Part shown: positions 1 through 38,667 of the stretch, piece by piece
Position numbering within the stretch: the first letter of the stretch is position 1
Layout: every line of letters begins with the position of its first letter
From: a virus
IMG/VR virus record: IMGVR_UViG_3300049008_000029
Span: 1 to 38,667 of that record
Reading direction: 5' to 3' (one strand)
Length of the DNA stretch: 38,667 nucleotides
The notes under the pieces: model-generated
What the model was told of the DNA's origin: nothing
Database searches by the model: none
What the model saw: only the letters and a program-made list of their open reading frames with translations
Made by a program: the position numbers and the translations under genes

Positions 1-1281
1 GAACAAGGCGAAAAAGACCTTACAAATAAATATGCAGCTGAAAAATCTACCCGTCAACAAAAAGAAGGTGAACTAGCTAAAGCGGAAATCAAAGAACGCT
101 ATGATTTGTTGCGTGTTGGAAAAAGCGAAGAAGCAAGATTAATTCTTGAATTTGACCAAAAAAGAGATGAGGCAATTGCCGACAATAATAAGAAAAATAT
201 ACAAGAAGAAGGAAAATATAAATTAGAAAATATGACGTATTTGCAAAAGCAATTAACGGCCATAGAACTTGAAAGATACAATAAAACAGAAGAATTAAAT
301 CTAAAAAAGGAACTGTTTGCCAAAGGCAAGCAAGATGCATCAAAAGCAGAATTGCAAAAAGCGTTTGATGAAATTACTGCCAATGAAAAATTGACATATG
401 AATATACGCATCAAGCTGAATTAAAAGACAAAATGTCCGAAAAGGAAATCGCTCGCGCTCAAGAATTGTTTATGATTGAGAACTCCGGGCGAGCTGTTCG
501 TGCTGAAGACCTTGCGTTGCAAAAAGAAAAGGTAGAGATTCGTGACCGTGGGGCAAAGAAGCTTGAAGAGATTGATAAGAACCGCGAGAAATATACTTCT
601 GCCACAGCAATTGAAGAAGCTCAAAACCGCGCCAAAGCCATCACCGCAATCGAAATCCAAGCCGCCGAGGATCGCAACGCCCGCCTCAAAGAACTCCGCG
701 CTGGCTCGTTTGGTCAAGGCATTGGCAGGGCCGCTGACGACTACCTTACAAACATGGCTACCGCTATGGAGCAAGGCAGGCAGGCTTTTGATTCTGTCAT
801 CAGCAACATGGGTACGGCGCTCGATAACTTTGTCAAGACGGGCAAGCTATCGTTCAAAGACCTTGCCGGCAGCATCATTCGGGACTTGATTGCGATCCAG
901 TTGAAGGCTTCGGCGACTGGGTTGTTTTCAATGTTGGTTAAGACGATGTTCAGCGTAGCTACAGGCGGGACATCAACTGTCGCTGATGCTGCAATTGGCG
1001 CAATGGGCGCTCCAATGGCCGCTGGTGGCCCAGTAAGCGCAGGCGTTACTCACATGGTCGGCGAGAATGGCCCGGAGCTATTTACGCCCTCTGGCTCGGG
1101 TACGATCATTCCCAATCATTCCCTGGGCGGCGCAGGCGGCACCACCAACGTCACCAACAATTATATTAACGCCATAGATACCAAGAGCTTTGAGCAACGC
1201 CTGCTGGGCAGCGCCAATGCAATCTGGGCGGCAAATACATATGCAAACAAGAGCCTAGCAGTGGGCAGGGGCAGATCATGA
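1..1281 (+). CDS. Tape measure protein, C-terminal part (continues from 36997-38667)
   Basis: This is the C-terminal part of the tail tape measure protein; the frame is open from base 1 and joins the gene starting at 36997, giving about 938 residues in the closed genome. The protein fills the tail tube, sets tail length and is thought to help DNA passage through the host envelope. The first 200 or so residues are Lys/Glu/Ala-rich coiled coil. The segment near 770-960 (FDSVISNMG, SFKDLAGSIIRDLIA) matches the lambda gpH-type C-terminal domain. It is followed by the VGENGPELFTP motif and a TNVTNNYIN tail common at tape-measure ends. Bases 1-480 are strikingly A-rich compared with the G/C-richer part after about 620, so the gene is mosaic. 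The stop overlaps the next start (ATGA). Confidence 0.93.
   Translation, partial: EQGEKDLTNKYAAEKSTRQQKEGELAKAEIKERYDLLRVGKSEEARLILEFDQKRDEAIADNNKKNIQEEGKYKLENMTYLQKQLTAIELERYNKTEELNLKKELFAKGKQDASKAELQKAFDEITANEKLTYEYTHQAELKDKMSEKEIARAQELFMIENSGRAVRAEDLALQKEKVEIRDRGAKKLEEIDKNREKYTSATAIEEAQNRAKAITAIEIQAAEDRNARLKELRAGSFGQGIGRAADDYLTNMATAMEQGRQAFDSVISNMGTALDNFVKTGKLSFKDLAGSIIRDLIAIQLKASATGLFSMLVKTMFSVATGGTSTVADAAIGAMGAPMAAGGPVSAGVTHMVGENGPELFTPSGSGTIIPNHSLGGAGGTTNVTNNYINAIDTKSFEQRLLGSANAIWAANTYANKSLAVGRGRS
10..135 (+). repeat. Terminal redundancy, left copy (126 bp)
   Basis: Bases 10-135 are identical to 38542-38667. The first nine bases of the window differ from the corresponding bases 38533-38541 at four positions, changing three codons (Glu-Gln-Gly here, Asp-Lys-Ala at the other end). 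The repeat lies inside the tape-measure gene and the frame continues across the join. This is best read as a circular assembly whose ends overlap, with a minor sequence variant in the first nine bases. A biological direct terminal repeat inside an essential gene is less likely. Confidence 0.9.
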
Positions 1282-1928
1282 GTTTTCAGACAATCGTAGA
1301 TGTCCAGCAGTCAATGGTGGTGAATAACCGCCGTACTGTAGGCCAACAAATCTCCCGTGGGGGTCAGGTCAGGACGGCTCAATATCTGACCTCGGTGCCT
1401 TGGGTCTTTACCATCGTGCCGCACAACTATCTGTACTATCCCCAGGCGCGGGCCATCATCCAATCTATTGACAACTCTGACCGGGAGTTTGCACAAAACA
1501 TCACGTTCAGCAGTACAACGCTTCAGTGGTTTACAGCGTACCAAGGCGGGCTAACTGGCGGTCAAGCTGCGGCGCTTACCCTAAATACCGTTCCAGCGGC
1601 CAATGCAACCACCATCAGCGTAGGCAATCTGCCTTCAGTAGGAACAACGGTAGTTGTCTTTGCTGCTGGTGATTTCTTGCAGCTTGGCACGTATGTTTAT
1701 AAAGTTACAGCAGAAGTCCTGCGCGGTTCTGGCTCGACGGTTTCTGTTACGCTGCACCGGCCAGTGATAGGCACTCCTGCTACAGGGACATTGACTGCTG
1801 TAGGTAGTGCTGTATATTTCCCTGTACTGGCTGAAGCATGCCCCACGTACACGCTTAACCCTATGGCTAACGGGGCTTTTGTGCAGTGGAACAGTGCATT
1901 TATTTTTAGAGAAAACATTACACCATGA
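1278..1928 (+). CDS. Minor tail / distal tail protein (216 aa)
   Basis: The gene starts in an ATGA overlap with the tape measure stop and ends in another ATGA overlap with the next gene, so it is translationally coupled on both sides. By position it corresponds to lambda gpM or the GTA distal tail protein, which joins the tube to the tip complex. It is rich in Thr, Val and Gly, with beta-strand-like stretches. Its N-terminal half includes a VPWVFTIVPHNYLYYPQAR segment. I do not recognise a diagnostic motif, so the role rests on its place directly after the tape measure. Confidence 0.75.
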   Translation: MSFQTIVDVQQSMVVNNRRTVGQQISRGGQVRTAQYLTSVPWVFTIVPHNYLYYPQARAIIQSIDNSDREFAQNITFSSTTLQWFTAYQGGLTGGQAAALTLNTVPAANATTISVGNLPSVGTTVVVFAAGDFLQLGTYVYKVTAEVLRGSGSTVSVTLHRPVIGTPATGTLTAVGSAVYFPVLAEACPTYTLNPMANGAFVQWNSAFIFRENITP

Positions 1929-2593
1929 CCAGAATGCAGGCTCTGGATAGTCCCAACATTCGACATGTTGAGTTTATCCGGCTGACAATGCCGTCAGCAA
2001 CATACACGTTTTGCAATGCCGCAGCGCCGGTAACTGTTGGCGGCATTACCTTCAGCAACCTGGGCAGTCTCTTGATGCTTGGGGATGTCCAGCAGGACAT
2101 CAAGGCGACATCCAATGACCTGACCATCTCGCTAAATGGCATCGACCCGGCAAACATTATCATTGTGCTTGGCGCTCAGATCAAAGGCAGCGGCATCGAG
2201 GTTTGGCGCGGATTCCTTGATAGCAATAACCAAATACTGGTGCTTAGTGGGGTTACACAATTCTTCAAGCGCTACACCGGCATTGTTACCAACATCAGCC
2301 TGACTGAGGATTGGAACGGAGAACTGCGGACTCGAGTTGCCACCTGCGGCTTGTCTTGCGCCAGCATGCGAATTGTGCTGAATAACCGAATCTCTGGAAC
2401 CAAGACGAACCAGCAAGCGTGGCAGTTTGCTATGCAGCTTGTTGACCCTATTGATACGTCAATGAACCGAGTTGCGGAAATTACAAACCAATACTTTGAC
2501 TTTGGCGCACCTCCACAATCTGGGGGCGTTGCTGACCCTGGAGTTGGCGGCGGGAACGGATTTGAAATTCCTCGCAATTTGAATGACGCATGA
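1925..2593 (+). CDS. Tail tip / baseplate hub protein, gpL- or DUF2163-like (222 aa)
   Basis: This is the second tail-tip protein after the tape measure, in the position of lambda gpL or the GTA DUF2163 hub protein. It opens with a beta-rich domain that describes a measured track (VGGITFSNLGSLLMLG, then LSLNGID-like strands). There is a Cys pair (CGLSC) near residue 140. A Gly/Pro-rich tail follows the last helix. Both ends are coupled by ATGA overlaps. Assignment is from order and general sequence character; no catalytic residues are visible, and a structural role is expected. Confidence 0.65.
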   Translation: MTRMQALDSPNIRHVEFIRLTMPSATYTFCNAAAPVTVGGITFSNLGSLLMLGDVQQDIKATSNDLTISLNGIDPANIIIVLGAQIKGSGIEVWRGFLDSNNQILVLSGVTQFFKRYTGIVTNISLTEDWNGELRTRVATCGLSCASMRIVLNNRISGTKTNQQAWQFAMQLVDPIDTSMNRVAEITNQYFDFGAPPQSGGVADPGVGGGNGFEIPRNLNDA

Positions 2594-3024
2594 TCCGCAA
2601 AGCCACCCGGTTTGATCTTCCCGAGTGCGTGGAGATCATGCGGCAGTACGCAGCGGAATCGCCAATGCTGGCTCTTGCAAACCCTGCAGCGCACAACGAT
2701 GACCATGTAGAATCATTGTTGATGTCCTTGATTGCAGGGCGTGGGTTTGTACTAATAGATGATCAGTACCGGGGCATGTTGGCAGCAATTGTGATTCCAA
2801 ATATCTGGTGTCCTAGCGTGGTGCAAGTTAAAGAGATGGCATGGTGGGTCGACCCGGCGCATCGCAATGGGTCAGTAGGCGGCAAGTTATTTGTAGCGTT
2901 CAAGCGCGAAGCAGAAGCATTGGTGAAGGCAGGCAGGGCGCATGTAATTTGTGCCTCCTTGATACACGATGGGTTGACCCTCAAAGGGTTCCATAAACTC
3001 GAAACAACATATTGCAAGGAATGA
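2590..3024 (+). CDS. GNAT-like acetyltransferase-fold protein in the tail-tip module (144 aa)
   Basis: The protein has the layout of a GNAT N-acetyltransferase. It opens with strand-helix MIRKATRFDLPECVEIMRQY. A central GMLAAIVIPN strand follows, then a motif-A-like stretch WWVDPAHRNGSVGGKL that corresponds to the acetyl-CoA pyrophosphate loop (R-x-x-G-x-G-like) and following helix. GNAT proteins transfer acetyl groups to amines, but the substrate here is unknown. It is coupled to the preceding tail gene by ATGA and sits directly before the J-like hub. In lambda and GTA tails that slot usually carries an NlpC/P60 peptidase of similar length. The loop Ser-Val replaces part of the canonical glycine pattern, so activity is not assured. 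Confidence 0.75.
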   Translation: MIRKATRFDLPECVEIMRQYAAESPMLALANPAAHNDDHVESLLMSLIAGRGFVLIDDQYRGMLAAIVIPNIWCPSVVQVKEMAWWVDPAHRNGSVGGKLFVAFKREAEALVKAGRAHVICASLIHDGLTLKGFHKLETTYCKE

Positions 3025-3025
3025 A

Positions 3026-5494
3026 ATGCCTACCGAATTGATTCTCTATTTGGCCGTTGAATTTGCAACGTATACGGGTGCTTCTTCCTTAGTTGCCACA
3101 ATGGCTGCAACTTTTGCAGTATCGTTTGCCGCATCAACTCTTGTCACCCGAGTATTCGGCCAAGACCCACCAACTCAAGTTGATAGCGGTGTCCGTCAGC
3201 AAATCCCGCCTAGTTCGACCAATTCCCTGCCAGTGGTCTATGGCGATGCTTACCTTGGCGGCGTGTTTGTTGATGCTGTTCTAAGCATTGACCAAAAGAC
3301 AATGTATTACGTCTTGGCAATCTCCAACATTTCAACAAACGGCCAATTTAGTTTTGACACAACCAAGTTTTATTACGGCGACAGGTTGGTGACTTTTGAC
3401 ACTACAGACCTTACTAAAGTAATTTCCTTGACTGATGGTGTGCCTAATGTAGATACAAAGGTCAATGGGTATTTGTACATCAACTTGTACACATCCAATG
3501 CCGCTGGCACCATTACTAATGTCAATGGCACTCAAGCCCCAACCGTTGTAATGGGCGGCGCTGACATTGCAACAGCGCAGCAATGGCCTGCTACACATCG
3601 CCAGATGAACGGCCTTGCGTTTGCTATTGTCAAGATGGTCTACAGCCAATCGGCCAATACCACCAGCTTTAGCCCGTTGACATTTCATGTAGCGCATTAT
3701 CTCAATGGGGCAGGATGTGCGAAGCCTGGGGATGTCCTGCAAGACTATCTGGTTTCGCCGATCTACGGCGGCGCTGTCTTAAACGCAAATGTCAATGCTA
3801 CGACTTGCGCTAATCTCAACACCTATTCAGATGTCTTGCTGTCCTATACACCCAGCGGAGGCGGTACAGCGACTCAGCCACGCTATCGTATCAATGGCGT
3901 CTTAGACACAGGCCAGACGGTGCTAAACAACGTAGACAAGATTCTGACGGCCTGCGACTCTTGGTTGGCGTATCAATCCACTACGGGCCAGTGGTCGCCG
4001 GTTATTAATAAAGCAGAATCTAGTACTAACCCTTCTACTCAACAAATTGCGCAATACAATGCGGCTGCATCTCAAGTAATGAACATGATAATTGGTGTTA
4101 TACCTGTAGATTTATATTATGATTTAAATGGAGATGGTTTAATAACTTTAGCAGATGCAATTGGATTTTTAAACCTTGCGTCAGGAACGCCTCTTGGCTA
4201 CACTCCTAATCCAGCTTCTATATATACATATATATACAATATAAATTACAGTGATTTTGATGACACAACTATTCTGTCTGAGATCAAGATCACTGCGCAA
4301 GACCTGACGGCAAGCATCAACCAAATTGAGGTGTCTTACCCGTTCAAGGACAACAAGGATCAGCCGGCATTCATTTATCAGCAGATTCCTACGCTGTCGC
4401 TTTACCCCAATGAGCCAGTGAACAAGTTCACCACCAAGTTTGAGATGGTGAACAACTCAGTGCAGGCGGCGTATCTTGCCAATCGAATACTTTTGCAATC
4501 CAGGACTGACTTGATCGTAAACTTTTCAACAGCTTACCCAGGCATCCAGAACGATGCAGGCGATGTAATCACGATTACCAATGCCGACTACGGTTGGTCT
4601 GCAAAGCCTTTCCGGATTACCAAAATCCAAGAAGCGGCACTTGCTGATGGCAACCTTGGCGCTCAAATCACTGCAACCGAATACGATGCAACGGTCTATG
4701 CCAATCAGGCGATTACGGCAACAACGCCTGCGCCAGCCAATGGGGTAACCTCGCCGTATTTCTTTAGTGCCTTGGCAGCACCTACTATTGGCAACTACTT
4801 GCCTAACGCCAACCCGCCGACTTTTGCGGTGACTTGCGTGTTCCCAACCACTGGGCGCTGCACATCAGTAACGCTGTACTACACAACTTCAACAACGCCT
4901 ACTGCTACCGATTGGGCTGTTTGGGTTACACAGACATCAGCGGAAAACACTGCGTATACGCCTGGGTCAAGCATTGTGTTTAACAACATAATTTTGCCTA
5001 CAGCCAATTACTACTTTGCTTTTCAAGTCAGCAATGACATTGCAACATCAGCGCTGTCGGCTACAAGTGCAGTGACTAATTGGAACCCAGGGTCAAGTGG
5101 TGGGGTAGTAAATGGGTTTTCGCCAAATGTCATTGCTGCTAGGGCATTTGGAACTGGCACGGCAACCGCATTGTTGCGGTTTGCAAATGATGGAACTATT
5201 AAAGAACAAATTAACGGCGGCAGCGTTACGGTAATTGGCAATTGGTTTTTGCCAACAACTGCAAGCATTGGTGTAACCCCAGGCTATTGGCTTTTTGCTA
5301 CGCTTTCAAGCGGCGCATTGACTTCTGGGACTACAGGTAGTTGGGTCAAGATAGATGTTGATCGAGACTACACCAGAACCAGAACAACAATGGGATCAAT
5401 AGATGCCACTGTAGATTTTGCAATTTCAAGCGATTCTGCTGGCGCTACAATTCTTGGCTACGGCACAGGCTACCTATACGCAGAATTGTATTGA
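3026..5494 (+). CDS. Central tail hub / tip attachment protein, gpJ-like (822 aa)
   Basis: This large protein directly follows the tip genes and precedes the fibre, the place of lambda gpJ, which forms the trimeric hub and contacts the host receptor. The N-terminus has hydrophobic stretches at residues 1-45, followed by a QIPPSSTNSLPVVYG segment typical of the start of J-like hubs. The middle (about residues 410-560) has hub-like beta domains, and the C-terminus resembles fibronectin-like or lectin-like beta modules. Residues 366-377 form a dockerin/EF-hand-type loop with the pattern D-x-N-x-D-G-x-I-x-x-x-D. This loop lies in an A/T-rich DNA patch at about 4080-4255, unlike the flanks. Start ATG lies one base after the preceding stop. 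Confidence 0.85.
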   Translation: MPTELILYLAVEFATYTGASSLVATMAATFAVSFAASTLVTRVFGQDPPTQVDSGVRQQIPPSSTNSLPVVYGDAYLGGVFVDAVLSIDQKTMYYVLAISNISTNGQFSFDTTKFYYGDRLVTFDTTDLTKVISLTDGVPNVDTKVNGYLYINLYTSNAAGTITNVNGTQAPTVVMGGADIATAQQWPATHRQMNGLAFAIVKMVYSQSANTTSFSPLTFHVAHYLNGAGCAKPGDVLQDYLVSPIYGGAVLNANVNATTCANLNTYSDVLLSYTPSGGGTATQPRYRINGVLDTGQTVLNNVDKILTACDSWLAYQSTTGQWSPVINKAESSTNPSTQQIAQYNAAASQVMNMIIGVIPVDLYYDLNGDGLITLADAIGFLNLASGTPLGYTPNPASIYTYIYNINYSDFDDTTILSEIKITAQDLTASINQIEVSYPFKDNKDQPAFIYQQIPTLSLYPNEPVNKFTTKFEMVNNSVQAAYLANRILLQSRTDLIVNFSTAYPGIQNDAGDVITITNADYGWSAKPFRITKIQEAALADGNLGAQITATEYDATVYANQAITATTPAPANGVTSPYFFSALAAPTIGNYLPNANPPTFAVTCVFPTTGRCTSVTLYYTTSTTPTATDWAVWVTQTSAENTAYTPGSSIVFNNIILPTANYYFAFQVSNDIATSALSATSAVTNWNPGSSGGVVNGFSPNVIAARAFGTGTATALLRFANDGTIKEQINGGSVTVIGNWFLPTTASIGVTPGYWLFATLSSGALTSGTTGSWVKIDVDRDYTRTRTTMGSIDATVDFAISSDSAGATILGYGTGYLYAELY

Positions 5495-5503
5495 CCCTAT
5501 AAT
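5475..5503 (+). promoter_or_regulatory. Possible promoter before the fibre genes
   Basis: A perfect TATAAT sits at 5498-5503, just after the hub stop codon. The hexamer 17 bases upstream (tatacg) is a poor -35, so this would need an activator or may be chance. The 57-base gap up to 5551 otherwise contains a weak GC-rich hairpin and the ribosome binding site AGGGG for the next gene. Confidence 0.25.
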
Positions 5504-5551
5504 CAACCACCGCCCGCGAGTTAGCAGGCTCACCCAAGTACAGGGGCAATC

Positions 5552-6049
5552 ATGGCAGTCTTCAACAAGAACACTCTGACACAGGTCTCAGGGTTCGACA
5601 ATCCAATCATTGCGGGCGAACTGGTGTACAACCAGAAAACCTATTGGAACCTCACGCTTACAGCGGCAGACTCGCTGGGCGTACAACAACCTGTATCATT
5701 GGCTGGCGTCACAATTGATGCCCAGATCATCCGCAGGACTGTGACGGATTTGACAGACACCCGCAACGGGCTTGTCTTCACAATTGGCAACTTCACGCCT
5801 ACGCCTACAGCAATCCCCTTAACTGTCAGCAACATTGTTGTAGCGGCAGGGTCGTTCACGGTTACGATTGACGACACAACCTGGGGCTTGCTTTCAACCG
5901 ACATAGAGTTGGGCATTGCCGTTAACGAACCTGTTTGCTTCAGTGGAAGAATCAAGATTTCTTTCCCTGCCAATTCGCCAACTCCTGCTGAAGACAACAT
6001 CATCTTTATGATGTTCCTTGTCCGCTCGGATGGCATTGTTAAAGTTTAA
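5552..6049 (+). CDS. Beta-rich tail/fibre-associated protein (165 aa)
   Basis: Preceded by AGGGG seven bases before the ATG. The protein is dominated by alternating Thr/Val/Ile/Asn strands and ends in a hydrophobic FMMFLVRSDG stretch; no signal peptide is evident. Its place between the hub and the long fibre suggests a small fibre-attachment or baseplate upper-fibre component, similar in size and composition to BppU-type N-domains. I cannot assign a family from motifs. Eleven bases separate it from the fibre gene. Confidence 0.6.
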   Translation: MAVFNKNTLTQVSGFDNPIIAGELVYNQKTYWNLTLTAADSLGVQQPVSLAGVTIDAQIIRRTVTDLTDTRNGLVFTIGNFTPTPTAIPLTVSNIVVAAGSFTVTIDDTTWGLLSTDIELGIAVNEPVCFSGRIKISFPANSPTPAEDNIIFMMFLVRSDGIVKV

Positions 6050-6060
6050 GGCGAAAAATC

Positions 6061-9000
6061 ATGGCGAATATGCAAGTTACCGTTATCGACGGCAATAACA
6101 TCACGGTCAGTCTGGACAAGGGTGTTGCTGGGGTTGGCATTTCAAGCGTGTCGCTTGTTGTCATTGACTCAGCAAATTATCTTTTGATCACCTATACCAA
6201 CGGCACGACTCAAACCGTTGGCCCGGTGGGGGTCATTCAGTACACTGGCACTTCGCCAATTAACATAGCTGGCTCAGTCATTAGCTTGACGACCGTGCCG
6301 GTATCGCTTGGCGGCACAGGGCAAGTCACTGCAAATGCAGGATTCAATGCTTTGGCCCCGGCGCAAACCACAGCGGCTGGCAAATACTTGAAGTCCGATG
6401 GCACAAATGCAGCCTGGGATCAACTTGATATCTCAACTGCGGACATCACAGGGACGCTTCCTGTTGTCAACGGAGGGACTGGAGTCACGACGAAAACCGG
6501 CACAGGCAGCGTTGTTTTGAGTACGTCACCTACCCTGGTGACACCGTTGCTTGGTACGCCTACGTCAGGCGTGGCTACTAATTTGACGGGCCTGCCGCTG
6601 ACGACTGGGGTGACTGGTACGTTGCCGGTACTAAATGGCGGCACAGGTGTCACAACAAGCACCGGCACCACCAATGTGGTACTGAGCAATTCTCCAACCT
6701 TGGTGACACCTGCACTAGGCACTCCGTCAGCCCTGGTCGGTACAAATATCACAGGCACCGCCTCCGGCCTGACTGCCGGCAGCGTCACTACCAACGCCAA
6801 CCTGACAGGTGCCGTCACCTCGGTGGGCAATGCGGCATCGCTGGGGTCATTCACCTCTCTGCAATTGCTTACGGCGCTTACCGATGAAACAGGGACAGGT
6901 GCCAATGTCTTTGCCACTTCGCCCACCCTGGTGACACCCGCCTTGGGTACGCCTTCGGCTTTGGTCGGCACAAACATCACCGGCACAGCGTCAGGCTTTA
7001 CAGCAGGCAGCGTCACCACCAATGCCGACCTGACCGGGCCAATTACCTCAGTCGGCAATGCCACAACTATCGTTGGCCCGATCCCTGCTGTCACCCTATC
7101 GGGGACTATCTCCGGCGGCGGCAACCAGATCAACAATGTCGTCATTGGCACGGTGACTCCGTTGGCGGGTAGCTTTACCAACATCACGGGTTCGGCTAAC
7201 GCCATCATCAGCGTAAGCGACAGCGTCAACGCCGCTTTGCGTATTACCCAGCTTGGTACGGGTAATGCACTGTTGGTTGAGGATTCAACTAATCCTGACA
7301 GCACGCCGTTTGTTATTGATGCAAGTGGCAATGTTATTGCCGGTTATACGGCTACTGTTACAGGTACAGGGCCAAGTACAGCGACAACACCAACCGTTCA
7401 AATTCATGGCACAACAAATAACAAGTCCAGCATTGGTCTATACAACTGGAGCAGTACAGGTTCGCTGGTTGATACACTTTCTTTCAATAGAAGTTTAAGT
7501 AATACGATTGGGACTTTTGGTGGCGCAGTAACATCTGGTGTTGATCTCGGCATAATTTCTTTTTCTGGAGATGATGGAACGTCATTTATTGAAAGTGCGC
7601 GTATTTTTGCGGAGGTAGACGGCACCCCCGGCACAAACGACATGCCCGGACGCTTGGTGTTTGCTACTACCGCTGATGGGGCATCATCGCCTACTGAGCG
7701 TATGCGAATTAGTAGCGCGGGGAATGTAGGTATTGGTGGCGCTTCAACGACGGGTACTTCTCTACAAATTTCAAAAAGTATTACCGGAAGCACAGTTGCT
7801 TGGAATTTGTATAATGTTGGAACTATTCAAAGTGATGTAACTAGCCAAGCAAAAATTTATGTAACCAACCCATCAACTGCTGCTGCGTCGTTTGTGTTGC
7901 CTACCTTAACGCACTACTTTGCTCAACAAGGAACAATTGGGGCTGGATCATCCGTCACTAACCAATACGGTTTTGAGGCAAATAACACCCTCACCGGAGC
8001 CACAAACAACTACGGCTTTTACAGCAACATAGCAGCCGCTGCAAACCGATGGAATTTTTACGCCAACGGGACTGCAATAAATTACTTTGCGGGAGATGTA
8101 GGTATTGGAACTAATGCACCGGGTTATAAACTGCAAGTTTCTGGTACTTTGGGGGTTACAGGCGATACTACTTTGGGCACCCTGGTTACCACAGGACTTG
8201 GTGTAACAACGGGCGCTTCTGGTATTGAATTAGGTGGATCTAGAACAGGTGACGGTGACTCTTATATAGATTTTCATAGCACTTCTGGAAGTGATAACGA
8301 GTTTAGAATTATACGGTCAAGTGGTACTAATGGTAATGTATCTTTATCCAACGCAGGTACTGGCATCTTTGCTATTAGATCAATAGGTGTTGGAACCATG
8401 GTCTTTAGTATTGGCGGTACTGACCGGTTGTCGATTGGTGGCGCGGGTTTGGTTTCAGTTACTGGAACATTTAGCACTACAGGTGACGCCACCATCAACG
8501 GGCAAACTGTTGGCAAAGGCGCGGGGAACTTAGCCACAAATACGGCACATGGCACAAGTGCTTTGGCTGCAAACACGACCGGCGCTGCTGTAGTTGCTAT
8601 TGGTTCACAGGCGCTGAAGGTCAACACAACCGGGTCTGATAACACCGTTATCGGGCGTGATGCTGGCTTGGCGAATACTACGGGGAGTTCTTTGTCAGCA
8701 CTTGGGCAAGGTGCGTTGCTGGTAAACATATCCGGAAGTAACAATACCGCTATTGGCTCAGAGGCTCTTAGATCAAACACCACCGCCTCTAACAATACTG
8801 CAATGGGGTATCAGGCGGGGTACAGTACAACAACACAAGGAAATAGTACAGCGATAGGCTATCAAGCGCTCTATACAAATACAACTGGATATGGAACTGC
8901 TGTTGGGTATCAAGCAGGGCATGGAAATACAACAGGTTTAGCCAATGTTGCGTTGGGGTATCAAACTCTCTTTGCAAGTTCTACTGGTAGTGGAAATACA

Positions 9001-10308
9001 GCAATTGGTCAACAAACACTCTTCTCCAACACCACCGCATCCAACAACACCGCTGTGGGGTATCAGGCGGGGTATGCGAACACAACGGGTGGCATGACTG
9101 CCGTTGGTTATTTAGCATTACGTGCCGCAACAACTGCTCAGTGGAATACCGCTGTAGGCACTCAAGCTCTTAACGCCACTACAGGTTACGGGAATACCGC
9201 ACTTGGGCATGCGGCTGGACTAGCCAATACATCAGCGCAATATAACGTCTTTGTTGGATATGAATCTGGTACTGCCTTCAATGGAACCGGTGATACGTAC
9301 AACACCTTCATAGGTACGGGTTCAGGCAAAGCAACAACTACCGGAGCTAGTAACACCGCTTTAGGCGGGCAAGCCCTTAACGCCAACACCACCGCCTCCA
9401 ACAATACCGCTGTGGGGTATCAGGCGGGGTATTCGAATACAACAGGGGCGAATAATACTGCTGTGGGGTATCAGGCGGGGTACACGGGTACAACGGCTGC
9501 AAAGAATACTTTCTTAGGGTATCAGGCGGGCTACGACTTAACCACAGGAATACAGAATACATTTATAGGTAGCGCTTCTGCTTATGGCGCTGGCTCTGCC
9601 GTAACCACCGGCTCCAAGAACGTCATCCTCGGCGGCTACACCGGCTCCGCAGCCCCAATCTCCGCAACCGGCAGCAACTACATCGTACTCAGCGATGGGG
9701 ATGGGAATGTTCGGGGTACGTTTGATAGCAGTGGAAACTTGTTGGTTGGGACTACGAGTCGAGGACAAACTGAAAAATTAACTGTATTTGGTGGTGCTGA
9801 ACAAAACCAAGTGGTTTACTTCAGAAGTTCCAACTCTGTCCCCGGCGGAATTTTTGTAGACTATGTTGCAACGCCAAATAATTCGGGCAACCAGTTTTTG
9901 TATTGTACTGACGCAACAGCACCAAGAATGTCTGTTTTGTCTAATGGCGGCATATCTAACTATGCCGCAAACAATGTAATTCTTTCTGACCGTAGAGAAA
10001 AAACAAACTTTACTCCTGCAACTTCTTATTTAGCCAAGATTTGTGCAATCCCTGTCCAGACCTTTAACTACATTGACCAAAACCTTGAAGAAGATGGCGG
10101 CCTAACATTAGGCGTTGTGGCGCAAGATGTTCAATCCGTTGCCCCTGAGTTAGTAACTGAAGGCAATTGGGGTACTAAAGAATCTCCAAAAATGCGATTG
10201 GAAATTTACCAAACTGACTTGCAATATGCGCTAATGAAGTGCATCCAAGAACAACAAGCCCAGATTGAATTGCTTACAACACGCTTGGCAACACTTGAAG
10301 CCAAATAA
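6061..10308 (+). CDS. Giant tail fibre with YadA-like head repeats and S74 intramolecular chaperone (1415 aa)
   Basis: The likely receptor-binding fibre. Residues 1-80 form a putative attachment domain. About residues 130-340 contain repeats of the type NGGTGVTT...SPTLVTPxLGTPS, typical of phage fibre shafts. About residues 820-1170 contain many copies of an NTAVGYQAGYxNTTG-like unit, the left-handed beta-roll repeat of trimeric autotransporter (YadA) heads. The C-terminal 107 residues form an S74 peptidase/chaperone domain: Ser1309 in LSDRREKTN with Lys1314 is the expected self-cleavage dyad, followed by helices ending in a coiled coil. By family knowledge this domain guides trimerisation and then cuts itself off before Ser1309. 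Codon use shifts to A/T-rich in several internal blocks, consistent with module exchange. Confidence 0.92.
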   Translation: MANMQVTVIDGNNITVSLDKGVAGVGISSVSLVVIDSANYLLITYTNGTTQTVGPVGVIQYTGTSPINIAGSVISLTTVPVSLGGTGQVTANAGFNALAPAQTTAAGKYLKSDGTNAAWDQLDISTADITGTLPVVNGGTGVTTKTGTGSVVLSTSPTLVTPLLGTPTSGVATNLTGLPLTTGVTGTLPVLNGGTGVTTSTGTTNVVLSNSPTLVTPALGTPSALVGTNITGTASGLTAGSVTTNANLTGAVTSVGNAASLGSFTSLQLLTALTDETGTGANVFATSPTLVTPALGTPSALVGTNITGTASGFTAGSVTTNADLTGPITSVGNATTIVGPIPAVTLSGTISGGGNQINNVVIGTVTPLAGSFTNITGSANAIISVSDSVNAALRITQLGTGNALLVEDSTNPDSTPFVIDASGNVIAGYTATVTGTGPSTATTPTVQIHGTTNNKSSIGLYNWSSTGSLVDTLSFNRSLSNTIGTFGGAVTSGVDLGIISFSGDDGTSFIESARIFAEVDGTPGTNDMPGRLVFATTADGASSPTERMRISSAGNVGIGGASTTGTSLQISKSITGSTVAWNLYNVGTIQSDVTSQAKIYVTNPSTAAASFVLPTLTHYFAQQGTIGAGSSVTNQYGFEANNTLTGATNNYGFYSNIAAAANRWNFYANGTAINYFAGDVGIGTNAPGYKLQVSGTLGVTGDTTLGTLVTTGLGVTTGASGIELGGSRTGDGDSYIDFHSTSGSDNEFRIIRSSGTNGNVSLSNAGTGIFAIRSIGVGTMVFSIGGTDRLSIGGAGLVSVTGTFSTTGDATINGQTVGKGAGNLATNTAHGTSALAANTTGAAVVAIGSQALKVNTTGSDNTVIGRDAGLANTTGSSLSALGQGALLVNISGSNNTAIGSEALRSNTTASNNTAMGYQAGYSTTTQGNSTAIGYQALYTNTTGYGTAVGYQAGHGNTTGLANVALGYQTLFASSTGSGNTAIGQQTLFSNTTASNNTAVGYQAGYANTTGGMTAVGYLALRAATTAQWNTAVGTQALNATTGYGNTALGHAAGLANTSAQYNVFVGYESGTAFNGTGDTYNTFIGTGSGKATTTGASNTALGGQALNANTTASNNTAVGYQAGYSNTTGANNTAVGYQAGYTGTTAAKNTFLGYQAGYDLTTGIQNTFIGSASAYGAGSAVTTGSKNVILGGYTGSAAPISATGSNYIVLSDGDGNVRGTFDSSGNLLVGTTSRGQTEKLTVFGGAEQNQVVYFRSSNSVPGGIFVDYVATPNNSGNQFLYCTDATAPRMSVLSNGGISNYAANNVILSDRREKTNFTPATSYLAKICAIPVQTFNYIDQNLEEDGGLTLGVVAQDVQSVAPELVTEGNWGTKESPKMRLEIYQTDLQYALMKCIQEQQAQIELLTTRLATLEAK
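6440..7060 (+). repeat. Shaft repeats in the fibre gene
   Basis: Imperfect DNA repeats encode the NGGTGVTT and SPTLVTPxLGTPS units. Particularly similar blocks lie at about 6690-6800 and 6925-7040 (both encode LGTPSALVGTNITGTASG followed by TAGSVTTNA). The copies differ mostly at third codon positions, so the protein repeat is under selection. Confidence 0.8.
8790..9560 (+). repeat. YadA-like head-repeat DNA in the fibre gene
   Basis: Near-identical stretches containing ggggtatcaggcgggg occur at about 8805, 9056, 9416 and 9466, embedded in a longer series of degenerate units that encode (N/S)TA(V/I)GYQA. The interval is a substrate for unequal recombination that could lengthen or shorten the fibre. 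Confidence 0.85.
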
Positions 10309-10323
10309 CCCAAAGGAACCACT

Positions 10324-10650
10324 ATGACTACCTTCACCACAACCATCAATTCGATGTACACCCTGCCCCAAGTTGAGGGTCAGACGGACGTTGTTGTTAC
10401 CGCTATGTACACCGTCAGCGGTGTAGACGGCGAATACGTTGCCTCAATCGGCGGCTCACAGCAGTTCACCATTTCCCAAGACGATCCGGGTTTCACGCCG
10501 TACGACGAGCTTACCCAAGCCCAAGTCATTGGCTGGATTCCAGAGTCGGCAATCGACAGCGCACAAGCCTGTGTGCAGGGCCAGATCAACAGTATGATCA
10601 CGCCTCCTATTTCCCCCACTTCACAAGCACTTCCTTGGATTCCAGCATGA
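10324..10650 (+). CDS. Small protein after the tail fibre (108 aa)
   Basis: Starts 15 bases after the fibre stop with AAGGA upstream. It is acidic and beta-rich at the N-terminus (YTLPQVEGQTDVVVTAMYTV), followed by an amphipathic helix containing PESAIDSAQACVQGQIN and a Pro-rich end. The position suggests a fibre-associated or fibre-assembly role; no family motif is clear to me. Its stop overlaps the next start as ATGA. Confidence 0.6.
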   Translation: MTTFTTTINSMYTLPQVEGQTDVVVTAMYTVSGVDGEYVASIGGSQQFTISQDDPGFTPYDELTQAQVIGWIPESAIDSAQACVQGQINSMITPPISPTSQALPWIPA

Positions 10651-10796
10651 TCAACATTACCCTGACCGTCGAAGAAGTAAACGCAATCCTGCAAGTTCTT
10701 GGCGACCTGCCCAGCAAGACCGGCGCATGGCCCCTGATCGTCAAGATCAAAGAGCAAGCTGATGCGCAACTTGCCCCGGCTGAACCGACTGAGTAA
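10647..10796 (+). CDS. Small helical protein (49 aa)
   Basis: A 49-residue gene coupled by ATGA to the preceding one. It reads MINITLTVEEVNAILQVLG at the start, a beta strand followed by an amphipathic helix, and ends acidic and Pro/Ala-rich. Small proteins of this kind are frequent just upstream of lysis genes in siphophages, but no function can be read from the sequence. It ends five bases before the next gene. Confidence 0.7.
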   Translation: MINITLTVEEVNAILQVLGDLPSKTGAWPLIVKIKEQADAQLAPAEPTE

Positions 10797-10801
10797 ACCC
10801 A

Positions 10802-11035
10802 ATGGACTATCAATCCCTCTTCAACGCCGGTTTTCTCATCGCCAGCACGGTCGCCGGGTGGTTTGCTCGGGAACTCTGGACGGCGGTCAAAGAATTGAAA
10901 TCTGACCTATCAAAGCTTAGTTCCGAGATTCCCAAGACCTACGTCACCCGCGATGACTACCGGCAAGACCTCAAGGAAATCCGCGACCTGCTTGCCAAGA
11001 TATTTGACAAGCTTGATGGTAAAGTTGACAGATGA
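10802..11035 (+). CDS. Small membrane/coiled-coil protein of the lysis cassette (77 aa)
   Basis: One N-terminal hydrophobic segment (about residues 6-22) is followed by a heptad-rich charged helix (residues 25-75). This is the layout of XhlA-type or DUF2730-type proteins that accompany holins and endolysins. It overlaps the lysozyme start by ATGA, so its product is made with the endolysin. It may assist membrane disruption or endolysin export; that role is inferred from layout and position. Confidence 0.6.
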   Translation: MDYQSLFNAGFLIASTVAGWFARELWTAVKELKSDLSKLSSEIPKTYVTRDDYRQDLKEIRDLLAKIFDKLDGKVDR

Positions 11036-11451
11036 ATATCATCCAGCAGTTGCGAAATGAAGAGGGCGTGGTGGCTCACGCTTACCAGGACACGCTCGGG
11101 TTCTGGACTATCGGCGTTGGCCGGCTGATCGACCAGCGCAAGGGTGGCTTGCTCTATCCAGATGAGATTGACTACTTGTTGGCAAACGATGTGAAACGCA
11201 AGACTGACGGTCTGAACGATGCGCTCCCTTGGTTTCATTTGCTCGATGAACGCAGGCAGGCAGTCCTGATCGGGATGGCATTCCAGATGGGCGTAAAGGG
11301 CCTCTTGGCCTTCACGACAACCCTCGGCCACGTCAGGGTTGGCCGCTACGCCGAGGCCGCTGTAGCCATGCTGGAGTCCACCTGGGCCAAGCAGACGCCA
11401 GAGCGGGCCAAGCGGTTGTCTAAGCAGATGGAGACAGGCGAATGGCAATAG
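11032..11451 (+). CDS. Endolysin, T4-type lysozyme (GH24, 139 aa)
   Basis: Muramidase that cuts the beta-1,4 bond between N-acetylmuramic acid and N-acetylglucosamine to release progeny. The catalytic triad is at the same positions as in T4 lysozyme: Glu11, Asp20 and Thr26 in the pattern E-x8-D-x5-T, with TIGVGR after it. The C-terminal lobe has AFQMGVKGLLAF and a W-x-x-QTPERAKRL helix matching the T4 enzyme. At 139 residues it is shorter than T4 lysozyme (164). There is no signal peptide or SAR segment, so export should depend on the adjacent holin. It overlaps the holin gene by 10 bases. Confidence 0.96.
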   Translation: MNIIQQLRNEEGVVAHAYQDTLGFWTIGVGRLIDQRKGGLLYPDEIDYLLANDVKRKTDGLNDALPWFHLLDERRQAVLIGMAFQMGVKGLLAFTTTLGHVRVGRYAEAAVAMLESTWAKQTPERAKRLSKQMETGEWQ

Positions 11452-11822
11452 ATAGCGCAATCGCTGATCTTGCCGAAACGGTCATCACCCGCATTTGGCC
11501 TGATAAATCTGAGGCAGAAAAGCAACAACTCGCCGCTGCGGTTCAACTGGTGCAAGGCCAGATGGATATCAACAAAGCTGAAGCTGCCTCCGGCTCAGTC
11601 TTTATCGGCGGCTGGCGTCCAGCGATTGGCTGGGTCTGCGCTGCCGCCCTGGCGTGTCAGTACATCGCTCGGCCCCTGCTGGTCTGGGCAGGCATCATTA
11701 CCGGCCACAATTGGCCCGTACTACCTGGGCTTGATGACAACCTCTGGCAACTCATGCTGGGCATGCTGGGCATGGGTGGCCTGCGTACTGTTGAGAAGGT
11801 CAAGGGCGTTGCATCGTCCTGA
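11442..11822 (+). CDS. Holin of the GTA 3TM type (126 aa)
   Basis: The sequence RPAIGWVCAAALACQYIARPLL followed by GLDDNLWQLMLGMLGMGGLRTVEK matches the layout of the three-transmembrane holin family found in gene transfer agents and many phages, in which a final helix ends in a conserved Gly-Leu-Arg-Thr-x-Glu-Lys. An N-terminal amphipathic helix precedes the membrane segments. It should permeabilise the inner membrane and let the adjacent lysozyme reach the wall. Its stop overlaps the next start (TGATG). Confidence 0.85.
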   Translation: MAIDSAIADLAETVITRIWPDKSEAEKQQLAAAVQLVQGQMDINKAEAASGSVFIGGWRPAIGWVCAAALACQYIARPLLVWAGIITGHNWPVLPGLDDNLWQLMLGMLGMGGLRTVEKVKGVASS

Positions 11823-12262
11823 TGGACGCCGCAGGGGTCAATGAAGGCGCCAAGGCTGCAATTGGAACCCTCAAAGAGTCCATAGCAGTTGGCAAAGAAG
11901 GTGGCAAGCTTGTCGCCGATGTCCAAGCAGACTCGCATGCCGTAATCCTTCAGCAGCGCCGCATCCGTGAGCATGACCGGCGCAGGCAAGAGCAACTTGG
12001 AAGCCTGCAAGAGCAGAGGGCTTACCAACACTTCGTTGCCAAGCGGCAAGAATACAAAACAACTGAAGACCTAAAGCGCCACATACTCAAAGAGCATGGC
12101 GTAGCCGGCTGGGCTGAATTCCTCAAAGCCAAAGCTGACATCGAGGCTCAAGATAAACTCGAGGCCTCGAAAGTCAGTGAAGATGAACATGCTATGAATG
12201 ATGCAACGTGGTGGTGTTTTGCGGCGGGTGCGCTAATTGCGTACCTGATTACCAATGGCTAG
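11822..12262 (+). CDS. C-terminally membrane-anchored helical protein (146 aa)
   Basis: A long, highly charged helical protein (R/E/Q/K-rich through residues 30-120) with one hydrophobic C-terminal segment (TWWCFAAGALIAYLIT). The orientation is opposite to Rz, which has its membrane anchor at the N-terminus, so I do not call it a spanin. It is coupled to the holin by TGATG and overlaps the next small gene by 8 bases. The context suggests a lysis accessory or late morphogenesis role, unproven. Confidence 0.65.
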   Translation: MDAAGVNEGAKAAIGTLKESIAVGKEGGKLVADVQADSHAVILQQRRIREHDRRRQEQLGSLQEQRAYQHFVAKRQEYKTTEDLKRHILKEHGVAGWAEFLKAKADIEAQDKLEASKVSEDEHAMNDATWWCFAAGALIAYLITNG

Positions 12263-12356
12263 GCGGTATGGCAAGCTGGCCGCTATCTTGATCCTTGTCT
12301 ACGCCTTGCTGTCGATCTGGTTGAAGCATGGGCATAAGGTTAAGCCGCCGCATTAG
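12255..12356 (+). CDS. Mini membrane protein at the end of the late operon (33 aa)
   Basis: Begins MARRYGKLAAILILVYALLS, a basic N-terminus followed by one transmembrane helix, then a basic tail ending in KPPH. It overlaps the preceding gene by 8 bases and converges on the leftward gene ending at 12340, overlapping its 3' end by 17 bases. It could be a small lysis peptide. No lipobox Cys is present, so it is not an o-spanin. Confidence 0.55.
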   Translation: MARRYGKLAAILILVYALLSIWLKHGHKVKPPH

Positions 12357-12600
12357 ATTCAGCAGCAAGATCAAGGGCTAGGCGCTTGTGGAAAGATTCC
12401 TCGCCATCATCTCCACTCACTAGCCAATCAATGCGCTGTGCATAGATTTCAGCGCGTTTTAGCAGTCGTAGTGCGGTGCGAAACTGGACGATTGTTTCTT
12501 CTGTATATCTGCCATCTTCGTCTTTGCTGATCAATTGCTCAATGCTGTCAGCAATGTCGCCAATTTTGTATTGGGCATAGTTAAAGTGGCCGCCGCTCAT
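12340..12600 (-). CDS. Conserved phage protein MSGGHF family (86 aa)
   Basis: Starts MSGGHFNYAQYKIGDIADSI, a type of N-terminus I recognise from many small early proteins of phages and prophages of unknown function. The rest is helical and acidic. It is the last gene of the leftward operon and is coupled to the upstream gene by ATGA. Its 3' end overlaps the end of the rightward late operon, and I see no clear terminator between the convergent operons. Confidence 0.75.
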   Translation of the reverse strand: MSGGHFNYAQYKIGDIADSIEQLISKDEDGRYTEETIVQFRTALRLLKRAEIYAQRIDWLVSGDDGEESFHKRLALDLAAESNAAA

Positions 12601-12755
12601 AATGTTCTCCCATTTTTAAGTTTGCATTCACCAACAGCCTTGCTGGCGCACCTACTAAATTTAATACACCAATCGTTGTATTGTTTAACTAAATTGGATT
12701 CTTTTGGATGACCGGAATTGTGATGGGCTTTGCAGCCTTTGCAATGTGGGTTCAT
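12597..12755 (-). CDS. Small Cys-rich protein, possible zinc binder (52 aa)
   Basis: I place the start at 12755 because it forms an ATGA overlap with the upstream gene, the rule in this operon. Cys at 5, 8, 30, 36 and 44 and several His residues near the N-terminus (HCKGCKAHH) suggest zinc coordination. A longer in-frame start at 12821 would add another CPEC pair, making a larger zinc ribbon; it would overlap the upstream gene by 70 bases. Function unknown. Confidence 0.6.
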   Translation of the reverse strand: MNPHCKGCKAHHNSGHPKESNLVKQYNDWCIKFSRCASKAVGECKLKNGRTL

Positions 12756-12979
12756 GTGTTCTTCTCCTTTAATTTGGCTTCTGCATTCCGGGCAATGTTT
12801 GATACAGACCATCCAGCGCAATCCAGCGCTTCTTCATCCGTCAGCCCGACCCATGTGCGTTGCTGATCTTTGATAATCAACTCGGCGAACTTTACAGGGT
12901 CTAATTCACCGGAAACATAGTCTCCGCCATTTTCGATGACGAGAGCTTGGTCATACAGTTTGGCAATTATTTCATTCAT
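12752..12979 (-). CDS. Small helical early protein (75 aa)
   Basis: Coupled at both ends by ATGA. It reads MNEIIAKLYDQALV, then a central LIIKDQQRTWVGLTDEEALD segment and a C-terminal KLKEKN helix, a layout often seen in hypothetical early proteins of betaproteobacterial phages. No catalytic motif is visible. Confidence 0.7.
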   Translation of the reverse strand: MNEIIAKLYDQALVIENGGDYVSGELDPVKFAELIIKDQQRTWVGLTDEEALDCAGWSVSNIARNAEAKLKEKNT

Positions 12980-13218
12980 CTCGACTCCCTCGTCCTCTTA
13001 AATTTCGCCATCGTAAAGATAGACGGCGATGCACTAATTGAGAAATATGATGTACTGAATGGCCGGTTATTTTGCCGTTTGATGTGGCGAGTACCCAGCG
13101 GGTCATGGTGGGCCTGGGCTGCAATGGCCTCGGCCTCTGTGACGAACGAGCCAATATGCTCGTTGCCTACTCGGGCCAGCCACTTGGCGGCGCGTTTGTT
13201 AAAGACGATGCCGATCAT
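12976..13218 (-). CDS. Small protein with an AP2-like N-terminus (80 aa)
   Basis: Residues 1-35 (NKRAAKWLARVGNEHIGSFVTEAEAIAAQ) resemble the three-strand plus helix of the AP2/integrase DNA-binding domain that in phages is usually attached to HNH homing endonucleases. Here no nuclease domain follows; the C-terminal half is basic and Ser-rich. It may be a stand-alone DNA-binding protein or a remnant of a homing gene. ATGA coupling holds on both sides. Confidence 0.6.
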   Translation of the reverse strand: MIGIVFNKRAAKWLARVGNEHIGSFVTEAEAIAAQAHHDPLGTRHIKRQNNRPFSTSYFSISASPSIFTMAKFKRTRESR

Positions 13219-13427
13219 TTCAGTCCAATCTCCTTAACCCAACGCCGCGCATGCTCATAGCCGTCTTGCCAAGGCTCATCGCAAGGGGGCTCAACAGTGT
13301 TGGCCCAGGCTGTAATATGCGAAGTGGCAGCAGCCCAAGCGGTATCCCAAACTTCTTTGCTCCAGCCACCATCTGCTTCGGCAGCAGATCGCCCAATCCA
13401 AGCTTCAAATGCTTCGTTGCTGTTCAT
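13215..13427 (-). CDS. Trp/Ala-rich small early protein (70 aa)
   Basis: Starts MNSNEAFEAWIGR, contains seven Trp residues and ends HARRWVKEIGLK. The pattern FEAWI...W..A..AA is common in small phage early proteins of unknown role. Coupled to both neighbours by ATGA. No further function can be inferred. Confidence 0.65.
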   Translation of the reverse strand: MNSNEAFEAWIGRSAAEADGGWSKEVWDTAWAAATSHITAWANTVEPPCDEPWQDGYEHARRWVKEIGLK

Positions 13428-13624
13428 GTCTTTTCCAATTCAATTAACATATCAATGTAATGTCTGGCTTTCTCAAGGTCGGCAATGCCGCCTTTGTCGC
13501 GCCAGCGGGTGACGTACTTAATAACATTGCCTTCGCAGAATCCGATGCCATTTGCATGGATATATAGCACAGGCTGAATCTTCAGCTTGCTGTAGTGAGT
13601 GCCGCCAATTTGTTTTGCAGGCAT
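13424..13624 (-). CDS. DUF3310 protein (66 aa)
   Basis: The start at 13624 is chosen because GGAGG lies five bases upstream; longer in-frame starts lack this. The sequence has the DUF3310 signature: QIGGTHY, IQPVLYI, EGNVIKYVTRW, K-x-G, then DLEKARHYIDMLIE. Members are small phage proteins, sometimes named nucleotide kinase from weak similarity, whose activity has not been settled. The gene overlaps the upstream gene by 43 bases in another frame. Confidence 0.9.
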   Translation of the reverse strand: MPAKQIGGTHYSKLKIQPVLYIHANGIGFCEGNVIKYVTRWRDKGGIADLEKARHYIDMLIELEKT

Positions 13625-13743
13625 TTTTCCTCCGTTGAGAATCTGTGCATATTGCCGCATTCATAGCGGCGGTGAGTTACGTTATTTGCCCGCTGCTCGG
13701 TCTTCTTGACCAAGGCCCAGGCGTGGCAAATAGGGCATTTCAT
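13582..13743 (-). CDS. Small zinc-ribbon-like protein (53 aa)
   Basis: Starts MKCPICHAWALVKKT with a CPIC knuckle, then RRYECGNMHRFST, which supplies Cys and His for a second knuckle. This is the layout of small Ogr/zinc-ribbon-like phage proteins. The start at 13743 forms ATGA with the upstream gene. DNA binding is plausible but not demonstrated by the sequence. Confidence 0.7.
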   Translation of the reverse strand: MKCPICHAWALVKKTEQRANNVTHRRYECGNMHRFSTEEKCLQNKLAALTTAS

Positions 13744-13934
13744 GTATAGGCCAAAAGCATTGCGATAGCAGCAGCAAAACATGCTGCCATGACAAAGGCC
13801 ACCGCCGTAATATGCTGACGGTCTGCGGCCTCCTCGAGCAATGCTCGCTGAAGATACGCATCAGTGGCGTATTCGATCTTGCGCTGGTACGCAAGGCCAA
13901 TCTTGACCTTGCCGGTGTTGTAAGGTGTTGTCAT
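13740..13934 (-). CDS. Small C-terminal-anchored membrane protein (64 aa)
   Basis: A charged N-terminal half (QRKIEYATDAYLQRALLEEA) precedes a single hydrophobic helix at residues 42-62 (ITAVAFVMAACFAAAIAMLL). ATGA coupling on both sides. It could be an early membrane-acting protein such as a superinfection or inhibition factor, but no motif supports a specific role. Confidence 0.65.
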   Translation of the reverse strand: MTTPYNTGKVKIGLAYQRKIEYATDAYLQRALLEEAADRQHITAVAFVMAACFAAAIAMLLAYT

Positions 13935-14068
13935 TTCATATCCTTTGCTAATGTCTTGATGAGTTCACGATTTGCAGGCTTTACCCACACGGTCACTGCA
14001 ATAAGGCCTGCATCCCTATAGCGCTGGCGCTCTGCCTGCTTACGTTCGTTTGCGGTAGCTGGTTTCAT
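13931..14068 (-). CDS. Tiny basic protein, possible DNA binder (45 aa)
   Basis: Starts MKPATANERKQAERQRYRDA followed by GLIAVTVWVKP and a short helix. A basic helix followed by one strand and the VTVWV motif is common in very small phage proteins that resemble ribbon-helix-helix subunits. It overlaps the upstream and downstream genes by ATGA, which supports it as a real gene. Confidence 0.7.
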   Translation of the reverse strand: MKPATANERKQAERQRYRDAGLIAVTVWVKPANRELIKTLAKDMK

Positions 14069-14265
14069 TTGCTGTATGCCTCCCAGGCAGCGTCTTCAAT
14101 CTTGGACTTGGCGTAGGAATCAATCAGTTCCGTCAGATCGGCATCGCCAAGGTGGGCCGAGACAAAGGTCATCAGGCATTCGTTGTCTTGATACCACTCT
14201 TCGGTGTACTCGCAGACGCAAGCGAGATCGAGGTCGTAGATGGTGTAGTTGAAGCAGAAGTGCAT
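14065..14265 (-). CDS. Small acidic early protein (66 aa)
   Basis: Starts MHFCFNYTIYDLDLACVCEYTEEW and stays acidic to the end. GGAG lies upstream, inside the end of the preceding gene. The N-terminus resembles other small phage proteins of unknown role that begin with an M-x-F-x-Y-T-I-Y strand. No motif-based function. Confidence 0.65.
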   Translation of the reverse strand: MHFCFNYTIYDLDLACVCEYTEEWYQDNECLMTFVSAHLGDADLTELIDSYAKSKIEDAAWEAYSK

Positions 14266-14267
14266 GA

Positions 14268-14483
14268 TTACTCCAGATCGGTAGTAATCAGCCCAGGACG
14301 GGCCATTACATGCCAGAGGGCGCGTGTTGGCGACTTGGCCGCTGACAGAATCTTGTCGTCCCGCATCTTGACCGTAATAATGTCCGGCATGCGGTTGATG
14401 ACAAGGTCTTTGTGCGCTGGGAATGAATTCAGTAGCGCATCAAGCTGACGGGTTGTCAGGGCGTGGGGCAAGGAGATATGCAT
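14268..14483 (-). CDS. Small early protein (71 aa)
   Basis: Starts after GAGGG with MHISLPHALTTRQLDALLN. It contains alternating strands and helices with a basic central part (KMRDDKILSAAKSPTRAL). The 56-base gap to the upstream nuclease gene is the widest break in the leftward operon and could hold an internal promoter or processing site, though no good hexamers are visible. Function unknown. Confidence 0.65.
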   Translation of the reverse strand: MHISLPHALTTRQLDALLNSFPAHKDLVINRMPDIITVKMRDDKILSAAKSPTRALWHVMARPGLITTDLE

Positions 14484-14539
14484 AAAATTCCCTCTTTTCT
14501 TAACATGTCATGTGAACCGGGCTATTCCGGCAAGCCATC

Positions 14540-14908
14540 TTATCCCTTGTGGCCTGTCACTTTAGTAGGGACAAACCCTAGTTCTAAGATCTTTTTCTTG
14601 GCATCTTCAAAGCCCCGGCCAACTATCACTTTGTGACCGATAGCCAAGAGGTGGCTATGCCAATCGCGCTGCTCTGGTGATAGCACACCGCCCTTGGTGC
14701 GCTTCATTTCAATCCAAAGCGTCCAAGCTGGCACGAAAAGATCGGGGACTCCTGCACTGACTCCTTCGGCTTTTAGCCTGCCTGCGGCGGCGATACCGCG
14801 CAAGCCACCGTTAGGGATCGCAAAGACCCGCGCATCAAAGCCTTGCCTGATCCAGCGCACCAGTTCGCGCTGCTCCTCGTGTTCTGTTGGGACTCGTGTA
14901 GGGGTCAT
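14540..14908 (-). CDS. VRR-NUC domain nuclease (122 aa)
   Basis: A stand-alone VRR-NUC, a PD-(D/E)XK-type nuclease found in phage replication modules and, in larger form, in FAN1. The visible signature is Glu11/Glu12 near the N-terminus, GVPDLFVP with Asp56, and IEMKR giving Glu67-x-Lys69, then Gln80. Family members cut branched or flapped DNA. Its 5' end overlaps the last 74 bases of the helicase gene in a different frame, which ties their translation together. Probable job: trimming recombination or replication intermediates with the upstream helicase. Confidence 0.92.
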   Translation of the reverse strand: MTPTRVPTEHEEQRELVRWIRQGFDARVFAIPNGGLRGIAAAGRLKAEGVSAGVPDLFVPAWTLWIEMKRTKGGVLSPEQRDWHSHLLAIGHKVIVGRGFEDAKKKILELGFVPTKVTGHKG

Positions 14909-16490
14909 TGTTCCACTTACGGCTAATCACTCGATGAAATTTCCCATCACGTTTGAATTCAATGCTGGCTGGCGGTTGACTGGCGGTCATTTCTGAACTG
15001 ATTTGTTCAAGGTTTTCAGAATTAACTTTTGCTTTTGACTTAAACATTATTGAGGCCAATGTATTCCTGGCTTTTTCGCCAGCGTAGCCGCTGTTCAGAA
15101 CAGCAAAGTATTCTGTAATGGGGGGATCGGAAAGACACCCGTAGTATGTCACGGCAAGCATTTCATTACCACTGGTGTAGCTAATGTGCTTGCGCCACTG
15201 CCAGTGCGTGACTTCCATGTCAGTGCCTTGCAAGCCCATAATGTCGTCGTCGCGCAGTTCAAGCTTGGGCGGTGGCAATACTTCAAACGTCCAGCCGCAA
15301 GCTGGGCATACTTTGACCGCGCAATGGCATAGCTCATCGCACTGCGGGCAAACCTTGACAGGGGCTTCTCCGTTACCTTCGCCTGCCTTCTTGGGCGCCT
15401 GGACATTAGTAATCGGCCCATGAGTCGCCACGACACCAGCAAAGTCCAGCACCAAGCAATGGTCAGTATGGGATTTGGGGCGTAAGCCTCGACCGGCCAT
15501 CTGAACGTACAGCCCAGGCGACATAGTAGGACGCAGCATGGCAATCATGTCGATGTCAGGGTAATCAAACCCGGTGGTCAGCACGTTGGCATTGGTCAAC
15601 GCCCGAATCTTGCCTGCCTTGAAGTCAGCCAGGATTTGCTCACGCTCATGCTTTGGCGTGGTGCCTGTAACGCATGACGCTACGATGCCGTGGGCATTCA
15701 ACTGGTCAGCGACATTGTGAGCATGGTCAACCCCAGCACAGAAAAATAACCATGCTTTTCTTTCTCCAGAAAGGCTGATGACCTCCTCGACAATGGACAG
15801 GTTGTTCTTTGGCGTATCGACCGCCGCTTGCAGTTCAGACTCGATAAACTCGCCGCCGCGCTTGTGAACTTCAGCGGTGTCAAGCTTGACCTTGGTGCCT
15901 TTGGATCGCAACGGCGCTAGAAACTTCTTATAGACCAATTCCTCTATGCTAACTGGTTCAATCAGGGCATCAAAGATGGCAGGCTTGTCCGTGATGAGAC
16001 CATGTCCCAGGCGAAACGGTGTTGCCGTCAAACCTATCACTCGCAGCTTGGGATTTGTCCGATAAAGGGTCGATAGAAGTGTCCGATAACCGCCTTCGGC
16101 CTTGTGGTTTACAAGATGGCACTCGTCAATAATGACCAAATCCTGATGGCCCAGCAAACCACCTTTCTTGCTGACCGACTGTATGCCGGCAAAAGTGATT
16201 GGCTCACCTAATTGCTTTGAACCCATGCTGGCACTATAGATACCCAGCGGGGCAGACGGCCAGTGCTGGCGCAGCTTCTCGGCGTTTTGCTCGATGAGTT
16301 CTTTCACATGAGTCAGCATCAGAATCTGGGTCTCGGGCCATTCCTGCAAAGCATCCTTGCAAAGCGCCGCGATGATGTGGGACTTGCCCGAACCAGTGGG
16401 CAGCACTAAGCAAGGGTTGCCCTTGTTGCCTGCTTCAAACCATTTGTAGAGGTCGTCAATGGTCTGCTGTTGATAGTCTCTGAGCTTCAT
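14835..16490 (-). CDS. SF2 DEAD/DEAH-type helicase (551 aa)
   Basis: An ATP-dependent helicase with clear SF2 motifs. Walker A PTGSGKS lies at residues 31-37, the motif II box DECH at 122-125, motif III-like TATPF at 155-159 and motif VI QMAGRGLRP at 330-338. A Cys-rich zinc ribbon follows (Cys381, 384, 388, 390, 395, 398). This layout fits phage UvsW/RecG-like or type III restriction-like helicases that remodel branched DNA. The start at 16490 is chosen over an upstream ATG at 16520 because it forms an ATGA overlap with the preceding gene. The partners are the Cas4-like nuclease upstream and the VRR-NUC downstream. Confidence 0.93.
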   Translation of the reverse strand: MKLRDYQQQTIDDLYKWFEAGNKGNPCLVLPTGSGKSHIIAALCKDALQEWPETQILMLTHVKELIEQNAEKLRQHWPSAPLGIYSASMGSKQLGEPITFAGIQSVSKKGGLLGHQDLVIIDECHLVNHKAEGGYRTLLSTLYRTNPKLRVIGLTATPFRLGHGLITDKPAIFDALIEPVSIEELVYKKFLAPLRSKGTKVKLDTAEVHKRGGEFIESELQAAVDTPKNNLSIVEEVISLSGERKAWLFFCAGVDHAHNVADQLNAHGIVASCVTGTTPKHEREQILADFKAGKIRALTNANVLTTGFDYPDIDMIAMLRPTMSPGLYVQMAGRGLRPKSHTDHCLVLDFAGVVATHGPITNVQAPKKAGEGNGEAPVKVCPQCDELCHCAVKVCPACGWTFEVLPPPKLELRDDDIMGLQGTDMEVTHWQWRKHISYTSGNEMLAVTYYGCLSDPPITEYFAVLNSGYAGEKARNTLASIMFKSKAKVNSENLEQISSEMTASQPPASIEFKRDGKFHRVISRKWNNDPYTSPNRTRGAARTGALDQARL

Positions 16491-16894
16491 GCCAACACAC
16501 TCCCACACTGATTGACCCACACTGTCGCGTCCAGCATCTCAACAGGGGACACGCCCTGCAAGATGTCTACAGCAGCACGTAGCGCATTCTCAAACGCCGC
16601 AGCGTCCGATACTCGCCACGTATACCCACGCTCACTGGCATCAATCATCTGCTCGACGCACAGCAGGAAATCGTCGCCGATACCGTGGGGGTCATCCATG
16701 CCCTCGATGGCCTTGATAGCGCTGATGACGGTCTTGGAGACCCCTATCAGCAAGGACTTGCAAGGTGTCCCTTCGGGCATAGACCAGAAGGCTATTGAGG
16801 AATCCAGCACAAACTGATTCATTGCTGCCTTCTCGATGGCTCGAGTTACCGGGTTGGTGATGACATTTATAAGGGGGGAGCGGCGGCGCTTCAT
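16487..16894 (-). CDS. Unknown protein in the recombination module (135 aa)
   Basis: Coupled by ATGA to both the nuclease upstream and the helicase downstream. It starts MKRRRSPLINVITNPVTRAI and is mostly helical, with three Cys. The conserved setting between nuclease and helicase suggests an accessory factor for one of them. I recognise no domain. An alternative start at 16915 would only add a few residues. Confidence 0.7.
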   Translation of the reverse strand: MKRRRSPLINVITNPVTRAIEKAAMNQFVLDSSIAFWSMPEGTPCKSLLIGVSKTVISAIKAIEGMDDPHGIGDDFLLCVEQMIDASERGYTWRVSDAAAFENALRAAVDILQGVSPVEMLDATVWVNQCGSVLA

Positions 16895-17736
16895 ATTTTT
16901 GCCCCCATGTCCCAATGAATCATGTGCTGCTCACATCCTTTGACCTGGGCCTCGAGCGGTATCGTCGCGTCCCACTGGGAGCAGTGCCATGTGCCGTCAG
17001 CCACAGGCGAGGCCTCATTACAGGTGCGGCAGTTCTTCTCTGATATCTGCTGGCCCCCGTGGCAAAAGCTATGGGCTGGGCACCATTTGCATTCGTACCA
17101 GCTAGGGTTGGTGGAGATCGGCGGCGGGATAAGGTTATCCATAACCAGCCTGTGGCCCTTGGCAATCAGCTTGGTTGCAAAGGCTTCGTCATAGCGCACC
17201 CGCTCGGTGTACAGCCTGTCATCGTCCTTGCAGACAGCCAGATACAACGCCCGGTCAATCTGAGTGCCATGCATGTATGCCTGCATCTGGGCATAGTGCA
17301 TGGGCTTGGAAAGCTCTACGCCTACCTTCAATACATCGTCAAACGATTTCTTAGAATGAGTCTTGAACTCGGCAATATGACGCTTGGTCGGCGCAGCGGG
17401 TACGCCAGACTCAATAATGCCGTCAATACTGCCGCCGACATGGCACCCAAAGTCCACCCTTGCTTGCCCACCCTCGGTCGAGTGAATCTCAATCCCGATG
17501 GCCTTGAGGTCGGCAACAATAGTCGCCTCCTCATTATGCCCACGCCGAAACAGGCGCAGGGTACGGCCTTTGAAGCGCTCGATGACTGCCCAGCGAAACG
17601 ACAGCCACAGCCAGCGTTCGCAATGATGGCCCAGGATAGACGCACCCAGGTGGGCGCGGGGAAGTTCTACCTTAGACGCATGGTGGGCATCGATTGCCTC
17701 AGCAATCAGGTCAGTTGGGGGGGGAATGAGTGCCAT
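16891..17736 (-). CDS. PD-(D/E)XK exonuclease, Cas4/RecB-like with probable Fe-S cluster (281 aa)
   Basis: A RecB/Cas4-type nuclease. The catalytic set is Asp105 in GGSIDG, Glu123-x-Lys125 in AEFKTHS, and Gln150 in the QMQAY motif. Cys39 near the N-terminus and Cys216, Cys219 and Cys225 near the C-terminus form the C-xn-CxxC-x5-C pattern that holds a 4Fe-4S cluster in Cas4 and AddB. Four more Cys (236, 239, 252, 268) may bind zinc. In phages this enzyme resects DNA ends for a Sak4 or Rad52-like annealing partner, and here the Sak4-like gene lies in the same operon. Confidence 0.9.
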   Translation of the reverse strand: MALIPPPTDLIAEAIDAHHASKVELPRAHLGASILGHHCERWLWLSFRWAVIERFKGRTLRLFRRGHNEEATIVADLKAIGIEIHSTEGGQARVDFGCHVGGSIDGIIESGVPAAPTKRHIAEFKTHSKKSFDDVLKVGVELSKPMHYAQMQAYMHGTQIDRALYLAVCKDDDRLYTERVRYDEAFATKLIAKGHRLVMDNLIPPPISTNPSWYECKWCPAHSFCHGGQQISEKNCRTCNEASPVADGTWHCSQWDATIPLEAQVKGCEQHMIHWDMGAKI

Positions 17737-17751
17737 GTCTTGTCCTAATGA

Positions 17752-17931
17752 TTAAACCAACGCTACCTGCACCGGCTCTTCCGGCGGCTCGTGCATCACG
17801 CTCACGCCAGAGACATAAGCGTAAGAGTCAAACCGCAATGCATTGAAAGGCTTGTTGCCTGTCATACACAATTCGTTTGCACGGTCAATCAGAATCTGCT
17901 CGATCTCGGCAGTGTCAAAATGGATTTTCAT
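17752..17931 (-). CDS. Small early protein (59 aa)
   Basis: Starts in a TAATG overlap with the DUF669 gene stop. It opens MKIHFDTAEIEQILIDRANE and continues with an AYVSGVSV strand and an acidic EPPEEP tail. It sits between the single-strand-binding candidate and the nuclease. The end is 15 bases from the nuclease start. No recognised domain. Confidence 0.75.
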   Translation of the reverse strand: MKIHFDTAEIEQILIDRANELCMTGNKPFNALRFDSYAYVSGVSVMHEPPEEPVQVALV

Positions 17932-18395
17932 TATTTGCTCCAGGGAGGTGCAGTTTTAGCCAATGTGGCGGGTGCGGATGCTTTGGATGTGCGGACAACG
18001 CCAGCAATTGCTTTGAAACCTTTGATGTCGTTTCCATCGCCATACTGCTGATCGCGTTTAATGACCACCTTTATCGACAGTTGACCGCCGATAAGCTGAT
18101 CGGTGTTGGTAACGGTAGACAACCCAATGGCCCGCATGATTTCACCCAGTTGCTGGCGACCAATCTTTTCGGCCTCCGGTTTAAGGTTCTTCACGTTCAG
18201 ATTACCGAACAGTGCGCGACCCTGGTGGCTCGGCCCGTCGATCTTGTAGCGGACGGCAATGTACTCGCCGGTGCCTGCCTTGGTCTCTTTCATGTTACTT
18301 TCCACAATGGTGGCGTCATACCAGCCATCAGGGATGGGTTCAAAGTTGTTGGAAGATACGGGCAGATCGTCAATACTGAAGTCAATTGAAGCCAT
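17931..18395 (-). CDS. DUF669 protein, probable ssDNA-binding partner (154 aa)
   Basis: The sequence FEPIPDGWYDATIVESNMKETKAGTGEYI is typical of the DUF669 family, which occurs in phage recombination operons and is believed to act as an OB-fold single-strand-binding protein. It is followed by the beta strands and a central GEIMRAIGLST helix, and ends with an acidic/proline C-terminus (APPWSK). The start at 18395 is supported by the MASIDFSIDDLP opening; a longer frame from 18497 reads as non-coding sequence overlapping the upstream gene. Its placement downstream of a Sak4-like ATPase is the usual arrangement. Confidence 0.85.
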   Translation of the reverse strand: MASIDFSIDDLPVSSNNFEPIPDGWYDATIVESNMKETKAGTGEYIAVRYKIDGPSHQGRALFGNLNVKNLKPEAEKIGRQQLGEIMRAIGLSTVTNTDQLIGGQLSIKVVIKRDQQYGDGNDIKGFKAIAGVVRTSKASAPATLAKTAPPWSK

Positions 18396-18400
18396 GATGA

Positions 18401-18802
18401 TTAATCTTTCAAAGTAATGGTGAAGGACGGGCGTCCAGGGGTGGTGACAATAGCGTCCAGAAACGGACGGGTAATCGAATCGTCGGCTGCTTTCCAAGCC
18501 GTCATGTTGATTTCAGGAGTCCAACGGAAAAGGCTCGACAAGGCGTCTTGCGTACCTTTCTCTGCCGCGATGACTTGCAGGGCGTCTGAGTCAATCTTGT
18601 GGTTTAAACGGCCTTGGACGCGCACGGTGTAGCTCAACTGGTCAGCACGAACCAGCGCTGTCGTCGTCCCGTCAAGGTCTTTGGCGATCTCAAGGGCTAT
18701 AACCAAACAGTCCTCGGCATCCCGGCGAATAGCAATTGCCACTCGTTCCTCATGCTTGGCCGCAAGCCACAGGTTGACGTACTCTTTTAGGTTTGGCTGC
18801 AT
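18401..18802 (-). CDS. Conserved protein of the Sak4/DUF669 module (133 aa)
   Basis: The N-terminal half is helical and charged (KEYVNLWLAAKHEERVAIAI) and the C-terminal half ends in strands (GRPSFTITLKD). It starts in a TAATG overlap with the upstream gene and ends five bases before DUF669. Proteins of this shape are frequently found beside DUF669 in phages, but their role is not known to me. Confidence 0.75.
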   Translation of the reverse strand: MQPNLKEYVNLWLAAKHEERVAIAIRRDAEDCLVIALEIAKDLDGTTTALVRADQLSYTVRVQGRLNHKIDSDALQVIAAEKGTQDALSSLFRWTPEINMTAWKAADDSITRPFLDAIVTTPGRPSFTITLKD

Positions 18803-19017
18803 TATTTTCTCTCCCGTTCCCAGAGCATTAGTACTTCTGGCTTTGCGTTAAATAAATCCAATGTCGCTTCATAGACATGGCGGCGATGAGACTGCCCGTA
18901 GCCTGGGCCTACAAAGCAATCCTTGCTGTAATGCGGCACATAAGTGATGCCGTTCAGCACATAGCATTTCTGCGCAAATGCCGGGGCGGTTTCGTACTGG
19001 ACTGCTTTAGTTGCCAC
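18802..19017 (-). CDS. Small early protein, GTG start (71 aa)
   Basis: I choose the GTG at 19017 because GGAG lies six bases upstream and it overlaps the ATPase gene by only 11 bases. An ATG at 19074 would overlap it by 68 bases. The sequence (TYVPHYSKDCFVGPGYGQSHRRHVYEATLDLFNAK) gives one Cys and several Tyr/His. No domain recognised; stop and next start share TAATG. Confidence 0.65.
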   Translation of the reverse strand: MATKAVQYETAPAFAQKCYVLNGITYVPHYSKDCFVGPGYGQSHRRHVYEATLDLFNAKPEVLMLWERERK

Positions 19018-19690
19018 GCTTGGCTCCAATCTTTGTAATAACAGCGCCAAGGTCAGCCGACTCCCAAGCATCAAGCTTGCCCGAGCGGTCTTTAGCCAGC
19101 CACAGGCCGTCTGAGTCGCACATCAATCCGCGCTGGATTACGCCTTCGGCATCCTTTTCAATCCGCAGGGCCAATACTTCGTCAAAGAAGTATGGCAGCG
19201 CCTGCCCGGTCTTGTTTCCCGGCATGGACGGCGAGTAGAGTACGCGACCCATTTCGTCTTGGGTTTTCTCGAGCTTGGCGCTCATGTAGACATGCCGTCC
19301 CGGCAGGTCGCGGAAAGCCCTAATGATGTCGGCCATCTGCTCTTGCATGTTGCCGTAGGCGGCGCGGGGGTCTTTTGTTGCTTTCTTCTCAGCGTTTAGC
19401 ACAACCTCGGCAATCTCGCTGATGCTGTCAAGGGCAACAGACTGATACGCCTGAGCCTCGGCGCTTTCTTTGAGCCAGCTATAAGCCTCCATAAGCGTCG
19501 ACATCCCGTCGATCTCAAGGTAGGGAAGGTCAGCGTCTTGAATCGATAGCAGGCCACCCTCGGCAGACAGGACGATAGGGTTAGGCAGCGTAGCGATAAG
19601 GCTTGTCTTGCCCGCGCCAGCTTGCCCATAGACCAGCAGATTGATGCCCTTGAGCATCAGCTTGCCGGTGGACTTGAGTTGTAGTGCCAT
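19007..19690 (-). CDS. Sak4-like RecA-fold ATPase, probable single-strand annealing recombinase (227 aa)
   Basis: The first gene of the leftward operon. It has a RecA-fold ATPase core: Walker A GQAGAGKTS at residues 22-30 and a Walker B strand SVALDS at 84-89. Small RecA-fold phage ATPases of this length belong to the Sak4/AAA_24 group. They catalyse or stimulate single-strand annealing together with an SSB such as DUF669. The start at 19690 is preferred over 19705 because AAGGA lies seven bases upstream of it. The leader from the predicted transcription start is about 50 bases. Confidence 0.88.
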   Translation of the reverse strand: MALQLKSTGKLMLKGINLLVYGQAGAGKTSLIATLPNPIVLSAEGGLLSIQDADLPYLEIDGMSTLMEAYSWLKESAEAQAYQSVALDSISEIAEVVLNAEKKATKDPRAAYGNMQEQMADIIRAFRDLPGRHVYMSAKLEKTQDEMGRVLYSPSMPGNKTGQALPYFFDEVLALRIEKDAEGVIQRGLMCDSDGLWLAKDRSGKLDAWESADLGAVITKIGAKRGN

Positions 19691-19734
19691 GTTTTGTTCC
19701 TTCACAAATACGCTCGTCAGGACATCTGTTCAGC

Positions 19735-19766
19735 GCATGTTGTGCATGTTAGAGAATTCCTGTTAG
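19735..19766. promoter_or_regulatory. Candidate Cro operator repeats
   Basis: GCATGTT occurs at 19735-19741 and 19744-19750, and TGTTAG at 19747-19752 and 19761-19766. These short direct repeats lie inside the overlapping divergent promoters, where a Cro dimer would be expected to bind. The half-site assignment is inference. Confidence 0.4.
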
Positions 19767-19769
19767 GAT
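19740..19769 (+). promoter_or_regulatory. Weaker rightward promoter for cro/replication, overlapping the leftward promoter
   Basis: TTGTGC at 19740-19745 is followed after 18 bases by TAGGAT at 19764-19769, a 3/6 and 4/6 match to consensus. Transcription would start near 19776, about 27 bases before the cro GTG. The two promoters overlap face to face, so one bound regulator could control both. Confidence 0.4.
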
Positions 19770-19774
19770 GTCAA
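19746..19774 (-). promoter_or_regulatory. Strong sigma-70-type promoter for the leftward early operon
   Basis: Reading the minus strand, TTGACA (19774-19769) is followed by a 17-base spacer and TAACAT (19751-19746). This is a perfect -35 with a near-consensus -10, pointing at the Sak4-like gene with a transcription start near 19739. Confidence 0.8.
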
Positions 19775-19802
19775 CACCCCATTTCAAGAAAGTCGGAATA
19801 AA

Positions 19803-19982
19803 GTGAAAACAGAAGAAGCGATTGCCCACTACGGCGGCTTGAAGAAGCTTGCCGATGCCCTCGGGGTCTGGCCCCAAGTGATCTATGCCTGGGGAGCCTA
19901 TCCCCCTATGTCAAGACAGTACGAACTCGAAGTCAAAACAGCAGGATCACTGAAGGCAGAGCGCGATGATAAGCAAGATTGA
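19803..19982 (+). CDS. cro: P22 Cro-like repressor (59 aa, GTG start)
   Basis: A small helix-turn-helix protein of the P22 Cro family. The sequence IAHYGGLKKLADALGVWPQVIYAWG supplies the HTH and the C-terminus LEVKTAGSLK is very close to the LEIVTAGALK end of P22 Cro. The GTG start follows GGAATAAA. It should bind the divergent promoter region and shut down early transcription. It overlaps the primase gene by 17 bases. No CI-type repressor gene is found next to it or elsewhere in the window. Confidence 0.88.
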   Translation: MKTEEAIAHYGGLKKLADALGVWPQVIYAWGAYPPMSRQYELEVKTAGSLKAERDDKQD

Positions 19983-21852
19983 AGCAGCACTTACTTACGC
20001 ATCCTGGGGATGGCATGTTATCCCAGTCGTGCCAAATGGCAAGATCCCCGCTACCCAGCACGGTGTACGGGACGCCACTGTAGATGCCGAGCAGATAGCC
20101 CGGTGGTGGCACCAGAACCCAGACTACAACATTGGCATTGCGGCAGGGGCCATCTCGGGCATCATGGTGTTCGACATTGACCCGAGGAACGGTGGCGATA
20201 CGTCTTGGGATGAATGGACAAGCCAGTACGGCAGCGTCCCGGATGGGCCTATGCAACTCACCGCGGGCGGCGGGCAGCACCACATTGCAGTCAATGACGC
20301 AGAGATTAGGTCTTGCAAGCTTATCGACGGCGTAGACCTGTTGGCCGATGGCCGCTATTTTGTTGCCCATCCTTCGACTATCGAGGGCCGGTCATATGAG
20401 TGGGAGGCCTCGTCAGACCCAAGTGACGGCATCGCACCGTTTCGCATGCCCACGCAGTGGAAGGATGCCTATACGGTCAAGCGCAAGCCAACCAATGCAG
20501 TCCAGGCTACCGGGTCGAACTTGATCCAAGGTGGGCGCAACAATGGCTTGACTGCGCTCGGCGGGGCCATGCGGCGCTACGGCATGACCGAGGCAGAAAT
20601 CCTGGCAGCACTTGCTGTAGCGAATGAGACACGCTGCGAGATTCCGCTGCCATCGTCTGAGCTATCCCAGATTGTCCGGTCTGTCTGCCGGTATGAGCCT
20701 GAGAGCGACATCGCTGCGGACACAAGCATGGGGTCAGAAGCCGCTGAAGCGTTGCTGTCAGCAGTGAAGGCGTCGACACAGGATTATTTCTTCACCCGCG
20801 CAACGTCTTATTTGAGCCAGCCAGCACCGCTGAAGTGGATCATCAAAGGGTGGCTCCCCGATAGCTCGACAAGCATGGTTTACGGCGAGTCAGGCGTTGG
20901 TAAGACGTTTGTCACGCTCGACATGGCTTGCCACATCGCCGCAGGGATGCCTTGGCATGGACACAAGACCAAAGCGGGAATCGTGGTCTACATGGCCGGC
21001 GAGGGCAACTACGGTATCCGTCAGCGGGTCGCCGCATGGTGCAAGCATCACGACATCAATAGCCTAGATAACTTGCTCATCAGCAACAAGGCCATCGATG
21101 CCGACAACCCTGCCGCTGCCGCTCAGATACTGAATGCAGTCCATGAGATCACGACCGAGGAAGCGGTGGTCATCTTCATTGACACGGTGAATAACCACAT
21201 GTCAGGCGATGAGAATTCCGCAAAGGACACGCGAAACATGTTCAACGCCTGCAACATCGTCGCCAGGGCGCTCAATGCCGCTGTCTGCCTCAATCACCAT
21301 TCCGGCCATGCGGTGGACAGCAAGCAGCGGGCGCGAGGCTCAAGCGCTTGGAAGGCCAGCCTTGATGCGTCGATCTTGATCAACAAGCTGGACGGGTGTA
21401 TCGAGATTGTCTGCACCAAGATGAAGGACACAGAGGAGCCAACCCCCTTCTTCGGCAAGCTCACCTCGGTGCCACTTGGTTGGTTCGATGAGGACGGCGA
21501 GGAGATCAACGGGGCAGTCTTTGAGATCGAGGAGAACCCACCGGAGAGGCAGGAGAAGAAGGGCAAGGATCAATCCAAGAACATCCAAGACTTGGTTTCA
21601 GCTTGGTTTGCGTCCGGTTCTGAGGATCAAAACGATTCTCCATACATAACAAGGGATGCCCTGATTTCCTATTTTATTTCGAGTAAGGGATTATCAGAAG
21701 GCACCTCTAAATTCTATGCTCAACCTGGGTCAAAGGGTAAGTTTATATATAACCTACTGGAGGCAGAGATAATACAGGCGCACGACAAAGGGTGGCTGGT
21801 GGTGGAAGCGGCTACAGCGGCCTCGATGATGATGAGAAGGTCATCGAAGTAG
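19966..21852 (+). CDS. Prim-Pol / RepA-like helicase replication protein (628 aa)
   Basis: A bifunctional replication protein. Residues 1-165 form an archaeo-eukaryotic-type primase-polymerase domain: FDIDPRNGG gives the D-x-D metal site and GGGQHHIAV the second motif. A helical primase C-terminal segment follows (about 180-245). Residues 280-520 form a RecA-type helicase: Walker A GESGVGKT, Walker B VVIFIDTVN, and a SRGSS-like sensor in QRARGSSAWK. The gene starts inside cro with AAGG upstream of ATG, so it is co-transcribed with cro. By family it primes and unwinds at the phage origin, probably at the iterons directly downstream. Confidence 0.92.
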   Translation: MISKIEAALTYASWGWHVIPVVPNGKIPATQHGVRDATVDAEQIARWWHQNPDYNIGIAAGAISGIMVFDIDPRNGGDTSWDEWTSQYGSVPDGPMQLTAGGGQHHIAVNDAEIRSCKLIDGVDLLADGRYFVAHPSTIEGRSYEWEASSDPSDGIAPFRMPTQWKDAYTVKRKPTNAVQATGSNLIQGGRNNGLTALGGAMRRYGMTEAEILAALAVANETRCEIPLPSSELSQIVRSVCRYEPESDIAADTSMGSEAAEALLSAVKASTQDYFFTRATSYLSQPAPLKWIIKGWLPDSSTSMVYGESGVGKTFVTLDMACHIAAGMPWHGHKTKAGIVVYMAGEGNYGIRQRVAAWCKHHDINSLDNLLISNKAIDADNPAAAAQILNAVHEITTEEAVVIFIDTVNNHMSGDENSAKDTRNMFNACNIVARALNAAVCLNHHSGHAVDSKQRARGSSAWKASLDASILINKLDGCIEIVCTKMKDTEEPTPFFGKLTSVPLGWFDEDGEEINGAVFEIEENPPERQEKKGKDQSKNIQDLVSAWFASGSEDQNDSPYITRDALISYFISSKGLSEGTSKFYAQPGSKGKFIYNLLEAEIIQAHDKGWLVVEAATAASMMMRRSSK

Positions 21853-21963
21853 ACGATACAAACGATACGGTACGATACAAACGATACAAACGTATTGTTT
21901 GACAAGGCGAGGGATGACGATATAAACGATACAACCCCTTTAGGGGTGTATCGTATTGTATCG
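21853..21963. other. Iteron cluster, candidate replication origin
   Basis: ACGATAC occurs at 21853, 21862, 21872, 21881 and 21926, with inverted copies at 21948-21954 and 21958-21963 (the last lacks its final base). The first four are spaced 9, 10 and 9 bases, close to one helical turn. Within the cluster, 21926-21954 forms a hairpin: ACGATACA (plus one bulged A) and CCCC pair with GGGG and TGTATCGT around the loop TTTA. It has no U-run, so it is not a simple terminator. Its place right after the replication gene supports an origin. Confidence 0.65.
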
Positions 21964-22380
21964 CCCGATGTGCCAGAATTTTGTGCTGGACTAGGGAAAA
22001 CCCTAGAAGGTGCCTTTTGAGGCCAAAAGCAGCTTTTTCTGTGACATGTAGCAGAAAACGGGGAAATAATATAATAATAGTTACTATATTAAAATAATAT
22101 TCTGCGATTCTAAGAATGGCCCGTGCATTTATTCTGGAATTCCCGGCCAAAAATATTGGCTTTTGGAAAAATATTCCGCCAGCCAAAAGTGATTATTTTT
22201 CCGAGCCAATTTTTTTTTTTGAATTGATTGGTGGTCTATAGGAGGGGGGGTGCTGAAAAAAAAGGTGTTTTTTGGGGGGTAAACCCCTAGACCCCGATTT
22301 CAGATTGACGATGATTGTCAGAATGCGATGGATTGTGGGGGGTCTGGATCGGGTCGGTTCCCCTATGACGATGCATTGCC
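21964..22380. other. A/T-rich, hairpin-rich non-coding region
   Basis: No gene is supported here. It contains the perfect hairpin CTAGGG-AAAA-CCCTAG at 21991-22006, a highly A/T-rich stretch at about 22062-22105, a CTTTTGG/CCAAAAG inverted repeat at about 22162-22187, a run of ten or more T at 22210-22220 and G runs near 22242-22250, 22274-22279 and 22337-22342. The A/T-rich segment could be the unwinding element of the adjacent origin. Confidence 0.6.
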
Positions 22381-22815
22381 CAGGCTGACCCAGGCCGGCC
22401 CTGGTTGACCCAGGTCGTCTCAGGCTGACCCAGGCCGGCCCTGGTTGACCCAGGTCGTCTCAGGCTGACCCAGGCCGGCCCTGGTTGACCCAGGCCGTCT
22501 CAGGCTGACCCAGGCCGGCCCTGGTTGACCCAGGACGTCTCAGGCTGACCCAGGCCGGCCCTGGTTGACCCAGGTCGTCTCAGGCTGACCCAGGCCGGCC
22601 CTGGTTGACCCAGGTCGTCTCAGGCTGACCCAGGCCGGCCCTGGTTGACCCAGGTCGTCTCAGGCTGACCCAGGCCGGCCCTGGTTGACCCAGGCCGTCT
22701 CAGGCTGACCCAGGCCGGCCCTGGTTGACCCAGGCCGTCTCAGGCTGACCCAGGCCGGCCCTGGTTGACCCAGGTCGTCTCAGGCTGGCCCAGGCTGGCC
22801 CAGGTCGTCCCAGGC
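22381..22815. repeat. Tandem array 1: ten copies of a 40-bp unit with 10-bp internal period
   Basis: Ten complete 40-base units start at 22381, 22421, and so on to 22741, followed by a degenerate partial unit to 22815. Each unit is made of four decamers, three of which begin CAGG and one CTGG. The only variation among the ten units that I can see is one base at position 34 of the unit (T in units 1, 2, 5, 6, 7, 10; C in 3, 8, 9; A in 4). Each unit contains an FseI site GGCCGGCC, a CCAGG/CCTGG short inverted repeat and a GACC-CA-GGTC inverted repeat. There are no spacers and no open gene. Confidence 0.98.
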
Positions 22816-22876
22816 AAAACATAGAATCAGTCCTGGCAAACCTGAAGTGAGCACTCACTTACATCATAGATAAAAT

Positions 22877-22906
22877 AAAACCCGGAATATATCCGGGCTT
22901 TTCTTT
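22877..22906. terminator. Bidirectional rho-independent terminator
   Basis: The stem CCCGGA/TCCGGG (22881-22886 and 22892-22897) with loop ATATA is followed on the plus strand by TTTTCTTT and on the minus strand by TTTTATTTTAT. It ends the leftward cassette two to three dozen bases after its last stop codon and would also stop rightward transcripts leaving the array. Confidence 0.9.
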
Positions 22907-22908
22907 AT

Positions 22909-23076
22909 TTACAGTGAATCAAGCAAAACCCAAAACCTATCCGGGTTTATTGCTTTCCATATTGTTTGATCATCAATTGATCTTATGATAATGTGATTCG
23001 AGCCAATCGATTCTATTACCCACAATATGCCTGAATCAGAATCAATTAATGTTACCCCGATGTTACCGGGTTTCAT
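22909..23076 (-). CDS. Small cassette protein (55 aa)
   Basis: Starts MKPGNIGVTLIDSDSGILWV and contains ESIGSNHIIIRSID, a beta-rich fold with Trp-anchored turns. Its ATG overlaps the stop of the mini-membrane gene upstream (ATGA) and AAGGTG lies eight bases before it. It is the last gene before the bidirectional terminator. The A/T-rich codon choice matches the rest of the cassette and differs from the phage core. Function unknown. Confidence 0.75.
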   Translation of the reverse strand: MKPGNIGVTLIDSDSGILWVIESIGSNHIIIRSIDDQTIWKAINPDRFWVLLDSL

Positions 23077-23159
23077 TCTACCCACCTTGCAAAATATATA
23101 ATAAATGGTAACCCGATCAATATTGCCGATATAACGGCATCAATAATTATTTTACGCAT
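23073..23159 (-). CDS. Mini membrane peptide (28 aa)
   Basis: A single predicted transmembrane helix (IIIDAVISAILIGLPFIIYF) with a basic start (MRK) and RWVE end. It overlaps the upstream Gp88-like gene by 8 bases and the downstream gene by ATGA, which argues that it is translated. A peptide this small could act on the membrane or on another membrane protein; there is no motif. Confidence 0.55.
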   Translation of the reverse strand: MRKIIIDAVISAILIGLPFIIYFARWVE

Positions 23160-23910
23160 AATTTACCCCCTTATGTTGCACGAAACCTGACATATCACGT
23201 TTACCGCGTCCCTTTGCATACAATGCAACGACGACCGTTTTAGGCTCAATATGCCGGACATCGGTATTGTCGCCGTCGATTACCTTATATCCCCTAAACG
23301 TCAACGGTATATCGCTCCGCTTATGAAATACAACAGCTGTCCTAGAATTATAGGGATTTAATAACCCCTTATGCGTTATCTTAATTGGAGTAATTCCACT
23401 AAAACTATACGTCAAATCATAATTATCATTATACTTTCCCGCTAAATTGCGGGAAGGGTGTTTAGTGTAGTCGTAGAACTGAACATCGGGAAACAATTGG
23501 AATATATTATTTCCGTCAATTACGGGAATATTTTCATAAGCAATATCCGATGTTCCATTTGGCCTAACTAAGGGTGTCATATTGCGCTTAGCTGCGCTTC
23601 GCTGCAGAGACCAAATATCGGCGCACATTGAAAGCATGAAAGCTTGTTGGTGCTGTTTGAAATAGTCTGTTTTGGCTTGTCGTTGACGTTGAATTTTAGG
23701 GAAAGCACCGCGTCCGGCGGTATTCAAGCATGGCGCCATACATCCAGCAAGCTTTGCATGAGGGCATATTTTATCGTCTGGGACTAAATAACAAATCGCC
23801 GTTAACATCTTTAGTTTTTCACCCTTTATTGTTTTAGAACTGGCTGTGCCCAATATGGGACGATATTGTAGGTTTAAGGATTTGATAATTGCTTTATAAG
23901 GGTTGCGCAT
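23152..23910 (-). CDS. Gp88-like phage protein (252 aa)
   Basis: The pattern LTAICYLVPDDKICPHAKLAG followed by CMAPCLNTAGRG, then QRARQAKT-like basic helix, FMLSMCADIWSL and RPNGTSDIAYENIP is one I recognise from a family of phage accessory proteins related to mycobacteriophage gene product 88. Conserved Cys at about residues 49, 57 and 61 could bind a metal or Fe-S centre. The role of the family is not known to me. It is the largest gene of the A/T-rich cassette, with AGGA about ten bases before the start. Confidence 0.7.
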   Translation of the reverse strand: MRNPYKAIIKSLNLQYRPILGTASSKTIKGEKLKMLTAICYLVPDDKICPHAKLAGCMAPCLNTAGRGAFPKIQRQRQAKTDYFKQHQQAFMLSMCADIWSLQRSAAKRNMTPLVRPNGTSDIAYENIPVIDGNNIFQLFPDVQFYDYTKHPSRNLAGKYNDNYDLTYSFSGITPIKITHKGLLNPYNSRTAVVFHKRSDIPLTFRGYKVIDGDNTDVRHIEPKTVVVALYAKGRGKRDMSGFVQHKGVNYA

Positions 23911-23927
23911 GATATGGTTTCCTAGAA

Positions 23928-24122
23928 TTAATAAGTAAAGCCGATAAACACAATAGAATCTGATTGTCGGAATATTTCCCGATTAATATCGTCAGCACTT
24001 GAAAGGCTATAAGTATTTGTTAACCAATCATATCCCCCCTTTATCCATATTGGCGCAGAATCGGTATTCCGCAATTTGACGTATTCACCCGATGGGCAAA
24101 GCTTAAGGGTAGTTTGTTGCAT
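23928..24122 (-). CDS. Small cassette protein (64 aa)
   Basis: Starts MQQTTLKLCPSGEYVKLRNT and ends SDSIVFIGFTY, a short beta-rich protein. Translation is set by AAGGAC about ten bases upstream, part of a 23-base sequence that is exactly repeated in front of the next upstream gene. It lies 17 bases ahead of the Gp88-like gene. Such short companions often precede Gp88-type genes, but the role is unknown. Confidence 0.7.
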   Translation of the reverse strand: MQQTTLKLCPSGEYVKLRNTDSAPIWIKGGYDWLTNTYSLSSADDINREIFRQSDSIVFIGFTY

Positions 24123-24124
24123 AA

Positions 24125-24147
24125 TATATTGTCCTTAGTTTAAATTA
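24125..24147 (-). repeat. Repeated leader / ribosome-binding module, copy 1
   Basis: Bases 24125-24147 and 24298-24320 are identical over 23 positions. Each copy carries the AAGGAC ribosome-binding site on the minus strand and spans the stop of the upstream gene, so both downstream genes share the same translation-initiation context. Confidence 0.9.
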
Positions 24148-24297
24148 AATTGTATAAAATGCATTCAGCCATTGAATGGCTTCTTTTCTTGTTTTAAACT
24201 CACGGTCAATTTTTCCGTGAGAATCAATAACGCGCCAAACAACAATATCATTGCATCGTCCGCATGATTCAGAAAATCTTAGAATGTAGGGTTTCAT
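24145..24297 (-). CDS. Small cassette protein with CxxC (50 aa)
   Basis: Starts MKPYILRFSESCGRCNDIVV and ends EAIQWLNAFYTI. Strands followed by a TRKEAIQWL helix give the look of a small DUF-type fold, and the CGRC knuckle may bind metal or form a disulfide. The ribosome-binding site lies in the repeated 23-base module. Confidence 0.75.
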   Translation of the reverse strand: MKPYILRFSESCGRCNDIVVWRVIDSHGKIDREFKTRKEAIQWLNAFYTI

Positions 24298-24320
24298 TAT
24301 ATTGTCCTTAGTTTAAATTA
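24298..24320 (-). repeat. Repeated leader / ribosome-binding module, copy 2
   Basis: Identical to 24125-24147. Placed immediately upstream of the ATG at 24297, and containing the last bases of the upstream gene. Confidence 0.9.
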
Positions 24321-24587
24321 GAGCTCAATCCAGCGCATGCTATAACGGTCTTCATAATCTCCGCCAAATGCTATCTTAATCCGGCAGCATATATCCTCTT
24401 CTGATCCGTTGATTATAATAATACCCTTTCCTAAAAAACATCCAAACAATTTACGCTGTTCAAATGCTGACATCCTACCCTTATAAATACCGCATACATT
24501 ACCCGTATTTTCAAGCAAGAAAAATGCAAGGTTTATTACGATGTCGTCTTTTGACATTGTGGATTTTTCACGTTCTATTAATCGCAT
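24318..24587 (-). CDS. First gene of the A/T-rich cassette (89 aa)
   Basis: I choose the ATG at 24587 because AGGGA lies seven bases upstream; an ATG at 24608 is possible (96 residues). The sequence runs MRLIEREKSTMSKDD, then hydrophobic IVINLAFFLLENTGN, and KIIIINGSEEDICCRIKIAFGG near the end. Much of it looks like alternating helix and strand. A longer open frame runs upstream through array 2 but there is no reason to think it is translated. No recognised domain. Confidence 0.65.
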   Translation of the reverse strand: MRLIEREKSTMSKDDIVINLAFFLLENTGNVCGIYKGRMSAFEQRKLFGCFLGKGIIIINGSEEDICCRIKIAFGGDYEDRYSMRWIEL

Positions 24588-24631
24588 GATATTTTCCCTG
24601 ATTTGCATCGATGCCCTATGCGTCGACAATG

Positions 24632-24662
24632 CATTGTGACCAGTCACAATGGGCAATCTATA
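24632..24662 (-). promoter_or_regulatory. Cassette promoter with palindromic operator
   Basis: A near-perfect inverted repeat, CATTGTGAC-CA-GTCACAATG (24632-24651), lies just downstream of TATAGA read on the minus strand (24662-24657). A start near 24650 would place the operator over the first transcribed bases. The -35 is weak. Two copies of the palindrome CAATGCATTG (24627-24636 and 24685-24694) flank this site. Confidence 0.45.
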
Positions 24663-24714
24663 GGTGTTTACCCTAGGGTTGACGCAATGCATTGTTATTA
24701 GTGCGAGACCTGTC

Positions 24715-25035
24715 CAGGCAGCACCCAGGCAGCACCCAGGCAGCACCCAGGCAGCACCCAGGCAGACCCAGGCAGCATCCAGGCAGACCCAGGCAGCATC
24801 CAGGCAGCACCCAGGCAGACCCAGGCAGCATCCAGGCAGCATCCAGGCAGACCCAGGCAGCATCCAGGCAGCATCCAGGCAGACCCAGGCAGCATCCAGG
24901 CAGACCCAGGCAGCATCCAGGCAGCATCCAGGCAGCACCCAGGCAGACCCAGGCAGCATCCAGGCAGCATCCAGGCAGCATCCAGGCAGCATCCAGGCAG
25001 ACCCAGGCAGCATCCAGGCAGACCCAGGCAGCACC
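24715..25035. repeat. Tandem array 2: 30 CAGGCAG units of 10 or 11 bp
   Basis: Thirty uninterrupted units all beginning CAGGCAG: seven of the form CAGGCAGCACC, fourteen CAGGCAGCATC (both 11 bases) and nine CAGGCAGACC (10 bases), in a non-regular order. The last unit is followed by CTGGG, giving a small inverted end. The arrangement mirrors the CAGG decamers of array 1. Long stop-free frames cross the array on both strands only because the unit lacks stop codons. Confidence 0.98.
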
Positions 25036-25258
25036 CTGGGCACGCCCAAAATCAGCATCCCATGCCATACCCCATTTCCCACTTTGCCCCTCAAAAGCGC
25101 ATTAAAAGCCATCGACCGACCCCCAAAACGGTAAAAAAACCCACTTTTGACCCGATTTTGATCGTTTTAGAACTAAAATGATTCGGCGCCGTCTGAGAGC
25201 ACGCGCGGGGACAATTTCCCGCTATTCCTATCCCAGACCCTCCATTAACGGATGGGAG
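25036..25258. other. Non-coding gap between array 2 and the late operon
   Basis: No gene is supported. A/T-rich stretches near 25130-25185 contain TTGACC (25147) and TAAAAT (25174) but with about 20 bases between them, too far for a good promoter. A late promoter may lie here but cannot be pointed to with confidence. Confidence 0.5.
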
Positions 25259-25299
25259 TTGCACAAGTTGCACAAGTTGCACATGTGCATGTTGCACAA
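25259..25299. repeat. TTGCACA direct repeats with internal palindrome
   Basis: TTGCACA occurs at 25259, 25268, 25277 and 25292; the first three are spaced exactly 9 bases. Positions 25278-25289 form the perfect palindrome TGCACATGTGCA. The cluster lies immediately upstream of the HNH gene start and looks like a protein-binding site controlling the late operon or marking the packaging region. Confidence 0.75.
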
Positions 25300-25306
25300 T
25301 GACGGT

Positions 25307-25816
25307 ATGCCAAGCTTCCCAACCACCCAATGCGGCCAAACCCGGTGCAAAAACCCAGCGGCCAAGGGCAAATCGCTATGCGTCGAGCATGCCCCGACGA
25401 TTAAGCGCACCGAGGAACGTATCAAGGCGAACGCCAAATACAACAGTTCTGCCTGGGATTCGATACGTATGCGACAATTGTCCCTGTCGCCGCTTTGTCA
25501 GGCCTGTAAGCAGACCGGGCAAATTACCCTGGCGGCACATGTTGACCATGTCTTCCCGTGGCAGCATATTGGCCCTGCGGCATTTCGCAGGAACCTGTTT
25601 CAAAGCCTGTGCGCTAGGTGCCACGGGGTTAAGTCATCATATGAATTGAAGGGTATTTACCGGCATTACACCGATGCTGGTATCCTTGAATACAAGACAA
25701 CTGATTACCAAGGAGTCATCCATGCGTACACCACCGCGCCACATTATCCGGATACTGCAAGAACCAGATACCTGGAATCCGCAGACTTTCGAGACCGCAA
25801 TACGAAACGAAGTTGA
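25307..25816 (+). CDS. HNH endonuclease, packaging-associated (169 aa)
   Basis: An HNH nuclease with N-terminal Cys knuckles (CGQTRC and CVEH) and a full HNH core: CQAC at residues 64-67, HVDH at 78-81, Asn96, and CARCH at 102-106. In HK97-type phages an HNH protein next to the terminase is required for cos cleavage and packaging, so that role is expected here. I choose ATG 25307; the frame is open from 25178 and alternative ATGs at 25283 and 25289 cannot be excluded because no strong ribosome-binding site is present. The 3' end overlaps the small terminase gene by 95 bases. Confidence 0.9.
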   Translation: MPSFPTTQCGQTRCKNPAAKGKSLCVEHAPTIKRTEERIKANAKYNSSAWDSIRMRQLSLSPLCQACKQTGQITLAAHVDHVFPWQHIGPAAFRRNLFQSLCARCHGVKSSYELKGIYRHYTDAGILEYKTTDYQGVIHAYTTAPHYPDTARTRYLESADFRDRNTKRS

Positions 25817-26093
25817 GGGGACAACTGGCCCTCTCACGGCAAGCGACGAACTGCTGATTGCTATGCTAACCATGACGGTCGCCGCAATGGTCGAGGCACA
25901 CATTCATGTCCTTGAGAGTGGCCCGCTCTATACCTATGCTTCCGGCGACTCTATGTCGGCGTGGCACAAGATGCGTATTGAGTGCCTTGACAAGATTATC
26001 AAGATTCTTGCCGAATTGGCCCTAGTCGCCCGTGGGCGTCCGAAACTGACAGCAAAGCCGAGCAACGTCGATGAGCTATTCGCCACTGCTTGA
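25722..26093 (+). CDS. Terminase small subunit, P27-like (123 aa)
   Basis: Recognises the packaging site and recruits the large subunit. GGAG lies seven bases upstream of the ATG. Residues from about 38 on (PLTASDELLIAMLTM) through the long helices to LALVARGRPKL fit the P27-family small terminase, in which a DE-rich helical body ends in a Gly-x-x-P/R-like tail. It overlaps the HNH gene upstream and TerL by 23 bases. Confidence 0.8.
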   Translation: MRTPPRHIIRILQEPDTWNPQTFETAIRNEVEGTTGPLTASDELLIAMLTMTVAAMVEAHIHVLESGPLYTYASGDSMSAWHKMRIECLDKIIKILAELALVARGRPKLTAKPSNVDELFATA

Positions 26094-27750
26094 GCCTGCT
26101 TTTCAGTATGCCGCCAGCGTAGTCCGGGGCGACATACTGGCCTGTGAGGACATTGAGCTTGCCTGCCAGCGCTTTCTGGACATGGCTGAGCGTAAGGATG
26201 CGCCTTATGAGTTTGTACCGGCGAAGGCTGAACATATTCTCAAGTTCGTCAAGTTCACCCGGCATGTCAAAGGCCCAGACGCGGGTAAGCCCATCGATTT
26301 GCAGCCGTTCCAGGTTATGTTCTTGGCGGGCATCTATGGGTTTCGCGACAAGAAAGATCATACCCGGCGTTGGACGACTGATGTGATCTTGTTTGTGCCG
26401 CGCAAGTCAGGCAAGACGACCATCGCCTCAATCATTGCCCTTTACGAGTTGATGTTTGGGGACGCCGGGGCCGAGGTGTTTACCCTGGCGACTAACCGGG
26501 AGCAGGCCAGCATTTGCTTTGACTCGTCCAAGGCGATTGTGGAAAACATGGATTCGGCCTTGGCGGCGAAGTTCATGGTCTACCGGCATGAGCTAAAGAA
26601 GGCGGGTGATTCCACCTCGACCTACCGGGCGCTCTCGCGTGAGAACCGCAAGACAGGCGATGGCAAGAACCCTAGCTGCGCCTTGATTGATGAGGCCGCG
26701 CAGATTATCGAGCGCTCGAGCATTGAGGTGCTGCACTCTGGCATGGGCGCTCGGAAGAACCCGCTGCGGCTTTATCTGACAACTGCGTCCTTCACCAAGG
26801 AAACCAAGTTCTTTGAGGACTTGACGCATTTCCGCTCAGTCCTGCGTGGTGCCTCAGAAGATACCCACAAGTGGTTTGGCATGCTGTACAGCATCGACCC
26901 AGGCGACGAATGGTCGAACCCGGCAGTCTGGGGCAAGGCTAACCCTATGTTGGGCATATCGGTGACGACAGACCATATTCGGCATATGGCCGAGGAGGCC
27001 AGCGCGAAACCGGCAAGTCTGAATGAGTTTTTGTGCAAGCAGTTGAACATCTATGTCAGCGCCAATTCGGCCTGGGTGGATCGCCGGTATTGGGATGATG
27101 CCGCCTCAGAGATGCCTGATGAGCCACCGGAATCGGTATTCATTGGCTTCGACTTGGCGCATAGCCGGGACTTGAACGCTATCTGTACCCTGTTCCGCTA
27201 CGGCGAAGAAGAGTTCTTTGCAAAATTCATGTTCTTCCTGCCAGAAGAGTCAATGGCGCTGATTCCAAATCATTATCGGTCTACATATCTGCAAGCCAAG
27301 GAGACCGGCATTTTGCGGTTGACTCCTGGCAACGTCACTGATCTGAATGAGATTGAGAGCTACATTAAGCAGCAGTGCCAGCAATACGATGTCAAGGAGA
27401 TTGGCTTTGACCCGTACAACGCCGCCGCCTTGGTGGCTAATCTGTACGCTGAAGGCTTGCCGGTCAAGAAGGTAGGGCAGAGTATGGCTGTGCTGTCCAA
27501 CCCATCAAAAACGACAGAGCAGTTAATTCTGAAGAAGGCTATTCACCATGACGGGAACCCATTCATAGGATGGCAGCTAGGGAATTGCGAACTTTACACG
27601 GACGTAAATTCCAATGTCAAGGTTCGCAAGAATGAAGCAGACCCTTCTGCCAAGGTTGACGGTATCATCGCAATGATAATGGCGTTACACTGCCACCTAG
27701 ACAACGTGTTTGTCAGTGATTCGTGTGGTTTTAGAGCATTGGAGTGGTAA
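26071..27750 (+). CDS. Terminase large subunit (559 aa)
   Basis: The packaging motor ATPase and nuclease. Walker A VPRKSGKTT lies at residues 109-117 and Walker B CALIDEA at 203-209; the nuclease domain begins FIGFDLAHSRDL with Asp361 and Asp367. The layout fits the HK97-type Terminase_1 family. It overlaps the small subunit and is followed after three bases by the portal. Together with the adjacent HNH gene this suggests cos-type packaging, although the assembled redundancy alone does not show which mechanism is used. Confidence 0.95.
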   Translation: MSYSPLLEPAFQYAASVVRGDILACEDIELACQRFLDMAERKDAPYEFVPAKAEHILKFVKFTRHVKGPDAGKPIDLQPFQVMFLAGIYGFRDKKDHTRRWTTDVILFVPRKSGKTTIASIIALYELMFGDAGAEVFTLATNREQASICFDSSKAIVENMDSALAAKFMVYRHELKKAGDSTSTYRALSRENRKTGDGKNPSCALIDEAAQIIERSSIEVLHSGMGARKNPLRLYLTTASFTKETKFFEDLTHFRSVLRGASEDTHKWFGMLYSIDPGDEWSNPAVWGKANPMLGISVTTDHIRHMAEEASAKPASLNEFLCKQLNIYVSANSAWVDRRYWDDAASEMPDEPPESVFIGFDLAHSRDLNAICTLFRYGEEEFFAKFMFFLPEESMALIPNHYRSTYLQAKETGILRLTPGNVTDLNEIESYIKQQCQQYDVKEIGFDPYNAAALVANLYAEGLPVKKVGQSMAVLSNPSKTTEQLILKKAIHHDGNPFIGWQLGNCELYTDVNSNVKVRKNEADPSAKVDGIIAMIMALHCHLDNVFVSDSCGFRALEW

Positions 27751-27753
27751 ATC

Positions 27754-29151
27754 ATGGGTATTTTGGATGTTTTCAAGGGTAAAAAGGTAACCGAGAGCAA
27801 TAGTCTGTTTGGTCAGACGGCACTCGGAAACAACATCGTTTACCAGGGATCGAACCAAAAGCCCACTGTAAACACCCAAATCCTGTATGTGACGACTGCC
27901 AGCACGACAAATGCTGGTAGGCCGGTCGATATGTCCATGCTGACACGGAATTCGACCGTGATGGCATGCGTAGGCACCAAAGCAAGGGCATTGGCCCAGT
28001 TGCCCATTCGGGTGATGTGCGAGATGGACGATGGGGCATATCTTGATGCCGTGAAATGCGCTGAGGTTGGCCCGCGAGATAAAGCTAAGGCCAAACAAGT
28101 CGCCGCCTTGCTGAATGCGCCAAATAACTTCCAGTCTACATATGAGTTCTGGTATCAGTACCTTATGTGGCACGAACTGGCTGGCGAGGTGTTTATCTTG
28201 TGGTGGCGCAAAGACCAAGAGTCGCCAACGCAGACGCCGCTTGAAATGTATGTCTTTGACTCGACGCTGATTGCGACGACCATCACGCCTGCGCGGTATC
28301 CGTCATATCGTTTGTCCACGCCGAGCTATGGCTTTAGCCGAGATGAGCCACTTGCAGCCCATCAGGTCATGCATCTGATGGATCAGGCATGGCAAGGCTC
28401 GGCTTCGTTCAATAAGGGTATCCTGGCGGCAGAACTGGTTGGTCTGGATCAGGATATTGACCTGTACGCCAACTACGTCATGCAAAATGGCGCAAAGCCC
28501 TCCGGCATGTTCGTGACTGAGCAGGTCATCCCTGACGCCAAGTACAAAGAGATTGCCGGCAGGCTCAAGGAGGCATGGTCAACGATGACCGGGTCGCGTA
28601 ACAGCGATCCTAGCAAGCCTGGACAGGGTATGTTGCTTGACCAAGGCATGAAATACACGCCTTTAAACATGCTGACGCTACAAGACGCCGATACTGAGAA
28701 GCTCAAGACCCAGACTATGAAGCGTATCTGTGGCCTGTTCGGGGTGCCGCCTGCGATGATTGGTATTGCCGATCAGAAGTACAACAACACCCAAACAGTG
28801 CTGGATGAGTTCTACAAATCATGTATGTACCCTATGATTGTGAACATTCAGCAAAAGCTGAAGCAGCATTTGTTTCCAGGCTACCCTTCGCTGTCCATTG
28901 AGTTCGATACCCGCGCATTCCTCAAGGGTGCGCCGCTCGACCAGATGAATTTTGCGGTTGCAGGCGTGAATGCCGGAATAATGACCCAGAATGAGGCCCG
29001 CCAGTACATGGGCATGAAGAACATGGACGGCGCAGATGAGCTTATCAGCCAGAAGGCCGCGCCTGCTGATGGCGCAATCCCTGGCGGTAGCCCGCAGGAT
29101 ACAGGTGGCGGCGGGGGAAGTCAGAAGAAGAAGATGAATATTGGTAAATAA
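27754..29151 (+). CDS. Portal protein, HK97 family (465 aa)
   Basis: Forms the dodecameric channel at one capsid vertex. The sequence contains the family features NSTVMACVGTKARALAQLPIRV near the start, a long MWHELAGEVFILWWRK segment, and LCGLFGVPPAMIGI-type motif (KRICGLFGVPPAMIG) with KYNNTQTVLDEFY afterwards. The C-terminus is Gly/Lys-rich and disordered (GGGGGSQKKK). Follows TerL by three bases. Confidence 0.94.
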   Translation: MGILDVFKGKKVTESNSLFGQTALGNNIVYQGSNQKPTVNTQILYVTTASTTNAGRPVDMSMLTRNSTVMACVGTKARALAQLPIRVMCEMDDGAYLDAVKCAEVGPRDKAKAKQVAALLNAPNNFQSTYEFWYQYLMWHELAGEVFILWWRKDQESPTQTPLEMYVFDSTLIATTITPARYPSYRLSTPSYGFSRDEPLAAHQVMHLMDQAWQGSASFNKGILAAELVGLDQDIDLYANYVMQNGAKPSGMFVTEQVIPDAKYKEIAGRLKEAWSTMTGSRNSDPSKPGQGMLLDQGMKYTPLNMLTLQDADTEKLKTQTMKRICGLFGVPPAMIGIADQKYNNTQTVLDEFYKSCMYPMIVNIQQKLKQHLFPGYPSLSIEFDTRAFLKGAPLDQMNFAVAGVNAGIMTQNEARQYMGMKNMDGADELISQKAAPADGAIPGGSPQDTGGGGGSQKKKMNIGK

Positions 29152-29286
29152 AGTCAATTTCTTGCTATTTAGAAATCATGCTAACATTCGCCAAACAAAT
29201 CAAAAGGTTTGTCTCGCCATTGCGGATTAAGAAGAAGATACAGACAATACAAGACAATGATCAATCAATTGCCTTGGGGATTATCG
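29152..29286 (+). other. Gap before the prohead protease
   Basis: About 135 A/T-rich bases without a convincing gene. The protease frame is open upstream with ATGs at 29209 and 29257, but a ribosome-binding site (GGGGA) precedes 29287. A small frame starting at 29178 overlaps the protease by about 100 bases and reads as unlikely protein. Confidence 0.5.
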
Positions 29287-30048
29287 ATGAAAAATCTAGA
29301 TGTGATCTGCGAAGCGCGGATGAAGACCGAGGGCCAATCTGGCCTGATCGAAGCTCGCGTGACGACCTGGGGCGCTCGGGAGGGCGCTGACGGTCGCCGG
29401 TTCAACTATCAGCCAGAAGGCTTCATGGATTGGGCAACCGAGTTCAGCAAGACTGGACGCCCGCTGCCGATGTTTGTCAACCACAGCGCAGATTCCATCC
29501 CCGTTGGTGAGTGGACAAGCTTTGATTTCGATAACGAAGGCATGACAGCCAGCGGCAGGCTCTATACCAACACCTCGGCAGGCAATGACTTGTACAGCGT
29601 GATGAAAGAGTCCCCAGCCATGTTTGGCGGGGTTTCAGTTGGCGCTTATGCAGAAGCTTATACAATGGTCAATGCTGACGGCGAACCAGATGGCACTGAT
29701 GAAGCATATTTTCAGATCACCAAGGGTGGCCTGCGCGAAGTGTCCGTTGTTATGTATCCCAACAACCCGGCAGCAGAAGTTTCCAAGCTAGAGTATTTCC
29801 GGCCTGATGGCACTGCTGACCTAAAGATTTTGGAGAAGGCTTTGCGCGATGCAAGTCTCTCGAAAAAGGATGCGGTCACTGCCGCATCTGTCTTCAAGCG
29901 AGTACTGGAACAGCGTGATGCTCCCCCAGTCAAGCTTGAAAACGCTCCTGCTCCGAGTGATTCGGGTGTGGATGTGACCGCAAACGAAGCTATCATTGCT
30001 GCACTAGAGCAGCGAGAATTGCTTCAACTCCTCTCAAAACGTATTTAA
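29287..30048 (+). CDS. HK97-type prohead protease (253 aa)
   Basis: Serine protease that trims the capsid N-terminal delta domain during head maturation. The likely catalytic residues are His66 in FVNHSADSIPVG and Ser117 in GGVSVGAYAE; the conserved LREVSVVMYPNNPAA strand follows. The start at 29287 follows GGGGATTATCG. It lies ten bases before the first capsid gene, whose N-terminal coiled coil is the expected substrate. Confidence 0.92.
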   Translation: MKNLDVICEARMKTEGQSGLIEARVTTWGAREGADGRRFNYQPEGFMDWATEFSKTGRPLPMFVNHSADSIPVGEWTSFDFDNEGMTASGRLYTNTSAGNDLYSVMKESPAMFGGVSVGAYAEAYTMVNADGEPDGTDEAYFQITKGGLREVSVVMYPNNPAAEVSKLEYFRPDGTADLKILEKALRDASLSKKDAVTAASVFKRVLEQRDAPPVKLENAPAPSDSGVDVTANEAIIAALEQRELLQLLSKRI

Positions 30049-30057
30049 GGAATCCAA

Positions 30058-31410
30058 ATGTCTAACGTGATTATTGAAAAACTGGACGCCATCGAGGCCG
30101 CGCAAGCCGCCAAGATTGCTGAAGTTACCATTGCCGCTCAGTCGGTTGTTGAAGCTGCCAAGACCGAGATGAGCGAAAAGCTTGCCGCTCTGGAAGCAAA
30201 GATTTCCACCCTGCAAGTTCCTGCGTTCATTCGTCCTATTGCAAAATCAGTGCGCCAGGATGTGAATCGCTCGGTTCGTGAGCAACTGTCTTCGTTCTAC
30301 AAAAGCAACGCCCGCACCGAAAAAGAACTGCAAATGTTTGCAGACGAATCGGAGTATGCAGCGTACATGAAGGAAGCCTCGGCACTTACTGCTGGTGGTG
30401 ACGGCCAAGGCGGTCGTACTGGATATGATCCGGTGTTTGTTGCTTTGCGTCTGGCAAATCCAATGCGCGGCCTGTCGCGTACTGTCGCTACTGATGGCTC
30501 AAGCTATCAGTTCCGTGTCAAGACCGGAAACGCTGGCGCTCAGTGGGGATATGGCATCCAGAACAACGGTTCGCCCACTACTGAAAACACCAGTATTTGG
30601 CAATTGGTTCTGAAGGACATTAACGTCCAGTTCCCAATCCGTACTGCTGCGCTGGATGACATCGATGGTTTGGAAGCCAACGTCGTAGACGACATGCTCA
30701 TGGAGTTCTCGCAAGCTGAGGCCCAATCCATGATTTCCAATAGTGATCAGACCGGCACAGGTACTTCGGTTACTACTGGCGGCGCTGATGGCCTGCGTGG
30801 TTTGGATCAGTATCCTGGTTCAAATGCAACGTATGCTGGCGGCACGACTTCTACGCCTGCTTTTGGCACTAGCGGCACAGGTAGCACGACCGGCTTGCAC
30901 AGTCTGGCAACCTATGACCAGTTGACATCCAACATCAATACGGTTGGTGCCAATATTGTTACCTACAAGGATATGATCAATTTCATCTACGCTTTGCCGC
31001 AGCAATATTGGACACCGTCAGCCCGCCTGATGATCAGCCCAATCCTGTTGGCCGGTATTCGTGGTATGACTGATTTGCAAGGCGCACCAATCTTCAATCG
31101 TAACGAAGGTTTGTCGGTTGACGGTATCGTCGGTCAACTGCTGGGCTTTGATGTGGTTGTCAACAAGTACTTGGATACTCCAAGTCAGGTTGCAGTTGCT
31201 GCTGCCGGTACTGTTTCCAAGTACCCGATGTTCTTTGGTGATTGGAGCCGCTTCCATACCATCATCGACCGTCTGAACATGGTGATGCGCCGTTATGACC
31301 AGACCCTGCCGGGTTACATTACGTTCTTCGGCGAGAAGCGTCTGGCAACTAGTGTCCGTGATCCGAATGCTGGTGTGCGTTATCGCTCGACGGCAACTGC
31401 TGCGGCCTAA
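30058..31410 (+). CDS. Major capsid protein, HK97 fold, with delta domain (450 aa)
   Basis: The main shell protein. Residues 3-60 form an Ala/Glu/Lys-rich coiled coil, the scaffolding delta domain that the adjacent protease should remove. The HK97-type body begins near residue 113 with GDGQGGRT. Later motifs include FPIRTAALDDI, GGADGLRGLDQY, a P-domain LMISPILLAGIRG segment and the C-terminal PGYITFFGEKRL. AAGGA lies six bases upstream of the ATG. A paralogue without the delta domain follows 52 bases downstream. Confidence 0.94.
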   Translation: MSNVIIEKLDAIEAAQAAKIAEVTIAAQSVVEAAKTEMSEKLAALEAKISTLQVPAFIRPIAKSVRQDVNRSVREQLSSFYKSNARTEKELQMFADESEYAAYMKEASALTAGGDGQGGRTGYDPVFVALRLANPMRGLSRTVATDGSSYQFRVKTGNAGAQWGYGIQNNGSPTTENTSIWQLVLKDINVQFPIRTAALDDIDGLEANVVDDMLMEFSQAEAQSMISNSDQTGTGTSVTTGGADGLRGLDQYPGSNATYAGGTTSTPAFGTSGTGSTTGLHSLATYDQLTSNINTVGANIVTYKDMINFIYALPQQYWTPSARLMISPILLAGIRGMTDLQGAPIFNRNEGLSVDGIVGQLLGFDVVVNKYLDTPSQVAVAAAGTVSKYPMFFGDWSRFHTIIDRLNMVMRRYDQTLPGYITFFGEKRLATSVRDPNAGVRYRSTATAAA

Positions 31411-31417
31411 GTAGTAC

Positions 31418-31444
31418 TAGGGGGGGCCATTCGGTTCCCCCCTA
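31418..31444 (+). promoter_or_regulatory. G/C hairpin between the two capsid genes
   Basis: TAGGGGGG (31418-31425) pairs with CCCCCCTA (31437-31444) around an 11-base loop. There is no U-tract, so it is not a simple terminator; it may stabilise the upstream mRNA, act as an attenuator or process the transcript so that the first capsid gene is expressed more than the second. Confidence 0.7.
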
Positions 31445-31462
31445 ACCAACTGGAATTGAATT

Positions 31463-32494
31463 ATGACTATTACCATCACTGAACGAATTCTCTCCGGCAT
31501 CAAGCAAACTATCTCCACTGGCGAGAAAGTAACGATTGATCTGCGAGAAGCAGCGGGATTGACCGGAAGCGGTGATGGTCAAGGCGGTCGAACCTATTTT
31601 GATAATGCGTTTGCTGCACTGCGTTTTGCTAATCCTATTCGCGCCGTGTCGCGTGTAGTCAAATACACTGGCTCTAGCGCCATGTTTGTTGCCAAGACCG
31701 GCAATGCTGCAAGCCAAACAAATCCTTGGACGTACACTTTCACGCCTGACAGTGGAACCCCAGGTACAAACACTACGATTTGGCAATTGCCAACTCGCGT
31801 CATTACTGCCCAGCTGCCAATCCGCACTGCGGTCATGTCTGACGTTAACTACCTCAATGAAACCATCGTTCAAGATTTGATGATGGAGTTTGCAAGCATT
31901 GAGGGTGCCTCAATGGTGCAAAACAATGACCAAGCTGGCTCAACCACAACGACCACAGGCGGCACCAATGGCCTGCGTGGGCTAGACTATTACACCAGCG
32001 CAGCAGCATCAGCCTATGGCACCAGTGGTACTGCTATTACAAATGGCATCCATAGCATAGCAACCAACAGCAAAGCTGGCGCTCTTATTTATGATGACAT
32101 TGTTAATCTGACAGACATTTTCCCAGCGCAATATTGGGCACTTCCTGGCAATGCTTGGATGATGCACCCAGACACAATTCATGATTTGCGAAACCTTGGG
32201 CCAGCAGGCGCCATCAAGCAATTTGCTGAGGTTGGAAATTCAGAAGGCGGCGCAGTAGCGTACATGTTTGGGTTCCCGGTAATTCCGAATGCAAATATTG
32301 ATGTAATAGGCGCAGGCAACTTCCCAATTTATCTTGCCAACTGGCCCTTGTTTATGACCATTGCTGATGCAGAAGAAATGACCATCCAAGCAATGGAACA
32401 GACAAGCCCAGGCTACATTACCCTTTATTGCGAAAAGCGTCTGGTTTCTACCGTTCGCAATCCTTTTGCTGGTGTGCGTTTGGCGAGTACCTAA
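31463..32494 (+). CDS. Second capsid paralogue without delta domain (343 aa)
   Basis: Clearly homologous to the gene before it: GDGQGGRT (residues 37-44), AALRFANPIRAVSR, TIWQLP, LPIRTAV, MMEFASIEGASM, GGTNGLRGLDYY and PGYITLYCEKRLVSTVRNP all have counterparts in the same order. It lacks about 77 N-terminal residues, including the whole coiled coil. It could form the vertices, as gp24 does beside gp23 in T4, or a minor shell variant; a non-structural role is less likely because the fold-defining blocks are kept. The codon use is similar to that of the first copy. Confidence 0.88.
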   Translation: MTITITERILSGIKQTISTGEKVTIDLREAAGLTGSGDGQGGRTYFDNAFAALRFANPIRAVSRVVKYTGSSAMFVAKTGNAASQTNPWTYTFTPDSGTPGTNTTIWQLPTRVITAQLPIRTAVMSDVNYLNETIVQDLMMEFASIEGASMVQNNDQAGSTTTTTGGTNGLRGLDYYTSAAASAYGTSGTAITNGIHSIATNSKAGALIYDDIVNLTDIFPAQYWALPGNAWMMHPDTIHDLRNLGPAGAIKQFAEVGNSEGGAVAYMFGFPVIPNANIDVIGAGNFPIYLANWPLFMTIADAEEMTIQAMEQTSPGYITLYCEKRLVSTVRNPFAGVRLAST

Positions 32495-32496
32495 TC

Positions 32497-33159
32497 ATGG
32501 CGGCAGAAGGTCTCTCTGGTTATCCTTATGCCGCGGCTACGCGGAATCCGTTCAACTATGTAAAGTTTGAACAGATTTTGCGGGATGTGGTGACCCCTTG
32601 GCTTTCGCTGTCACTCATCACAAATCATCTGAATTTGTTTGATGACACTAGCCAGGACACCTACATCTCCTCGCTGGAACTGGCGACCCGGTTTGCCATT
32701 GAGGATTACCTTGGCTTGTCTATCTTTCCGGTCAGCTACCGGGTCTGGTACGGCCCAGAAGGCCTTGTAGCCTCACCAACTAGCTTAGATTTGCCAGAGG
32801 TCAGCCAGAATTTTAATAGCCTCCAGGCTGGCGTTACAATTAACAAGGTAGCGTATTACAACTCGTCCAATGTGCTGACTATTGTTAGCCCAAGCATTTA
32901 TTACTATGATGCTTCTGGCAACAAAGTCATTGTCAGTAGCCTGCCTACTGATATCAATTCAGACATGACGGCTCCTATCATTGTTGAGTACACAACGGTA
33001 GCTAACCCGTTGCAAACCTATCCGTCAATTCAGCAAGCCGCATTGTTGCTGTTGACGCATCTGTACAACAACCGCAGCAATACAACCAATATCATGCAGA
33101 AAGACATTCCATTTGGCGTGTCTACCTTACTGCGGCCTTACAAGCCATTGGTGATGTAA
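32497..33159 (+). CDS. Head-tail connector protein, gp6-like (220 aa)
   Basis: Starts two bases after the second capsid gene. The N-terminal helical part (WLSLSLITNHLNLFDDTSQDTYISSLELATRFAIEDYLG) matches the adaptor family that binds under the portal. The TYPSIQQAALLLLTHLYNNR helix near the C-terminus is typical of gp6/gp15-type adaptors. A beta insertion lies between. It should form the ring that connects portal to tail. Confidence 0.85.
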   Translation: MAAEGLSGYPYAAATRNPFNYVKFEQILRDVVTPWLSLSLITNHLNLFDDTSQDTYISSLELATRFAIEDYLGLSIFPVSYRVWYGPEGLVASPTSLDLPEVSQNFNSLQAGVTINKVAYYNSSNVLTIVSPSIYYYDASGNKVIVSSLPTDINSDMTAPIIVEYTTVANPLQTYPSIQQAALLLLTHLYNNRSNTTNIMQKDIPFGVSTLLRPYKPLVM

Positions 33160-33160
33160 T

Positions 33161-33505
33161 ATGGGTATCGCTCGTTTTGAGAACATCTCGGTCAATAACT
33201 TGACGTTCGGGGCGAGTGCGTTTGGTGAGCAGTCCACGACTGAGACCTTGTGGTTTGTAACTCGGGCTAGGGTAACGGCAGTAAAAAACTCATTGAACTT
33301 CTCTGAGCATTACCGGCTTTACCAAGACCTGACAAATTTCACGCTGAACTACACGCCCAATACAAGGCTGATGGTAGACAATCAAAATCTGTACTCCATC
33401 ACATGGCGCGGTAAGGCGTGGCGCATTGACAACATTAAAGAATCTGACGACCGTATGACCGTCCTGTTGCTTTGCTATCGTAATGACCCGGTGACTGCGG
33501 TATGA
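33161..33505 (+). CDS. Head closure / head-tail adaptor protein (114 aa)
   Basis: A beta-barrel protein of the size and position of SPP1 gp16-type closure proteins. It contains GEQSTTETLWFVTRARVTAV and a C-terminal YSITWRGKAWRIDNIKESDDR, resembling the family motif for the strand-rich end of these adaptors. It begins one base after the connector stop and ends in ATGA overlap with the next gene. Confidence 0.75.
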   Translation: MGIARFENISVNNLTFGASAFGEQSTTETLWFVTRARVTAVKNSLNFSEHYRLYQDLTNFTLNYTPNTRLMVDNQNLYSITWRGKAWRIDNIKESDDRMTVLLLCYRNDPVTAV

Positions 33506-33921
33506 CTACGCAGCTTAATCCGGTCAACTATGCCAGAGCGATCCAGGCGCAGTTGGTCTCTATTGTCCCAACGATCCCGGTCTATGCGGCTTTCAACCGC
33601 AACTTTGCAACTCAGCCTAACTTTATTACATGGATGTTGCGTAACGTCCATCAGCCTGTTTATACCGGGTCTACTCAATCCGTTAAGGGTATTGATACCC
33701 CAACTTTCCAGATCAGCATTTTTACCCAAGTCATTGAAGACGGGTTTACAATATCGAATACGATCCTACAATCGCTTCACGGCTATAGTGGATTGTTCGG
33801 TGGCGCAACCTATGGGTTCCAAATCTCAAAAGCTGATGTGATGTGGCTATACAATTCGTATGACAACGAAGAGAAAATGGCGCAAGTGTTTTTAGACTGC
33901 CGGTTGGATATCCCAGCCTAA
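33502..33921 (+). CDS. Tail terminator / DUF3168-like protein (139 aa)
   Basis: A tail terminator caps the tail tube and joins it to the head closure protein. The sequence contains YTGSTQSVKGIDTPTFQISIF followed by DGFTISNTILQSLHGYSG, similar to the IDTP..QIS and helix-strand pattern of DUF3168. Its place directly before the tail-tube genes fits. ATGA overlap with the head closure gene. Confidence 0.72.
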   Translation: MTTQLNPVNYARAIQAQLVSIVPTIPVYAAFNRNFATQPNFITWMLRNVHQPVYTGSTQSVKGIDTPTFQISIFTQVIEDGFTISNTILQSLHGYSGLFGGATYGFQISKADVMWLYNSYDNEEKMAQVFLDCRLDIPA

Positions 33922-33934
33922 CCAAGGACGTATC

Positions 33935-34429
33935 ATGGCTCTGCCCAATAAAATTCTCCCAGGCTTTAGTGCATCTTTGTATGCACAGCCATTGGCCGCT
34001 CCTACGGCGTTGACGCTTGCTCAACTTTCTACCCTAGGCAGCGTTGCAGCAATTGCTGTATCGGGCAATCTGGTGCCAGTGGAGGCTATCCCAGCCTTCG
34101 GCCAAGACGATGCAGTGGCAAGCTTTTCGGTTGCCGGGTCGCGTCAGTCAGACAAGATTCCCGCCCAATCGGCTCCTACTAGCCTGACCATCAGTGCTGC
34201 ATGGAATCCTAGCGATGCCGTTCTGCTGTTGGTTCGCGGTGATGCTTATAGTGGTATCGTTGACCGCACTTATGTGGTTGCTGTTACTGATGGCGCTAAT
34301 ATTGTTTACTACGCATTCAATGCCCGTGCCTCGCAATGGCAAGTGGACGCCCAGCCGGGTGCAGAATCTAAAGTGACTTTCACTTTGCATCCCCGTGGCA
34401 ATCTGTACGGTTGGTCTAACAACGCCTAA
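33935..34429 (+). CDS. Major tail (tube) protein, copy 1 (164 aa)
   Basis: Starts MALPNKILPGFSASLYAQP and contains FGQDDAVASFSVAGSRQSDK and WNPSDAVLLLVRGD. It shares a large proportion of its residues with the gene that follows, in the same order. A small beta-sandwich tube protein directly after the terminator is expected here. The Gly-Asp-Ala-Tyr-Ser-Gly and HPRGN blocks are conserved in both copies. Confidence 0.82.
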   Translation: MALPNKILPGFSASLYAQPLAAPTALTLAQLSTLGSVAAIAVSGNLVPVEAIPAFGQDDAVASFSVAGSRQSDKIPAQSAPTSLTISAAWNPSDAVLLLVRGDAYSGIVDRTYVVAVTDGANIVYYAFNARASQWQVDAQPGAESKVTFTLHPRGNLYGWSNNA

Positions 34430-34444
34430 TTGGAGTAATGAATC

Positions 34445-34963
34445 ATGGCAGCACCTAATGTAATTCTTCCTGGCTTTAGTGCCTCAATGTGGATGCAGAG
34501 TGGCGCTACGCCCTCGGCATTGTCTACTGCTAATCTGTCAGTCTGGGCAGCACAAGTTGCAACTATCGTTGGCACGGTCGCCAACGGTACGGGCGCTGCT
34601 GGCGTCCCATTGAATGTCGAAGCAGTCCCGGCATTCGGCCAAGATGACGCAGTGGCAAGCTTCGGCGTTGCCGGCTCACGCCAATCAGACAAAATTCCTG
34701 CTCAGTCGGCTCCTACTTCGCTGACCATCACGGCAGCATGGAATCCGTCAGACGCTGGCCTGCTGCTGATCCGTGGCGATGCCTACAGCGGCGTGATTGA
34801 TCGGACTTTCGTTGTCGCAGCAGTTTCTGGTGCAACGACCATTGCCTATGCTTTCAACGGTCGCGTGTCGCAGTTCCAGATTGACGCCCAACCCGGCGCT
34901 GAAGCGAAATGCACATTTACCGTGCATCCTCGCGGCAATCAATATGGCTGGAGTAACACATAA
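34445..34963 (+). CDS. Major tail (tube) protein, copy 2 (172 aa)
   Basis: A paralogue of the preceding gene with many identical blocks: ILPGFSAS, FGQDDAVASF, GSRQSDKIPAQSAPTSLT, AAWNPSDA, RGDAYSG, DAQPGAE and HPRGN-YGWSN. It differs by an insertion near residues 40-55 (TVANGTGAAGV). Two tube paralogues could build a mixed tube, a cap ring or a specialised tip-proximal ring. Its stop overlaps the next ATG (TAATG). Confidence 0.82.
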   Translation: MAAPNVILPGFSASMWMQSGATPSALSTANLSVWAAQVATIVGTVANGTGAAGVPLNVEAVPAFGQDDAVASFGVAGSRQSDKIPAQSAPTSLTITAAWNPSDAGLLLIRGDAYSGVIDRTFVVAAVSGATTIAYAFNGRVSQFQIDAQPGAEAKCTFTVHPRGNQYGWSNT

Positions 34964-35130
34964 TGCTTGAAGCTATCCTTGAAGACATGATGTCCGGCTA
35001 CAAGGATTTGGAACTGTTTGCTTGTCATCAGCAGGTTAGCCTCGATGAGGTTGAAGACTTGCTGGTGATGATGGAACCAGATACCGCTGAAGCTGTTTGT
35101 CTCCGCATCTTGCTGAAGTACGCAAAATGA
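34963..35130 (+). CDS. Small acidic protein (55 aa)
   Basis: Starts in a TAATG overlap with tube copy 2 and ends in ATGA overlap with the next gene. MLEAILEDMMSGYKDLELFA followed by an acidic LDEVEDLLVMMEPDT helix gives a small helical protein with Met-rich faces. It lies in the tail region but no structural family can be named. Confidence 0.75.
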   Translation: MLEAILEDMMSGYKDLELFACHQQVSLDEVEDLLVMMEPDTAEAVCLRILLKYAK

Positions 35131-35516
35131 AATTTACCGCCAGCATCGCATCAGTAGACCCAGTTGCACAATTTACTATGTGCATCCTGCATAGCGTCAC
35201 CAGCGCACATCTGCTGCACTTGGGGACTCGAAGCTATTCAGAGCATAAGGCTCTGGAGGACTACTATACGGGTGCTGGCGACTTAATTGATTCATTTGTG
35301 GAGGCTTACCAGGGTCGCTACGGTCTGGTGTCCGGGTTCCCGGCAGGCTATGAACTTCCTGATGGCGCTCTGGCGTACATCACATATCTGAAAAGCGAAA
35401 CGGAAACCTTGCGGCGTAAACCCAATTTTCCAAAGGATACGGAACTACAAAACATCGTTGATGAGGTCGCAGGATTGATTGATTCAACACTATACAAACT
35501 ACGCTTTCTTTCCTAA
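35127..35516 (+). CDS. DUF5856-like helical protein (129 aa)
   Basis: The sequence HSVTSAHLLHLGTRSYSEHKALEDYY followed by GDLIDSFVEAYQGRYG matches what I recall of DUF5856, a four-helix, Dps/ferritin-like phage family of unknown role. The start at 35127 forms ATGA with the gene before it. Why such a protein lies among tail genes is not clear. Confidence 0.68.
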   Translation: MKFTASIASVDPVAQFTMCILHSVTSAHLLHLGTRSYSEHKALEDYYTGAGDLIDSFVEAYQGRYGLVSGFPAGYELPDGALAYITYLKSETETLRRKPNFPKDTELQNIVDEVAGLIDSTLYKLRFLS

Positions 35517-35519
35517 CCA

Positions 35520-35744
35520 ATGTCCACAATACAAAACACAAACGATCTTTTAGGCTTTCTATTCCAGCAATCCCAAACTCGCGGCGATTGGTTCGGGTAT
35601 ACACAACAAAAAATGACAGGCATCAGGTTGTGCCATGAAATTGCAGCGAGGCATGCCGACATCATGTCGCCGCAAGATGTTGTAAAATATGTCGTTTCCT
35701 TAAATAAATTTATCTACACTGACCTAATCATGGGGCAACAATGA
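35520..35744 (+). CDS. Small tail-region protein (74 aa)
   Basis: Starts three bases after the previous stop and ends in ATGA overlap with the chaperone gene. The sequence MSTIQNTNDLLGFLFQQSQT followed by QQKMTGIRLCHEIAARHADIM and VVKYVVSLNKFIYTDLI is helical. No recognised family; proximity to the gpG-like gene suggests a tail assembly or tail structural accessory role. Confidence 0.65.
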   Translation: MSTIQNTNDLLGFLFQQSQTRGDWFGYTQQKMTGIRLCHEIAARHADIMSPQDVVKYVVSLNKFIYTDLIMGQQ

Positions 35745-36193
35745 CACGACTCAATTCAGCTTTTGGCGACACTCAATCGCTTCGCACCAAGACATTTCAA
35801 CTCGGCGGTCATACATTCAAAGTTCGCATTCCGCTCTCCAAAGAGATGGAAGAACTGCAAGCCCGGATCAATACCGGCGACCCAGAGAAGATCAAAGAAC
35901 GCTTTGAGAAGCTGACAGCAAGCTTCAAAGGCAAAGAGATTGACGGCGTGGTGGTCAGCGATGAGGATGTAGTTGTCGATGGCCGGTCTACGCAAGAGCT
36001 TGCGCGAACCATCCTGATGATGGAGACCCGCATCATTGAGTTCATCAAGCTGCTGGTGCCGGAAACCGGCAACCTTGATGACATCACTTACGAAGAGATC
36101 GAAGCTGAATGGCCTATGGCCGTGCAGTTGGACATGACAGAGAAGATCGCTGAAGCGATTCAGCCTGGGTATAAGGACGCTCGAAAAAACTGA
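35741..36193 (+). CDS. Tail assembly chaperone, gpG-like (150 aa)
   Basis: In lambda-like tails gpG and its frameshifted form gpGT coat the tape measure during assembly. This gene precedes the tape measure, has an N-terminal beta domain (FQLGGHTFKVRIPLSKEMEE), then a helical, acidic body, and ends at the slippery heptamer A-AAA-AAC followed at once by TGA. The overlapping -1 frame stays open for 348 bases, so the long product is a fusion. Confidence 0.88.
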   Translation: MTRLNSAFGDTQSLRTKTFQLGGHTFKVRIPLSKEMEELQARINTGDPEKIKERFEKLTASFKGKEIDGVVVSDEDVVVDGRSTQELARTILMMETRIIEFIKLLVPETGNLDDITYEEIEAEWPMAVQLDMTEKIAEAIQPGYKDARKN

Positions 36194-36250
36194 TCCAGGA
36201 CATCCACCTACAAGCGAGGGCATATATTTATGCTCACGGTGGGTGTCCTG
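36184..36250 (+). promoter_or_regulatory. Programmed -1 frameshift signal: slippery AAAAAAC plus stem-loop
   Basis: AAAAAAC at 36184-36190 lies in the correct phase (A AAA AAC in the zero frame) just before the TGA at 36191-36193. Five bases later, 36196-36208 can pair with 36238-36250 over 13 positions, all Watson-Crick except one U-G pair, around a 29-base loop that itself can fold (GCATA/TATGC). This is the classic layout for efficient slippage. Confidence 0.93.
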
Positions 36251-36537
36251 ATCTTGTTCCGTCAGACGACATGCGGAACATTCAGATTCTTCTGAGCGAT
36301 GGGTACATTGGAAATAAGGCGGTGCTGCTGGCATTGAGTTCGTTGACAACAGGCAATCTGAATTCAAAACTGAAAACATCGTCCCAACCGTACACCATGA
36401 AAAATATCCTTCCATCCATGCATGACTACATTATCCCGCCCTTGACGGACGAAGATAAGCGCATGCAAGCCAATCAGCAATTGCTTGGTTTCTTGGCAGC
36501 GCGGCCAGGAGCGGATGCATATGGACTATCCCAATAA
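36190..36537 (+). CDS. T-part of the gpGT-like frameshift product
   Basis: After the -1 slip the frame reads on from 36190: LIQDIHLQARAYIYAHGGC, then SDDMRNIQILLSDG and a helical C-terminus ending FLAARPGADAYGLSQ, adding about 115 residues. The fusion would be about 265 residues long. There is an ATG at 36271 in this frame, but the slippery site, hairpin and lack of a ribosome-binding site argue against an independent gene. The T domain is expected to recruit tube subunits to the tape measure. Confidence 0.87.
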   Translation: MIQDIHLQARAYIYAHGGCPDLVPSDDMRNIQILLSDGYIGNKAVLLALSSLTTGNLNSKLKTSSQPYTMKNILPSMHDYIIPPLTDEDKRMQANQQLLGFLAARPGADAYGLSQ

Positions 36538-36997
36538 AACTGTAAAGCTCGAAGGCTTTGAGGAATTTGAAGAGCAACTCCTTGCCTTCGGCGAAAGCTT
36601 TCGAGTAGACAGCATTGCCCGCCAGACTGTCGTAAAGGCAGCGCTGGCCGCTATGGCCCCTGTGCTGGCCCAACTGCAAGTTACTACCCCCTACGACCCC
36701 AAGGGCAAAGGCCCAATTCACTTGCGAGATACGGTTCGCCTGGACGCTCGGATTCCTAGTAGCTACGACAAGAAATCCAACTTTGTCAATGAGACCGATG
36801 CGGCCATAGCGGTGGCTTCCGTAAAGAAGAGCGCAGTCTCCTTGGCGAATGAGTTCGGCACCAAAAGAATGGCAGCGCAGCCATTTTTGCGCCGTGCTTT
36901 GTACAGAAATATTAATGCCGTATTAGATATACTCAAGGTTGAACTCGGCTCCAAAATCCCAGAAATGGCCGCTAGGTTGGCTAAGAAGAGAAAATAA
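36521..36997 (+). CDS. HK97-gp10-like neck/tail completion protein (158 aa)
   Basis: The sequence VKLEGFEEFEEQLLAFG, then TPYDPKGKGPIHLRDTVRLDA and a C-terminal RMAAQPFLRRALYRNINAVLDIL helix fit the HK97-gp10-like family, usually found between head closure and tail terminator. Here it follows the chaperone and touches the tape measure (TAATG), which is an unusual place. The start at 36521 has AGGAG nine bases upstream; it overlaps the frameshifted product by 17 bases. Confidence 0.82.
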   Translation: MDYPNKTVKLEGFEEFEEQLLAFGESFRVDSIARQTVVKAALAAMAPVLAQLQVTTPYDPKGKGPIHLRDTVRLDARIPSSYDKKSNFVNETDAAIAVASVKKSAVSLANEFGTKRMAAQPFLRRALYRNINAVLDILKVELGSKIPEMAARLAKKRK

Positions 36998-38667
36998 TGG
37001 CATCAAATAACATTGCTCGACTTGGTGTAGTCCTCGGGATCGACACGGCAGAATTCACCTCGGCTATTGATCGGGCTAGAGCGCAGACTCGCCAGATGGC
37101 TGCTGAGATGAAGCGCGACATGAATGCCGCTGCCGGTGAAATTCTTGCGCTTAAATTTGCCACAGAAGACTACGGTAAGACGCTGACTAAAGTAGAACAG
37201 GTTGAGCGTGAATTAAAGAGTGGCCGCTATAAGAGTCTGGATATTGAAAGCACAATGAAAGAGCGGCTGCTTGCCGCTGCTGCTGCATATGATGCCAAGG
37301 CCGCTGCTGCAAAGAATCTTGCTGAAGTTGAAGCCGCTGCTGATGCCAAGAAACGATCTACTCAGATAGCAACTGATCAGGGCGCTCGTGAACTTCAATC
37401 GATGAAATATGCGATTGAGGATTACGGCAAATCCGCTACTAAAGTTACCCAAATGGAACGGGCATTTGCTACGGGCCATTTGCAGGCAGCGTCCCCAGAA
37501 GTCAAAAAAGAATTGCTTGCACATGCTGCGGCAATGGACAAGCTGGCTGGTTCCACCAAGGTGGCAGCAACGGCCCAAACTGGCCTGACCAACACCCAAA
37601 AGCTGAACATCAATTATCAGCTTACTGACTTTGTCACCCAGGTTGCTTCTGGGCAGTCTGTAATGATTGCAGCGCTCCAGCAAGGTGGGCAGTTGAAGGA
37701 CACCTTTGGTGGCGTTGGCGGGGCGCTCAAGGCTTTGGGGCAATTCTTTACGCCAGCAATAGTGGGCTTTGGCTCTTTGGCGGCAGTGATTGGTACGGTT
37801 GCCTATGCAGCTTATTCTGGACATGAAGAATTTAATGCATTAAAAGATTCAATTGCATTGACGGGCAATTATTCTAAAGTAACTGCTGGTGATTTTTATC
37901 TTATGGCTGATGCCATGAGCAGCACATCTAGAGCTTCTATTGGAGAAGCTAAAGATGTAATGTCTGCCATGCTTAGTACTGGGCAATTTACTAAACAATC
38001 ATTTGATACAGTTGGCAAAGCGGTAATTAAATTTTCTGAGCTTACAGGATTGTCTGCTAAAGATGCAGCAGCAAAACTTATTCCATCATTGGATGGTACG
38101 GCTCAATCTGCATTGCGTTTAAACAATCAATACAACTTTTTGACATTAGCGCAATACAAAAATATTGAAGCATTAAACGCGCAATACAAATACCAAGAAG
38201 CAATTGTTCTTACTGCCGATCTTTTGACTGAAAGCTGGAAAAATAATCAAAGAAGTTTAGGCTATCTTGAACAAGCCTATGAATCTACAACAAAAACAGT
38301 TAAAAACTTTTGGGATGCATTAACTGGGTTTGGAAGAGATAAAACTCCAGAAGAAAAAGTTGAAGCATTAAAAAAATCAATAATTAATTTACAAAAAGAT
38401 TTGGAATTAAATCCAACTGCACTTTTGCAAAGCGGCAAAGGTGGTGATGATGTTACAAGAAAGAAAGCAATTCTTCTTAAATCTGCAAAAGAATTAACAG
38501 ATTTGCAAAACGAAATTGCTAATAGCAATAAAGATAAAGCTGAAAAAGACCTTACAAATAAATATGCAGCTGAAAAATCTACCCGTCAACAAAAAGAAGG
38601 TGAACTAGCTAAAGCGGAAATCAAAGAACGCTATGATTTGTTGCGTGTTGGAAAAAGCGAAGAAGCA
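36997..38667 (+). CDS. Tape measure protein, N-terminal part (continues at 136-1281)
   Basis: Starts MASNNIARLGVVLGIDTAEFTSAI and proceeds through a duplicated N-terminal segment: ATEDYGKTLTKVEQVER and AIEDYGKSATKVTQMER. A hydrophobic segment at about residues 249-272 (QFFTPAIVGFGSLAAVIGTVAYA) is the probable membrane-penetrating part. After about 37820 the DNA becomes strongly A/T-rich with Lys/Asn/Ile-rich coding, continuing over the join to about base 480. The window ends in this gene and the frame continues at base 136. The family role is tail length control and DNA delivery. Confidence 0.93.
   Translation, partial: MASNNIARLGVVLGIDTAEFTSAIDRARAQTRQMAAEMKRDMNAAAGEILALKFATEDYGKTLTKVEQVERELKSGRYKSLDIESTMKERLLAAAAAYDAKAAAAKNLAEVEAAADAKKRSTQIATDQGARELQSMKYAIEDYGKSATKVTQMERAFATGHLQAASPEVKKELLAHAAAMDKLAGSTKVAATAQTGLTNTQKLNINYQLTDFVTQVASGQSVMIAALQQGGQLKDTFGGVGGALKALGQFFTPAIVGFGSLAAVIGTVAYAAYSGHEEFNALKDSIALTGNYSKVTAGDFYLMADAMSSTSRASIGEAKDVMSAMLSTGQFTKQSFDTVGKAVIKFSELTGLSAKDAAAKLIPSLDGTAQSALRLNNQYNFLTLAQYKNIEALNAQYKYQEAIVLTADLLTESWKNNQRSLGYLEQAYESTTKTVKNFWDALTGFGRDKTPEEKVEALKKSIINLQKDLELNPTALLQSGKGGDDVTRKKAILLKSAKELTDLQNEIANSNKDKAEKDLTNKYAAEKSTRQQKEGELAKAEIKERYDLLRVGKSEEA
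38542..38667 (+). repeat. Terminal redundancy, right copy (126 bp)
   Basis: Identical to bases 10-135; see the left copy. Removing one copy gives a circular genome of about 38,532 bases. Confidence 0.9.

Follow-up and report, generated by a model that had tools for sequence, protein, structure and literature searches.

A 40-bp tandem array beside the putative replication origin of a probably virulent phage as a likely young, lineage-specific minisatellite

Bacterial and phage minisatellites (VNTR loci) consist of near-identical units of tens of bases repeated head to tail, and the repeat analysed here, array 1, resembles them in this respect as well as in its decayed edge, its higher-order periodicity, its lineage specificity and its position in a noncoding spacer; the copy number of VNTR loci varies in populations, whereas array 1 is known here from one genome. 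In phage T7, the short repeats SRL and SRR, with units of ~7 bp, lie beside the terminal repeats. A second noncoding array of short tandem repeats in our phage, array 2, is similarly placed, ~165 bp from the putative cos end, but the phage is of the cos type, array 1 is located 2.4 kb from that end, and the repeat unit is unrelated. The partition sites sopC of the F plasmid and parC of R1 are built of about a dozen 43-bp units, or of 11-bp iterons, in tandem; our two arrays share this tandem organization, but they are unconserved sites, and no partition or lysogeny gene was recognised with them. Iteron origins of the PrimPol/RepA type are a further point of reference, as array 1 lies 410 bp from one such putative origin, but outside its conserved part. 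The literature on T7 short repeats and phage minisatellites yielded nothing directly on point.

The window, i.e. the whole stretch of 38,667 nucleotides that was analysed, is the entire virus record. Its two ends share ~125 bp, as those of a circular assembly would, except that the first nine bases do not match. The genome carries packaging, portal, head and tail genes, the closest named terminase being that of Methylophilaceae phage P19250A (60%). Neither an integrase nor any other lysogeny gene was found among the proteins scanned (some small ORFs fell outside the scan), so the phage is probably virulent. Its replication module combines a PrimPol/PriCT/RepA-like primase-helicase with Sak4, a Cas4-type exonuclease and a helicase. 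Array 1 sits in a convergent gap: on one side are the primase gene and its putative iteron origin, on the other a block of small leftward genes that is the 1.9-kb stretch of lowest GC (0 of 321 other windows along the sequence are as low); array 2 lies in the divergent spacer at the opposite end of this block (Table 1).

Table 1. Coordinates of array 1 and surrounding features in the window
Feature	Position	Strand	Description
PrimPol + PriCT + RepA-like AAA_25 primase-helicase gene	19966..21852	+	Pfam PF09250, PF08708, PF13481; PHROG 906 and others; upstream of array 1
Putative replication origin	21853..21970		ACGATACAA iterons, conserved GACAAGGCGAGG core, inverted iterons around ACCCCTTTAGGGGT hairpin
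Array 1	22381..22815		Ten 40-bp units and a decayed eleventh edge unit (22781-22815)
AT-rich block between arrays	22816..24713	-	GC 0.385 vs 0.507; GP88 (23152-23910) and small proteins
Intrinsic-terminator-like hairpin, bidirectional	22877..22901		Just right of array 1
Array 2	24714..25036		Thirty 10/11-bp units CCAGGCAGCAC / CCAGGCAGCAT / CCAGGCAGAC; 32-bp higher-order period
HNH endonuclease gene, packaging module	25178..25816	+	PF01844; PHROG 144
Putative cos site	25200..25215		AGCACGCGCGGG|GACAATTTCCC; coinciding contig starts of relatives

Laid in register, units 1-10 of array 1 differ at base 34 only, which reads T,T,C,A,T,T,T,C,C,T; this agrees fully with the preliminary description of ten 40-bp units alike save for T, C or A at this position. 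TRF assigned 10.9 copies of a 40-bp unit to positions 22381-22814, with 97% match and a score of 805. Every complete unit is composed of four decamers, CAGGCTGACC CAGGCCGGCC CTGGTTGACC CAGGTCGTCT, of the type CWGGNNGNCY, and the edge unit has decayed to CAGGCTGGCC CAGGCTGGCC CAGGTCGTCC CAGG. Shuffling predicts 5.5 copies of the motif CAGGNNGNCC, whereas the window contains 34, a count far beyond chance, with 32 of them falling inside arrays 1 and 2. Head-to-tail arrangement and high identity thus place the array among minisatellite or VNTR units (roughly 10-100 bp). As its longest exact internal repeat (154 bp) exceeds common short reads and would defeat their assembly, the copy number is uncertain, presuming short-read sequencing of the window. 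No ORF uses array 1 as a gene, and coding is ruled out by a unit length that is not a multiple of three, by TGA stops on one strand and by a unit devoid of start codons on the other. A CRISPR array is likewise excluded, the units being directly adjacent and alike, with no unique spacers, as is a known RNA, given that the window had no Rfam match and that no tRNA was found.

The same face of the helix had been suggested to recur every turn, permitting cooperative protein binding along one side of the DNA. A step of 10.0 bp relative to 10.5 bp per turn entails a drift of ~17 degrees per decamer and ~737 degrees over array 1, i.e. two full turns, so that one helical face is maintained locally, but not array-wide. 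The unit step of array 2 is 10.73 bp, unlike that of array 1, and in other phages the periods of the arrays 5' of GP88 range from 7 to 25 bp with no preference for 10, which rules out phasing as a general rule; cooperative binding on one face is thus left unsupported. Of the palindromic elements noted earlier, CCAGG...CCTGG is indeed found in all units, but GACC-CA-GGTC only in those with T at base 34, and the DNA hairpins are no stronger than in shuffles (z ~-0.6 for two units as single-stranded DNA). A structured RNA, proposed as the other possible purpose, finds no clear support either: whole array 1 as RNA is mildly more stable than shuffles (z -2.3), and array 2 folds worse than shuffles (z +3.5) though built of similar motifs.

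We read the iteron cluster after the primase gene as the origin because its layout recurs, with other iteron sequences, directly 3' of the primase gene in those relatives that were examined, MW202867 among them; its DNA fold z is -4.7. The conserved layout beside an initiator gene is a property of this cluster and not of array 1, and relatives have the origin without an array, ruling out array 1 as part of it. In primase-module relatives whose contigs continue, no array directly follows the origin. A search of genome contigs found no primase relatives. The iteron sequence varies by lineage (L007-L034, L170), with ACGATACAA, ACTGGGACAA, GGTAACA and GGGAACT among the forms, while layout and a GACAAGGCGAGG-like core are constant, and these origins would provide a natural set for studying initiator-iteron co-evolution. 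At the other end of the block, many contigs of terminase relatives (L036-L115) begin at the homologous position GTCAATTTC..., L036 exactly at 25210, and on this basis we place cos at ~25200-25210. Array 1, distant from cos and unconserved, is ruled out as a packaging site.

Several packaging-module relatives display the same order of rightward genes, convergent junction, leftward small genes, divergent spacer and HNH/cos. Their convergent junctions, ~180-330 bp long (approximate lengths, as the gene maps come from a simple ORF caller), have no arrays. In one of the packaging-module relatives, L063, a degenerate CCTGCC-type array, GC-rich and C-rich, occupies the same convergent junction (4740-4980). 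The window's repeats are absent from every relative whose matching gaps were readable, the contigs of the closest relatives ending before array 1; among the relatives that can be read at this site, the locus is either empty or occupied by another array, as is typical of a minisatellite. The place of array 2, in the divergent spacer left of HNH, is taken in G002, G003, L251 and L252 by a cluster of 5-7 DnaA-box-like 9-mers, which suggests a different, DnaA-type origin in these genomes. The TTGCACA repeats of the window (25252-25306) are missing from L036, which is 95.7% identical, a difference that points, at the level of sequence comparison, to ongoing gain or loss of short repeats in this lineage.

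Beyond these relatives, the 40-bp unit has no copy in the phage records searched, and the only matches among 2.9 million viral contigs are short arrays of decamers in unrelated phages; GTDB genomes lack a 24-mer of the unit, ruling out a host-derived repeat. Other 11-mer arrays are located near packaging genes in L019 and in the unrelated L168/L169, the L019-type array not being found in other contigs. The unrelated phage L168/L169 has five different noncoding tandem arrays with units of 11, 24, 22, 20 and 19 bp, and its 11-mer CAGCATCCAGG, directly after a TerS-like gene, is close to the array 2 unit. Among GP88 phages (L171-L222), arrays of unrelated units cluster 250-850 bp 5' of GP88 (15 of 27 arrays), a clustering that may only reflect the presence of spacer DNA there. 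Since unlike arrays recur in the spacers of relatives and other phages, such spacers tolerate arrays of which neither unit sequence nor period is conserved.

We consider it probable (about 0.66) that array 1 represents a noncoding minisatellite of recent, lineage-specific origin and that neither array needs a specific function, with array 2, under this joint explanation, as a parallel case in the divergent spacer at the far end of the same block. Recent expansion or homogenisation, already proposed in the preliminary description, is well supported, because the uniform core, the decayed edge and the hierarchy of decamers within 40-mers match slippage or unequal exchange; the lack of a copy in the readable spacers of relatives supports it as well. 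A decamer of the CAGGCTGRCC form would have duplicated in tandem first, as indicated by the 10-bp periodicity and by a pure decamer repeat that remains at the right-hand edge; thereafter, four decamers that had drifted apart would have become the 40-bp unit, copied about ten times. Replication slippage, or unequal or single-strand-annealing recombination, may have kept the units uniform, with the phage-encoded Sak4-like annealing protein and the Cas4-type exonuclease as candidate enzymes. The array would have survived in one of the few gaps of a compact genome in which added DNA does no harm, between the origin and the two-way terminator, where rightward primase transcription presumably meets leftward transcription of the early block. 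Two points weigh against this explanation: the nearest relatives' contigs stop short of array 1, and the block's two ends carry CAGG-type decamers that resemble each other and point the same way, which could mean a shared ligand. A 9/10 decamer match between the arrays arises in 12-18% of shuffles, however, and a longer 14/15 match is inflated by the periodic nature of the repeats themselves, so that a shared origin of the two arrays is suggestive yet not significant at the decamer level.

In one rival view, the arrays are cis sites, at which a phage or host protein would bind each decamer and spread along the arrays; it would thereby mark the early block at its two ends, or else the origin or the end near cos. 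The relatedness and common orientation of the decamers, their 10/10.7-bp spacing and the location of the arrays at both borders of the block, beside origin and cos, would fit this idea. Yet such sites are missing from relatives that share the origin or the cos module, the block between the arrays contains no recognisable DNA-binding or partition gene, and the spacing of array 1 loses the helical face along the array, making protein-bound cis sites unlikely in our judgement. No gene for a ParA, ParB, ParR or SopB partition protein was found among the neighbouring proteins scanned. That the CAGG-decamer arrays form a matched pair of protein-bound boundary sites, invented in this lineage and controlling transcription, replication or cos-end genome entry, has but a slim chance of being correct.

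Improbable, too, is a role as transcription boundary, according to which array 1 would form the 3' end of the primase message and, together with the adjacent terminator, stop or shield convergent transcription, while array 2, C-rich and unstructured, may be a Rho loading region. The arrays do sit at a convergent and a divergent junction, the hairpin beside array 1 resembles a terminator in both directions, the RNA fold of array 1 is mildly stable, and the C/G ratio of array 2 (1.43, 97th percentile) goes along with its poor folding; the C-rich array of L063 lies at the same kind of junction. But the opposite folding of the two arrays does not permit a single RNA mechanism for both, the C/G ratio of array 1 is only 1.17, and relatives manage without an array.

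The extremely low GC content of the block, its direct-orientation flanking arrays and the lack of a GP88 match in packaging-module relatives would fit a role of the arrays as recombination joints, i.e. homologous ends for entry or loss of the AT-rich GP88 block. This is very improbable, as the arrays match at only ~9/10 bases per decamer and a homologue of the block gene at 23928-24122 occupies the corresponding position, beside HNH and on the minus strand, in L251 and L252, which have no array there, from which we infer that part of the block predates the arrays. Finally, although the 154-bp repeat would challenge short reads, the creation of array 1 or its length by the assembler is hardly credible: collapse or looping of a repeat would not give rise to the sequence information present in the three base-34 alleles and the decayed edge, and the unit contains distinct decamers.

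Overall, array 1 is best regarded as an ordinary young phage-spacer minisatellite with a small chance of a cis-acting role. Compact phage genomes can accordingly be seen as able to grow new tandem DNA at operon junctions, and such arrays are likely break points in phage assemblies. Should the arrays be true bound sites, they would represent a newly arisen control element with a traceable origin.

Follow-up and report, generated by a model that had tools for sequence, protein, structure and literature searches.

Why does a tailed phage carry thirty 10- and 11-base units head to tail in a gap close to its inferred cos, and does their order mean anything? The repeat, hereafter array 2, lies in a virus record of 38,667 bases (38.7 kb), all of which was analysed and is called the window. 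It represents a circular, complete tailed phage from environmental DNA. The record appears complete because joining its end to its start yields a single 987-codon open reading frame (ORF), apparently the tape-measure gene. The phage encodes an HK97-type large terminase (TerL), a portal, an HNH nuclease and a Prim-Pol/AAA_25 helicase-primase, together with a Sak4-like annealing protein and a Cas4-domain exonuclease. Among isolates, Methylophilaceae phage P19250A has the closest terminase, at 60% identity. The relevant features of the window are:

19966..21852, + strand: Prim-Pol / PriCT_1 / AAA_25 helicase-primase
21853..21971, no strand assigned: repeats of the region's own word, ACGATACAA, in both orientations and flanking a small hairpin, immediately downstream of the primase gene
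22381..22814, + strand: array 1, 10.9 copies of a 40-bp unit
24656..24685, no strand assigned: operator-like sequence CTATAGGTGTTTACCCTAGGGTT, read by eye
24714..25036, + strand: array 2, 30 units in the order HHHHatatHattattatattHattttataH
24714..24757, + strand: uniform block of four CCAGGCAGCAC units at the start of array 2
25158..25202, + strand: cos-left stretch with element TTTTAGAACTAAAA (TTTGAAACTAAAA in relatives), conserved beside cos, read by eye
25203..25210, + strand: inferred cos, GCGCGGGG, from the contig starts of relatives
25307..25816, + strand: HNH endonuclease, right of cos in the window and in contig L060, left of cos in most relatives
25722..26093, + strand: small terminase subunit (TerS), a weak PHROG 83 match whose homologues adjoin TerL in relatives
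26071..27750, + strand: large terminase subunit, HK97 type (PHROG 9)

Anatomy of array 2

Each unit of array 2 consists of a CCAGGCAG core and a linker of 2–3 bases. The 30 cores, whose starts span 24714–25024, are invariant at 240 of 240 bases. Only two unit-level changes occur, a C-to-T substitution and a one-base deletion, both within the linker. The three forms are H (CCAGGCAGCAC, seven copies), t (CCAGGCAGCAT, 14 copies) and the 10-bp a (CCAGGCAGAC, nine copies). Tandem Repeats Finder scores the tract at 485 for period 11 and 503 for period 32, so it is not a product of chance. As in a minisatellite (VNTR), the copies are tandem and head to tail, the unit falls within 6–100 bp, and the sequence is non-coding or tolerant of indels.

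A sequence-only reading of this DNA had described thirty units in three forms, with the CACC form at positions 1–4, 9, 21 and 30, and our analysis confirms both the count and the order. That reading also called the order not simply periodic; we find it to be irregular only in part. Compared with shuffled unit orders, a never follows itself (P = 0.034), and t comes after a in 8 of 9 cases (P = 0.004). These non-random neighbours are consistent with higher-order blocks of 21 bp (at) and 32 bp (att). The Lempel-Ziv complexity of the order was not significantly reduced (P = 0.065). Mixed unit lengths had further been proposed to alter helical phase. Over the whole array phase does drift (coherence 0.61 at 10.5 bp per turn), but locally, over up to 8 units, coherence is 0.92–0.99. 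This good local phasing follows from a mean unit of 10.7 bp, and the phasing of array 2 is nothing special beyond its ~10.7-bp units.

Two familiar identities were rejected from this anatomy. Because the units contain no stop codons, several frames of the tract remain open, on both strands, and ORFs are listed there; as a protein-coding repeat, however, it would shift frame with every copy, since neither 10 nor 11 bp is a multiple of three. A CRISPR array was rejected because the linkers are 2–3 bp long and come in three forms only, versus unique spacers of ~30 bp. Single-strand folding compared with shuffles gave z = +4.0 on the + strand of array 2 and z = +1.0 on the - strand, with no hairpin structure. 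The values for array 1 (z = −1.9 and −1.5) do not class it as a structured repeat either. A search of the window for known RNA families gained nothing further, and sigma-70 promoters were fewer than in shuffled sequence.

The inferred cos end

The contig ends of related phages point to the position of cos. The first base of the near-identical strain contig L010 corresponds to window 25210, directly after GCGCGGG, and L011, L014, L015 and L027 are among the other contigs that start after this motif. Among the best 80 TerL-related contigs from an IMG/VR terminase scan, about two dozen start at the base equivalent to 25210; a loose pattern match over their first seven bases counts 24. Where contigs from independent samples end at the same position, that position marks a physical end of the genome, and we therefore infer a cos cut at 25209/25210.

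Given this cut, array 2 would end 173 bp left of cos, just within the linear genome's right end. It is non-coding, with small leftward genes to one side and the late operon to the other. The small gene to its left has no relative that we could find in viral contigs. In most relatives the gap that holds array 2 is occupied by the HNH gene, and relatives with an 82–85% identical TerL mostly have no comparable array in the equivalent gap. An GAAACTAAAA element ~40 bp left of cos is conserved among relatives, and CTATAGG..TTTnCCCTA-like sequences, read by eye, precede their HNH gene. The window resembles HK97 in its TerL family, in an HNH gene by the terminase genes and in the inferred cos.

Two smaller observations concern sequence right of the cut. 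The window carries three copies of a 9-bp repeat, AGTTGCACA (25257–25283), in the interval from cos to the HNH gene; the near-identical strain L010 lacks this repeat, a minor repeat change at strain level. In another contig, L070, an ORF that by eye resembles a C5 cytosine DNA methyltransferase stands right after a cos-like motif (4791) and before TerS.

Array 1 and the region after the primase gene

The 40-bp unit of array 1 comprises four 10-bp CWGG units (CAGGCTGACC CAGGCCGGCC CTGGTTGACC CAGGTCGTCT), which run in unbroken 10-bp steps over nearly its whole length. Arrays 1 and 2 have the 9-mer GACCCAGGC in common on the same strand, and a genome-wide analysis of intergenic words found CCAGGC in the window to be concentrated at the two arrays. 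We then compared words of the array-1 tract with each phage's own cos-left non-coding region, using five genomes (L017 and L037 being related) and tracts picked by eye. The words occur at 12.3 per 100 bp at cos-left versus 0.9 elsewhere in the window, 18.4 versus 1.2 in L037, 6.6 versus 1.2 in L017 and, more weakly, 3.0 versus 0.5 in L038, whereas L060 shows no such pairing (1.3 versus 1.0). These densities are suggestive of one word common to both tracts within a phage.

Between phages the words differ. Contigs L017, L037, L038 and L060 have word-dense tracts with other words at a similar position, as judged by distance to cos and a preceding T-tract; no primase gene was found there. Across these four and three further genomes (G017, G029 and L246), repeats at the array-1 position use quite different words, as expected for a fast-turnover sequence class. 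The related L017 and L037 hold 20 and 19 CCTGCC words in ~250 bp, similar in length and scrambled in order and spacing. G017 and G029 carry CCCAGGC arrays directly after the primase gene; we rejected these as counterparts of array 2, for they correspond to array 1. By eye, a T-tract (8–12) and then G/T-rich sequence within tens of bases precedes the GC-rich tract in L017, L037, G017, G029 and L246.

The cluster directly after the primase gene uses yet another kind of word. In phages with a related primase (a set drawn from the window, L236–L262, G017 and G029), 28 of 29 over-represent a 7-base word within 200 bp downstream of this gene. This word is ACGATAC in the window and TGGGACA, GGTAACA, GGGGACA or others elsewhere. 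Forward and inverted copies are present in nearly all, and in the sequences read they bracket a small hairpin. The cluster at 21853–21971 is probably a replication origin with a phage-specific word. In pRN1 and phage BIP-1 the origin, a stem-loop, is thought to sit 3' of the replication gene (PMC4234260), and in the window, too, repeats lie beyond a Prim-Pol gene. That role fits 21853–21971 with its ACGATAC words, not array 2, which lies ~2.9 kb away. For this distance from the primase gene, and because it is missing in most relatives, array 2 was rejected as an iteron origin. A GC-skew origin signal was also sought in the window, and nothing further was gained.

Occurrence and competing explanations

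Arrays of 10–11-bp units are a general feature of viral contigs. There, the CCAGGC core gave 39 matches and 19 arrays of at least 4.5 copies, versus 45 matches and 11 arrays for GGCACC, a control core of equal base composition; a particular enrichment of CCAGGC among viral 11-bp arrays was discarded as only mild. A scan of bacterial genomes (one per species, 84,980 species) returned no array, just five isolated matches on as many contigs from unrelated taxa, and we rejected a captured host repeat. At blastn sensitivity, array 2 had no match in isolate phages or plasmids. The window terminase occurred in none of the 80 best GP88 neighbour loci, within the stretches examined.

The same unit recurs in L090 and L091, two contigs of one unrelated phage type. 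They carry 16–17 copies of CCAGGCAGCAT/CCAGGCATCAT, an 11-bp unit, and a second array, of 19 bp, with CCCAGGTCGGC, which is similar to the window's CCCAGGTCGTC. Thus they share with the window an 11-mer unit and a second array with the CCCAGGTCGGC word, but their terminase and gene set are different and their variant base falls in the core. This likeness could stem from coincidence, from horizontal exchange or from a host factor in common, and a chance match is not negligible because the whole collection was searched for the word.

The best-supported description of array 2 is a recent, lineage-specific minisatellite. We consider it probable, with moderate confidence, that this is a non-coding candidate VNTR by the inferred cos, produced by slippage or unequal recombination. 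Under the mechanism that we infer, a GC-rich word (CCAGGCAG plus a 2–3-base linker) would have multiplied into head-to-tail copies through replication slippage and unequal homologous recombination, probably aided by the phage's own Sak4-like annealing protein and Cas4-type exonuclease. Two linker variants would have arisen and then spread by duplication of 21- and 32-bp blocks, which would produce the apparent three-letter code. The expansion from several founders with internal duplication that the sequence-only reading envisaged fits this scheme, with two linker changes spread through at and att blocks. Its three-letter code, in contrast, is unsupported: nothing indicates information in the unit order, which presumably carries none. 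Invariant cores and a word common to array 1 count against pure slippage, which does not require such sharing, although recent expansion and copying between the arrays are compatible with it. Also against this reading, the same 11-mer occurs in an unrelated phage, for which coincidence is unlikely but not impossible.

A rather doubtful alternative makes arrays 1 and 2 a paired cis element, in which one phage or host binder would recognise a CCAGG word set about once per helical turn on both the origin side and the cos side, the word co-evolving with its binder. The ori and crr of P4 provide an analogue of such origin-side and second-site binding. This alternative draws on the 9-mer GACCCAGGC shared on the same strand, on the same-strand enrichment of array-1-region words at cos-left in the window, L037, L017 and L038, and on the 10- or 10.7-bp period, which locally holds words on one helical face. 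As a general proposition, which we put forward only tentatively and think unlikely, the group's phages would each have a pair of non-coding tracts, the first past the origin-like region and the second next to cos, both dense in one phage-specific GC-rich word; that word would turn over between phages while staying matched within each, and array 2 would be the cos-side member. A word matched within a phage yet changing between phages would imply that the tracts are actively copied from one another or share a trans-acting partner. However, copying between arrays or common ancestry, as in the related L017 and L037, could also explain the sharing, and the sample comprises five genomes with tracts chosen by eye. 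Moreover, L060 is unpaired, several genomes have an array at neither the array-1 nor the cos-side place, and the probable initiator sites form a cluster of their own with a different word, ACGATAC.

Proximity to the inferred cut, at 173–496 bp, could instead make array 2 part of the packaging signal, as a small-terminase binding array or a packaging enhancer. In L090/L091 the array of the same unit directly follows a gene that, by eye, may encode a small-terminase-like protein. We nevertheless find such a role quite improbable. The minimal site recognised by the HK97 small terminase lies at +15 to +29, downstream of the cut (PMC11331095), whereas array 2 is upstream of the inferred cut. In addition, relatives that have the same terminase package their genomes with no such array, and the sequence of array 2 is unconserved while the cut motif and the GAAACTAAAA element are conserved. 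An assembly artefact in copy number or order is very improbable for array 2. Near-identical strain contigs L010, L234 and L235 indeed reach neither array (L010 starts at cos, and L234 breaks off 136 bp past the primase), and a longest exact repeat of 154 bp makes the copy number of array 1 less certain. But in array 2 the longest exact repeat is 63 bp, so its order is resolvable by long k-mers of short reads, and same-unit arrays were assembled independently in two other contigs from other samples. Scarcely credible is a methylation or restriction decoy or a cluster of Dcm-type (CCWGG) targets. Of 139 CCWGG sites in the genome, 65 fall in arrays 1 and 2, with one in each unit of array 2, but the 74 sites outside the arrays (~37.9 kb) equal the random expectation of 74 (1 in 512), which shows no CCWGG avoidance and no sign of restriction pressure.

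Array 2 thus looks unusual in detail and ordinary in kind. That its units resemble no recognised site, as had been said, was incomplete: CCAGG, which is a CCWGG site, occurs in all of them, and the mouse minisatellite Pc-1 has GGCAG as a repeat motif (cited in PMC2248197). Array 2 differs from Pc-1 by the extra CCAGG part, and neither motif need matter here. Acinetobacter phage AJO2 has a reported VNTR, one short stretch at 11671–11723 (PMC6401600). Both are short-unit tandem repeats in a phage genome, but array 2 has 30 units of two lengths and three forms, lies beside cos and shares words with a second array. Should array 2 prove ordinary, it offers a clear case of a phage minisatellite with variant repeats that is useful for typing strains, and it helps to explain why metagenomic assemblies of related phages may break close to the arrays. 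If the two tracts are truly paired, they would be an undescribed cis element that connects the origin end with the packaging end, in a group of phages common in metagenomes. Tandem arrays can also be numerous in one phage: G001 (L090/L091) has at least five different ones (11, 19, 20, 22 and 24 bp) in a single 22-kb contig.

Follow-up and report, generated by a model that had tools for sequence, protein, structure and literature searches.

A tandem pair of capsid paralogues in freshwater siphoviruses of about 39 kb and a proposed vertex role for the second protein

The genome of a freshwater phage (IMG/VR virus record IMGVR_UViG_3300049008_000029; 38,667 bases, analysed here over its full length and called the window) encodes two HK97-family capsid paralogues side by side, namely a major capsid protein that carries an N-terminal delta domain (CP1) and a shorter protein that lacks most of this domain (CP2). 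The phage is a relative of Methylophilaceae phage P19250A and belongs to a lineage of ~39 kb freshwater siphoviruses. By analogy with previously described two-protein heads, we consider it probable, with moderate confidence, that CP1 forms the hexamers of the head and CP2 homopentamers at its 11 non-portal vertices. A low-copy role of CP2 is fairly well supported, while its vertex position, together with its presence in virions, the cleavage of its leader and the T number of the shell, is what we infer from this comparison.

Two capsid paralogues in one head module

The head module of the window runs from the terminase through the portal, an S78-type prohead protease, CP1, CP2 and a connector to the tail genes, and the two tandem capsid reading frames described in an earlier note on this sequence were confirmed at the positions listed in Table 1. 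The start codon of the protease is uncertain, and the listed TTG start of the connector overlaps CP2, its real start probably being internal. Further downstream, major-tail-protein paralogues also lie in tandem (33935-34429 and 34445-34963; 67% identity across 171 positions). Among the 116 loci with enough downstream sequence, 54 carry two copies of this tail protein and 62 carry one, as does P19250A, and this duplication is much younger than that of CP1 and CP2.

Table 1. Head-module features around the capsid gene pair (positions in the window)
Feature	Position	Strand	Basis or remark
Portal protein	27754..29151	+	Pfam Phage_portal 1.3e-56; upstream context
Prohead protease (Peptidase_S78)	29209..30048	+	Pfam Peptidase_S78 3.6e-9; PHROG head maturation protease 2.8e-10
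CP1, HK97-family major capsid protein with N-terminal delta domain, 450 aa	30058..31410	+	Pfam, PHROG and RcGTA profile match
CP1 delta (scaffolding) domain, about residues 1-105	30058..30372	+	Alignment of 61+61 sequences; AF2 helices
Hairpin directly 3' of the CP1 stop codon	31418..31444	+	T-run follows in most relatives, not in the window copy
CP2, second capsid protein with HK97 fold, 343 aa; proposed as low-copy vertex subunit	31463..32494	+	CP1 paralogy, predicted fold
CP2 leader, residues 1-28	31463..31546	+	Conserved amphipathic helix and strand; possible short pre-piece
Head-tail connector, 3' of CP2	32428..33159	+	PHROG_40 1.3e-11; Pfam Phage_connect_1 1.4e-4

The two proteins align by BLASTP from CP1 residue 104 and CP2 residue 27 to their C-termini, with 142 of 347 positions identical (41%, E 2e-72), and the body motifs that had been said to be shared, from GDGQGGRT to PGYIT..EKRL, are present in both. 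CP1 matches the Pfam family Phage_capsid (PF05065) at 4.7e-26 (92.3 bits vs a curated cut-off of 24.2) and the major head protein family PHROG_10 at 2.1e-26. CP2 matches PHROG_10 at 2.8e-9; the window copy has no Pfam match, while the CP2 proteins of relatives L301 and L304 do match Pfam. The sequence profile of CP1 finds the capsid protein of RcGTA (6tb9) at 3.8e-9, and the CP2 profile points to the same capsid. An AF2 model of CP2, built on an alignment of 94 relatives (pLDDT 73, pTM 0.74), likewise resembles 6tb9 (Foldseek 7.4e-16; VIA Z 21.8, rmsd 4.3 over 257 residues) and, by Foldseek, also HK97 and other HK97-fold proteins, and CP2 is therefore predicted to keep a complete HK97 fold, E-loop and N-arm included. 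The CP1 model was poor (pLDDT 54.6) because all CP1 relatives are close to one another, and we therefore assigned the CP1 fold from its Pfam and PHROG matches, which leaves the limits of its A-domain approximate. Two blocks of 7-8 residues each in CP1 (254-261 and 290-296) are missing from CP2; judging from the sequence, both likely belong to the A-domain, which packs around the capsomer centres.

The main difference between the paralogues lies at their N-termini. The glutamate that precedes the first shared motif is E106 in CP1 and E29 in CP2, so that the figure of about 77 N-terminal residues missing from CP2, as given in the earlier note, is exact. In the low-confidence AF2 model the N-terminus of CP1 is mostly helical (residues 2-51, 65-82 and 97-109), and CP1 thus combines a helical N-terminal domain with an adjacent prohead protease, as in HK97-type heads, its cleavage being predicted and the protease being the presumed cleaver of the delta domain and perhaps also of the CP2 leader. 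The alignment of 61+61 sequences indicates that this delta domain is absent from CP2 except for its last part. The claim that only CP1 carries a delta domain therefore holds for the coiled-coil portion, but the N-terminus of CP2 is not bare: a leader of ~28 residues is conserved in all CP2 proteins (typical sequence MTITERILSGIKQTLETGEKVTIDLREA) and forms a helix at residues 5-19 and a strand at residues 23-26 in the AF2 model, the helix being amphipathic in 54 of the 61 non-redundant members. The leader ends at EAxxLTGSGxGxGG, a segment common to CP1 which, in our reading of the alignment, would roughly coincide with the cleavage junction of HK97.

Retention, age and exchange of the pair

We gathered relatives by searching IMG/VR and genome contigs, keeping the closest 80 loci per search. 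At least 309 loci with CP1 or CP2 were obtained, 290 of which have both genes as two clean matches in the order CP1-CP2, although some of them share a contig and 290 is therefore not a count of independent genomes. Two loci beyond these 290 (L301 and L304) also have both genes, CP2 carrying an insert, and at the other 17 listed loci the contig breaks off at the absent gene or a very short distance from it. Among the loci listed (closest 80 per search), no relative proved to carry CP1 without CP2; distant single-copy relatives could exist beyond them. The carriers of CP1 followed by CP2 include the isolate P19250A (38,749 bases), whose gp5 is 60% identical to CP1 and whose gp6 is 57% identical to CP2. 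In its deposited annotation gp5 is a GTA capsid protein and gp6 (P19250A_0006) a hypothetical protein, the second capsid gene having gone unrecognised. The OM43 phage Venkman, which has been called syntenic with P19250A in a paper, was set aside: in its deposited annotation the head module is podovirus-like, with scaffolding encoded by a distinct gene beside the single major capsid gene, and neither CP1 nor CP2 found a match in its genome. Another relative of this phage, L201 (JAHEYD010000010.1), comes from a bin that bears the name of an archaeon, Candidatus Nitrosotalea; this phage contig was probably mis-binned, and we do not take it as a sign that the host is archaeal.

CP1 and CP2 are under similar purifying selection, with pairwise dN/dS values of 0.10 and 0.11, respectively (61+61 sequences). 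Because the 290 listed loci carry the pair and dN/dS is about 0.1 for both genes, chance can be excluded as its source. The phylogeny that had been suggested as a means to date the duplication was run on 61 genomes and placed CP2 on one side of a fully supported branch. Within each of these genomes, CP1 and CP2 are 36-43% identical throughout, with no sign of gene conversion. The duplication thus predates every member sampled, and no homogenisation has followed. Rooting with an outgroup was unreliable, the nearest single-capsid phages sitting on very long branches; without a reliable root, the tree is compatible with an origin of CP2 from CP1 or of both from a shared ancestor.

Strict co-inheritance of the two genes was rejected by the conflict between their trees. 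In quick trees of the 61 genomes, only 4 of 58 splits are common to CP1 and CP2, and of the 24 CP1 splits with good support, 18 are incompatible with a CP2 split that is itself well supported. L006 and L009, for instance, combine a window-like CP1 (77-78%) with a CP2 that is 65-66% identical to that of P19250A vs 52-54% to that of the window. Recombination, with breakpoints between the two capsid genes or inside them, thus seems to have often swapped partners, and the contacts made by CP1 capsomers with those of CP2 would accordingly be sufficiently conserved for interchange. Such exchange fits loosely coupled capsomers and does not favour very close association in mixed oligomers or an unchanging pairing.

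The junction between the two genes

The gap between CP1 and CP2 usually measures 48-75 nt and contains a strong hairpin (MFE <= -12) in all 72 of the 72 non-redundant sequences tested. At least four Ts lie on the 3' side of this hairpin in 88 of 100 distinct sequences, and a strict terminator pattern occurs at 37 of 61 junctions, whereas the remainder of these loci leads one to expect ~0.005 per 100 nt. Compensatory changes were found in 7 of 8 stem pairs, a level reached in 0 of 500 shuffles and above all slid controls, and no Rfam family matches the hairpin. In most relatives it is therefore probably an intrinsic terminator or attenuator, as far as its sequence pattern can tell. The window copy has no T-run and folds only moderately better than shuffles (z -1.9), and owing to the missing T-run a standard terminator scan did not flag it, whereas the hairpin of P19250A was flagged; in this phage the element may thus act as a 3'-end stabiliser rather than as a terminator. 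With either role, CP2 and the genes 3' of the hairpin would probably be expressed at a lower level than CP1. Phages often have a terminator behind their major capsid gene, however, and whatever gene came next would be lowered by it, which counts against the role proposed for CP2.

In some relatives additional genes have entered the gap. L081 carries a homing endonuclease gene between CP1 and CP2 (L081:5917-6528; phrog_314, 1.7e-15), with a similar ORF in the gap of L171, and L232, L233, L235, L236 and L237 have an extra ORF of ~105 aa (MPKPTQAMKEEAQRGLDWRKEF...; phrog_2859, 5.4e-31) between hairpin and CP2. At all of these loci the hairpin has stayed beside the CP1 stop codon.

A proposed vertex subunit and its alternatives

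T4 and the satellite system of Ccm are already known to divide hexamers and pentamers between HK97-fold proteins, and CP2 shares features with both. As in the case of gp23 and gp24 of T4, CP1 and CP2 are HK97-fold paralogues encoded by adjacent genes, the minor one having a far shorter N-terminal pre-piece (PMC9958956); T4 gp23 loses 65 residues and gp24 loses 10 (PMC9958956). The likeness extends to the junction, as gene 23 is directly followed by a hairpin with T6 (GGGAACCTTCGGGTTCCCTTTTTT, z -4.2), then by segD, which encodes a GIY-YIG homing endonuclease, and then by gene 24, so that a hairpin with a T-run after the major gene and a homing endonuclease between the genes (segD in T4, phrog_314-type in L081 and L171) occur in both systems. 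The gene plan of CP2 is accordingly that of gp24, namely a paralogue in the adjacent gene with a shorter pre-piece and a terminator-like hairpin in between, and the homopentamer role would follow by analogy. The sequences, however, do not belong to the T4 family: neither CP1 nor CP2 has a T4-family match in Pfam or PHROGs, and their profiles reach gp23 and gp24 at best at E 0.012 (1.7 bits, in a two-sequence search). The likeness to the T4 plan is therefore likely convergent or due to shared constraints, and, judged by these comparisons, the duplication of CP1 and CP2 is independent of the T4 family. The systems also differ in that T4, with its 169-kb genome, uses a distinct scaffold protein (gp22), whereas here the scaffold is a delta domain and the genome measures 39 kb, and in that gp23 and gp24 are about 20% identical, compared to 41% for CP1 and CP2, whose vertex arrangement is drawn by analogy.

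The second precedent, Ccm of SaPIbov5, which works with the capsid protein (CP) of phage phi12, is a capsid homologue with a shorter delta domain (87 vs 128 residues; PMC8569155) that is 24% identical to CP. By cryo-EM, Ccm occupies the pentamers and CP the hexamers, and Ccm expressed without phi12 forms no capsids (PMC8569155). Unlike Ccm, which is satellite-encoded and redirects the helper head to a smaller size, CP2 is phage-encoded, lies beside CP1 in all relatives checked and sits inside a phage head operon with terminase, portal, protease and CP1. The closest solved fold is that of the RcGTA capsid protein Rcc01687 (6tb9), by profile for both CP1 and CP2 and by structure for CP2, and a delta domain with an S78-type protease is shared with HK97; in contrast to the pair described here, Rcc01687 and HK97 gp5 each make both pentamers and hexamers as a single capsid protein. 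This is how most HK97-type phages build their heads, and a vertex protein is not needed in principle.

In the model that we propose, an old tandem duplication would have given rise to CP2, which gave up the bulk of the delta domain but retained a short amphipathic leader, and in which two loops of the likely A-domain region became shorter. CP1 would be the abundant subunit, its delta domain acting as a built-in scaffold that drives hexamer assembly until the prohead protease removes it, perhaps along with the CP2 leader. The hairpin or terminator after CP1 would hold CP2, the connector and the tail genes low relative to CP1, and CP2, unable to nucleate alone, would join as homopentamers at the 11 non-portal vertices. 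T=7 is usual for a 39-kb genome, and in a shell of this size ~55 CP2 to 360 CP1 would be expected. The earlier note had suggested that CP2 could be a T4 gp24-like vertex subunit or a later lattice replacement. The former is the best supported reading, the parallel with T4 being closer than the note had drawn it (terminator, homing endonuclease, shorter pre-piece), while no support was found for the latter; the accompanying suggestion that CP2 would join the shell only together with CP1 matches the behaviour of Ccm. The shortened A-domain loops bear on the same comparison, as gp24-bypass mutations map to the A domain of gp23 and let gp23 replace gp24 at the vertices (PMC9958956).

Two CP2 proteins provide a hint as to where the protein is exposed. 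CP2 of L301 (L301:2870-4102) and of L304 (L304:4979-6211) is 411 aa long and carries an insert of ~65 residues in the E-loop region that matches the tail-fibre-type PHROGs 38233 and 21413. This suggests that CP2 is exposed on the exterior of the virion, a place where a domain on display would be plausible. The CP1 proteins in the set reach at most 474 residues, the two longest being judged by length alone. These inserts, together with the dN/dS of 0.11, the full predicted HK97 fold and the universal retention of the gene, make it highly improbable that CP2 is not a virion protein at all (a regulatory decoy or a decaying duplicate), even though its counterpart in the only isolate found, P19250A_0006, is annotated as hypothetical and we found no proteomics for it. 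It is also very unlikely that CP2 is a substitute major capsid protein, or a spare kept for other conditions or for recombination exchange with CP1. The conflict between 18 of 24 well-supported CP1 splits and the CP2 tree shows that the two lineages recombine, which would suit this reading, but their roles never swap, conversion is absent, both genes are always present among the loci listed, and a protein that has no scaffolding domain, and no recognised scaffold gene adjacent to it, should not form a head alone.

The remaining alternatives accept CP2 as a shell subunit and differ in where they place it. CP2 might enter mixed capsomers together with CP1, at positions that vary or are random, tuning the stability or the surface of the shell instead of marking vertices; many invariant positions are common to both proteins, which makes mixed contacts conceivable, and the Family 2B encapsulin of Streptomyces lydicus combines two HK97-fold proteins in one shell with irregular, random tiling, albeit in a T=1 nanocompartment and not a virus head (PMC12407261). 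We regard this arrangement as rather unlikely. Distinct lattice roles are suggested by the gene plan, with its lower dose of CP2, by the consistent differences in the loops and by the fact that every CP2 has lost the delta domain; moreover, both phage precedents (T4 and Ccm) form homo-oligomers, and frequent partner exchange between lineages argues against intimate mixed oligomers. Nor do we know of any HK97-fold protein that acts only at the portal vertex, which, along with a complete fold including E-loop and N-arm as expected of a regular lattice member, makes it quite unlikely that CP2, instead of occupying all vertices, is confined in very few copies to one particular site, for instance the capsomers next to the portal or a ring that initiates the shell or sets its size. 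The position of its gene on the low-expression side together with the connectors would nevertheless suit such a role, and in the case of Ccm the size of the capsid is set by a minor HK97 paralogue (PMC8569155).

Returning to CP2 as the vertex protein, we lean slightly towards the broader view that this freshwater ~39 kb siphovirus lineage independently evolved an obligate two-protein head, with hexamers of the delta-bearing protein, pentamers of its delta-less paralogue and partners that are exchangeable between lineages. Such a lineage would join T4, to which it is unrelated, as the second phage group that encodes a dedicated vertex protein. We found no description of this capsid pair in the literature searched, which did not include the original P19250A paper. 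A 2025 paper called T4 the single virus with a split between hexamer and pentamer proteins (PMC12407261), and a 2026 review took T4 as the example of this split and linked it to large genome size (PMC13185644). If our reading is true, the split arose more than once, contrary to the former statement, and it did so in 39-kb phages with an HK97-type head whose scaffold is part of the capsid protein. As CP2 has shed most of this scaffold, the pair asks directly whether pentamers need a scaffolding domain, and since P19250A has been isolated with its host, a two-protein head of this kind would be experimentally accessible.
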